This document shows, piece after piece, positions 1-40,761 of a DNA stretch of 40,761 nucleotides. The stretch spans positions 1 to 40,761 of the forward strand of contig JAAYDO010000121.1 in NCBI GenBank assembly GCA_012729225.1. Reading direction: 5' to 3'. This DNA is from Bacteroidales bacterium. Its GTDB lineage: Bacteria > Bacteroidota > Bacteroidia > Bacteroidales > Bacteroidaceae. Numbering within the stretch: the first letter of the stretch is position 1; the number at the start of each line of letters is the position of its first letter. Under the pieces are notes generated by a model that had not been told where the DNA came from, ran no database searches, and worked only from the letters and a program-made list of their open reading frames with translations. The translations under genes and the position numbers were made by a program.

Positions 1-49
1 GCAAAATGCGGCTTCGTGGGTGCTTGTGACAGATTTTACATCAAAAAAG

Positions 50-76
50 CGGCATAGAAAGAATCTTTCCATGCCG
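50..76 (-). terminator. Hairpin with T-run on minus strand
   Basis: A 12-bp stem (one A-C mismatch) with a 3-nt loop. Read on the minus strand it is followed by six Ts at 43-48, like an intrinsic terminator. No minus-strand gene lies immediately to its right, so it may serve readthrough or belong to a composite terminator with the next hairpin. Confidence 0.35.
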
Positions 77-95
77 TGCCTGTAAAAAAACAAAT

Positions 96-127
96 AAGAG
101 GATGTGCCTATTTTGACACACCCTCTT
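96..127 (+). terminator. Intrinsic terminator of a gene left of the window
   Basis: AAGAGGATGTG (96-106) pairs with CACACCCTCTT (117-127), one A-C mismatch, and is followed by GCTTTTT (128-134). It is placed to end a plus-strand transcript entering from the left. The same stem read on the minus strand also leads into a T-rich tract. Confidence 0.55.
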
Positions 128-224
128 GCTTTTTCATATTTCTTCCACTGTCCCCATAGGATGCAAATAAAGAGTTCCCTAATTTGAAAAAAGTGTAAAG
201 AGAAGATATTTTTCATCCAAATGA

Positions 225-256
225 TTTGTGCAAGTTTGTGATTATTAGTACATTTG
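225..256 (+). promoter_or_regulatory. Bacteroidota promoter for Tat flavodoxin gene
   Basis: TTTG at 225-228, a 20-bp spacer, and TACATTTG at 249-256 match the -33/-7 consensus. The upstream ATG at 226 falls inside the -33 box, so translation must begin at 277. Confidence 0.75.
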
Positions 257-276
257 TACATCAAAACCAAATTAAA

Positions 277-996
277 ATGGACAGAAGAGAATTTATAAAG
301 AAAGCGGGGATAGCAGCTGGTGCCATGATGCTGACCAACTCTCTGGAAGCTTTTGCAACAAACACAAACGAGAAAAATACAATGAAGGTTTTATTAATAA
401 ATGGAAGTCCACGTAATAACGGGAATACCTTTGCGGCTCTGAATGAGGCTGCCAAGGAATTGGAAAAATTAGGTGTTGAAACGGAAATAGTGAATATCGG
501 CACAAATCCTGTGCGTAGTTGTGTGGCATGCAATGCGTGCAAGGGTGGACTGAACAAATGTATTTTCGACGATGACATCTGCAACGACATCATTCAGAAG
601 ATGGAGCAATTAGATGGTCTGGTGGTTGGTTCGCCAGTCTATTACGGACAGCCCAATGGAGCAGTGCTGTCGCTGATGCAACGCATGTTCTATTCAGCCA
701 GCAACAAACTGGAGTACAAGCCAGCGGCAGGGGTGTGCGTGTGCAGAAGAGGCGGTGCCACATCGGCTTTCCAAACGCTCAACATGCCATTCCCAATGAC
801 AAACATGCCCGTAGTCACCTCACAGTACTGGAACATTGTGTATGGTGCAAGCCCTGGTGAGGCTAAGCTCGACAGAGAAGGCATGCAGACCATGCGCTCC
901 ATGGCTCAAAACATGGCATGGATGCTGAAGAGCATTGCAGCCAACCCAAACAAGCCTGAACGTGAGCGTCCACAAGGAATGAACTTCATCAGATAA
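277..996 (+). CDS. Tat-exported flavodoxin-like NAD(P)H-dependent oxidoreductase
   Basis: This 239-residue protein starts with a twin-arginine signal (DRREFIKKAG, then a hydrophobic stretch ending near SLEAFA), followed by an FMN-reductase/flavodoxin-like fold. The FMN phosphate loop is LLINGSPRNNGNT, and a cysteine cluster SCVACNACK lies about 90 residues in, as in iron-sulfur-flavoprotein-related reductases. VVGSPVYYGQPNG is the second flavin-contact loop, and the C-terminus ends in NFIR as in many relatives. The family reduces flavins, quinones or small electrophiles with NAD(P)H. The Tat signal implies it folds with cofactor in the cytoplasm and works in the periplasm. The start at 277 is fixed by the promoter at 225-256. 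It probably shares a transcript with the paralogous gene at 1123, about 125 bp downstream. The substrate is unknown. Confidence 0.85.
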   Translation: MDRREFIKKAGIAAGAMMLTNSLEAFATNTNEKNTMKVLLINGSPRNNGNTFAALNEAAKELEKLGVETEIVNIGTNPVRSCVACNACKGGLNKCIFDDDICNDIIQKMEQLDGLVVGSPVYYGQPNGAVLSLMQRMFYSASNKLEYKPAAGVCVCRRGGATSAFQTLNMPFPMTNMPVVTSQYWNIVYGASPGEAKLDREGMQTMRSMAQNMAWMLKSIAANPNKPERERPQGMNFIR

Positions 997-1122
997 GGTT
1001 GATTTATCACTCACCTTGTATGATACTTGGGACAATGTTGGCATAAAGAACATGGGCAAGGTATTGGGCAAAGGGAAAGAGGAAGAAGCAAGAATATCAG
1101 GTAAAAATATCAAATAAGAAAG

Positions 1123-1782
1123 ATGATGAAAAAGATTTTTATAATTGATGGCGGTCCTCGCAAAAACATGAATACCGCACAGATGGTTGAATCATTCACC
1201 AAAGGCGTACAGGACACAAGTAGTGAAATAGAGGTAAAGCATATCCGTCTCTACGACTACGATTTCCACGGTTGCTATGCTTGCATGGCTTGCAAGGTGA
1301 AAGGCACTAAATTTCATGACTACTGTGGTCGCAAGGATGGCATCACAGATATATTGCAAGAAGCGGCCTATGCTGATGGCATGGTATTTGCCTCACCTGT
1401 CTATTATGGAGATGTGACTGCACAGACGAAATGTTTCATTGAGCGCATCACCTTCCCATGGCTCAGCTATGAGAACTTCAGCACTAATCCTCCCAAAAAG
1501 AATATTCCCTCTGCCATTATCTATACCATGAATGCAGGCGAAGAAAACCAGGACATCATCGAAAATATGTGCCAACACAACGAATGGCTTCTTGGCATGT
1601 TTTATGAAAAACCAGACCGCATCCTTGCTAAGAGCACTAAACAAGTGAAAGACTATAGCCGCTTTGAGTTCTCAGAGGCGATGGCGCAGTCGCACGACCA
1701 ATGGCATGAAGAGCACTTCGCAGAAGAATTACAAAGCGCATACGACGCTGGCAAACGAATGGCTGAAAAAGTGATGGACTAA
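1123..1782 (+). CDS. Cytoplasmic flavodoxin-like NAD(P)H oxidoreductase
   Basis: A 219-residue paralogue of the preceding protein, without a signal peptide. FIIDGGPRKNMNT is the phosphate-binding loop, CYACMACK is the cysteine cluster near residue 50, and FASPVYYGDVTAQTKCFIER is the second flavin loop with the family's usual helix after it. It belongs to the NADPH-dependent FMN reductase / iron-sulfur-flavoprotein-like group, probably a flavin-dependent reductase of quinones or stress electrophiles. Two ATGs are adjacent (1123 and 1126); either could be used. No promoter is visible in the gap before it, so co-transcription with the Tat-exported paralogue is likely, giving a periplasmic/cytoplasmic pair. 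The convergent hairpin at 1815-1853 ends the unit. Confidence 0.85.
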   Translation: MMKKIFIIDGGPRKNMNTAQMVESFTKGVQDTSSEIEVKHIRLYDYDFHGCYACMACKVKGTKFHDYCGRKDGITDILQEAAYADGMVFASPVYYGDVTAQTKCFIERITFPWLSYENFSTNPPKKNIPSAIIYTMNAGEENQDIIENMCQHNEWLLGMFYEKPDRILAKSTKQVKDYSRFEFSEAMAQSHDQWHEEHFAEELQSAYDAGKRMAEKVMD

Positions 1783-1814
1783 TACACTAAATGATAGCCT
1801 GCAAGACAATCTTA

Positions 1815-1853
1815 TTTTCCTCGTGAGGTAAATATTCTTCCTCACGAGGAAAA
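1815..1853. terminator. Bidirectional terminator between convergent genes
   Basis: A perfect 14-bp stem TTTTCCTCGTGAGG / CCTCACGAGGAAAA with an 11-nt loop. The A/T tails on both sides let it work for the plus-strand oxidoreductase unit and the minus-strand cation transporter. Confidence 0.8.
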
Positions 1854-1944
1854 TGAAAACACTCTTTCTACTCCTCCACAATCCTTACTATACAATAGCA
1901 CACAGAAAAGAACATCTCCAGAGAAATATTTCTGTCTTACATCC

Positions 1945-3051
1945 CTATTCCTCGCTGAAATTATGATCAACAACAATGTTGAATGTATAATCGGGATAAT
2001 ACCCCAGAAGGAAATCAACCAGTGAAGAACACAACTCCTCATCATTCTCCACATCATAATCCGGCATGATGTCAAAGGTGATGATCTTTCTCGACAAGTC
2101 CACAAAGAAAGCATGTGCAGAATGGATACCTTCATAACCGAGCACATGGTTCATCACGTCATGTTGCATTTGTGCCACAATCGTCTCTCCCGTATTGATG
2201 GCATAGAACCCAACTGTAGCGATGATTCCAAACTTGCCGTAGAGTCGCTCCGAGATTCTACGACCCAGCAGATGAATGGCTGATGCAGAGGTGGTATCCC
2301 TCACACTGACATGCAGTGAACCTATCATGGTGTCAGGTCCATAGGTGTGAAGAATCAGGTCAAACACACCATTCACACCCTCAAAAGCCATCACTTCCTC
2401 CTTGATGCGAGTGACCAACTCACCCGATATGCGACTTCCCAACAACTCATTGATAGGTGACTTCAGCATCTCCACACCCGACTTGATGATGACCAACGAA
2501 ATGACTGTACCCAGAATACCATCAATGGAAACATTCCACATGAGCGTGATGACGGCTGAAACCAATGTTGCCAAAGTGATGACAGCATCAAAGAGCGCAT
2601 CTGCCCCGCTGGCTGTAAGCGCATCACTTTTCAGTTGCTTGCCCTTCCCCTTCACGTAGCGACCTAACACCAACTTCACTACGATGGCCACAGCAATGAT
2701 GACAAGTGTCAATGGAGTATAGTCCGGCTGGGTAGGACTAAATATCTTCTTCACAGACTCCACCAACGAACTGATGCCCGCCACAAGGACAATCACCGAG
2801 ATGATGATGGCTGAAAAATACTCCACTCTTCCATATCCAAAAGGATGCATACGGTCGGCTGGCCGTTCGGACAGTTTTGTTCCAAGAATGGTGATGACTG
2901 ACGACAGCGCATCACTGAGGTTATTCACAGCATCCATAATGATGGCTATTGAGCCGGCAAGCACACCGACCACTGCCTTAAAGGCAGCGAGCAACACATT
3001 GGCTACTATTCCGACCACACTGGTGCGGATGATTTCTTTTTTTCTGTTCAT
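1945..3051 (-). CDS. Cation diffusion facilitator (CDF) metal efflux transporter
   Basis: A 368-residue inner-membrane antiporter of the CDF family, exporting divalent metal in exchange for protons. Six transmembrane helices occupy roughly residues 10-190 and a cytoplasmic dimerisation domain follows (about 205-290), with a further C-terminal stretch of about 80 residues. The metal-site pair in helix 2 is N43/D47 (NNLSD) and in helix 5 is D151/D155 (DALFD). A DxxxD in helix 5 instead of HxxxD resembles the manganese-type CDFs such as pneumococcal MntE more than zinc/iron FieF, so Mn(II) is a reasonable guess. HPFGYGRVE is a conserved CDF loop motif. I chose the ATG at 3051 because the longer frame (from 3087) adds a tail unlike CDF N-termini. 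A -7-like box lies about 105 bp upstream. Confidence 0.88.
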   Translation of the reverse strand: MNRKKEIIRTSVVGIVANVLLAAFKAVVGVLAGSIAIIMDAVNNLSDALSSVITILGTKLSERPADRMHPFGYGRVEYFSAIIISVIVLVAGISSLVESVKKIFSPTQPDYTPLTLVIIAVAIVVKLVLGRYVKGKGKQLKSDALTASGADALFDAVITLATLVSAVITLMWNVSIDGILGTVISLVIIKSGVEMLKSPINELLGSRISGELVTRIKEEVMAFEGVNGVFDLILHTYGPDTMIGSLHVSVRDTTSASAIHLLGRRISERLYGKFGIIATVGFYAINTGETIVAQMQHDVMNHVLGYEGIHSAHAFFVDLSRKIITFDIMPDYDVENDEELCSSLVDFLLGYYPDYTFNIVVDHNFSEE

Positions 3052-3159
3052 ATCTTCATGTTGATAGCAGCATGCCGAATCTGGCATGGCTGTAGTCTAT
3101 CATGTGGTTATCTGTTTCAAACAAAATGCGTCAAACGACATGGTACAGCATTCATGTTG

Positions 3160-3167
3160 CAAAGGTA
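3160..3167 (-). promoter_or_regulatory. Putative -7 box for CDF gene
   Basis: TACCTTTG on the minus strand matches TAnnTTTG. No convincing TTTG sits 19-20 bp upstream, so this is a weaker call. It would give a leader of about 105 nt. Confidence 0.4.
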
Positions 3168-3415
3168 ATACAAATTCTCTTACGATGACAGTCCTTTACA
3201 CACCATATTGTAGTATTTCCTTCCTATTTTCATCTCAAACAGAAAATATGCAAGGATTTACACACCTTTTGCTGATACATCTTCATGTGAATGCAGGCAA
3301 CAAGAAAACCCCTACATGCCATGTTGCCCAACATGACATCCGAAGGCATGATTGCCCTATTCTTATTTAAATAAAGGTTAAAATTGAGAAAAAAGGAAAA
3401 ATAACATAAGAATAA

Positions 3416-3447
3416 TTTGGATAAATGTAAATTATACTTTACTTTTG
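3416..3447 (+). promoter_or_regulatory. Promoter for membrane protein/HTH pair
   Basis: TTTG at 3416-3419, a 20-bp spacer, and TACTTTTG at 3440-3447. The first codon at 3492 follows about 45 bp later. Confidence 0.7.
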
Positions 3448-3491
3448 CACCACTATACTTTAACAAAAGCATGTCAAACTTATCAAATTAG

Positions 3492-3971
3492 ATGCGTATG
3501 AAAACAAGAACATTCCTTTTTCCCTACTGGTGTCAAAAGACAGGCTGGTGGCTTGCAGCGGTTTCCCTCATCTGGTGGATAACCATTATTATACGGGCTC
3601 TCTTAGATAGCGAGAATTGCGTAGAAATGCCAGACTGGATGATACAGCCTACATTATTCTTATCATTCATTCTTCCTTCCGCTGCGTTATTCCTGGTTTG
3701 CCTGTCCAGAGAAAAGCAAGAGGATGAATATATAGAGTACATCAGATCTCGCTCGGTGTTTGTTGTCGCAATCATAGGGTTCATTACCGCACTGATCTAT
3801 TTTCCTTTCACAAATATTGGTGTCAGGTTGTTAGAGTTCTCAGAATACAAGACATACATGGTGTATATCCAAATATTCATAAACCCAATCATTCTCACAT
3901 TGCTGTATCTCATCATTTTCAAGGGATCTCTATTTATTAACTGGATCAAATCTCACAATGATGGACAATAA
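3492..3971 (+). CDS. Small four-helix membrane protein
   Basis: A 159-residue protein with a short basic N-terminus and four predicted membrane spans (about residues 16-38, 52-70, 88-106 and 124-146). No catalytic motif is visible and I cannot assign a family with confidence. Its stop overlaps the start of a 65-residue Xre-type regulator by 14 bp. This coupling of a small multi-span protein with a small HTH protein recurs in many bacteria (for example DUF2975-type proteins with YozG-like regulators); the membrane protein may be the regulator's target or sensor, which is inference. The start at 3492 lies well placed behind the promoter; the next ATG (3498) is equally possible. Confidence 0.7.
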   Translation: MRMKTRTFLFPYWCQKTGWWLAAVSLIWWITIIIRALLDSENCVEMPDWMIQPTLFLSFILPSAALFLVCLSREKQEDEYIEYIRSRSVFVVAIIGFITALIYFPFTNIGVRLLEFSEYKTYMVYIQIFINPIILTLLYLIIFKGSLFINWIKSHNDGQ

Positions 3972-4155
3972 TCTAAGAGTGGAGCGTGCCATCAAGCGTA
4001 TCAGTCAGGCACAACTGGCAGAGGCTATAGGCGTGAGCCGACAAACGATATTCGCCATTGAAAACAACAAATTTGTGCCAAGCACTGAATTGGCCTTGAA
4101 ACTATCTGCCTATTTTGGCAAAACGGTGAACGAATTGTTTTGGCTGACAGATTGA
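3958..4155 (+). CDS. Small Xre/Cro-type HTH regulator (YozG-like)
   Basis: A 65-residue DNA-binding protein consisting of one Xre-type helix-turn-helix: QAQLAEAIGVSRQTIFAIENNKFVPSTELALKLSAYFG is the classic five-helix core. The short C-terminal TVNELFWL resembles YozG-like regulators, which are commonly encoded beside small membrane proteins. It overlaps the upstream gene by 14 bp, so the two are translationally coupled and made from one promoter at 3416-3447. Autoregulation is plausible but no operator is evident. The double ATG (3958/3961) leaves the first residue uncertain. A strong hairpin at 4182 ends the transcript. Confidence 0.85.
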   Translation: MMDNNLRVERAIKRISQAQLAEAIGVSRQTIFAIENNKFVPSTELALKLSAYFGKTVNELFWLTD

Positions 4156-4181
4156 GTGTTTATGCCAACAGAAAAGACAAA

Positions 4182-4220
4182 GAGAGAGGAGTGAGTCCAC
4201 AAGGGATTCACTCCTCTCTC
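4182..4220 (+). terminator. Terminator hairpin after HTH gene
   Basis: A 17-bp stem with one G-T wobble (4182-4198 with 4204-4220) and loop ACAAG, followed by CTTTC. The stem is very strong and the T-tract is short. Confidence 0.65.
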
Positions 4221-4378
4221 CTTTCACGTGGCTTGACATATTTGCCAACTCCTACCTACTCTTCACTTGCTTTCCCAAAGGAAACCCCTATGTCTTTCCC
4301 GCTAAAACAATGTATTAATCTAATAAACAACAACTTATGAATCCTTGAAAACAAACCATTATTAATGCGAAAATGAAG

Positions 4379-4458
4379 CTTTGTTCGTTGGCCATCGCAG
4401 CATTGTTCATTGACCATCGCAACATTGTTCGTTGGTCATCGTAGCATTGTTCGTTTTT
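4379..4458 (+). repeat. 22-bp tandem repeat array, locus A
   Basis: Three full units and a partial fourth, each starting CATTGTTC or CTTTGTTC and ending near CATCGCAG, with units at 4379, 4401, 4423 and 4445. The period is exactly 22 bp. It lies between the convergent HTH and M16 genes. The upstream flank has GCGAAAATGAAG, similar to the GAAAACGCA flank of loci B and C. The period is not a multiple of three and there is no open frame, so it is not coding. The same repeat type recurs at 20582-20679 and 29641-29758. Confidence 0.85.
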
Positions 4459-4486
4459 CCGCAAGGTTTTATTCGAAAAACAAAGC

Positions 4487-5605
4487 CTATCCCTTCACCA
4501 TCTGAGCCAGCAGAATGGAGATGTCGAACTCGGTTGGAGAATCAACACTGTCATTGTTGGGAAGAACCGAGAAGACCACGAATTTGTTGTCTCCTGCTAT
4601 CTCTCGGAGAGCCTGATTGACCTCCTTGACCGACACACGGTTGGCTATGCCCTGCATGAGGTTGAAGTAAGACTCCGCACTGGCAAGCGGCTCGTTGTGG
4701 AGAAAATGATTGAGACAGTCCTGGCTGAGAGCATCATTGGTCTTCTGGCTATCAAGGATAGATGCCTTACAGTCATCGAGGATAGATAGGCGAGCCTGCT
4801 CATACTCTGTAGCAGAGAAACCCTTGCGCACAGCACGAAGCATTTCACGATAGAGACCAGCAACGGTCTTATCCACATCCTTCTCAGAAGAGATGGCCTG
4901 ACCTGTGAGGCTGTGCTTGCTCTTGTCAAAGAAGAACTCGCCATTGCTGAACTGAGCGGAGGTGAAGGGAACTTGGGCCGACTGCTGTATCTGCTGTAGG
5001 CGTGCATTCATCATCTTTACCACAGCCAGAAGCTTATACTCGTGGAAGAGATAAGAAATGTCGCCTCGCTTCTCTCGTGGGTAGCCATCGTGCTTGTAAT
5101 AGATATAGGTGATGGCATCTGTTCGGTTCTCGTCTTTCGCCACACGAACCATAGGGATGAATGCCGCAGCCTTCTGCTGTTCGCTTGTCTTAGAAGTCTT
5201 CTTGACAGGAACAGAAGCGAAGATTTCCCTAATCTTATTTTCTACAGTTTCCACATCCACATCACCTGCTACAACAATAGCCTGTTGATTGGGCAGAGAT
5301 GCAATCTGACCATCAGCCCAGCAGTGGAGAGCCACAAGCGAAGAATCTACCGCAGAAGGACGGTTGGATACATCCACATTGTTGATCTGATAGGTGTTGC
5401 CCTCCTGAAGGTATGCGCCCTCACGACGAGCAATACAGAAGTTTGCCTTGCCCGACGACTGGGTGTTTGGACGGATGTAGTATGTCATGCCGTTGCCAAG
5501 AGTGCCCACACGCACGGTTGGATCCACAGGAATTGGTTGAACCTGTGCATAAGACGCAACTGTAACCATCATTGTTGCGATTGAGGTGATAACTGATTTT
5601 CTCAT
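4487..5605 (-). CDS. Compact M16-family protein lacking the HxxEH zinc site
   Basis: A 372-residue exported protein: signal peptide MRKSVITSIATMMVTVASYA, then an M16 (pitrilysin/insulinase-like) N-domain opening with VGTLGNGMTYYIRPN. Family members then have HxxEH near residue 75, but here GAYLQEGN runs straight into TYQINNVDVSNRPSAVDSSL, so the segment carrying the zinc ligands is absent. A second internal gap joins ALHCWADGQIAS to QAIVVAGDVDVETVE. The M16_C-type domain (about 110-350) is intact. Full-length Bacteroidota M16 proteins are about 900 residues or more; this is one half-unit. It cannot be a zinc protease and may act as a non-catalytic partner or binding protein, as in heterodimeric M16 enzymes, although no active partner is in the window. 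The start (5605 or 5608) is chosen from the signal peptide. Confidence 0.8.
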   Translation of the reverse strand: MRKSVITSIATMMVTVASYAQVQPIPVDPTVRVGTLGNGMTYYIRPNTQSSGKANFCIARREGAYLQEGNTYQINNVDVSNRPSAVDSSLVALHCWADGQIASLPNQQAIVVAGDVDVETVENKIREIFASVPVKKTSKTSEQQKAAAFIPMVRVAKDENRTDAITYIYYKHDGYPREKRGDISYLFHEYKLLAVVKMMNARLQQIQQSAQVPFTSAQFSNGEFFFDKSKHSLTGQAISSEKDVDKTVAGLYREMLRAVRKGFSATEYEQARLSILDDCKASILDSQKTNDALSQDCLNHFLHNEPLASAESYFNLMQGIANRVSVKEVNQALREIAGDNKFVVFSVLPNNDSVDSPTEFDISILLAQMVKG

Positions 5606-5702
5606 CATTGTAGTTTTTAGATGTTTGACGTTAAATGTTTGATGTTTCAATGTTTAATCTCAATGGACTGACTGTTGATTGCCTTCCTTCTTGATTTCGA
5701 TG

Positions 5703-5733
5703 CAAAGTTATGGACTTTCCCATTCACTGCAAA
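5703..5733 (-). promoter_or_regulatory. Promoter for M16-like gene
   Basis: On the minus strand TTTG (5730-5733), exactly 19 bp, then TAACTTTG (5703-5710). The leader is about 95 nt. Confidence 0.75.
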
Positions 5734-5900
5734 ATAAAAACAAGAAAATTTTATTGTTTTACGATATTTTTTTATCAGTTAGCATTTATATATTATCGTT
5801 ATATAGTTCTTTAAGACAAAGAGGCAAATGACAGGGAGCAATCATTGGATTTCAAGTACCGTGTATGGACTCTAAAAGACTTTTTTATGATGAAAGCAAA

Positions 5901-5937
5901 AAAGGAGCATGTCCTTGATGTGAAGGCATGCTCCTTT
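5901..5937 (-). terminator. Terminator of clpB
   Basis: 11-bp perfect stem AAAGGAGCATG / CATGCTCCTTT with a 15-nt loop. On the minus strand it is followed by TTTGCTTTC. It lies about 45 bp after the clpB stop. Confidence 0.7.
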
Positions 5938-5983
5938 GAAAGAGTATATGGACTGTATATATATAATATGTGTAGTGAATGCG

Positions 5984-8071
5984 CTACTGAGCAAAGATGA
6001 GTTCATCACCTTGGGCATTGACCACTACAGGCTTTTCACGAAGAATCTCACCATTAATAATCTTCTTGGAAAGTGCATTGAGCAATTTGTCCTGTATAGC
6101 CCGCTTGACAGGCCGTGCACCAAACTGAGGGTCAAACCCAACCTTGGCAATGACAGCAATGGCATCGTCTGTGACCTGAAGCGTGATGTCGTTCTGACTG
6201 ACCATCTTGACCACTCGTTCCACCTGCAACTTGACAATCTGACGAATCTCTGCCTCGTTGAGAGGAGTGAAGGTGATAATATCGTCTATACGGTTGAGGA
6301 ACTCTGGACGGAATATGGAGCGCAGTTGCTCTTTCTGGGCATTGCTGGTCATGATGATGATGGTGTTCTTGAAATTGACCACACGTCCTTTGTTGTCGGT
6401 GAGTCGTCCATCGTCCAATACCTGCAAGAGAGTGTTGAACACATCTGGGTGCGCTTTTTCTATCTCATCAAAAAGCACTACAGAATATGGCTTACGCCGC
6501 ACAGACTCCGTGAGTTGTCCGCCTTCCTCATATCCAACATATCCTGGAGGCGCACCAATAAGACGGGTGACACTGAACTTTTCCTGATATTCGCTCATGT
6601 CTATTCGAGTCATCATTGAATCATCGTCAAAGAGATAGTCGGCCAATGCTTTAGCAAGTTCTGTCTTACCTACACCTGTAGTGCCGAGGAAGATAAAACT
6701 TCCAATAGGTCGCTTAGGGTCTTGAAGACCTGCACGAGAACGGCGAACAGCATCACTCACAGCACGAATCGCCTCGTCTTGACCTATCACACGCTTGTGG
6801 AGTTCCTCTTCCAGATGCACCAACTTGGTACGCTCTGAGGTTTGCATCTTGCTGACAGGAATGCCTGTCCAACGACTGACCACATCGGCTATGTCATCGC
6901 TATCCACCTCTTCCTTCACAAGAGCAGCCCCACCCTGTGCCTCAGACAATTTAGTCTGAATAGCCTTGATGTCCTCTTCCAGATGCTGAAGTCTGCCATA
7001 GCGAATCTCTGCCACTCGGCCATAATTGCCCTCACGTTCGGCCTTGTCTGCCTCAAACCTGAGTTGCTCTATCTGCTGCTTGTCACTCTGTATTTGGTTG
7101 AGGAGTGCCTTCTCTCCCTCCCATTTGCTGCGCTGCTTCTGTTCATCAGCCTTGAGTGTGTCTATAATCTTGTTGAGTTCAGCCAACTTCTCCTTATCGC
7201 CCTCACGCTTGATAGCCTCACGCTCTATTTCCAACTGCTTGAGACGACGACTAAGCTCGTCTATCTCCTCCGGCACAGAGTCGCGCTCCATACGTAGTTT
7301 TGCGGCCGCCTCATCCATCAGGTCTATAGCTTTATCTGGCAGAAAACGGTCTGTGATGTAACGATTGGAGAATTCCACAGCCGCTATGATGGCTTCATCC
7401 TTGATACGCACCTTGTGGTGGTTCTCATAGCGTTCCTTCAATCCACGAAGGATAGAGATGCTGGACGGCACGTCTGGCTCATCAACCATGACTGTTTGGA
7501 ATCTACGCTCAAGCGCCTTATCCTTCTCAAAGTATTTCTGATACTCATCGAGAGTGGTAGCACCGATGGAGCGCAATTCACCACGCGCAAGGGCTGGCTT
7601 GAGGATGTTGGCAGCATCCATAGCCCCACTCGTCTGGCCTGCACCCACAAGAGTGTGAATCTCATCAATGAAGAGGATGATCTGACCCTGGCTTTCCACC
7701 ACAGCCTTGACCACTGCCTTCAGGCGTTCCTCAAATTCACCTTGATATTTAGCACCAGCAATGAGAGCACCCATATCGAGCGAATAGAGTTGCTTGTCCT
7801 TCAGGTTTTCGGGCACATCACCACGCACAATTCTACCTGCAAGACCTTCCACTATAGCGGTCTTGCCTGTGCCTGGTTCACCAATCAATATAGGATTGTT
7901 CTTCGTGCGACGACTAAGAATCTGCAAAATACGTCTGATTTCCTCGTCACGACCAATGACAGGATCGAGTTTTCCGCTCTTAGCTCGCTCTACGAGATTC
8001 GTTGCATACTTCTCAAGAACCTCCTTGCCAGATGGTTGCTGGCTTTGATAGTTTTGATTATTGGAGTTCAT
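5984..8071 (-). CDS. clpB: ClpB disaggregase, short form without N domain
   Basis: A 695-residue Hsp100 chaperone that threads aggregated protein through its hexamer with DnaK help. NBD1: Walker A GEPGTGKT (64-71), pore loop [11 protein letters not shown] (107-117), Walker B ILFIDE (132-137). The M-domain coiled coil runs about 265-385. NBD2: Walker A GTTGVGKT (463-470), pore loop GYVGYEEGG (510-518), Walker B VVLFDE (531-536), sensor-1 N577, sensor-2 GAR (651-653). Typical ClpB has about 860 residues; the N domain of about 145 residues is missing and the protein starts with a short NQ-rich tail before GKEVLEKY. About 20-25 residues normally found between MTSN and RPEFLNRID are also missing. 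No N-domain sequence exists upstream, where the S41 gene ends 83 bp away, so this is a native short form. No -7 box is seen in that gap; it may be co-transcribed with the S41 gene. Confidence 0.92.
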
Positions 8072-8154
8072 AGTTGCAATTGTTTTGAGTTTTTACTACT
8101 CAAGCCTCTATGCAACTAAGAGTCCAAGAACATTTCTTCTGCCTTTCTGTCCTA

Positions 8155-9486
8155 TTATTCCCCCAAATTGGTGTCATTTTGTCCATTGCCAATGATATTG
8201 TCAATGGCAATCGAGAGCAGTATCTCCCTATTAGTGCCATATTCGCCCAGATAAAGATAGGCATATTCGTCCACCTCTATGGAAGGGGATATAGAATTGT
8301 AATCGTAGTTGCCTTCTCCATCAGCCACATAAGCCACCGCAGGGAAAAGACGAACATGATGCTGATGCCCTATCTCTTGAGTCATCACGTTCTGTCCTTT
8401 GGTGGCTGTACCAATCAAGATGACATTTTCTTCACCCATAGAACACTGGAGTGAATGGATGAGCCATTCGGCTGCTCCCTGAGTATAGGGGCTGGTGAGG
8501 ATATAGATGCGAGAAAGTCCGAGATTGGGAAGTGATAGGTTGTAGGGCACAGACAGGTTGTTGCCCTTGTAACGTTCATTCCAATAGGTCTTGGCAAAAG
8601 TGGAATGGAGAGCAGCAGGAGTAACCACATGGCTGGCCAGACGCTGAGCCATGTTGAGCGTGCCATAGTTGCAGAGACGGAGGTCGAGCACCATCTCATC
8701 AACTGCAGCATCTTTCATCTGCTGCATCATCTGCTCGAGTTGATCCTGATAGACTGTGAGGGATGTGCTGCGATCATTCTTCTCCACAGGATATTCCAAC
8801 AGGCGGTTACACATGAGATAGCCCACTTTCTTGCTGCCTGCCACATTATATATAGTAGAAACAGGAAAGGCTTTATCCTCGACATATTCAGAAGCCTCTA
8901 TCTCCACCTCCACCGTATCTTTCCACACATAAGAGCCATCCTCCTCGTTCACAGAGATGTGGCGCACCTCCAACTGGCGAGCACCTCCTGTCTGCAAGCG
9001 AGACAGATTGTTGGAAGCAATCCTATAGCCATTGTAGGCACAAATATAGTCATTGCGCAAAAGACCCGCTCGGTCGGCAGGACTGCCTGGATAGACCGTG
9101 AGCACACGCAAGACGGACCTTGTGGTCTGTCCTGTGGGGTCTGTCATCATGGTGAAATCAAATCCATAGCTATTGACATGGCTGAAGTAGCCACGCTGGT
9201 GCTTGTCTTGAGAAATCGTGTCAATCTCCACATAAGACCAAGAGTCGGAATGACGACTCTTAGCAGTCATAATCCCCATGAACTCAGAAGGCTGAGAGAA
9301 GAAATTCTTCCACGTAGGATTAAAATCAGCAAGCGAATCACCCCACAGATATTTGTCCCGCATCTGCTCCAGTGCCCAATGATTGTGCTGTGTCTTTTCC
9401 TCATACTCCCAAGTACGGTCTTCACCACATGAGAGAAGAATCAAAACAGAGGATATAATAAATATATGTGTTAAAAAACTCTTCAT
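8155..9486 (-). CDS. S41-family (C-terminal processing peptidase-like) lipoprotein, probably inactive
   Basis: A 443-residue lipoprotein (lipobox LLSC, Cys20) with an S41 layout: helical N-part (30-70), PDZ-like domain (about 105-180, PGSPADRAGLLRNDYI), and an S41 core (about 220-420). In active relatives the nucleophile lies in a TASASE-type motif after the LTS strand; here the motif is YILTSPYTQGAAE, so the serine position is Gly337. The region of the base lysine is kept (GTATKG, Lys363). It is probably a non-proteolytic peptide-binding protein, although use of another residue cannot be excluded. The start at 9486 is chosen because an upstream in-frame ATG at 9516 lies inside the -7 box. 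clpB follows on the same strand. Confidence 0.82.
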   Translation of the reverse strand: MKSFLTHIFIISSVLILLSCGEDRTWEYEEKTQHNHWALEQMRDKYLWGDSLADFNPTWKNFFSQPSEFMGIMTAKSRHSDSWSYVEIDTISQDKHQRGYFSHVNSYGFDFTMMTDPTGQTTRSVLRVLTVYPGSPADRAGLLRNDYICAYNGYRIASNNLSRLQTGGARQLEVRHISVNEEDGSYVWKDTVEVEIEASEYVEDKAFPVSTIYNVAGSKKVGYLMCNRLLEYPVEKNDRSTSLTVYQDQLEQMMQQMKDAAVDEMVLDLRLCNYGTLNMAQRLASHVVTPAALHSTFAKTYWNERYKGNNLSVPYNLSLPNLGLSRIYILTSPYTQGAAEWLIHSLQCSMGEENVILIGTATKGQNVMTQEIGHQHHVRLFPAVAYVADGEGNYDYNSISPSIEVDEYAYLYLGEYGTNREILLSIAIDNIIGNGQNDTNLGE

Positions 9487-9513
9487 TTTCAGAAATATTC
9501 GCAAATGTGCTTG

Positions 9514-9521
9514 CAAAGTTA
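9514..9521 (-). promoter_or_regulatory. -7 box for S41 gene
   Basis: TAACTTTG on the minus strand; the -33 is only TTGC-like. On the opposite strand TATCTTCG (9535-9542) is a weaker -7 candidate for the divergent lipoprotein gene at 9609. Confidence 0.5.
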
Positions 9522-9608
9522 AGAAAAAACTCGCTATCTTCGCAATGGATTAGTGAACATTCTATTTTTTTAATATTATTCTTTGTTAAACATTCAAGTT
9601 AAGGCAAA

Positions 9609-10220
9609 ATGAAAAAGATTTTCTATGCGATTGCAATTCTTGCTACTGTCACTTTCACTGCATGTGATGGTACTGCCAAAGGTGGCGACAACACTGATTC
9701 TATCAATGCTGACTCTATAGTGATTGGCTCTATCGAGGAAGTAGAGGCTGATGCTGATGCGACTATCTCTGCCCTCACCACTGCTGTGAATGAGCAGAAT
9801 GCAGAAGAGACACAAACTCTTTTAGAGAAAGCCCAGAACTACATCGCCATGCTTCAGAAGGCTGGCAAGATTCAGGAGGCGAAGGTGTATATCTCTAAGA
9901 TTCAGCAGTTCATCACTGAGAACAAGCAGAATATTGCACAATTCACATCGGGCAACGAGACCATCTCTTCCCTCGTGAGTGCGGTAGAGGCTATTCCTGT
10001 TGATGCAGGTGTGTTGGTAGAAGACACCAAAGATGCTGTGGTAGGTGCCGCCAGCGATGTGGCTAACCAGGCTCAAGAGTCTGTTCAGGAGAAAGCCAAC
10101 GAAGTGAAGAATGCTGCCAATGACGCTGCCAACAAAGCGGTGGACGATGCCAAGCAGAAGACAAGCAAGGGTATTGACGACGCTGCCAACGCAGTGAAGG
10201 GCACACTCGGGCTTCAGTAA
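9609..10220 (+). CDS. Helical, alanine-rich lipoprotein
   Basis: A 203-residue predicted lipoprotein (signal MKKIFYAIAILATVTFTAC, Cys19) with a short acidic linker, then almost continuous helix. Residues about 45-110 form a QN-containing helical repeat region, and about 130-200 is an alanine-rich amphipathic stretch (VANQAQESVQEKANEVKNAA, DAANKAVDDAKQKT) that resembles apolipoprotein or LEA-type 11-mer repeats. No enzymatic motif is present and I recognise no named family. It probably sits on the periplasmic side of the outer or inner membrane. It is monocistronic, with a divergent weak promoter and a strong terminator at 10274. A stress-protective or structural role is a guess from composition only. 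Confidence 0.75.
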   Translation: MKKIFYAIAILATVTFTACDGTAKGGDNTDSINADSIVIGSIEEVEADADATISALTTAVNEQNAEETQTLLEKAQNYIAMLQKAGKIQEAKVYISKIQQFITENKQNIAQFTSGNETISSLVSAVEAIPVDAGVLVEDTKDAVVGAASDVANQAQESVQEKANEVKNAANDAANKAVDDAKQKTSKGIDDAANAVKGTLGLQ

Positions 10221-10273
10221 TCAGAAGTAACACAAATCATGAGAACGTGAGTTCTACAAATTCTGAATTAAGC

Positions 10274-10315
10274 AAACCGCGCATCAGCCGTTCTTTGTAG
10301 GCTGATGCGCGGTTT
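10274..10315 (+). terminator. Terminator of helical lipoprotein gene
   Basis: A perfect 16-bp stem (10274-10289 with 10300-10315, core ACCGCGCATCAGCC) with a 10-nt loop, followed by CTTTTG. Confidence 0.85.
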
Positions 10316-10828
10316 CTTTTGTAAGCATACACCGGTTCGGAATAAAAATCATCTATTTAGCCAAACGTAAGTTTCTTCTGTCAAACAAACATCATTCACA
10401 CGTGCAAACTCCATCCTGTCATCAAAAGGCACTTGCCTATTCACGTCCAACTGACATGAAATAAAAATGACGACGAATCCTTTTACAAAAAACTCTCCCC
10501 ATGCTTCCGTGAGCCTTCGAGATGCTTTCGAGATGCCTTCGAGACGAGTCTTAGATAATTCCAACACCTTTTTCATTGGTGGCATGAAGGGAGGTGAGGG
10601 CGAACAGGGAAAATGGTCAGATGCGGGCATTCCATGCCAGAAATATCTATTTTGTGATTTTAGGGAAATGTGAATTTCATGAATTGATCACCATGACATA
10701 TCCATGAGTGAGAAATCTGACGCTTGACGAGAGGCATCAGAAACTATCTAATACCGAATTGGCATAAGCATGCAACATGCCCATGTATCTTTCACTGGAA
10801 CAGGAAAAGTTTCTTTCCCCCAAAAGAA
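10316..10828. other. Convergent intergenic region with period-11 array
   Basis: About 510 bp between the end of the helical lipoprotein gene and the end of the MFS operon. The only clear structure is the 11-bp array at 10503-10546. The short open frames here show no recognisable protein. Confidence 0.6.
10503..10546. repeat. 11-bp tandem repeat array, locus D
   Basis: Four consecutive units; three are exact 11-mers CCTTCGAGATG, CTTTCGAGATG and CCTTCGAGACG (from 10514, 10525 and 10536). On the minus strand the units read CATCTCGAAGG, which resembles the CACTCGAAGCAT half of the 22-bp repeats at locus B. It lies between convergent genes, like loci A-C. Relationship to the 22-bp family is an inference. 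Confidence 0.7.
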
Positions 10829-12127
10829 CTACTCCCTATGATCCTCTATCTTGACGAATGCAGTGACAGCAAAAGTGACAAGGCAGAACGCCATCACAAT
10901 CCAGAAGAAGTTCTGATAGCCAATATTCTCGGAAATGAGACCAGACACCATGCCCGGAATCATCACGCCACCCAGATACTGCCCAGCCGTACAGATAGAG
11001 AAAACGGCAGTGGAACGTTCACCGCGGGAGAAGGTGACAAGGTATAGTGTGTAGGCTGCAAAACCAAGACCATAGCCTATCTGTTCAATGCAGATACAAG
11101 TGCCTATGAGCCAGAGGTTTTCTGTGTGGAAATAACTGAGATAGACATATACGATGTCGGGCAAGGTGATGCAAAGCACCAATGGCCATAGACATTTCTT
11201 CAAGCCCCACTTAGACACAGCCCATCCGCCAATGATGCCACCCAAAAGAAGACCTATCACACCCAGTGTGCCATAGATGAGACCAAAATCAACATCGGTC
11301 ATGGCAAGACCGCCGTCAGCCTCACTGCGCTTGAGAAAGAGAGGCACTATCTTGGTGAGCAATCCCTCGGGCAAACGGAAAAGAAGGATGAAGCAAAGGG
11401 CTGAGATAAGGTGAGGTTTGGTGACAAAGACCTTGAGCGTGCGCATGAACTCACGCATCTGCTCAACAAAATTGAAACGGTCGTGCACACAGGTCTCCAC
11501 TTTCGGAAGAATGAAAGCATGATAGAGTCCTAAAAGAACCATGAGAATGCCCAAGATGCAGAAGACAACCATCCACGAGACGGTAATTGATCGAAAGGCT
11601 TCGCCCAATCCACCATTCTGCATGAAACCTGCCAACAGGACAAGTCCTCCCTGACCAATGACCATACCCACACGGTAGAAGGTGTTGCGCACACCCACAT
11701 AGAACTCCTGTTCCTTGTCGGAAAGACCAATAATATAGAAGCCATCGGCTGATATGTCGTGAGTGGCACTGGCAAAGGCTATGACCATGAAGATGGCCAA
11801 TACGCCCTGAAGCCAAAAAGAGGTTGGAAGCGTGAATGCCACCATTGCAAGGGTCACACCCATGAGAAACTGCATTGTGACAATCCACCAACGCTTGGTC
11901 TTAAGATTATCCACAATAGGACTCCATACGGGCTTGACTACCCAAGGAAGAGACAACCATCCCGTGTAGAGCGTAATCTGCCCATCAGTCAGTCCCAATT
12001 CCTGAAACATGATGACTGAGATGAGCATAACAGCTGAGAAAGGCAAGGACTCACCCAAATAGAGGCTGGGTATCCAAGCATAGGCTTTTGTGGCAGACCT
12101 ATGTTCCTGCACTGGCAAGTTGTTCAT
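10829..12127 (-). CDS. MFS transporter, AmpG-like (PAT family)
   Basis: A 432-residue inner-membrane protein with about 12 transmembrane helices. The N-terminus (WIPSLYLGESLPFSAVMLIS, GWLSLPWVVKPVWSPIVDNL) is typical of the AmpG/PAT branch of the major facilitator superfamily, whose best-known member imports anhydro-muropeptides for wall recycling. It is the last gene of a four-gene minus-strand operon and overlaps the end of the preceding MFS paralogue by 29 bp. The company of a SpoIID-like protein and a sugar-nucleotide-type enzyme fits a cell-wall sugar substrate, but substrate assignment is an inference. Confidence 0.85.
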   Translation of the reverse strand: MNNLPVQEHRSATKAYAWIPSLYLGESLPFSAVMLISVIMFQELGLTDGQITLYTGWLSLPWVVKPVWSPIVDNLKTKRWWIVTMQFLMGVTLAMVAFTLPTSFWLQGVLAIFMVIAFASATHDISADGFYIIGLSDKEQEFYVGVRNTFYRVGMVIGQGGLVLLAGFMQNGGLGEAFRSITVSWMVVFCILGILMVLLGLYHAFILPKVETCVHDRFNFVEQMREFMRTLKVFVTKPHLISALCFILLFRLPEGLLTKIVPLFLKRSEADGGLAMTDVDFGLIYGTLGVIGLLLGGIIGGWAVSKWGLKKCLWPLVLCITLPDIVYVYLSYFHTENLWLIGTCICIEQIGYGLGFAAYTLYLVTFSRGERSTAVFSICTAGQYLGGVMIPGMVSGLISENIGYQNFFWIVMAFCLVTFAVTAFVKIEDHRE

Positions 12128-13394
12128 TGAGTATTGTTTTTGTATGATATATTTTTAGTATAAGCCATGAGAGAGGGGCAAGACACGAGCATGCCACAAA
12201 GAAGAGTTGATAGCCTAACACCGAAGAAAGCCAGCCCGAAAGAGCCATAGGAACAATCATCAGGCTATTCACCAAGGGGACATACAGGAAGTTGGTCGTG
12301 TTGCGATAGCGTTGTCCTGAGATGAAAGTGACAAAGGAACGACATACATTTAGCCCAAAGCCAAAACAGAACTGGGCAAAGAAAGTGACCATGCAAAGCA
12401 AGAAAAGGTTGTCCACCTGAGGATGTTGCGACATGAGCATATAAGAAAAGGGAGAGAGCGTCAGTACAATGGCTGTAGGCCAAAACATCTTCACAAAGCC
12501 ATGCTTTTTGGTCAAAGCATGCCCGAGCGCTATACCAATAGAGAAAGCCAGCACACCTATCGTGCCTTGAGCAAAACCCACGTCCTGCACGGAGCATCCC
12601 AGCCCACCCTTATCCACTTCGGCAAAGAGGAAGAACACCCTTGTATTGAACATCAAAGCCTGTGGCAACAAGAGAAAGAAAAGACTGATGAGCACAGGCA
12701 TCACATGATGCTTCTCTCTGAAACGAGCGAAAGAGGATATTTCATGCTTCACGGTAGAAGCAAAACTCTCATGATAATAATGGTGAGAAACATGAAGCGG
12801 ATGAAGGGTGAAGAAGTTGAGGGCAAAGAGCGCAAGAAAAACACCTGCCACCAATGAACTCTCCATCGCCCATGCTTTCTGATAACTGCGGAAGAAAACC
12901 TCGAAGAAGCCTGCTATGATGATGAGCACGCCATAGGTGACGACGAGAGTGCTCTGAGAGGCAAGCATCTTGGTGTTGGTGAAGAGCCTCTGCTCACGAG
13001 GATAAAGCATACGACTATAGTACATGCGCGAGAGCAACTCATGCCAAGCGCACAAGCATGACAGTACAAACATGAAGACGAAGAGCAACCAAACTGACGC
13101 TGCTGACTGAAGAATATAGATTGCCACTCCCATCAAGCAGAGGAATATCAGCAACTCTGACAGATGAAGATAACGCTTGTAAGCACCTGCCCCCTTCACC
13201 TTGCTATGCACATAAGACTTGGTCACCCAAGGCAGAAAGAGCAACCCGCTATAGAATGCTGCCCACGAATCGTTGGCACCAAATTGCAGAAACATAATTA
13301 AGGACACAAACATCACGACAGCCGAAGGAATCTCTTCAGCAGCACAAAGGACCGGAATCCAAAGCCAAGGGTTATGCGTCTTATTTGTTTTCAT
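12099..13394 (-). CDS. Divergent AmpG-like MFS protein
   Basis: A 431-residue protein with about 12 predicted transmembrane helices, related to the adjacent AmpG-like transporter: compare WLWIPVLCAAEEIPSAVVMF with WIPSLYLGESLPFSAVML, and FLPWVTKSYVHSKVKG with SLPWVVKPVWSPIVDN. The proline-serine-proline loop that follows helix 2 in AmpG-like proteins is changed, and several charged loop positions differ, so it may carry a different substrate, or serve as a non-transporting partner of its neighbour. Its stop overlaps the neighbour's start by 29 bp, indicating translational coupling. It sits 71 bp after the SpoIID-like gene in the same operon. Confidence 0.78.
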   Translation of the reverse strand: MKTNKTHNPWLWIPVLCAAEEIPSAVVMFVSLIMFLQFGANDSWAAFYSGLLFLPWVTKSYVHSKVKGAGAYKRYLHLSELLIFLCLMGVAIYILQSAASVWLLFVFMFVLSCLCAWHELLSRMYYSRMLYPREQRLFTNTKMLASQSTLVVTYGVLIIIAGFFEVFFRSYQKAWAMESSLVAGVFLALFALNFFTLHPLHVSHHYYHESFASTVKHEISSFARFREKHHVMPVLISLFFLLLPQALMFNTRVFFLFAEVDKGGLGCSVQDVGFAQGTIGVLAFSIGIALGHALTKKHGFVKMFWPTAIVLTLSPFSYMLMSQHPQVDNLFLLCMVTFFAQFCFGFGLNVCRSFVTFISGQRYRNTTNFLYVPLVNSLMIVPMALSGWLSSVLGYQLFFVACSCLAPLSWLILKIYHTKTILNEQLASAGT

Positions 13395-13465
13395 GTTTTA
13401 ATGTTTAGCAACTTGATCACACCGTGAGTGTGGAAGAGAAAGAAGACAGAAAGATACCACTTTCC

Positions 13466-14716
13466 CTATTTCTCATTTATCAGTTCTTCTATGGTCATCA
13501 GATGGGAGTTGGGATAATAGAACGAAAGGATGTCACGATAAGGAATGCCTTGATCACCCATCACTGCTGCACCTATCTGGCAGAGTCCCACGCCATGCCC
13601 CCATCCTTTGCCATGCAAAGTGAAGCCATCAGCAGTCTTTTCAACCGTGAAGGCAGAAGAATAGAGATGTGACTCACTGAGCCACTTGCGTATCTCCAGT
13701 TCCTTGCCCACCGTAATTGTGCTCTTCTCCCCCACTATCTTGAGCATGATAATACGGTCGGACAGTCCACGCTCCACAGGAATAAGATTGATGATACGAC
13801 CGAAGTCTATGCCTGACTTGCGATGAATGAGTTCTGCCAACTCATCAGAAGTGTAGTGAACAGTCCAATGATAGAAGTCCACCGTCTCCTGATCGTAGTT
13901 ATTGAGCACCTGAGAGAGAATGCGGCTATCACTTGTATGGCAATAAGGGTCAGGCTTTGCCACAAGATAAGGATGAGACACTTTTTCCCAACACGACTCA
14001 AACACCTCGGTCATGCCACCGCAACACTTCGAGAAGCGAGCATCACAAAGCCGACCATCATAGGTGAGCACCTGTCCCCATGTAGCCTCAATGGCTTTGA
14101 CCACTTGAGGATTGGACTGGCGGGTGATGCCCTGATAACGCTGGCAATGGTCATCGGCACACACATCAAAACGGGTGTGAGCCTCACTGTCATACCAACG
14201 AATGACGCTGCTCTCCCCCAGCTGCTCATGAAAAGCCTCTCTACGAGCAGACATCTGCTGACGATGATTCATCATGACCAACAGCCAACTGCGAGAGATG
14301 ACAGCATGTGCCTTCAGGAGTTCGAGAGAGGCATTGGCACTCATCTCACTGCTGATGACACTGGTGAGATAGGTCTCCACAGGCACCACATTGATAGCAC
14401 GCACCATTCCTTCCTCATTGGTGAGGAGAAGAGCACCACAGAAAGTCTGCTCCTCTTCGCGTTCCCAATGAAAGCCTATACCTATCTTCACCTTCTTAAG
14501 AGTGAAAGAAGCTTGACCATCTTGAGGGACAAAGAGTCGCTCTTGGCTGGATGGAGAGAAGATATGATCACCTTCATAAGGCTGGCCATCAAGCAGATAA
14601 GTGGAATGAAACACCACGTGAAGACTGGCTGACTTCACAATGCCAACCATCACATCCTTCTTCTGATCGTGAACTGAGTTGGTATTCATTACTATATGAT
14701 GGGAATCAATTACCAT
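13466..14716 (-). CDS. SpoIID/LytB-domain protein without signal peptide
   Basis: A 416-residue protein with the SpoIID core. VETYLTSVISSEM followed by LELLKAHAVISRSWL (about 113-146) is the hallmark motif, and Glu124 corresponds to the catalytic glutamate of SpoIID lytic transglycosylases, which cleave peptide-free glycan. GKGWGHGVGLCQIGA near residue 380 is the second signature. Cysteines cluster around 186-242. No signal peptide or membrane anchor is visible, which is unexpected for a wall-cleaving enzyme, so it may act on imported glycan fragments in the cytoplasm. The first ATG (14716) overlaps the previous gene's stop (ATGGTAATTGA); an ATG at 14689 is an alternative. It lies between the GT-DUF4922 gene and two MFS genes, probably one pathway. 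Confidence 0.85.
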   Translation of the reverse strand: MVIDSHHIVMNTNSVHDQKKDVMVGIVKSASLHVVFHSTYLLDGQPYEGDHIFSPSSQERLFVPQDGQASFTLKKVKIGIGFHWEREEEQTFCGALLLTNEEGMVRAINVVPVETYLTSVISSEMSANASLELLKAHAVISRSWLLVMMNHRQQMSARREAFHEQLGESSVIRWYDSEAHTRFDVCADDHCQRYQGITRQSNPQVVKAIEATWGQVLTYDGRLCDARFSKCCGGMTEVFESCWEKVSHPYLVAKPDPYCHTSDSRILSQVLNNYDQETVDFYHWTVHYTSDELAELIHRKSGIDFGRIINLIPVERGLSDRIIMLKIVGEKSTITVGKELEIRKWLSESHLYSSAFTVEKTADGFTLHGKGWGHGVGLCQIGAAVMGDQGIPYRDILSFYYPNSHLMTIEELINEK

Positions 14717-17216
14717 TTCCCTTGAATCTCATGACCATGGCAAGTTCTTCGTCAAGCGACATACCACATTCTTGAATGATAGACTTGCCCATGTAAGCAT
14801 CCATCTTGTCAAAGTCTTCCTTGCGAGGAGTGATGAGCATACCACCCATATCAAGAGCACCAGGACTCACCATCATCTGTTCGTCCCCTTCTTTGAAATA
14901 ACAGTCTGGACGGTGCTTACCACGTGGAATAATCACACTTACCACACGCTCGCTCTCATCATCAGCACTTGCATCAGTCCAAGCCATAATGTTCATCATA
15001 GGTTCTGGCTCTCCTTCCTCCACAGGCATAGACTTGTATATCTTCTCAAATAGAATCTTGTTGGCATGAGGAGTGCGAGTAATGATAACAATACCAGGGC
15101 AAAGATAGCCACGCAGACTATAGATGCCAGTGTTGTCTGCTGCTAAAAAGAGTTCCATTGCCTCAAAATACTCCTCTTCACTAATAGGCCAAAGAAGAGA
15201 GAGGTTGGGCTTGTAGAGTGTATCCCAATCACGCTCCAATGGCATCACACCACGACTTCCTGCCTGAAAGTGCATGTGGTCGGGAGCACTCGCTCCACAA
15301 TGAGGACCATTGTAGAAAACAAACATTTCCTTCAATTGAGAAGTAATGTCCATCATATCTTCATAATAATCCAGAATCCGCTGTGGACGATGGTGGCGCA
15401 ATGGAATGGTGAAATGCTTTGGAAGGATTGGATAAGGATTGATCAGCAAGTGATACTTGTTGAGCATTGGAATGTTGATCTGCTCTATTGGGCGATTCAC
15501 ATCACAAAGGAAGCAAGGGCGACGCCTGATAGCGTCCTTATCCACATTGGCTCCAGTGGAAACAATGCGAGCCGAATTGAACTGCACCAACAGACTACAC
15601 CCGTCAATCTCCATCTCACGAACAGACACATCGGACATCTTTTCATAATTGCCATAGGCGGTCTCCCACTTTGGCAACTGATGTTCAAGCAGAAGATTGA
15701 CCTGATCATCGCCCACGCCAGCCTGCCAATACTCATTAAGACGTCGGCGGTCAAGAATCTCCATCGTGCGCAGACTATCCTTATATATATTATTACGGTT
15801 CACTTGGGCAGGAGACAAGGCGGCATCACTGTTTCCTTCCCAGCGACGGCAAAGGTAGAGTTCATCATAGATTCTACCTATCTTGTATTTTCTGCAAAAC
15901 GCCAGCCCTACCGCATAGTCCTCACCATAGGAAGTGTTGGGCATGCCAATCTTGCGCAACAATGGGGTGAAGAATGCTCGTGGAGCACCTAAACCATTAA
16001 TACGAAGAGCATTGTTCATGCCATTCTCAGGTGTCCACTCACGATGGTCTATCAATCCTGGAGGAAGAGTGTTGAGTTGGAAATCACACATGCGATACGA
16101 GCCAATCACCATACCACAATGGTCGGTATAGAACTTATCCACAATACGCTGGAGAGTGTCTGTGCCACTATAGAGGTCATCACTATCCAACTGAACAGCA
16201 AATCGTCCACATCTGTCATCATTGAAAGCCAGACTCCAGCAACCGCCTATACCCAAGTCCTTGCGATTGGGGATTATGTGTATCACACGAGCATCTTGCT
16301 CTGCCCAACGACGAACGATGTCGGTTGTGCCGTCTGTGGAAAGATTGTCCACCACCATCACATTAAAGTCAAAAGAAGTCTTCTGCGACAATGCACTCTT
16401 GATTGCATCCTCTATCGTCTTCACACGATTACGCACAGGAATGATGACCGAAGCCTCCTTTTCAAAATCAAAACGATCGACCGACACTTCAAGCACACTG
16501 TCTGGATCTATATAAGAACCTATCTGCTTGAGGTGTTTCGTACACACCAGTTCTCGTTCCTTCTGTGCCTCACGATTGCGAGGATCCACATAGTCAAACT
16601 GCTTCTCGCCACTGGTGCGAGTATCCATCTCCTCTTCTGTGTAGAGGAATTCACGAATGTGGAATAAGGAAGCGATACGCTTTCTGCGCAAGCAATACAG
16701 CTGAATATCGTAGAGACCAGAATACCTGTAATCTGCATCAGGATTGTCTTGAGAATACTTCTTCAAAGTTTCGGAACTAAAGAGCATGATAGAACCAAAG
16801 TCAAAATCATCCCTCACACATCCATAGTAGAAGTCCATAGTGGGATGCTGAATAGTCTCACCATTTCTCACCTCATAGCGGTCGGTATATACCACCGCAC
16901 AATCCACACTATCAATCACTGAACACATGCGCTTGATGGCCTGATAGCCAAAGATGATAGAAGAATTGGCTCTGCACAACAAGCCATAAGAAGACTCCAG
17001 CATCGCCGCTGCCTTATGAAAAGTGGAAGAAGCATGATAACTTTCCACACGCAACACCTCACATCCCTCAAAAGGACAGGGTTCTTCTCCTTTCATCAAC
17101 AAGATAATCCTCTTGATCAGAGGCTCTTCCTGCAACTGTTTCAATGTAACCGAAGTTGCCTCGACACCAGCATAAACAACAAATGCGTCCACGCCTCCTT
17201 TGGTAATAGTATTCAT
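14706..17216 (-). CDS. Glycosyltransferase 2 - DUF4922 (GalT/HIT-like) fusion
   Basis: An 836-residue cytoplasmic protein, first gene of its operon. Residues 1-240 form a poorly characterised N-domain of its own. Residues 253-490 are a GT-A, family-2-like glycosyltransferase: SVIIPVRNRVKTIEDAI (256-272), VVDNLSTDGTTD (288-299), and a DSDD metal site at 344-347. Residues about 540-836 match DUF4922, related to galactose-1-phosphate uridylyltransferase/HIT proteins: RRRPCFLCDVNRP (564-576) provides a CxxC and GPHCGASAPDHMHFQAG (637-653) carries the HxHxQ nucleotidyl-transfer motif (His647, His649, Gln651). One chain may therefore make or break a nucleotide-sugar and transfer the sugar. The neighbours suggest a wall-derived sugar. 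The fusion itself is conserved among Bacteroidota as far as I recall. Confidence 0.82.
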   Translation of the reverse strand: MNTITKGGVDAFVVYAGVEATSVTLKQLQEEPLIKRIILLMKGEEPCPFEGCEVLRVESYHASSTFHKAAAMLESSYGLLCRANSSIIFGYQAIKRMCSVIDSVDCAVVYTDRYEVRNGETIQHPTMDFYYGCVRDDFDFGSIMLFSSETLKKYSQDNPDADYRYSGLYDIQLYCLRRKRIASLFHIREFLYTEEEMDTRTSGEKQFDYVDPRNREAQKERELVCTKHLKQIGSYIDPDSVLEVSVDRFDFEKEASVIIPVRNRVKTIEDAIKSALSQKTSFDFNVMVVDNLSTDGTTDIVRRWAEQDARVIHIIPNRKDLGIGGCWSLAFNDDRCGRFAVQLDSDDLYSGTDTLQRIVDKFYTDHCGMVIGSYRMCDFQLNTLPPGLIDHREWTPENGMNNALRINGLGAPRAFFTPLLRKIGMPNTSYGEDYAVGLAFCRKYKIGRIYDELYLCRRWEGNSDAALSPAQVNRNNIYKDSLRTMEILDRRRLNEYWQAGVGDDQVNLLLEHQLPKWETAYGNYEKMSDVSVREMEIDGCSLLVQFNSARIVSTGANVDKDAIRRRPCFLCDVNRPIEQINIPMLNKYHLLINPYPILPKHFTIPLRHHRPQRILDYYEDMMDITSQLKEMFVFYNGPHCGASAPDHMHFQAGSRGVMPLERDWDTLYKPNLSLLWPISEEEYFEAMELFLAADNTGIYSLRGYLCPGIVIITRTPHANKILFEKIYKSMPVEEGEPEPMMNIMAWTDASADDESERVVSVIIPRGKHRPDCYFKEGDEQMMVSPGALDMGGMLITPRKEDFDKMDAYMGKSIIQECGMSLDEELAMVMRFKGNGN

Positions 17217-17277
17217 AGATTATAGAATGCTTGAATTACTGTCATCATTTTTACACTTTATCTTTTTAAAAGATGTA

Positions 17278-17285
17278 CAAAGGTA
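17278..17285 (-). promoter_or_regulatory. -7 box for GT-DUF4922 operon
   Basis: TACCTTTG on the minus strand, about 60 bp before the start codon. No TTTG at the proper distance upstream, so confidence is moderate. Confidence 0.45.
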
Positions 17286-17432
17286 CAAAAAAATCTTTCT
17301 GCCACATCCTTCACCACAGAATAAAAGAATTTCTACAGCTATTTTTCTTGATAGAAGGCTCTTTTTCTCTCTTTTTTCCTCAAGACCGCAAAGATTTCGT
17401 CTCCACACGCATGCAATTCCAGTAATAATACG

Positions 17433-17440
17433 TAACTTTG
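17433..17440 (+). promoter_or_regulatory. -7 box for queuosine operon
   Basis: TAACTTTG followed by GC, a perfect -7. The -33 is not evident. A start point near 17445 would place the candidate preQ1 aptamer at the extreme 5' end of the mRNA. Confidence 0.55.
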
Positions 17441-17456
17441 CAGCCGAAATAAAAGG

Positions 17457-17541
17457 GGAGGTTCTGGACTTCCTATGATCAAAGCCAGACGTGTAGTAGC
17501 ATACCACGTATAAAAACAAGCGAGTGCTTGAACACCTCGTT
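17457..17541 (+). promoter_or_regulatory. Candidate preQ1-I riboswitch
   Basis: GGAGG (17457-17461) pairs with CTTCC (17469-17473), with one G-U. The loop begins with the conserved UUC and continues TGG, which pairs with CCA (17485-17487), extendable to TCTGG/CCAGA, after an A-containing linker ATGATCAAAG. This is the H-type pseudoknot layout of class-I preQ1 aptamers, whose consensus begins GAGGUUCUAG. Downstream, ACGTG (17489-17493) can pair with CACGT (17505-17509), sharing bases with the extended pseudoknot stem, and a second hairpin (17518-17541) ends 15 nt before the ATG. The genes controlled are a queuosine-precursor transporter and QueF, which makes preQ1. The loop between P2 and P1 is shorter than usual, which is the main doubt. 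Confidence 0.6.
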
Positions 17542-17555
17542 AAAAACAAGATGAC

Positions 17556-18287
17556 ATGACACATGCTAAAAAGCAAGTGAGCGTTTCCTTCATGTTGATG
17601 GGAATCCTCTTCTGTATCTGCCTCGTGGCAGCAAACCTTCTCGAAACCAAAGTATTTAAGCTGTGGGGACCTGTTTCCCTTACTTGTGGTTTCATCGTTT
17701 TTCCAGTTTCCTACATTCTCAATGATGTGATAGCCGAAGTGTGGGGCTATCGCAAAGCGCGTCTCATCATTTGGGTGGGCTTTGCCATGAATTTCTTCGT
17801 GATGGCTCTTGCAGGTGTTGCCTGCGCCCTTCCTCCCATTGAACCCGGATCAGACGAGGCTTTCAAGAAAATCTTTGCCTTTGCGCCTCAGATTGTGGTG
17901 GCAAGCCTCATCGCATTCATCATTGGTTCTTTTCTCAACGCACTGGTGATGAGCAAGATGAAGATGGCAGACCGCAACAAGGGACACTTCAATTTCCACT
18001 TCTCCATGCGCGCCATCCTCTCCACCCTTGCTGGTGAGAGTGCCGACAGCTTCATCTTCTTCCCATTGGCATTCTACATCTTCCCCACGATCTTCACTGG
18101 CGAACCCGCACTTCCCTTCAACGTGATGATTGGGCTGATGGTCACTCAAGTGATTGCCAAAACCCTCTACGAGGTGCTTGTATTGCCCATCACCATCCGC
18201 ATCGTGAAATACGTGAAGCGCATAGAGGGCACTGATGTCTATGATGACAACATCAGTTACAGTGCCTTCAAAATCAGAGATCTCTAA
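17556..18287 (+). CDS. yhhQ: Queuosine precursor transporter, YhhQ family
   Basis: A 243-residue inner-membrane protein with about six helices, matching the YhhQ/VUT-1 family that imports queuosine precursors (preQ0/preQ1). Family features visible: FCICLVAANLLETKVF near the N-terminus, VFPVSYILNDVIAEVWGYRKAR (about 49-70), and FHFSMRAILSTLAGESADSFIFFPLAF (about 148-174) with the conserved GE-SADS stretch. The ATG at 17556 is preferred to one at 17551, which meets a stop after two codons. It is followed 51 bp later by queF, with no terminator between, forming a two-gene queuosine unit behind a candidate preQ1 riboswitch. queC, often beside these genes in relatives, is not here. Confidence 0.9.
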   Translation: MTHAKKQVSVSFMLMGILFCICLVAANLLETKVFKLWGPVSLTCGFIVFPVSYILNDVIAEVWGYRKARLIIWVGFAMNFFVMALAGVACALPPIEPGSDEAFKKIFAFAPQIVVASLIAFIIGSFLNALVMSKMKMADRNKGHFNFHFSMRAILSTLAGESADSFIFFPLAFYIFPTIFTGEPALPFNVMIGLMVTQVIAKTLYEVLVLPITIRIVKYVKRIEGTDVYDDNISYSAFKIRDL

Positions 18288-18338
18288 AACATCATCAAGC
18301 AAGCATTTTGCTTTTCACTATCAAAACAGAAATCCGTC

Positions 18339-18803
18339 ATGGAGAACAAACGTGAACAAGAGGGACTTGAAGCCCTCGGAAAAAAGACCTCCTACCGTCA
18401 GGACTACGCTCCTGAAGTATTGGAAAGTTTTGAGAACAAGCATCAGGAGAATGACTACTGGGTGCAGTTCAACTGTCCCGAATTCACTTCTCTATGCCCT
18501 ATCACTGGTCAGCCAGACTTTGCAGAGATACGCATTTCCTACTTGCCAGACCGTCGCATGGTGGAAAGCAAGTCGCTCAAACTGTATCTCTTCTCCTTCC
18601 GTAATCATGGCGACTTTCATGAGGACTGCGTGAACATCATCATGAAGGATCTGATCAAACTCATGGAACCTAAGTTTATCGAGGTGACTGGACTATTCAC
18701 GCCACGCGGAGGCATCAGCATTCATCCATATGCCAACTATGGACGTCCTGGCACAAAGTATGAAGAAATGGCTAACTACCTACTGATGAACCACAACATG
18801 TAA
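18339..18803 (+). CDS. queF: NADPH-dependent 7-cyano-7-deazaguanine reductase QueF
   Basis: A 154-residue unimodular QueF, which reduces the nitrile preQ0 to the aminomethyl preQ1 with two NADPH, a step in making queuosine for tRNA wobble position 34. [14 protein letters not shown] holds the catalytic Cys53, which forms a thioimide with substrate, and Asp60. ESKSLKLY (77-84) is the QueF signature for NADPH binding, and HEDCVN (94-99) follows. Length and motif order match the short, T-fold bacterial type. It is second in the yhhQ-queF operon and ends at the hairpin 18860-18886. As the enzyme makes preQ1, control by a preQ1-binding leader would be direct product feedback. Confidence 0.95.
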
Positions 18804-18859
18804 TCAGCAAGTATTGGGGCAAGATGGTGTCGCCACATGCGATTACTGCCTGTCAAGAC

Positions 18860-18886
18860 GGGGCGTTTCCTATGAGGGAACGCTCC
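18860..18886 (+). terminator. Terminator of queF
   Basis: 11-bp stem GGGGCGTTTCC / GGGAACGCTCC (with G-U pairs) and loop TATGA, followed by five Ts. Confidence 0.85.
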
Positions 18887-18923
18887 TTTTTGTTGTTCTC
18901 ATGTCACTTATTGTTCAAAAACC

Positions 18924-18955
18924 TTTGTTTCAGAGGCTCTTTTTTAGTACCTTTG
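18924..18955 (+). promoter_or_regulatory. Promoter for thioredoxin-fold lipoprotein gene
   Basis: TTTG (18924-18927), 20 bp, TACCTTTG (18948-18955). It supports the ATG at 18979, with a leader of about 20 nt. Confidence 0.75.
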
Positions 18956-18978
18956 TAGCCAAATAACACATACATACA

Positions 18979-20169
18979 ATGAAGACAAATTCCGCAAGAA
19001 ATCTAACAAGCATGAGAACACTCAAGTGGGGACTGATAGCAGCAGGTGTCCTCCTCATTGCTTCATGCGACAACTCACCCAAGTTTCAAGTAGAGGGCAT
19101 GATTGAAGGAGCAAAGGATTCCATGCTCTATTTCATTCAGAGTTCATTGGATGGCCCACAAAAGATTGATTCCATCAAACTGAAGGAAGACGGGAACTTC
19201 TCTTTCAAGGCTTCCGCTCCTGCAGACTGTCCTGAGTTTTACGTGCTCCGCATAGGTCAGCATGCCATCAACTTCGCAGTGGACAGCACGGAAACCATCA
19301 CGGTGAAAGCCAAACTCCTAACAATGGGAAGCGACTATACCATTGAGGGGAACGACAATAACAAGCAAATCAAAGAAATCAGCAGACTGCAACGAGATGT
19401 GCAATCACGCATTGTGGCCTTAGAGAAGAATGAAGACTTGCTTCCTGGTGACTTGAGGGATAGCATTGAAAACATTCTTGTGGCGTATAAAGAACGCATG
19501 AAGAATGAATTCATATTCACCAACCCATCCTCTTCGGCTGCTTATTTTGCCGTGTGCCAAAGCATCACTGATTTGGGTGGCACATTCATGCTATTCAACC
19601 CTCTCACTGACCGCAAGGATGTGAAATGCTACGCCACTGTTGCCACGGCTTGGGACAATGCCTATCACGATGCTCCTCGCACTCAGCAACTCTGCAATAT
19701 GGCCATCAAGGGTATGGAAAACACTGCCTCTCCCAGAGAGACCATCATCAATGTGGATGAGGACAAGGTGTCGGAGACTGGTATCATCGACATCAACCTT
19801 CCTGACATCTTTGGAAAGATGCACAGTATTCGTGACTTGAAAGGAAAGGTAGCGTTGATAGATTTCACTATGTATGAAGCGAAAGAATCAGCAGAACGCA
19901 CACGCCTCATGCGCACCCTCTACGATAAATATCACGCACAAGGGTTTGAGATTTACCAGATTTCACTCGACAAGGACATTCACTACTGGAAGTTTTCTTG
20001 CGAAAAGCTTCCTTGGATTTGTGTGCACGAGACAGATGGCTCTTATGCGCAGATTTATAATGTGACCAACATTCCCACTTTCTTCCTCGTGAACAGGGAT
20101 AACGAAATTGTACTGAGAAGCGACTTCATGAAGGGTTCTCTGGAAGATAACATCTTGGAGATTCTCTAA
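18979..20169 (+). CDS. DUF4369/thioredoxin-fold lipoprotein lacking the CxxC motif
   Basis: A 396-residue lipoprotein (LLIASC, Cys30). Residues about 33-110 form a DUF4369-type beta domain (FQVEGMIEGAKDSMLYF, IDSIKLKEDGNFSFKA), 120-255 are helical, and 265-396 are a TlpA/AhpC-like thioredoxin fold (INLPDIFGKMHSIRDLKGKVALIDF, then NIPTFFLVNRDNEIV with the cis-proline). Bacteroidota relatives carry WCxxC right after the first strand; here the sequence is IDFTMYEAKESAERTR, so no redox cysteine pair exists. It therefore cannot perform thiol-disulfide exchange in the usual way and may bind peptide or another partner in the periplasm. It is monocistronic, and the start is set by the promoter at 18924-18955. 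An ATG at 19012 would also leave a good signal peptide. Confidence 0.82.
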   Translation: MKTNSARNLTSMRTLKWGLIAAGVLLIASCDNSPKFQVEGMIEGAKDSMLYFIQSSLDGPQKIDSIKLKEDGNFSFKASAPADCPEFYVLRIGQHAINFAVDSTETITVKAKLLTMGSDYTIEGNDNNKQIKEISRLQRDVQSRIVALEKNEDLLPGDLRDSIENILVAYKERMKNEFIFTNPSSSAAYFAVCQSITDLGGTFMLFNPLTDRKDVKCYATVATAWDNAYHDAPRTQQLCNMAIKGMENTASPRETIINVDEDKVSETGIIDINLPDIFGKMHSIRDLKGKVALIDFTMYEAKESAERTRLMRTLYDKYHAQGFEIYQISLDKDIHYWKFSCEKLPWICVHETDGSYAQIYNVTNIPTFFLVNRDNEIVLRSDFMKGSLEDNILEIL

Positions 20170-20581
20170 AATAGTTTCTGCAGAAACACTACAAAAGGAG
20201 AGAAGACAGGAGGAAAGGCGCATGACTGTATTCTGGCAATGAAGCCATAGCATGTTGTCTTAAATCTGCCACGTTTCGAAAAAACTGATGCCCCGATTCA
20301 TCTACAACAATCGCAAGGAGCAACTTCATATCACATGAGTGAGAGTTGCCTGCTTGTTTTGTGCTCTACTTCTGGACAGGTAAGTTTTTCCACAATAATT
20401 CATTGGATTTTCACCAGAAATGATTCTGCAGCAACAGAAGGTCAGGATGATTCCGACAAGTTCAATCGCTGAATGATTTCCCATGGAAAGGGAAACGGTT
20501 TGGCGAGTTTGCCGTGATGGCTATATCTCATTGATACACAAGAGATAATTGGTTTAATAAAAGCAGAAAACTGATAGGGCG

Positions 20582-20679
20582 AAAACGCATGCATGGTTCA
20601 TGAGGCATCGAACAATTGTTCGTTGGCACTCGAAGCATTGTTCGTTAGCACTTGAAGCATTGTTCGTTGCCCGTCGAAA
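20582..20679 (+). repeat. 22-bp tandem repeat array, locus B
   Basis: Flank GAAAACGCATGCATGGTTC, then four units of about 22 bp starting at 20592, 20613, 20636 and 20658. The best pair reads CATTGTTCGTTAGCACTTGAAG and CATTGTTCGTTGC with CCGTCGAAA. A perfect 12-bp palindrome GAACAATTGTTC sits at 20610-20621. Flank and units match locus C read on the minus strand, so these are copies of one dispersed element. It is non-coding by period and lies between convergent genes. Confidence 0.87.
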
Positions 20680-20797
20680 CACGCTTCGGTCGTTCGACAT
20701 GCGATATCGAAGGAAAAGACCTGCTTTCTTCCCTCTTTCTTGAAGGCTTTTACACACTCTCCCCTTTTGTTTTTTCTCTATTAATTTATTTAAAAAG

Positions 20798-20854
20798 AAA
20801 TCGGTCATTAGGCTTCAGAACAAAGTATTCTGTTGATTGCCTAACGACCGATTT
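20798..20854 (-). terminator. Terminator of manC
   Basis: A long hairpin: 20798-20813 pairs with 20839-20854 (16 bp, one mismatch), with an inner CAGAA/TTCTG stem. On the minus strand it is followed by CTTTTTAAAT. It lies 44 bp after the manC stop. Confidence 0.75.
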
Positions 20855-20897
20855 GGGCTTATTGACGATTGTCTGTTATTTCATGACAATCTGTACG

Positions 20898-21992
20898 CTA
20901 CACATATTCCTCTCCGAGGTTGAGTTGAGCATCGTTCACAAACTTACGGATATTGGTCTGGTCTCCCTTCTTGCAGATGACCAAAACATTGCCCTCCTCT
21001 ACCACAACATAATCTTCAAGTCCCTGAACCACTGCCACATGACCATCAGGCAACTTGATGATGCAGTCCTTGCAATCATAAAGCAATGATTTGGAATCAA
21101 TCACCACATTGCCCATGTCAGACTGTGGCAGAGCATCGTGGACAGCCTCCCACGTGCCGAGGTCAGCCCATCCAAAGTGGCACAACATCACATCTACGTT
21201 GTCAGCTTTTTCCAACACGCTCTGCTCAAGACTCATATTAGGGCATCTAGTGAAGAGATCCATGAGAAGGTCAGCAATATAGTCACCCTTCTGGTATTTT
21301 GTGATCACATGGTTCAAGATTGCTGAAAACTCATCGCTTGCACCCTTCACTGCATCCAGAAAAGCATCGGAACTCCAAAGGAAGAGACCTGTGTTCCAAA
21401 GGAATTCTCCACTCTCAAAGAATATCTTGGCAAAGTCGTTGGCAGGTTTCTCTGTGAAACTTCTCACCTTATAGATATGGGAGTCCTCCTCAATTTCGTC
21501 TGCCATCTGAATATAACCATAAGTCACCTCTGGGCGATTGGGTTTAGCACCCATCGTGAGCAACACATTGTTGTCGCCCACAAAGTCTAAACCTTTGAGC
21601 ACATCTCGCTGGAAAGCCTCATAGTTGCTGATGTTTTGGTCCGAAGGACTCACTATCAGCCTCCCTTCCGGGCAACGGCGTTTCACCTCAAGAGCCGCCC
21701 AAGTGACTGCAGGAACGGTATTTCTCCGCATAGGCTCCATCAAGATATTCTCATATTTCAAACCAGGAATCTGATCCATCACCAACTGACGATAATTCTC
21801 ATTCGTCACAATAATGATATTGTCAGCGTCCATAAAACCTGCAAAACGTTCATAAGTCATCTGCAACAAGGTTCTTCCTGTTCCCAACACATCTATGAAC
21901 TGCTTTGGTTTCCTCTCTCTACTCATTGGCCAAAGACGAGAACCCAGTCCACCAGCCAATATCACACAATAGTTTCTTTTATCCATGTTCAC
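20898..21992 (-). CDS. manC: Mannose-1-phosphate guanylyltransferase
   Basis: A 364-residue cytoplasmic nucleotidyltransferase making GDP-mannose from mannose-1-phosphate and GTP, for glycan and GDP-fucose synthesis. The N-terminal Rossmann-like domain has the signature LAGGLGSRLWPMSRERKPKQF (11-31; Lys for activation at the KPKQF site), VSPSDQ near residue 114, YGYIQ, and FTEKP near residue 180. A left-handed beta-helix-like C-part follows (DLGTWEAVHDAL, VVVEEGNVLVICKKGD). The length matches the single-function enzyme without the isomerase half of bifunctional ManC/AlgA. A double start (21992 or 21986) is possible. Promoter 22046-22077 and terminator 20798-20854 make it monocistronic. Alternative names in the family are rfbM and cpsB. 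Confidence 0.92.
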   Translation of the reverse strand: MNMDKRNYCVILAGGLGSRLWPMSRERKPKQFIDVLGTGRTLLQMTYERFAGFMDADNIIIVTNENYRQLVMDQIPGLKYENILMEPMRRNTVPAVTWAALEVKRRCPEGRLIVSPSDQNISNYEAFQRDVLKGLDFVGDNNVLLTMGAKPNRPEVTYGYIQMADEIEEDSHIYKVRSFTEKPANDFAKIFFESGEFLWNTGLFLWSSDAFLDAVKGASDEFSAILNHVITKYQKGDYIADLLMDLFTRCPNMSLEQSVLEKADNVDVMLCHFGWADLGTWEAVHDALPQSDMGNVVIDSKSLLYDCKDCIIKLPDGHVAVVQGLEDYVVVEEGNVLVICKKGDQTNIRKFVNDAQLNLGEEYV

Positions 21993-22045
21993 TTTATCTA
22001 TATTAATAGTAGATCTAAATATAGGTCAGTTAATTTTTCACATGG

Positions 22046-22077
22046 CGAATATAGGCAAAAAGAAATATGCCACCAAA
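22046..22077 (-). promoter_or_regulatory. Promoter for manC
   Basis: On the minus strand TTTG (22074-22077), 20 bp, then TATATTCG (22046-22053), one mismatch to TAnnTTTG. Confidence 0.55.
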
Positions 22078-22128
22078 TTATTCTATAATTATTTCGTTAA
22101 AGTAACAATATTTAGTGAAATAATCCTA

Positions 22129-22488
22129 TCACTTCTTTTGTTGTGACGCTCCAGAAGTTGCATCCACTGGCACCTTCTTGGAATCCTTTGGCTCGCCAGC
22201 CTTATTGCTCACCACCTTTGCCTCAAATCCAGCCTTCTTCATTGAAGAAAGAATGCTCTTCTCACTGGTCTTGTCGGCATCATAGGTCACAATCACCAAC
22301 TGGTTGGAGAGGTCTGTACGTATCTTCTTCACACCAGCAGTTAGCCACAGATGGTTCTTGACCTTCTTCTCCACCTTCTCCGATTTCATCTCTGGAGTGG
22401 TCTTCATCACTACCTCTCTCAAATCTTTTGCAACAGCCGAAGCACTCATCAATAGTACCGTCAGCATCAAAGCGAATGTCTTTCTCAT
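22129..22488 (-). CDS. Exported HMA-fold protein lacking the CxxC motif
   Basis: A 119-residue exported protein (signal MRKTFALMLTVLLMSASAVA) with a ferredoxin-like beta-alpha-beta-beta-alpha-beta fold as in heavy-metal-associated (HMA) domains: KVEKKVKNHLWLTAGVKKIRTDLSNQLVIVTYD, then KTSEKSILSSMKKAGFEAKVV. In true HMA domains the loop before the first helix carries CxxC; here it is TTPEMKSEK, with no cysteine anywhere in the mature chain. A Lys/Ser/Gln-rich tail ends the protein. Metal transfer in the usual way is unlikely; it may have a structural or interaction role in the periplasm. It is monocistronic, with its own consensus promoter divergent from the ABC ATPase gene. Confidence 0.78.
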   Translation of the reverse strand: MRKTFALMLTVLLMSASAVAKDLREVVMKTTPEMKSEKVEKKVKNHLWLTAGVKKIRTDLSNQLVIVTYDADKTSEKSILSSMKKAGFEAKVVSNKAGEPKDSKKVPVDATSGASQQKK

Positions 22489-22527
22489 TATTAAATAGTT
22501 CTTTTTTCAATGTTTCTAATTGTGTTA

Positions 22528-22559
22528 CAAAGATAATCAAGTCTTACAGATTAAACAAA
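22528..22559 (-). promoter_or_regulatory. Promoter for HMA-like gene
   Basis: On the minus strand TTTG (22556-22559), 20 bp, TATCTTTG (22528-22535). Leader about 35 nt. Confidence 0.72.
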
Positions 22560-22640
22560 TAACCATCCAAAATAATGGTGTATGTTTTTCATCTTTAACA
22601 ATTTCCACCTTCTTACCCCATACATCACAATTATTTTTTG

Positions 22641-22648
22641 TATCTTTG
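22641..22648 (+). promoter_or_regulatory. -7 box for ABC ATPase operon
   Basis: TATCTTTG followed by CA, a perfect -7. The start codon at 22657 is only 8 nt further on, so the mRNA should be leaderless or nearly so. No -33 TTTG at the usual place. Confidence 0.55.
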
Positions 22649-22656
22649 CAACCATT

Positions 22657-23733
22657 ATGAGCATTTCTGTTGAACTAAAGAACCTGACAACAGGTTATCA
22701 GATAAAAGGAGGCAAAAAGATCATTAGTCACCAACTGTGCGCCTCACTCAATGGTGGAGAGATGACGTGCCTGCTTGGTCCTAACGGAGCAGGCAAATCC
22801 ACCCTGCTTCGAACACTGGCAACCTTTCAGCCTGCACTTGATGGTGTTGTAGAGGTGATGGGGCAAGACGTCAAGAAATATAAGAGCAAGGACTTGTCCC
22901 GCTTGGTGAGCGTAGTACTGACTGACAACTCAGGCATCAAGAACATGACTGTAGAGGAGGTGGTGGCTATGGGCAGAAGTCCCTACACAGGCTTTTGGGG
23001 ACGACTGAAGGAGAAAGATCAGACCATCATCAAGAAATGTCTGAACTGGGTAGGTGTTGAGGAACTGGCAAAACGAAAGATTCAGACACTCTCTGATGGT
23101 GAACGCCAGAAGGTGATGATTGCCAAGGCTGTGGCGCAAGAGACTCCTATCATCCTTCTGGATGAACCTACTGCCTATCTTGACTACCCCAGCAAGATTG
23201 CCATGATGTTGCTGCTACACCGACTGGCCAAGGCTCTGAAGAAAACCATCTTCATGAGCACACACGATTTGGAGCATGCTCTTCAGGTGGCCGACCAAGT
23301 TTGGCTTCTTGACAACGAAAAGGGACTCACCACGGGCATGCCAGAAGACTTGAGCATTGACGGAAGCATCGAACGCTACTTCATCAAAGAGGGTATGACC
23401 TTTGATCGTGAATCCTGCACCTTCTCCATCCACCATGATACAGCCCGCAACATCCTTGTGGAAGGCAACCCCGACACACTGGAGTATCATCTCTGCACCA
23501 AGGCTTTGATGAGAAATGGCATGAAGCCTGTCACTGCTGTGGAAGGCACAAGCACCACTACCGATGTGACCATTTGCATTCCAGGAGACGGCACTTTCCG
23601 CATGATGGAGAAAGGAGAAGAGACCATCAAAGTGGAAAAGATTGAGCACCTCATTCACATGATTGTTCCAGCCATCACTAAACATCAAATATCTGCTATC
23701 CGTGAAGCAGCCGAGATGACACCTTATGAATAA
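22657..23733 (+). CDS. Orphan ABC transporter ATPase with C-terminal extension (FecE/BtuD-like)
   Basis: A 358-residue ATPase of the type that powers iron-siderophore, heme or cobalamin importers. Walker A GPNGAGKST (41-49), signature LSDGERQ (145-151; LSGGQ variant), Walker B IILLDEPTAYLD (165-176), and H-loop STHD (201-204). The ATPase core ends near residue 245. About 110 further residues (SCTFSIHHDTARNILVEGNP onward) form a domain of unknown role containing the stretch DVTICIPGDGTFRMMEKGEE. The ATG at 22657 is chosen; a longer open frame from 22582 crosses the -7 box. The next gene overlaps by 8 bp and encodes a CbiK-like protein. No permease or binding protein is adjacent, so partners must be encoded elsewhere. 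Confidence 0.85.
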   Translation: MSISVELKNLTTGYQIKGGKKIISHQLCASLNGGEMTCLLGPNGAGKSTLLRTLATFQPALDGVVEVMGQDVKKYKSKDLSRLVSVVLTDNSGIKNMTVEEVVAMGRSPYTGFWGRLKEKDQTIIKKCLNWVGVEELAKRKIQTLSDGERQKVMIAKAVAQETPIILLDEPTAYLDYPSKIAMMLLLHRLAKALKKTIFMSTHDLEHALQVADQVWLLDNEKGLTTGMPEDLSIDGSIERYFIKEGMTFDRESCTFSIHHDTARNILVEGNPDTLEYHLCTKALMRNGMKPVTAVEGTSTTTDVTICIPGDGTFRMMEKGEETIKVEKIEHLIHMIVPAITKHQISAIREAAEMTPYE

Positions 23734-24601
23734 TAAATATCACATCCTCTTCAGCATACTGCTATGGTTCTGCATGGCAGCGGTCTTGCCTGCTCAGGAA
23801 AGCATGGAGCAAGACATGTTTGATACCATGAGCGAGGGCGACAAAGCCGTTGTTGTGGTTGTACACAAAAATGCCGATGGTGATCTTGGACAAGAAGGCA
23901 TAAGGCTTTTTGAGGCAAAAATACAATCAGCCTACTCCAACTGCGATTTCCGTCAAGCCTGCACCACTCAAGGAGCCATTGCAGACATCCCCTCTCCCGA
24001 CGAACTTCTGGGATTGCTCAACAAGGATGGCTACACACATGTACTGATGCAGACCTCTGACCTCTTTGAGGGAACTGACATGCAATACCTTCGCCAAATT
24101 GTAGAAACGGCTCAAGGAGACTTCAAGCACCTACGGTTGGGAGAGCCTCTTCTATATGACCTTTCTGATTATGAAGAACTGGCAAAATTCATCATCAAGG
24201 ATTTCAGCCAATCTAAAGAGGCAGGAATCTTAGTTTGCCAAGATGCTGAAGGTCAGTTCACTCCAGCCTACACGATGCTTGACCATGTGCTTCGTGAAGA
24301 AAGTTCACAAAACTGGTTCGTGGTCAATCTCAATGGGAAACCTTCTTTCACCAGCCTCATCAAACAGATGAAAGCCTACAAGATAAAGAAAGTGCATCTG
24401 CTTCCTTTCAATGCAAAAGCAAGTGAAGCAATTCAAGCGAAATGGAGAAAGGAGTTTGAAAAGGAAGGACTGAAAGTGACTGTTGCTCCCAAACGCCTCA
24501 GTCAGCAAGATGCCTTCCTCAATCTGTTCCTGAAACACATTCAGCAGGCAGAAAAGAACCGACGTCTGACCGCCAAAGAACAGAAATTCATCTTAAGATG
24601 A
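23726..24601 (+). CDS. Exported CbiK-like (anaerobic cobaltochelatase fold) protein without catalytic histidines
   Basis: A 291-residue exported protein (signal ending LPAQE near residue 25) resembling CbiK, the class-II chelatase that inserts cobalt into sirohydrochlorin. Similar stretches: DKAVVVVVHKN (39-49), IRLFEAKIQSAYSNCDFRQACTT (59-81), SPDELLGLLNKDGYTHVLMQ (90-109) and PAYTMLDHVLREESSQNWFVV (180-200). CbiK has a metal-binding GHG before the AY-ML stretch; here it is LVCQDAEG (Gln172). The second histidine, after the PF strand, is also missing (LLPFNAKASEAIQ). A chelatase reaction is therefore unlikely; tetrapyrrole binding remains possible, as periplasmic CbiK homologues bind heme. 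Its 8-bp overlap with the ABC ATPase gene suggests a shared function in tetrapyrrole or cobalamin handling. Confidence 0.75.
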   Translation: MNNKYHILFSILLWFCMAAVLPAQESMEQDMFDTMSEGDKAVVVVVHKNADGDLGQEGIRLFEAKIQSAYSNCDFRQACTTQGAIADIPSPDELLGLLNKDGYTHVLMQTSDLFEGTDMQYLRQIVETAQGDFKHLRLGEPLLYDLSDYEELAKFIIKDFSQSKEAGILVCQDAEGQFTPAYTMLDHVLREESSQNWFVVNLNGKPSFTSLIKQMKAYKIKKVHLLPFNAKASEAIQAKWRKEFEKEGLKVTVAPKRLSQQDAFLNLFLKHIQQAEKNRRLTAKEQKFILR

Positions 24602-24691
24602 TCAGAGTCTCGTCCTCTCCACCTTCCTCATCAGAAAACAAAACAAAGACCTCTCTTAGACTTTTTCAGAAAACATCATTATATATTTATA

Positions 24692-26491
24692 GTGGCAAAA
24701 CCCTATCTCGAAATACAGAAACTAACGAAACGTATCGGTCATCGAGTACTTTTCGAAAACATCTCGTTCACCATTAATGAGCGTGAGCATATTGGTCTTA
24801 TTGCTAAAAACGGCACAGGCAAATCCACTCTTCTCAGCATTATTGCAGACAGAGAAGGTGATGATGGTGGAAAGATGACCTTTCGGAATGACATCAAAGT
24901 AGGTTATCTGGAACAGACACCAACAGTGGGTGACACCAAAGACCTCAAGGATAAGAGCGATGAATATCTGCAACGCTACCGTCAATTCCTCACTCAGATG
25001 AAGATTTCCGAAGAGGAGGCACAACGGTCTGAATCACAATTAAGTGGAGGTCAGATCAAACGCATTGCCCTTGCCAGAGTCTTGGCAGGAGAGCCAGACC
25101 TGCTCATCATGGACGAGCCTACCAACCACTTAGACCTTGAGATGATAGAGTGGCTGGAGAACACACTCACTCGTAGCACGATGGCTATCCTGATGGTTAC
25201 CCATGACCGCTACTTTCTCGACCGCATCTGCTCCAGCATCATTGAGATGGACAACTCACGCATCTACACCTACAATGGCAACTATTCCTACTATATGGAG
25301 AAGAGGCAAGAGCGCATTGACAACATGAATGCTGAAATAGCACGAGCCAACAACCTCTATAGAACAGAACTTGAATGGATGCGCTCCACTCCATGTGCCC
25401 GCAGCTCCAAGGCAAGATACCGTATAGAATCCTTCTATGAACTGGAGAAACAGGCAAAACAACGCATTGAAGAACGCAATGTACGCCTGAAGATGAGCAA
25501 TACCTATATTGGTAATAAGATTTTTGAAGCAAAAGATCTGTGCAAAGCCTTTGGCAATCATATCATCTTGAAAGATTTCAATTACAACTTCGCTCGCTAT
25601 GAGAAGTTGGGCATCGTGGGCAATAATGGTACAGGGAAATCCACCTTCGTGAAGATGTTGCTCGGTCTTGAGCCTCAAGACAGCGGTACTATTGAGATTG
25701 GCGAGACTGTCCGCTTTGGCTATTATTCCCAACAAGGAATGTCCTTCAACGAGAATCAGAAAGTGATTGATGCAGTGAGAGACATAGCCGAATATGTGGA
25801 TATGGGTAATGGAGAAAAACTCTCTGCCAGTCAATTCCTGCAACACTTCCTCTTCCCACCAGAGGAACAGTATAGCTACATACACAAGCTGAGCGGAGGA
25901 GAACGCCGACGTCTCTACCTTTGTACCGTATTGATGAAAAGCCCCAACTTCCTCATCCTCGACGAACCTACCAATGATCTCGATATTGTGACATTGCAAA
26001 TTCTTGAAGACTATCTCAAGAACTTCCGTGGATGCCTCATCATTGTGAGCCACGACCGTTACTTCATGGATCGTGTGGTAGATCACACCTTTGTCTTTCA
26101 TGGTGGTGGCGACATTCAGGATTTCCCTGGCAGTTACAGCCAGTATAGGGATTGGAAAGAACAGGAAGCACGTGATAAAGCGGCAGAGAAAGCAAGCACC
26201 AATGCCAAAGCAGGAACAAGTGCCAACAGTTCCGCCCCTGCCACTTCATCCGCACAAAGTCGCAGTCAAAACCGCACTCGCAAGCTCACCTTCAAGGAAA
26301 AGCAAGAATACATCCAGTTAGAAAAAGACATTACAGCACTCGAAGAGGAAAAGAACAGGATCGAAACTGCGCTCTGCGGAGGCACCACCTCTGTAGATGA
26401 GATTACCCAACTCTCCAAACGCCTCCCTTTCCTCACAGAAGAACTCTCCGAGAAGGAAATGAGATGGTTGGAACTCTCCGAATTTGCATAA
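24692..26491 (+). CDS. ABC-F family ATPase, Uup-like
   Basis: A 599-residue soluble protein with two ABC domains and no membrane segment. Domain 1: Walker A KNGTGKST (39-46), signature LSGGQ, Walker B LLIMDEPTNHLD. The linker (about 215-275, IARANNLYRTELEWMRSTPCAR) is the arm that reaches the ribosomal P-site in ABC-F proteins. Domain 2: Walker A GNNGTGKST, LSGGERR, LILDEPTNDLD. A disordered Ala/Ser/Thr linker and C-terminal coiled coil (about 540-599) match the Uup type, which also binds branched DNA. Likely role: resolving ribosome stalls or Uup-type genome stability, not transport. It begins with GTG at 24692 (no ATG fits). It lies 90 bp after the CbiK-like gene and 15 bp before engB. Confidence 0.9.
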   Translation: MAKPYLEIQKLTKRIGHRVLFENISFTINEREHIGLIAKNGTGKSTLLSIIADREGDDGGKMTFRNDIKVGYLEQTPTVGDTKDLKDKSDEYLQRYRQFLTQMKISEEEAQRSESQLSGGQIKRIALARVLAGEPDLLIMDEPTNHLDLEMIEWLENTLTRSTMAILMVTHDRYFLDRICSSIIEMDNSRIYTYNGNYSYYMEKRQERIDNMNAEIARANNLYRTELEWMRSTPCARSSKARYRIESFYELEKQAKQRIEERNVRLKMSNTYIGNKIFEAKDLCKAFGNHIILKDFNYNFARYEKLGIVGNNGTGKSTFVKMLLGLEPQDSGTIEIGETVRFGYYSQQGMSFNENQKVIDAVRDIAEYVDMGNGEKLSASQFLQHFLFPPEEQYSYIHKLSGGERRRLYLCTVLMKSPNFLILDEPTNDLDIVTLQILEDYLKNFRGCLIIVSHDRYFMDRVVDHTFVFHGGGDIQDFPGSYSQYRDWKEQEARDKAAEKASTNAKAGTSANSSAPATSSAQSRSQNRTRKLTFKEKQEYIQLEKDITALEEEKNRIETALCGGTTSVDEITQLSKRLPFLTEELSEKEMRWLELSEFA

Positions 26492-26506
26492 ACAAACAGA
26501 ATCAAC

Positions 26507-27103
26507 ATGAATATCACATCAGCTAAATACATTGGCTCAAGTCCTAATCTTGAGAAGTGTCCCACCAATGGACTCGTGGAGTATGCCTTCATCGGTCGAA
26601 GCAACGTGGGCAAGTCATCCCTCATCAACGCACTCACCAACAGAAAGAAACTCGCACTCACCTCTTCCACTCCAGGCAAGACCATGTGCATCAATCATTT
26701 CCTCATCAATGAGTCTTGGTACATTGTCGATCTTCCAGGATATGGATATGCCCAGCGAGGAAAGAAAGAGACCGAAAAGTTCAAAAATATGATCACGAAC
26801 TATGTGCTCAACCGCAAACAACTCACTTGTCTCTTTGTCCTGATCGACATCCGCCTTGATCCGCAAAAGGTTGATCTTGCCTTCATGAATTTTCTGGGCG
26901 CAAATGGAGTACCCTTTGCCATTGTCTTCACCAAAGCAGACAAGCTGAAGAACTCCCAAATAAAACCTTTTGTGGAGAAATATCTCGGCACACTCAAGGA
27001 AGAGTGGGAGGAACTTCCGCCCTACTTCATCACCAGTTCGGCAAACAAGTTGGGTAAAGACGAACTGCTCAACTACATTGACAACATCAACAAAAGTCTA
27101 TGA
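26507..27103 (+). CDS. engB: Ribosome-biogenesis GTPase EngB (YihA/YsxC)
   Basis: A 198-residue TrmE-Era-EngA-like GTPase needed for 50S subunit assembly. G1 GRSNVGKSS (30-38), G2 region around TSSTPGKT (52-59), G3 DLPGYGYA (75-82), G4 TKAD (142-145), G5 SSA (177-179). Size and motif spacing are exactly those of EngB. The start at 26507 follows the ABC-F stop by 15 bp, so both are likely made from one mRNA, both acting on ribosomes. The terminator at 27124-27154 closes the unit, just before the rho promoter. Confidence 0.95.
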   Translation: MNITSAKYIGSSPNLEKCPTNGLVEYAFIGRSNVGKSSLINALTNRKKLALTSSTPGKTMCINHFLINESWYIVDLPGYGYAQRGKKETEKFKNMITNYVLNRKQLTCLFVLIDIRLDPQKVDLAFMNFLGANGVPFAIVFTKADKLKNSQIKPFVEKYLGTLKEEWEELPPYFITSSANKLGKDELLNYIDNINKSL

Positions 27104-27123
27104 AACATAAAAACACTTGCAAT

Positions 27124-27154
27124 AAAGTTCGGGGAGAAACCTTTCCCGAACTTT
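27124..27154 (+). terminator. Terminator of engB unit
   Basis: 10-bp stem AAAGTTCGGG / CCCGAACTTT with an 11-nt loop, running into a T-tract (CTTTTTT). Confidence 0.85.
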
Positions 27155-27167
27155 TTTAGCAAAAGTG

Positions 27168-27198
27168 TTTGCTGTTTCAAAAATAATCACTACTTTTG
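27168..27198 (+). promoter_or_regulatory. rho promoter
   Basis: TTTG (27168-27171), exactly 19 bp, TACTTTTG (27191-27198): a perfect consensus promoter. A start near 27203 gives a leader of about 195 nt. Confidence 0.82.
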
Positions 27199-27202
27199 CA
27201 CA

Positions 27203-27400
27203 ACTTTTTGAGAGAGCAACCTTACACATATTAAATAGACGTTATCTCAAAAAACAAACAATTTCAAGTAATCATACTATACTCTTATAAAGTTTTGCGG
27301 TTTATAACGGCTGAGCAGTCATTTGGACTGACCTCTTTGCCCATAGTCCATATAAGCACTACTAATACACTATTCCGCAAAGCAACGAAACACAATTATC
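27203..27400 (+). promoter_or_regulatory. Long structured rho leader
   Basis: About 195 nt of untranslated leader. CAGTC/GACTG (27316-27320, 27326-27330) forms a hairpin, extendable by GAG/CTC across a 2-nt bulge. TTTGCGG (27294-27300) is complementary to CCGCAAA (27375-27381), which would close an 88-nt structured domain ending about 20 nt before the ATG. Rho is autoregulated through its leader in several bacteria, so a cis-regulatory role is plausible. Confidence 0.45.
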
Positions 27401-29443
27401 ATGTATAATTTAGAAGAACTCAATCGCAAGGGACAAGAAGAACTGCTTGCGATAGCCAATGAAATGGGCATCAAGAACGCAGACAAAATGAGTGATCTTG
27501 ACCTTAGATTGACCATCATTGACGAGCAGGCCACGAGCTATGCATCCAATGCAACCATCAATGACAAGGGTGCTCGAAAGCGCTCTCGCATCAGCATGAA
27601 GAGCGTAGATCGTGTATATACTGCCAATCAAGACAAAGCAAAGAAGGTAGATAAGAACATGAAGGTGGCAAAAGACGACTCCATGCGTGCAGTCCTCTCC
27701 GACGAGGAAAAGGCAATGCTTGATGTGCACAACGAGAATGAAACCAGTGCCGAAGAAGCAAGTCCTGCACCAAAGAAGCGTGGAAGAAAGCCTAAGATCA
27801 AGACAGAAGAAGAAGTGGTGGCAAAGCCCGCTGAAGAGGATTCCGCACCAAAGAAGCGCGGAAGAAAGCCTAAGGCCAAGGCAGAAGAAGAAGTGGTGGC
27901 AAAGCCCACAGAGGTTGAAGCACCTGTTCAAGCGTCTTCTTCAGAAGAGCCAGCAGATACAGCGACTGAGATGGAGAAAGAAGCAACCTCCGAGAATGCT
28001 GTGCCAGAAGCCGCACTTGAGAATGCTGTGCCAGAAGCAACCTTCGAGGCAGAAGCATCAGAAGACACCTTTGTTCCATCAGACAATCATCCTAAGACTA
28101 TTTTTTCCACTATCAACGAGACGACTGATTCCAGTTCGGACTTCATCATCCTCCAAGACATTCCAAGAGAAGAGGCTCTTGCACCAGAAGTGAGCTTCTT
28201 TGAACGTTTTGAAAAACGTCAATCCGACAATGCTCCACAGCCATTGGACGAACCAACCTTCGATCCTCTTCCACCCGTTGCACAAACCACCAGAAGAGAG
28301 AAGCCCATCAAGGAAAAAGCATACGAATTCAATGACATCATCCGTGTGAGCGGAGTGTTGGAAACCGTGGAGAACTATGGATTCCTCCGCAGCAGCGACT
28401 ACAACTACCTGCCCTCGCCCGATGATGTGTACGTCACTCTCCAGCAGATCAAGCACTTTGGCTTGAAGACTGGCGATGTGGTTGATGGCTTTGTGCGTCC
28501 TCCAAGAGAGGGCGAACGCTTCTTCCCGCTTGCAAGTGTGGAGAAGATTAACGGATGCGAGCCAGCCCGTGTGCGTGACCGCATTGGCTTTGAGTTCCTC
28601 ACCCCACTCTTCCCAGAAGAGAAGTTCAAACTCTGCAAGGGCTTTAACGACAGCAAATCTTCTCGTGTGGTCGATCTCTTCTCCCCTATCGGAAAGGGAC
28701 AGCGCGCTCTCATTGTTGCACAGCCAAAGACTGGTAAGACCATGCTCATGAAGGACATTGCCAACTCTATAGCCGCCAACCACCCCGAGGCTTACCTCAT
28801 GATGTTGCTCATCGACGAGCGTCCGGAGGAAGTCACAGACATGGCCCGAACCGTGAATGCAGAAGTCATTGCAAGCACCTTCGATGCTCCAGCAGAAAAC
28901 CATGTGAAGATAGCAGGCATCGTGCTTGAGAAAGCGAAGCGCATGGTAGAAAGCGGACACGATGTAGTCATATTCCTTGACTCCATCACACGTCTTGCCC
29001 GTGCTTACAACACAGTATCTCCAGCCTCGGGCAAGGTGCTCTCTGGTGGTGTGGACGCAAATGCGCTCCACAAGCCCAAACGCTTCTTTGGCGCAGCCCG
29101 TAACATTGAGAATGGAGGCTCACTCACCATCATTGCCACAGCACTCATCGACACAGGTTCCAAGATGGACGAAGTTATCTTTGAGGAGTTCAAGGGTACT
29201 GGCAATATGGAATTACAGCTTGACCGTTCTTTGGCAAACAAGCGCATCTTCCCTGCTGTCAATCTCACAGCGTCCTCCACTCGTCGTGATGACCTTCTTC
29301 AAGACCAGACCACACTCAATCGCATGTGGGTGCTCCGCAATCATATTGCCGACATGACCTCTATAGAGGCTATGGACTTTGTGAAGAAGCAGCTTGACCG
29401 CACCAAGAACAACGAGGAATTCCTGCTCAGCATGAACGGATAA
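27401..29443 (+). CDS. rho: Transcription termination factor Rho with long disordered insert
   Basis: A 680-residue RNA-dependent helicase that ends transcription. Residues 1-48 are the Rho N-terminal helical domain. About 50-305 form a charged, low-complexity insert absent from E. coli Rho (419 residues in all). The RNA-binding OSB fold is about 310-385 ([19 protein letters not shown]), Walker A is QPKTGKT (441-447), Walker [10 protein letters not shown] (522-530), and the R/Q-loop region [19 protein letters not shown] is about 549-567. The insert contains a 26-residue duplication, each copy with KKRGRKPK (125-132, 151-158), an AT-hook-like basic motif, plus acidic ENAVPEA repeats. Long inserts are known in Bacteroidota Rho; in B. 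thetaiotaomicron it drives phase separation needed for gut fitness. It is monocistronic, with its own promoter, leader and terminator. Confidence 0.96.
27767..27922 (+). repeat. 78-bp tandem duplication inside rho
   Basis: Two in-frame copies beginning GCACCAAAGAAGCG at 27767 and 27845, encoding [10 protein letters not shown] and EEEVVAKP stretches. It lies in the disordered insert, and copy number could change without shifting frame. Confidence 0.75.
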
Positions 29444-29470
29444 AAACAACATTAGAACAATACACACCAC

Positions 29471-29503
29471 AAAGGGATGCATCTATGCGTGATGCATCCC
29501 TTT
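29471..29503 (+). terminator. Terminator of rho
   Basis: A perfect 13-bp stem AAAGGGATGCATC / GATGCATCCCTTT with a 7-nt loop, followed by GTTATTT. Confidence 0.8.
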
Positions 29504-29935
29504 GTTATTTCATCATGAGTTTGAACTCACCACACACCAATCCTACCATTAGGAAAGGGTAATGAAAGAACGTGTCTGAAAGGATGAAGCAGTGGAGAGT
29601 CCTCCTCCATCTGGCACATCAAATAACCGCAAAGCATTCTTCATGCTCAAACGAACCATTATTCAAGTGCCAATGAACAATGCTTCAAGTGCTCATGAAC
29701 AATTGTTCAAGCACCCATGAACAATTGTTCAATGACCAACGAACCATGCGTGCGTTTTCATCCCCACAAGCATGGCTGTTCCAATACCACATAAATCATT
29801 GTATATGAATACAATACAAGCATCCCGAGAAATGATTGTAACCTTATTCACTTATTGCAGGAGTTGCCAGACGAGAAAACCTGTTCCCACCCATTTACCC
29901 TTCATCCACTTTTCCATGAGATGGAACTGATAAAA
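29504..29935. other. Convergent intergenic region with repeat locus C
   Basis: About 430 bp between the rho terminator and the terminator of the lipoprotein gene. Its main content is the 22-bp array at 29641-29758. The remainder (29504-29640 and 29759-29935) shows no gene; AAATCATT and AAATGATT near 29790-29840 form a weak inverted repeat. Confidence 0.6.
29641..29758 (-). repeat. 22-bp tandem repeat array, locus C
   Basis: On the minus strand it begins with the flank GAAAACGCACGCATGGTTC, nearly identical to locus B, then about five units of 21-23 bp such as CAATTGTTCATGAGCACTTGAAG split as CAATTGTTC plus ATGAGCACTTGAAG. The palindrome GAACAATTGTTC occurs twice (29697-29708 and 29719-29730), exactly 22 bp apart. 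It lies between the convergent rho and DUF4369 genes. Confidence 0.87.
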
Positions 29936-29964
29936 TTGGCGTGAGTTCATCGAACCCACGCCAA
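29936..29964 (-). terminator. Terminator of DUF4369 lipoprotein gene
   Basis: 13-bp stem TTGGCGTGAGTTC / GAACCCACGCCAA (one mismatch, a G-U on the minus strand) with a 3-nt loop, followed on the minus strand by TTTTATC. Confidence 0.75.
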
Positions 29965-29997
29965 ATATGATAGCAACAGAAGTTTTCCAGAGAACCC

Positions 29998-30705
29998 CTA
30001 CCTTTGAGCACCCTCCTCACACAAGGTCATATACTGCTTCACATCCTTGTTATTCTTAAAGGACTGGGGTGCTTTTCCATATATCTCATCAATCTGGGGA
30101 GTCGTGGTCGGGAAGCCAAAACGATGATAAGCATTATCGCAAAGAACAAGGAAATAAGTCAAGCCCAACACATTGTCGAAGTTTGCTATCACAAATTCAG
30201 TCTCCAGCTTATCAATAGCCATACGGAGGTTGCCCTCCTCCTCGCCCAAACGACAGAGGATCTCATCATGATCATAACCATCCAGAATCATCCTGCTCTC
30301 CTTGCGAGGCAGATCCTGCAACACGATCATCAGCGAATCACGTTCCGTCATGAAGTCATAGAACTTATCGTTCAGTGGAGTGCCCTCCACCTTCATAGCA
30401 TTATCCAAATCAATCACCTTGATGTTGCCCGCTTCTAAAATCACAGGAATATTGTCGCCACTGGAGCCGAAAAACATTCTCACACACATCACAGAATCAA
30501 TCGCACCCGACATGGTGAAGGTTCCATGCAGAATCTTACACGAATCCACAGCCTTTGTTCCATCACCGCCAATAGGGCGAAGATAGACCATATCACCATC
30601 ATAGATAGACTGCATTGATGTACCCGTGATGTTATAGCTTGTGGAGCAAGCACCCAACATGACGAGAGAGGCCACAGCGGCAATTATACCAAACACGTAT
30701 TTCAT
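29998..30705 (-). CDS. DUF4369-type lipoprotein
   Basis: A 235-residue lipoprotein (MKYVFGIIAAVASLVMLGAC, Cys20). Residues about 22-110 form a DUF4369-like beta domain (YNITGTSMQSIYDGDMVYLRP, DSCKILHGTFTMSGAID, VILEAGNIKVID). This is followed by a helical region (GTPLNDKFYDFMTERDSLM, EFVIANFDNVLGLTYFLVL) as in many Bacteroidota proteins that end in a thioredoxin fold. Here the thioredoxin domain is absent, so only the N-terminal part of that architecture is present. The function is unknown; it is anchored in the periplasm. The start at 30705 is chosen because the longer frame (30738) runs through the promoter, and the -7 box ends only 4 nt before this ATG. Confidence 0.82.
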   Translation of the reverse strand: MKYVFGIIAAVASLVMLGACSTSYNITGTSMQSIYDGDMVYLRPIGGDGTKAVDSCKILHGTFTMSGAIDSVMCVRMFFGSSGDNIPVILEAGNIKVIDLDNAMKVEGTPLNDKFYDFMTERDSLMIVLQDLPRKESRMILDGYDHDEILCRLGEEEGNLRMAIDKLETEFVIANFDNVLGLTYFLVLCDNAYHRFGFPTTTPQIDEIYGKAPQSFKNNKDVKQYMTLCEEGAQR

Positions 30706-30709
30706 GTTG

Positions 30710-30741
30710 CAAAAATACAAAACCTTCCTTACCCCCACAAA
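30710..30741 (-). promoter_or_regulatory. Promoter giving an apparently leaderless mRNA
   Basis: On the minus strand TTTG (30738-30741), 20 bp, TATTTTTG (30710-30717). The ATG at 30705 starts 4 nt after the -7 box, so transcription should begin at or next to the first codon. Confidence 0.72.
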
Positions 30742-30818
30742 CGATTTAGAACTTATTATGTAACCATTAATCTTTTTTAATGATTAATCGTGAGGACGAA
30801 GAGGAAACCAACAGAAAA

Positions 30819-30848
30819 AAAGGCACAAGCCTGTACGCTTGCGCCTTT
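30819..30848 (-). terminator. Terminator of asnS
   Basis: 12-bp stem (30819-30830 with 30837-30848, one G-U on the minus strand) with a 6-nt loop, followed on the minus strand by CTTTTTTTC-like T-run. It lies about 40 bp after the asnS stop. Confidence 0.82.
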
Positions 30849-30889
30849 AATGTCGAATAAGATGATATGATCAAATCATGTGCTGTCCT

Positions 30890-32311
30890 TTAGAAATCAG
30901 CAGACTTAGGAGTGCGAGGGAATGGAATCACGTCGCGGATGTTCTGCATACCTGTCACGAAGAGGATGAGACGCTCAAAACCAAGACCAAATCCAGCATG
31001 AGGACAAGAACCAAACTTGCGAGTGTCGAGATACCACCACATGTCCTTCATAGGAATGTTGCGCTCGTCAATCTCGTTGGTCAGTTTCTCCATGCTCTCT
31101 TCGCGCACAGACCCACCGATAATCTCACCAATCTGCGGGAAGAGCACATCAGTGCCCTGCACTGTCTGCTCCATCTCCTTGCCCTCAAACACAGGCTTCT
31201 CATCGTCTATCTTCATGTAGAATGCCTTGATAGCCTTAGGGTAGTGAGTCATGATTACAGGTCGCTTGAAGTGCTCCTCCACGAGGAAACGCTCATGCTC
31301 AGAAGCGAGGTCATCACCCCATTTGCATGGGAACTCAAACTTCTTGCCATCCTTGATTGCCTGCTGAAGAATTTCAATACCCTTTGTGTAGGACAAACGT
31401 ACAAAGTCTTGTTTCAGCACGCCTTCCAGACGCTCAATCAAGCCCTTGTCTATCATCTTGTTCAGGAACTCAAGATCATCCTTACAGTTGTCGAGAGCCC
31501 ACTTCACACAGAACTTGATGAAGTCCTCCTCCAAGTCCATCAGGTCATCCAAATCAATGAAAGCCACCTCCGGCTCTATCATCCAGAACTCAGCCAGATG
31601 GCGAGGAGTATTGGAGTTTTCCGCACGGAAAGTAGGACCGAAAGTATAGATGGCGCCGAGAGCTGTAGCTCCCAATTCGCCCTCCAACTGACCAGATACA
31701 GTCAGTGAAGCCTGCTTGCCAAAGAAATCATCGTCATAGATGATAGATCCACTCTCATCCTTCTTCAGGTCATAGAGGTTCTTGGTCGTTACCTGAAACA
31801 TCTGTCCAGCACCCTCACAGTCTGAAGCCGTGATGAGAGGAGTGTGGAAGTAGAAGTAGCCATGCTGATGAAAATAGGTGTGGATAGCCATCGCCATATT
31901 GTGACGGATGCGCATCACAGCACCAAAAGTGTTGGTGCGCAGACGCAAGTGAGCATGCTGACGCATATACTCAAAGCTCTGTCCTTTCTTCTGCATTGGG
32001 TAGTCGGCAGGACATTCACCAAACACCTTCATCTCTGTTGCCTGCACCTCCACAGCCTGACCAGAACCAATAGATTCCACCATCTTGCCAGTCACAGAGA
32101 GACAAGCACCAGTAGTGATCTGCTTCATCATCTCAGGGTCGAACTTCTCCACATCTGCCACGACTTGCACATTCTTGATGGTCGAACCGTCGTTGAGAGC
32201 AATAAAGTTCACGGCCTTACTGCCACGCTTTGTTCTCACCCATCCCATCACTGTGACCTCTGCACCGAAGTCTGTGCGCTGAAGGAGGTCAATGATCTTT
32301 ACACGTTTCAT
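30890..32311 (-). CDS. asnS: Asparaginyl-tRNA synthetase
   Basis: A 473-residue class IIb synthetase charging tRNA-Asn. The N-terminal OB-fold anticodon-binding domain (about 1-110) contains [23 protein letters not shown]. The catalytic domain has motif 2 [22 protein letters not shown] (about 229-250) and motif 3 [16 protein letters not shown] (about 442-457). The AsnS rather than AspS identity rests on the DCEGAGQMF and [10 protein letters not shown] sequences. Length and ends match the family. It follows the pseudouridine synthase gene by 96 bp on the same strand, and the purB - pseudouridine synthase - asnS order recurs in Bacteroidales. Confidence 0.95.
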
Positions 32312-32407
32312 TGTTATATTGCCTTTCTTTCTAAAAACTCCAGAAGACAGAGAGCACTTCAGGCATCCACATCTTCCAGAGTTTCTGTATCATACTACGT
32401 TATTGAG

Positions 32408-33910
32408 TTATTCGTAACTTCCCATGTGAAGTATGGCCACTTCCTGCTCTGTGAGGAATCGCCAGTCACCACGTTTGATGCCCTTCTTGGTGAGGCCGGC
32501 AAACATCACACGGTCAAGTTTGCACACCTTGTAGCCAAGGCTCTCGAAGATTCGGCGAACGATACGGTTTCTGCCTGAGTGAATCTCGATACCCACCTGC
32601 TTACGGTCAGTGTCTGAAGCATAGCTGATGGCATCAGCCTTGATTTCTCCATCCTCAAGAATCACGCCCTCTGCTATCTGATTCATGTCAGCAGCAGTGA
32701 GGTTCTTGTCGAGGTGCACATGATAAATCTTCTTCTTCAAGAACTTAGGATGAGTCAGCTTCGAAGCCAAGTCTCCATCGTTGGTGAAGAGAAGCACACC
32801 AGTAGTGTTGCGGTCCAGACGACCTACAGGATAGATGCGCTCACGACAGCAGTTCTTCACAAGCTCCATTACAGTCTTGCGCTGCTGTGGGTCATCAGAA
32901 GTGGTCACATAATCCTTAGGTTTGTTAAGAATCACATACACCTTCTTCTCGATGCTCACGAGCTGGTCGTGGAAGTGTACCTCATCTGTACGCTGAACCT
33001 TCGTGCCCAACTCTGTCACTACGGTACCGTTCACAGAAACCACACCAGCCTGGATGAACTGGTCTGCCTCACGTCGAGAACAAACACCTGCGTTGGCCAA
33101 GAACTTGTTCAAACGGATTGGAGCATTAGGATCTTCAAGGTATTCCTTATACTCAATCTGCTTCTTCATGCTATACTTAGCATTAGGGTTGTAGTCGGAT
33201 GTGCGCTGACGGTTGTAGCCACCACGCTGCTGATAGCCGTAGCCATCACGATTGCCATAGCCACCACCGCGCTGCTGATGGCCACCACGGTTGTTGTAGC
33301 CACCGCGCTGCTGATAACCGCCACGGTTGTTGTTGTAGCCACCTCGCTGCTGATAGCCACCACGGTTGTTGTTGTAGCCACCCTGACGATTATAGCCACC
33401 GCCATTGTTGTAGCCACCGCGCTGCTGATAGCCACCCTGCTGCTCAAAGCCGCCTTCCTGCTGCTCATCATTTTGCTGATAGCCACCATGATTGTAGCCA
33501 CCATCACGTTGCTGATAGCCACCATCACGTTGCTGGTAGCCACCACGGTTGTTGTAGCCACCACGGTTATTATAGCCGCCCTGACGGTTATAACCTCCAT
33601 TGTTATTGTAAGCACGCTGCTGATAACCGCCTTGACGTGGCTTATACTCGCCCTCTTCGCCTGAAGATGAGCCACCAAAGCCTGCTGGACGGAAACCGCG
33701 CTCGTTCTGAACGCCATTTGAACTGTATGCAGCGCGGTCATTTCTGTTGAAACGAGGACGCTGTGGACGATCTCCACGGTTAAACTGTGGACGTCCGCCA
33801 AAATTGTTTTCACGGTTGTAAGATGAACGATAGCCCTCTCGGCCACCTTCATTTTCAGATTTTTCTTCTGAAGCAGGTGCATTACCCTGCCATTCTTCGA
33901 TTTCAGACAT
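32408..33910 (-). CDS. RsuA/RluB-family rRNA pseudouridine synthase with RGG/GYQQ low-complexity N-domain
   Basis: A 500-residue protein. Residues about 1-245 are disordered and rich in Gly, Tyr, Asn, Gln and Arg: an RNRPQ-type segment (30-80), then some 20 short blocks of the forms GGYQQRG and GGYNNRG (94-233), resembling eukaryotic RGG/FUS-like RNA-binding tails. The S4 RNA-binding domain is at 264-310 (IRLNKFLANAGVCSRREADQ), and the RsuA-type synthase domain at about 320-490 has catalytic Asp366 in PVGRLDRNTTG, RKQVGIEIHSGRNRIVRR and KGIKRGDWRFLT. The enzyme isomerises a uridine in rRNA; RluB/E/F/RsuA members cannot be told apart here. Common members have about 230-300 residues, so half of this protein is the tail. 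Confidence 0.9.
   Translation of the reverse strand: MSEIEEWQGNAPASEEKSENEGGREGYRSSYNRENNFGGRPQFNRGDRPQRPRFNRNDRAAYSSNGVQNERGFRPAGFGGSSSGEEGEYKPRQGGYQQRAYNNNGGYNRQGGYNNRGGYNNRGGYQQRDGGYQQRDGGYNHGGYQQNDEQQEGGFEQQGGYQQRGGYNNGGGYNRQGGYNNNRGGYQQRGGYNNNRGGYQQRGGYNNRGGHQQRGGGYGNRDGYGYQQRGGYNRQRTSDYNPNAKYSMKKQIEYKEYLEDPNAPIRLNKFLANAGVCSRREADQFIQAGVVSVNGTVVTELGTKVQRTDEVHFHDQLVSIEKKVYVILNKPKDYVTTSDDPQQRKTVMELVKNCCRERIYPVGRLDRNTTGVLLFTNDGDLASKLTHPKFLKKKIYHVHLDKNLTAADMNQIAEGVILEDGEIKADAISYASDTDRKQVGIEIHSGRNRIVRRIFESLGYKVCKLDRVMFAGLTKKGIKRGDWRFLTEQEVAILHMGSYE
33212..33631 (-). repeat. Coding low-complexity repeats of the pseudouridine synthase
   Basis: Many imperfect 18-33-bp units (plus-strand form TAGCCACCACGGTTGTTG) encode the GGYNNRG/GGYQQRG blocks. 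All unit lengths keep the reading frame. Such repeats can expand or contract by slippage or recombination. Confidence 0.85.
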
Positions 33911-34009
33911 AATTCTTTTCTGTAATTTAATTAAAATAATGATTAAATCCTAAAAATAAATATTCCTTAGTTAAAGTAATCTCTTTTTATTCGTCTCTCT
34001 CCTGCCAGA

Positions 34010-35356
34010 TCAGACACCTGTGTAAGTGTGAGGGGTCACCCTTCTCAGTTCCTCTTTCACACTGTCCGGCACATTCAGTTCATCAATAAAGTGGCTGATG
34101 CTCTCTGCTGTGATGGCAGAATTTGTACGGGTGAGTGCCTTGAGCGCCTCGTATGGATGTGGGTAAGCCTCACGGCGGAGGATTGTCTGGATACCCTCTG
34201 CACATACAGCCCAGCAGTTGTCCAAGTCACGGTTGATAGCATCCTCGTTGAGAAGCAGTTTGCGCAATCCCTTCAGTGCGGACTGAACAGAGATCACCAT
34301 GTGCCCCATTGGCACACCCACATTGCGGAGCACTGTAGAGTCGGTCAAATCTCTCTGCAGGCGGCTCACGGGCAACTTCTGGCTCAAGAAAGCCAAAATC
34401 GCATTAGCCATGCCGAGGTTACCCTCCGAGTTCTCAAAGTCAATGGGGTTCACCTTGTGAGGCATTGCCGAAGAACCCACCTCGCCTGCTTTAATCTTCT
34501 GCTTGAAGTATTCCATTGACACATACATCCAGAAGTCCCTATCAAGGTCAATGATAATGGTGTTGATACGCTTCATGGCATCAAAGATAGCGCCCATATT
34601 GTCGTAGTTGCTGATCTGAGTTGTCCACTGTTCGCGTTCCAATCCCAGCTTCTCGCTCACAAACTTGTTGCCAAAAGCCTTCCAGTCATACTCTGGATAG
34701 GCAATGCGGTGAGCGTTGTAGTTGCCAGTGGCACCACCAAACTTAGCCGTGATTTTGCAAGCCTTGAGTTGATCGAGCTGTTCGGTCAAACGATACACAT
34801 ACACCATCACCTCCTTGCCCAAGCGAGTTGGAGAGGCTGGCTGTCCGTGAGTCTTGGCCAGCATCGGAACATTCTTCCATTCGTCGGCATATTCCTGCAA
34901 CTGGCTTATCAGTTCCTCCACCTGTGGGTAATACACCTCAGCCAGCGCATCCTTGATGGTGAGGGGCACGCTGGTATTGTTGATGTCCTGGCTTGTCAAA
35001 CCAAAGTGAATGAATTCCTTATATTCGTCGAAGCTGCCTATCTTGTCAAGTTCCTCCTTGATGAAGTACTCCACAGCCTTCACATCGTGGTTCGTCACCT
35101 TCTCAATGTCCTTCACACGCTGGGCATCAGCCTCAGAGAAATTGCGGTAGATACCTCTCAAGCGCTCAAAGAGATTCTTGTCAAAACCCTTCAGCTGAGG
35201 AAGAGGCAACTCGCAGAGAGTGATGAAATACTCAATTTCAACACGCACACGATACTTGATAAGCGCATATTCAGAGAAAAACGAAGCCAAGTCCTGAGTC
35301 TTGCTTCTATAACGGCCATCAATGGGAGAAACTGCCGTAAGTGTATTCAGTTCCAT
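34010..35356 (-). CDS. purB: Adenylosuccinate lyase
   Basis: A 448-residue fumarase/aspartase-superfamily enzyme that cleaves SAICAR and adenylosuccinate, releasing fumarate, in purine synthesis. The N-terminus LTAVSPIDGRYRSKTQDLASFFSEYALIKYR is typical of the E. coli-type PurB. The TSQDINNTS and KTHGQPASPTRLGKE segments carry catalytic histidines, and GSSAMPHKVNPIDFENSEGN (about 297-316) is the superfamily signature loop with the catalytic serine. It is followed 99 bp downstream by the pseudouridine synthase gene on the same strand. A TATCTTTG box about 160 bp upstream (35517-35524, minus strand) is the likely promoter. Confidence 0.95.
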   Translation of the reverse strand: MELNTLTAVSPIDGRYRSKTQDLASFFSEYALIKYRVRVEIEYFITLCELPLPQLKGFDKNLFERLRGIYRNFSEADAQRVKDIEKVTNHDVKAVEYFIKEELDKIGSFDEYKEFIHFGLTSQDINNTSVPLTIKDALAEVYYPQVEELISQLQEYADEWKNVPMLAKTHGQPASPTRLGKEVMVYVYRLTEQLDQLKACKITAKFGGATGNYNAHRIAYPEYDWKAFGNKFVSEKLGLEREQWTTQISNYDNMGAIFDAMKRINTIIIDLDRDFWMYVSMEYFKQKIKAGEVGSSAMPHKVNPIDFENSEGNLGMANAILAFLSQKLPVSRLQRDLTDSTVLRNVGVPMGHMVISVQSALKGLRKLLLNEDAINRDLDNCWAVCAEGIQTILRREAYPHPYEALKALTRTNSAITAESISHFIDELNVPDSVKEELRRVTPHTYTGV

Positions 35357-35516
35357 AATTGTTTCCTTTTACTTTCTTTTTTATTGGTCGAATGCGTCAT
35401 CCAGACGCGAAAATCCTATGTATAGGTTTCTTTATTCCATCATTTTAGTGTATTCTATTGAGTCATCTTATTGAGAATCTCAATGTCATTCGTTAATGGT
35501 TTGCTTTTTTGCGCTG

Positions 35517-35524
35517 CAAAGATA
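35517..35524 (-). promoter_or_regulatory. -7 box for purB
   Basis: TATCTTTG followed by GC on the minus strand, a perfect -7. The -33 is unclear. It would leave a leader of about 155 nt. Confidence 0.5.
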
Positions 35525-35592
35525 CCTTTTTTTGTATTGTCACGAAAGAGAATGAGACAAAAACATACGTTTGCCCGCCATTTTTTCTCTTT

Positions 35593-35997
35593 TCAGCCCT
35601 TTTCCAAAGCAGAAATGCGAAATACCGTGTACACTTCCACCACCACAAAGAACACGAATGGAATCAGCCACGAAGTAGGTCCAAGCCACATGCCCGCATA
35701 AAATCCCACAGGCAAAAACATGAACACCACAGCCAAGACCAGCCCCACCAGTCCAAACACTCTCTGTCGGTAGAGTCTTCTCATGGTCAGTTCCTTCGGG
35801 TCTGTCGGCTCATACTTCTCATAGAAAGGCGTCTGCATCAGTCGTCCCACCGCAAGCATCAACGCGCCCACAGCCATCACCCAATGGGCATAGATGCGAA
35901 TCTCATCTTTAGGCAGTGCCCACGCGCATGCCGCCACCAGCACCATCAGCAGTCCACCCACCTCTATCTTTCCTAATATACGATCTCTTTTATCCAT
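35593..35997 (-). CDS. Small membrane protein downstream of DivIC
   Basis: A 134-residue protein with four predicted membrane segments (about residues 12-28, 37-55, 80-96 and 105-127) separated by a central basic/polar loop (YEKYEPTDPKELTMRRLYRQR). No family-defining motif is recognised. It starts 8 bp after the DivIC-like gene ends (ATG at 35997; an upstream TTG at 36009 would overlap), so the two share a transcript. A link to cell division or envelope assembly is suggested only by this partnership. Confidence 0.75.
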   Translation of the reverse strand: MDKRDRILGKIEVGGLLMVLVAACAWALPKDEIRIYAHWVMAVGALMLAVGRLMQTPFYEKYEPTDPKELTMRRLYRQRVFGLVGLVLAVVFMFLPVGFYAGMWLGPTSWLIPFVFFVVVEVYTVFRISALEKG

Positions 35998-36005
35998 TTT
36001 TCTAA

Positions 36006-36311
36006 TCAATCCTCGTCACCCTCATCCTCCACAATAAAGATATCCTCATCATCCGTCTTCATGTAGTAACGGCTTCTGGCCACATCCTTCACTGCCTCTG
36101 GATCATTCTTGAGGGCCTCAAGTGTCTTCTTGTCGCGTTCAAACTCTCTGGTATAAGCATCTATCTCCTCCTTCAGCCTGGATATATCCTGTTGCTGACC
36201 AATGCGGTTCACCACACTGCTTTCACCCACAAATCCGATGAAAATCACAAATACAACCAATGCCAGGATGTACTTCAATTTGTAAAACCAAAATTTGACG
36301 CTGTGCTTCAT
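36006..36311 (-). CDS. FtsB/DivIC-family septum formation initiator
   Basis: A 101-residue bitopic protein: short basic cytoplasmic start, a transmembrane helix (about 12-30, YILALVVFVIFIGFVG), a coiled coil (about 38-72, QQQDISRLKEEIDAYTREFERDKKTLEALKND), and the family motif PEAVKDVARSRYYMKTDDEDIF, ending in an acidic tail. DivIC/FtsB proteins join FtsL and FtsQ in the divisome and help activate septal wall synthesis. Size and layout fit the family exactly; Bacteroidota members are usually annotated as DivIC. It is first in a two-gene unit with the small membrane protein; promoter at 36370-36400. Confidence 0.87.
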   Translation of the reverse strand: MKHSVKFWFYKLKYILALVVFVIFIGFVGESSVVNRIGQQQDISRLKEEIDAYTREFERDKKTLEALKNDPEAVKDVARSRYYMKTDDEDIFIVEDEGDED

Positions 36312-36369
36312 GTGTAGTTCCCACTTATCGTTTGGAGGTTGAACAATCCAATGCTTTCAATTTCAGCCA

Positions 36370-36400
36370 CAAAGTTAATGCAATTTCGACAAAGAACAAA
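36370..36400 (-). promoter_or_regulatory. Promoter for DivIC-like gene
   Basis: On the minus strand TTTG (36397-36400), exactly 19 bp, TAACTTTG (36370-36377). Leader about 55 nt. Confidence 0.75.
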
Positions 36401-36585
36401 AAAAACCTCAAGTTTTTAAATATTATTCCATATTTGACAACACTTTCAACAGATTTTATGCCACATTCCTCCCACTTTCCCACTCTTTGACTTATGCCCG
36501 CTCGGGAGACTCTTCCGAAGAAGCACGAGACCCTCGTGAGCGTGGCAGACGCAAGGACAATAGGTCCACATTCGTTTCTCCCACA

Positions 36586-36641
36586 GACTATATGGTTCGT
36601 GAGTAAATACCATATGGTGTTTAGTCACAAACCATGCAGTC
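36586..36641. repeat. 56-bp imperfect palindrome centred on CCATATGG
   Basis: The arms read ATGGTT-GTGA-TAAA-ACCAT inward on both sides (36592-36613 and 36614-36635), with about five mismatched pairs, and are extended by GACT/AGTC. The centre is ACCATATGGT. It has no T-tail, so it is unlikely to be a simple terminator. It sits where core genes give way to the acquired segment. Confidence 0.75.
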
Positions 36642-36843
36642 GCCACTTTTCTTCCATATGGTCGCCGGTCGTGAGATGTGCACAAGATCTTACTTTAGTT
36701 TCTCACATAGTAAGAGAATCAAAGAAACAAGACAAGATTTATGATGAGATATTAGAAAAATGAATGGAGGACAATTATTCAACAAAATTAATTCCATCAG
36801 TCCAAAATATTGGGAAAAATATGGAATTAAATAAATAAAGTAT

Positions 36844-36851
36844 TATCTTTG
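36844..36851 (+). promoter_or_regulatory. -7 box, nearly leaderless
   Basis: TATCTTTG followed by GC; the ATG at 36860 is 8 nt downstream. No -33 TTTG at the normal distance. Confidence 0.5.
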
Positions 36852-36859
36852 CGGTCATT

Positions 36860-37348
36860 ATGAAAAGAATAGTCACTAAAATTGGAGACATTTTCTGCGT
36901 GGATGTTGGCGATAACCATAAACGATACTTTCAGTATATCGCTAACGATCTCCACCAGCTCAACAGTTCTACTATCAGAGTCTTTAAGACCAAATATCCA
37001 CTAGATGTGGAGCCAAACATGGAGGATATTGTTGCAGATGAAGTCGATTTTTATTCACATACAATTCTGAAGTTTGGTATTCAAGAAAATGCATGGATAA
37101 AAGTTGGTAAAAGCAAGAACGTCGGAAGTTTTGATTCTATCATGTTTCGATCAACCAACGATTACTCCTCCTCTTGCCTAAAATCTTATCATTGGTATGT
37201 TTGGAAATTGGGACAAGAAGAATCAACTCATATTGGCGAGCTAACAGAAGAATATGCTAATATGACTGATTATGGAGGAGTGTATAATTACGAATGGATT
37301 GTCGAAAGAATAAAAACAGGACGTTACCCATGTGCAATGCCATATTAA
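36860..37348 (+). CDS. Unknown 162-residue protein (possibly Imm26-like)
   Basis: A soluble 162-residue protein with no signal or membrane segment. It begins KRIVTKIGDIFCVDVGDNHKRYFQYIANDLHQLNSSTIRVFKT, an all-beta opening similar in style to the Imm26-type fold of immunity proteins (K-x-GDIF-x-V followed by a YFQY strand). Conserved-looking aromatic stretches follow (SYHWYVWKLG, YGGVYNYEWIVERIKTG). I cannot confirm the family by eye. It is transcribed alone toward the convergent restriction-modification operon, in an AT-rich context, so it is probably accessory DNA. A toxin-immunity or defence-related role is a guess from context; no cognate toxin gene is present. Confidence 0.6.
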   Translation: MKRIVTKIGDIFCVDVGDNHKRYFQYIANDLHQLNSSTIRVFKTKYPLDVEPNMEDIVADEVDFYSHTILKFGIQENAWIKVGKSKNVGSFDSIMFRSTNDYSSSCLKSYHWYVWKLGQEESTHIGELTEEYANMTDYGGVYNYEWIVERIKTGRYPCAMPY

Positions 37349-37771
37349 GACAGTGAAAAATCTTCTCTGTGAAAACATGACGGAATGATTGTGCAGGGGG
37401 GCTGCTATTTTTTGCAGCCTGACAATGTTAATCTTTCACGGAAATCACCCTCTATTCATGCCTTGTTTTATCCCTTATCCAACATCATTTTTCTGCATGG
37501 TCAGAAGATGAACAATTGTAAGGTAGAGTCGTTTTTTTGACTGACAACAAATGCACATCGGACTTTGGGGGAAATGAACTTTTAATGGATTTTTGAGACT
37601 TAAATCAATGATTCTAACACGTCATTATTTTCAAAGTTGCCTTGGAACAATCTGGAAACATCATACCCCCCAAAAAACACACACAATTAACCACGCCTGA
37701 TTATCCTCAAAATGTGTTTGAGAGAACTATCCCCAAATCAAACAACAGAGAAAAGAGCACCATTTAAGGTG
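37349..37771. other. Convergent intergenic region before the RM operon
   Basis: 423 bp without a gene. A GGCTGC/GCAGCC hairpin (37400-37405, 37414-37419) with a T-rich loop lies about 50 bp after the unknown gene. A lone GAACAATTGT at 37509 recalls the core of the 22-bp repeats, but no array is present. Confidence 0.5.
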
Positions 37772-37773
37772 CT
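37756..37773 (-). terminator. Weak terminator hairpin at the methyltransferase stop
   Basis: 6-bp stem AGCACC/GGTGCT with loop ATTTAA, then TCTTTTCTC on the minus strand. It overlaps the stop codon. Confidence 0.4.
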
Positions 37774-39349
37774 ACTTATCCAAGTTTAGCACTTCATCTA
37801 TAGTAGTGTCTGTGAATGTTCTCCAAATTTTCAGTTCAAATGGCTTATAGTCGTCAAACAACTGCTTCACAAATTCTATCTCAAACACCAGCTGGAAGTC
37901 GTTCTTGTCTTCACCTTTCTGCCCCTCCTTCCGGTTGCCAACACGAGCAATCTTAATAAGATAGAGGTCGCGCACACCCTTTTCCTTCAAATATGGCATG
38001 AAGTAGTATAGTTTATTTAGAGCGACACTTGACGGGAACTTCTTGCCTGTATAATATACCTTGGCAGACTGATCAAGATATTGCTCAAAGTTGTCTTTCT
38101 TCACAAGGCTGATCAGGCAGTTCTTGGTAGAATCAACATCTTCATGGTGTCCAACCCCGGTATTGTATCCAATATTGCCATCTTCACGAGCAACACTATT
38201 CTCAATAATTGGATTATCCTGATATTTTTCAAAGAGATCTAGGAAAACGAGTTGCTTATACGCAGACTTAGAGACTTTTTCAATTCTTCTTGCAGAAAAT
38301 CTTCTATTACACAAATCAACAACTTCATTATCATTCTGGCTATAAAGTATCCCATGCCTGTCAAGAGTATGCCTAATGCTCATGGCGACATGATAAGCAA
38401 GATTTACGGGTACTGCATTTCCAATCATCTTGTACCCGACGTTTACATCATCATAAATGAAACGGAAATGATCAGGAAAGGTTTGGATACGAGCCACTTC
38501 GCGTACACTCATTCGACGATACAGATGTTCCATGCCAGGAACAAACATTTGCACGTTCGCATTTATTTTGATCATATGAGGCGCCTGTGGATGTAACTGA
38601 CACTGCCTTCCACTTGCCTGAACTGTAAATCCTTGCTCTTCCCAATTGCGCACTCTATTGCGAGACATATAGATTGGAGAGAATCCTCCAATGAAATATT
38701 CATGATTCGGAACTGTGCATCGGTCACCGTTGGAATGATTCTTCTCTAAAGCTGGAATTACAGTTTCCTGCAAATCTCCGATAGCCTGTCTTAATGTAAT
38801 GCGTGGCATTATTGGTGTAGGATACTCGTAATCTCTAATATTCAAATCTCTACGAAATCCTACATAAAAAACACGATCCCTATCTTCCGGAACCTCGTAG
38901 TCTTTTGCATTGAGCATCTGCATCTGAACATCATAACCAACACCTGCGTTTCTGAATTCATTCAAGAATTCTTCTACCGCCAGAGCATTACGTGGAGCAA
39001 GCATGCCTGAAACGTTTTCCGCAACAAAAAATAGAGGCTGCACCCTTTTTAGAATACGTATATAGTCGCGAAACAATTGACCGCGGGGGTCATCTATACC
39101 CCTTTTTGCACCTCCTTCACTCCATGATTGGCAAGGAGGTCCACCTATTATTCCGTCTATATTGGCAGGGAATAGTTCTTCGTTAATAGTTCGAATGTCG
39201 CCCTCTATCAGACATACATCGGGGAAGTTGTGTCTAAATGTGGGACATATTTTTGAGTCAAATTCGTTGGCAACAGCAGTCCTGAACCCTGCATTATGAA
39301 AACCAAGATCCAAGCCTCCTGCTCCACTGAATAAACTGATAAGTGCCAT
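37772..39349 (-). CDS. DNA (cytosine-5) methyltransferase, M.HaeIII-like (GGCC), with C-terminal extension
   Basis: A 525-residue enzyme. Motif [12 protein letters not shown] (7-17) binds AdoMet, motif [10 protein letters not shown] (69-76) has catalytic Cys73, motif VI is ENV (111-113), motif [14 protein letters not shown] (155-164), motif [17 protein letters not shown] (279-293) and motif [15 protein letters not shown] (305-318). The target-recognition region [21 protein letters not shown] and [17 protein letters not shown] is very close to M.HaeIII as I remember it, so the target is probably GGCC, methylated at the inner cytosine. M.HaeIII ends soon after motif X (about 330 residues); here about 195 more follow ([40 protein letters not shown]), a domain I do not recognise. 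It is last in the controller-endonuclease-methylase operon, 19 bp after the endonuclease. Confidence 0.92.
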
Positions 39350-39368
39350 ATAATCGTTTTATTATACT

Positions 39369-40343
39369 CTATGTTGGATTCTGGAATAAATGTTGTGTGA
39401 ATAATACGGGTGGATTACCCAAGAGTTTGATGTCAAACTTCAAGGATTGTTCCACATGGGTTGAAGCATTATGTATTCTAAAACTAATTTCCCATCCACC
39501 ATCAAGAATCATATTTAGTGTGTTATCTGAATTAGGTTTCATTTCAAACTCAACAATTCTTGTTGGAAGATTTATTTTGGGAGTTTTATATTGTGGCTTT
39601 ATCCCATTCACCGTTTTATTCAGTTCACCTTCAATGTTAAATGCCTTGACAATAACCATGTTGTGAACGTCGTCTTTGATGATTTTATAGAATGGGTATT
39701 TCCCAACTAAGTATCTAATTAACTTCTGTGGAATCTCATCATTGTTCTCATTGATCTTTAGCAATTCTTTGCGAAAAGCCTTAAGCATCGGAATATAGAC
39801 TTGGGACACTTTCTTTTCTCCAAGGTCATTCCATGTCAACAATCTCTTTTTTGCAGTTTCCAAAAAAATGAAGATGGGTTCTATTTCATTCCAATAATCA
39901 TCAGAACAAGGGACGCCTACCCATGATTCTCCAAAATCAAGAACAGAAGATAGACGAGAATGTTTTACCGCATCATTGTTGTTTTTGGCAGAAAAACCGA
40001 TTTCCCAACTTGGTGCGTTTCGGCTGAAAACAACATCTCTTACATCTCCATCCTTACCTTCACCATCTTCATTAAGGCAAATATAAAGCATATCGCTGTC
40101 CCCTTTTTGAGCCATAAGTCCAGGCTCAAGTCGGGACATCGTATCTAAGGTTTGAAAAGCGGCTTCTTTATATCTTTCTTGTTCCTCGGCTGCAAAATCA
40201 TCGAAATATCCATTTGCCACTATTAGTGCATTATTGTTTACAAGGGTTACATTCACCCCCGCCTCTCTAAGTTTGTCTGCATACACACTGGCTAAAGCAT
40301 ATTCAAATGCTTTGCCATTTTTCACTTGATCTCCTTGTGGCAT
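39369..40343 (-). CDS. HaeIII-family type II restriction endonuclease
   Basis: A 324-residue endonuclease. The block GDVRDVVFSR (99-108), SWEIGFSAKNNNDAVKHSRLS (112-132) and DFGESWVGVPCSDDYWNEIEPIF (136-158) matches the HaeIII/NgoPII family (RE_HaeIII), which cuts GGCC. The D-x(n)-E-x(5)-K arrangement there is the presumed metal-binding active site. The N-terminus NGKAFEYALASVYADKL is also typical. It is paired with an M.HaeIII-like methylase 19 bp downstream and preceded 3 bp upstream by a small HTH controller, so all three are likely on one mRNA. Identity with the HaeIII family is from recalled sequence, not a search. GGCC does not occur in this or the adjacent island genes. Confidence 0.88.
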   Translation of the reverse strand: MPQGDQVKNGKAFEYALASVYADKLREAGVNVTLVNNNALIVANGYFDDFAAEEQERYKEAAFQTLDTMSRLEPGLMAQKGDSDMLYICLNEDGEGKDGDVRDVVFSRNAPSWEIGFSAKNNNDAVKHSRLSSVLDFGESWVGVPCSDDYWNEIEPIFIFLETAKKRLLTWNDLGEKKVSQVYIPMLKAFRKELLKINENNDEIPQKLIRYLVGKYPFYKIIKDDVHNMVIVKAFNIEGELNKTVNGIKPQYKTPKINLPTRIVEFEMKPNSDNTLNMILDGGWEISFRIHNASTHVEQSLKFDIKLLGNPPVLFTQHLFQNPT

Positions 40344-40346
40344 AAT

Positions 40347-40550
40347 TCATTCCTTATTATCGACCAACAAATCCTTGATGCTCACATCTAAAGCCCTTGA
40401 GATAGCATCTAACGTGTTCAAATCGGGCTGAGCAGAATTGCTGCACCATTTGCTAACGGTACAAGTAGACTTCCCGAGTTTCTCGGCAAGCCATTTGCCA
40501 GTCTTATCTTGCTCAACTAGAGCAATTTTGATTCTATTCAACTTTGCCAT
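40347..40550 (-). CDS. Xre-type controller protein of the RM operon
   Basis: A 67-residue helix-turn-helix protein: KTGKWLAEKLGKSTCTVSKWCSN with PDLNTLDAISRALDVSIKDLLVD is a standard Xre core. Small proteins of this type placed before endonuclease genes act as C (controller) proteins that delay endonuclease expression after the system enters a new cell. Its stop is 3 bp before the endonuclease start. A -7 box lies at 40577-40584 and a symmetric ATCAAATTGAT at 40554-40564, between promoter and start codon, which could be an autoregulatory operator. It may instead be a Bacteroidota-type regulator only; the C role is inferred from position. Confidence 0.85.
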   Translation of the reverse strand: MAKLNRIKIALVEQDKTGKWLAEKLGKSTCTVSKWCSNSAQPDLNTLDAISRALDVSIKDLLVDNKE

Positions 40551-40553
40551 ATG

Positions 40554-40564
40554 ATCAAATTGAT
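40554..40564. promoter_or_regulatory. Candidate operator ATCAAATTGAT
   Basis: A perfect 11-bp symmetric site (ATCAA-A-TTGAT) between the -7 box and the start codon of the controller gene, where a bound repressor would block transcription. Confidence 0.4.
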
Positions 40565-40576
40565 TTAATTCTAAGG

Positions 40577-40584
40577 CAAAGTTA
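40577..40584 (-). promoter_or_regulatory. -7 box of the RM operon
   Basis: TAACTTTG followed by GCC on the minus strand. No TTTG at -33, which would be compatible with an activator-dependent promoter. Leader about 25 nt. Confidence 0.55.
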
Positions 40585-40615
40585 ATAAAATATTTTGAAA
40601 ATGCACATCCATATT

Positions 40616-40654
40616 CAATTAAATTATTGTAATTGGTGTATTCGGAAAGCCGAA
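40616..40654. repeat. Inverted repeats upstream of the RM promoter
   Basis: CAATTA (40616-40621) and TAATTG (40630-40635) form an inverted repeat with an 8-bp spacer, and TTCGG/CCGAA (40641-40645, 40650-40654) forms a tight hairpin just beyond. Either could be a regulator site for the controller or for a gene right of the window. Nothing else is seen to 40761. Confidence 0.4.
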
Positions 40655-40761
40655 ATACAAATCGCCTTGTAAAAATCGCAACTTGCCACCTTTATTCACA
40701 AATAACAATGTAACTCTTACTTGTGCAAAAAAAATAGAACCACGTTTACAACTGTGATTCC

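Follow-up and report, generated by a model that had tools for sequence, protein, structure and literature searches.

Phased tandem arrays of putative protein-binding sites in a probable IS982-type MITE of a Bacteroidales bacterium

The draft genome of a Bacteroidales bacterium carries a family of tandem arrays in which a 12-bp dyad-symmetric site with the consensus GMASMATKSTKC (IUPAC) recurs every 22 bp, or about two helical turns, and there is strong reason to infer from the sequence that most of these arrays are the internal minisatellite of an IS982-type MITE. We propose, with about even confidence, that this MITE has spread phased putative protein-binding sites that may now be held by purifying selection and perhaps serve as boundaries where transcription units converge. 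The family was first noticed in a stretch of 40,761 nucleotides (the window; contig JAAYDO010000121.1 of assembly GCA_012729225.1), in which an earlier note had described a dispersed, noncoding family with conserved spacing. That description is supported by the present analysis, but the note missed that most of the arrays are the core of a larger, probably mobile, element.

RESULTS

Three arrays in the window

The three arrays of the window lie where the earlier note had placed them, with array C on the minus strand, as judged from both the sequence and TRF, which reported a period of 22 at 4377-4455, 20604-20669, and 29653-29744, with 3.6, 3.0, and 4.2 copies, respectively (Table 1). Array A is preceded by AAAA and followed by TTTTT. 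Arrays B and C have the flank GAAAACGCAYGCATGG in common, as had been claimed, and this flank proved to be the end of a much longer leader. The left terminal repeat of element B was not recognized. An Rfam search, which the note had suggested, returned no match in the window at the gathering score, and a tRNA search found nothing.

Table 1. Array and element features of the window
Feature	Position	Strand	Description
Array A, solo, without leader or tail match	4374..4461	+	Four 12-bp sites at 4375, 4397, 4419, 4441
Element B leader, profile positions 80-310	20305..20601	+	nhmmer E 5.6e-29
Array B, period 22	20588..20687	+	Full-consensus sites at 20610, 20632, 20654; degenerate end sites at 20588, 20676
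Element B tail, profile positions 7-94, diverged or truncated	20676..20763	+	nhmmer E 4.3e-9
Element C tail, decayed IS982-type terminal repeat at end	29515..29648	-	nhmmer E 4.1e-25; tail model match
Array C, period 22	29631..29752	-	Sites at 29653, 29675, 29697, 29719; end sites at 29631, 29741
Element C leader, profile positions 126-310	29739..29928	-	nhmmer E 2.7e-32

Several other features of the window deserve mention. The gene to the left of element C (27401-29443) encodes the transcription termination factor rho, in which the RNA-binding domain begins only at residue 316 of 680. Imperfect 18-, 21-, and 39-bp tandem repeats at 33212-33577 lie in a minus-strand ORF (32408-33910) and are unrelated to the 22-bp arrays.

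The family is abundant in one genome and absent from the relatives searched

The genome to which the window belongs is a draft of 2,889,628 bases in 213 contigs that is 88.8% complete. The earlier note had expected more arrays than chance would give, and this was borne out: CATTGTTCRTTGG, allowing at most one mismatch, matched the genome 396 times against 2 matches for a reversed control. With at most three mismatches, AAAACGCAYGCATGGTTC had 106 matches against none for its control, and a 30-nt two-unit pattern occurred 331 times. The array family occupies about 145 places on 84 contigs of the 2.89-Mb draft, a number that was compiled by hand and represents at least 145 among the places listed; two of these are tails, one lacking an array (contig C131, near 17,000) and the other lying at a contig end. 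A 121-position model of the tail found at least 80 places. Several contigs (for example, C38, C112, C156, C196, C129, and C83) have an array no more than a few hundred bases from an end, and given this proximity, further copies may reside in assembly gaps. An exhaustive scan for three phased sites covered 757 kb and yielded 39 arrays scoring 46 to 54, the top score of the reversed control being 26; four weak matches scoring 26 to 34, and hence below 40, were left out of this set, and one of them (C104:28561) is a genuine short array.

The 30-nt pattern was then used to search 45 genomes of the genus (including the source genome itself), 399 from the family, and 393 from the order; these sets overlap and together comprise 797 distinct genomes. 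None of the other genomes contained a match, save for one isolated match with three mismatches (genome G130, locus L138), which was rejected as a true array and treated as chance. The tail model, run against 44 congeners with the stricter filters used for so large a number of genomes, gave one weak match (E 0.0026) in one genome. An exact 35-nt array pattern had no match in a wider contig collection, and the array pattern had none in viral contigs, both being collections from which near-self records may be excluded. Nor did we find the array family described in the open-licence literature, as judged from titles and the opening lines of abstracts. No genome of the same species came to light. 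One gene flanking an array has its relatives mostly in MAGs of rumen and other gut Bacteroidaceae and Prevotellaceae (54 to 77% identity), and the source genome is itself probably that of a rumen bacterium.

Most arrays are part of an element with IS982-type ends

Of 123 elements examined, 114 carry parts of an element of about 500 bp, 94 of them having both leader and tail, 10 only a leader, and 10 only a tail; the other 9 are solo arrays, among them array A of the window. The left terminal repeat is followed by an AT-rich leader of 310 profile positions with AAAACGCAYGCATGGTTC at its end; next come the array and a tail of about 140 bp that starts with GAGCATGAAGAATGCTTC and finishes with TCGAACTCACGTTA. 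The junction between leader and array was seen in 104 copies, 94 of which also have the tail, and the 23 copies with both ends measure 486 to 554 bp. Eight of the nine solo arrays start directly after AAAA, and six finish in TTTT. The only tail found without an array (C131:16883-16997; L206) has, at the array position, unrelated sequence with an inverted repeat of its own.

The ends of the element read ACGTGAGTTCGA. The terminal repeat AACGTGAGTTCGAYGAA is found, identical or with one to three changes, at the ends of IS982 elements of about 1.04 kb in congeners (L143, L148, L152, and others), and four congener transposases tested from beside such repeats all belong to IS982 (NF033520, E 1e-76 to 1e-80; Pfam DDE_Tnp_1_3). 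A short transposase fragment (L135) returned no useful family from Pfam and NCBIfam, and its full-length relatives gave IS982. Similarity between the tail consensus and the congeners is confined to the terminal 21 to 29 bases, in 9 of 44 genomes. The genome itself, in its 88.8%-complete draft, has three IS982 fragments, none of which exceeds the family cutoff.

Flanking 7-mers of the 16 elements with both repeats agree at 3.31 of 7 positions, against 2.52 ± 0.26 after shuffling, and only 4 of 2,000 shuffles were as good. Among the duplication registers from 5 to 9 bp, 7 bp was enriched, 6 and 9 bp were equaled by 111 and 84 shuffles, respectively, and 5 and 8 bp were not enriched. Perfect target duplications survive as 7-mers in 2 of the 16 elements and as an 8-mer in 1, most copies being too decayed. 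The assignment to an IS982-type MITE rests on this 7-bp register together with the match between the terminal repeats and those of IS982 elements. The earlier note had set a known mobile-element end against its own reading; such ends do flank the arrays, but the array itself is not one.

In three further congener loci (L156, L161, and L162), the terminal repeats are GTGAGTTCG(G/A)TATAA, like the published ends of MITE239 of Porphyromonas gingivalis. The L156 transposase belongs to the IS982 family, whereas the excerpts of PMC4596501 place ISPg3, to whose repeats MITE239 is matched, under IS5.

Six positions of the 12-bp site are nearly invariant

The array phase is well kept. In 73 of 74 leader-to-tail arrays, the length is 12 modulo 22 (the motif anchors admitted 74 of the 94 elements that have both leader and tail, and the site count below uses 73 of these arrays), and the 424 successive unit pairs in the fetched stretches are spaced by 22 (375 pairs) or 44 bp (49 pairs), in a count that scanned both strands, included some arrays twice, and permitted chaining over 20 to 48 bp. 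Of the unit lengths given in the earlier note, 22 bp as the most common therefore stands and a range of 21 to 23 bp does not. Length is kept in 26 of 28 tails and in 26 of 46 inner leaders, so that the array differs from the inner leader (P 3e-9) but not from the tail (P 0.18). We therefore rejected spacing as direct evidence for selection on phase; well kept as it is, the phase is not by itself decisive.

The sites themselves are more telling. Sixty-nine of 80 arrays hold four to six sites, and in 236 interior 12-mers from 73 arrays, the six symmetric positions G.A..AT..T.C matched in 1,402 of 1,416 cases, with all six intact in 222 of the 236. Of the other six positions of the site, four have consensus frequencies of 0.60 to 0.87 and two of 0.92 to 0.95, while the spacers of the 73 arrays average 0.71 and leader and tail 0.70 to 0.72. 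An independent set was assembled with the tail model, which does not contain the array, by taking three upstream 12-mers by position alone from each of 80 tails, so as to exclude selection by the search motif; there the core positions matched in 1,333 of 1,398 cases (95.4%), even though these 12-mers include windows outside short arrays or out of frame.

This constancy stands in copies that have drifted far. Mean pairwise identity is 0.58 for tails and 0.57 for leaders (maximum, 0.85 and 0.90), and relative to the consensus, each base has accumulated 0.285 to 0.298 substitutions and 0.012 to 0.013 indels. Neither gene conversion nor a recent origin of the copies would preserve some positions within 22 bp and not others, and the pattern therefore suggests that the core positions are under purifying selection. 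Thus, the selection proposed in the earlier note finds support, although in the near-constant dyad positions and not, as the note had it, in the spacing alone. One observation counts against a constraint specific to the sites: conservation extends into the adjacent leader and tail. Consensus frequency per 20-bp bin ranges from 0.54 to 0.94 with its peak directly beside the array, where the end of the leader and the start of the tail are kept at 0.85 to 0.94.

The array is also seldom lost. It adjoins 79 of 80 tails (two of them seen in part, at contig edges), the exception being C131:16883. Where at least 480 nt lies upstream of the tail (n = 73), the array is missing in 1 case, the leader is present at the junction in 68, and the left end is recognized in 31; with at least 250 nt upstream, the left end is recognized in 31 of 75.

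These data bear on the possibility that the element is a passive, selfish MITE with the array as its cargo, surviving only where insertion does no harm, at 3' ends and in convergent gaps. Its MITE anatomy and IS982-type ends are clear, and a comparable element, BrickBuilt, is known in which the unit has both conserved and less conserved positions, according to the excerpts of PMC4596501. Neutral decay, however, should not spare six symmetric positions while the rest drifts to about 70%, nor does it readily fit the loss of the array from only 1 of 73 tails when the left end is unrecognizable in 42 of the same 73.

In the 757 kb scanned, the consensus site occurs 120 times inside arrays and 9 times outside them (once in the reversed control), and since it is rare outside arrays, we see no conventional regulon. 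A CRISPR locus was considered and rejected: there are no unique spacers, the 10-bp spacers being variants of one repeated sequence.

Arrays favor convergent gaps and are evenly spaced

By location, 51 of the 123 elements lie between convergent genes, 41 between tandem genes, 6 between divergent genes, 3 within predicted ORFs, and 22 at contig edges, with gene calls made by a simple codon score and the last two groups not classed as gaps. All six divergent elements are in gaps of at least 880 bp. In the 757-kb scan, 36 of the 39 arrays lie in gaps, no gap has two, and arrays occupy 24 of the 60 convergent gaps, 11 of the 195 tandem gaps, and 1 of the 61 divergent gaps (P 4e-8 and 8e-10). Within tandem gaps, the element opposes the direction of the genes in 29 cases versus 12 (P 0.012). 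An orientation linked to replication was rejected: all six elements of contig C34 are on one strand, but over all contigs 32 pairs of neighbors agree and 24 do not (P 0.35). Passive survival might account for the convergent preference, which therefore does not prove a function: any insertion is expected to avoid divergent gaps and convergent gaps are where a neutral one would most likely survive.

Spacing is harder to explain in this way. Among the 145 places, 61 intervals on the same contig have a minimum of 6,187 bp and a median of 12.4 kb, whereas 23 below 6 kb are expected at random; the 28 intervals of the 757-kb set have a minimum of 6,417 and a median of 14,445 bp. Against a null that placed the same numbers of arrays in convergent, tandem, and divergent gaps of each contig, the lack of intervals below 6 kb has a P value of 0.0016, the minimum one of 0.0005, and the coefficient of variation one of 0.012, the null using the 36 in-gap arrays (25 intervals) and the observed set all 39 arrays (28 intervals). 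Adding C104:28561 creates no interval below 6 kb, and adding C104:22813 as well (score 26, in the range of the control) creates one of about 5.7 kb. Because the gap-class-matched null is beaten, the even spacing is more than a by-product of gap preference, and this, too, speaks against a purely passive MITE, which we consider unlikely on the whole.

The minimum spacing is 6.1 kb for pairs in the same orientation and 8.5 kb for pairs in opposite orientation. Deletion between direct repeats was thereby rejected as the cause, short intervals being missing for opposite-orientation pairs too, and transposition immunity or purging is a possible one. Immunity would follow if the array were needed for transposition, as a set of sites for an accessory transposase or host factor or as an immunity signal conserved in source copies, and the constancy of the array beside 79 of 80 tails fits such a role. 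Yet the terminal repeats, which transposition requires, are more decayed than the array; there are no very similar copies (nearest-neighbor identity has a median of 0.67 to 0.71 and a maximum of 0.85 to 0.90); solo arrays exist without MITE ends; and congeners have IS982 elements without the array pattern. A role in transposition therefore strikes us as quite improbable.

The sites look like DNA sites rather than RNA stems

The arrays could also act as RNA, as a structured 3' end, a bidirectional terminator, or an mRNA stabilizer between convergent genes, and in addition to their placement, their folding is in keeping with this: array RNAs fold better than shuffled sequences (mean z of -2.8 and -2.1 on the two strands; 30 of 74 arrays sampled), and the solo arrays C94, C79, and C13 form strong AAAA-hairpin-TTTT structures. 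However, no compensatory pairing was seen between positions that face each other across the dyad or the spacer (z between 0 and -7), and on this ground a protein-bound DNA site is the favored reading over an RNA stem. An intrinsic terminator (a GC hairpin and then a T run) was rejected, terminator-like hairpins occurring on just 5 of 78 array strands. In convergent gaps, such a hairpin accompanies 5 of 47 gene ends where the gap contains an array and 10 of 64 where it does not (0.04 in shuffles). Element C sits between two terminator-like hairpins that belong to the flanking genes and lie outside the element (29469-29505 and 29936-29964), both from a consensus scan of the window that found 13 against 8.8 ± 3.8 in shuffles. 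Together with the empty Rfam search, this makes an RNA element slightly less probable still than a role in transposition.

The terminator-like hairpin at 29936-29964 is that of the minus-strand gene at 29998-30738. It contains two facing sequences like IS982-type terminal repeats, which gives the impression of an element end co-opted for termination.

DISCUSSION

In architecture, the nearest known system appears to be the BrickBuilt MITE of P. gingivalis, with other ends, unit, and copy number. As described in the excerpts of PMC4596501, BrickBuilt likewise consists of a leader, a tandem minisatellite, and a tail; is intergenic and species restricted; and has short inverted-repeat ends. It also includes copies that have lost the distal ends of leader and tail and arrays without leader or tail, and its unit has conserved and nonconserved positions. 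It differs in its 23-nt unit, its GAGACC-type ends assigned to IS5, its 19 copies with 1 to 22.8 units, and its expansion between strains, whereas the present family has a 22-bp unit, IS982-type ends, and about 145 places with usually four to six sites. For BrickBuilt, the same excerpts report neither a dyad nor strict phase, and neither a preference for convergent gaps nor even spacing. By analogy with BrickBuilt, segments of which have bidirectional promoter activity according to those excerpts, the present element with its AT-rich leader might be a mobile promoter or regulatory element, but it avoids promoter-bearing gaps (1 of 61 divergent gaps occupied, and 6 of 98 classified elements in such gaps), and we give this reading only a slight chance.

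Other comparisons concern the ends and the distribution. MITE239, with ISPg3-type ends, has a terminal repeat, given in Table 2 of PMC4596501 as ACGTGAGTTCGA..., that is nearly that of the present element; the available excerpts describe no minisatellite in it, and the likeness is in the ends only. IS982-derived MITEs are already known, as the excerpts of PMC9769881 make clear: MITECca01 of Cardinium is one, lineage specific, abundant, and mostly intergenic, and it differs in being about 240 bp long, the word "tandem" being absent from the main text as available. The REP/BIME sequences of enterobacteria, too, are dispersed extragenic repeats often found between convergent genes, according to the portions of PMC1525189 consulted. 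By contrast, the present family is built of a 12-bp site repeated directly every 22 bp, on an element with IS982-type ends. In the excerpts of PMC3733652, REP/BIME sequences with a RAYT are palindromes tagged by GTAG/CGTC. The link to REPIN or RAYT that the earlier note had raised found no support, there being no match to the Y1 transposase PF01797 in the draft (it is present in 5 of 14 control genomes).

The mechanism that we would put forward, with about even confidence, runs as follows. Each 12-bp site would be bound by a sequence-specific, probably dimeric, host DNA-binding protein; adjacent dimers, lying on roughly one face of the helix, would bind cooperatively; and the arrays would be kept in the host by purifying selection. 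The last and weakest step is speculative: the protein-coated array might form a topological or transcriptional boundary, in the way that gyrase-binding BIMEs are suspected of contributing to the organization of the E. coli genome. It is suggested by the preference of arrays for convergent gaps and by their not lying close together. In the parts of the sources available, positive supercoiling builds up between convergent genes in E. coli and yeast (PMC8360656), REP/BIME sequences are bound by gyrase, Pol I, and IHF (PMC1525189, PMC6379681), and BIME-2 elements, in which gyrase cleavage sites are overrepresented, "might contribute to genome organization" (PMC6379681). A more far-reaching version, which we advance tentatively and with the balance of judgment against it, is a lineage-specific chromosome-organizing system: a host protein that binds phased 12-bp dyads would have captured an IS982 MITE as its carrier, and some 140 protein-coated arrays, in about 40% of convergent gaps and with a minimum spacing of about 6 kb (median, about 12 to 14 kb), would mark the borders of topological or transcription domains in one species and in none of the congeners searched.

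If the arrays are indeed maintained protein-binding sites, they would provide a bacterial example of binding sites that a transposon has distributed as a lattice across the genome and the host has then retained. A dedicated boundary at convergent gene borders would then become a testable question, and the site, its phase, and its positions would serve as sequence handles toward the binding protein.
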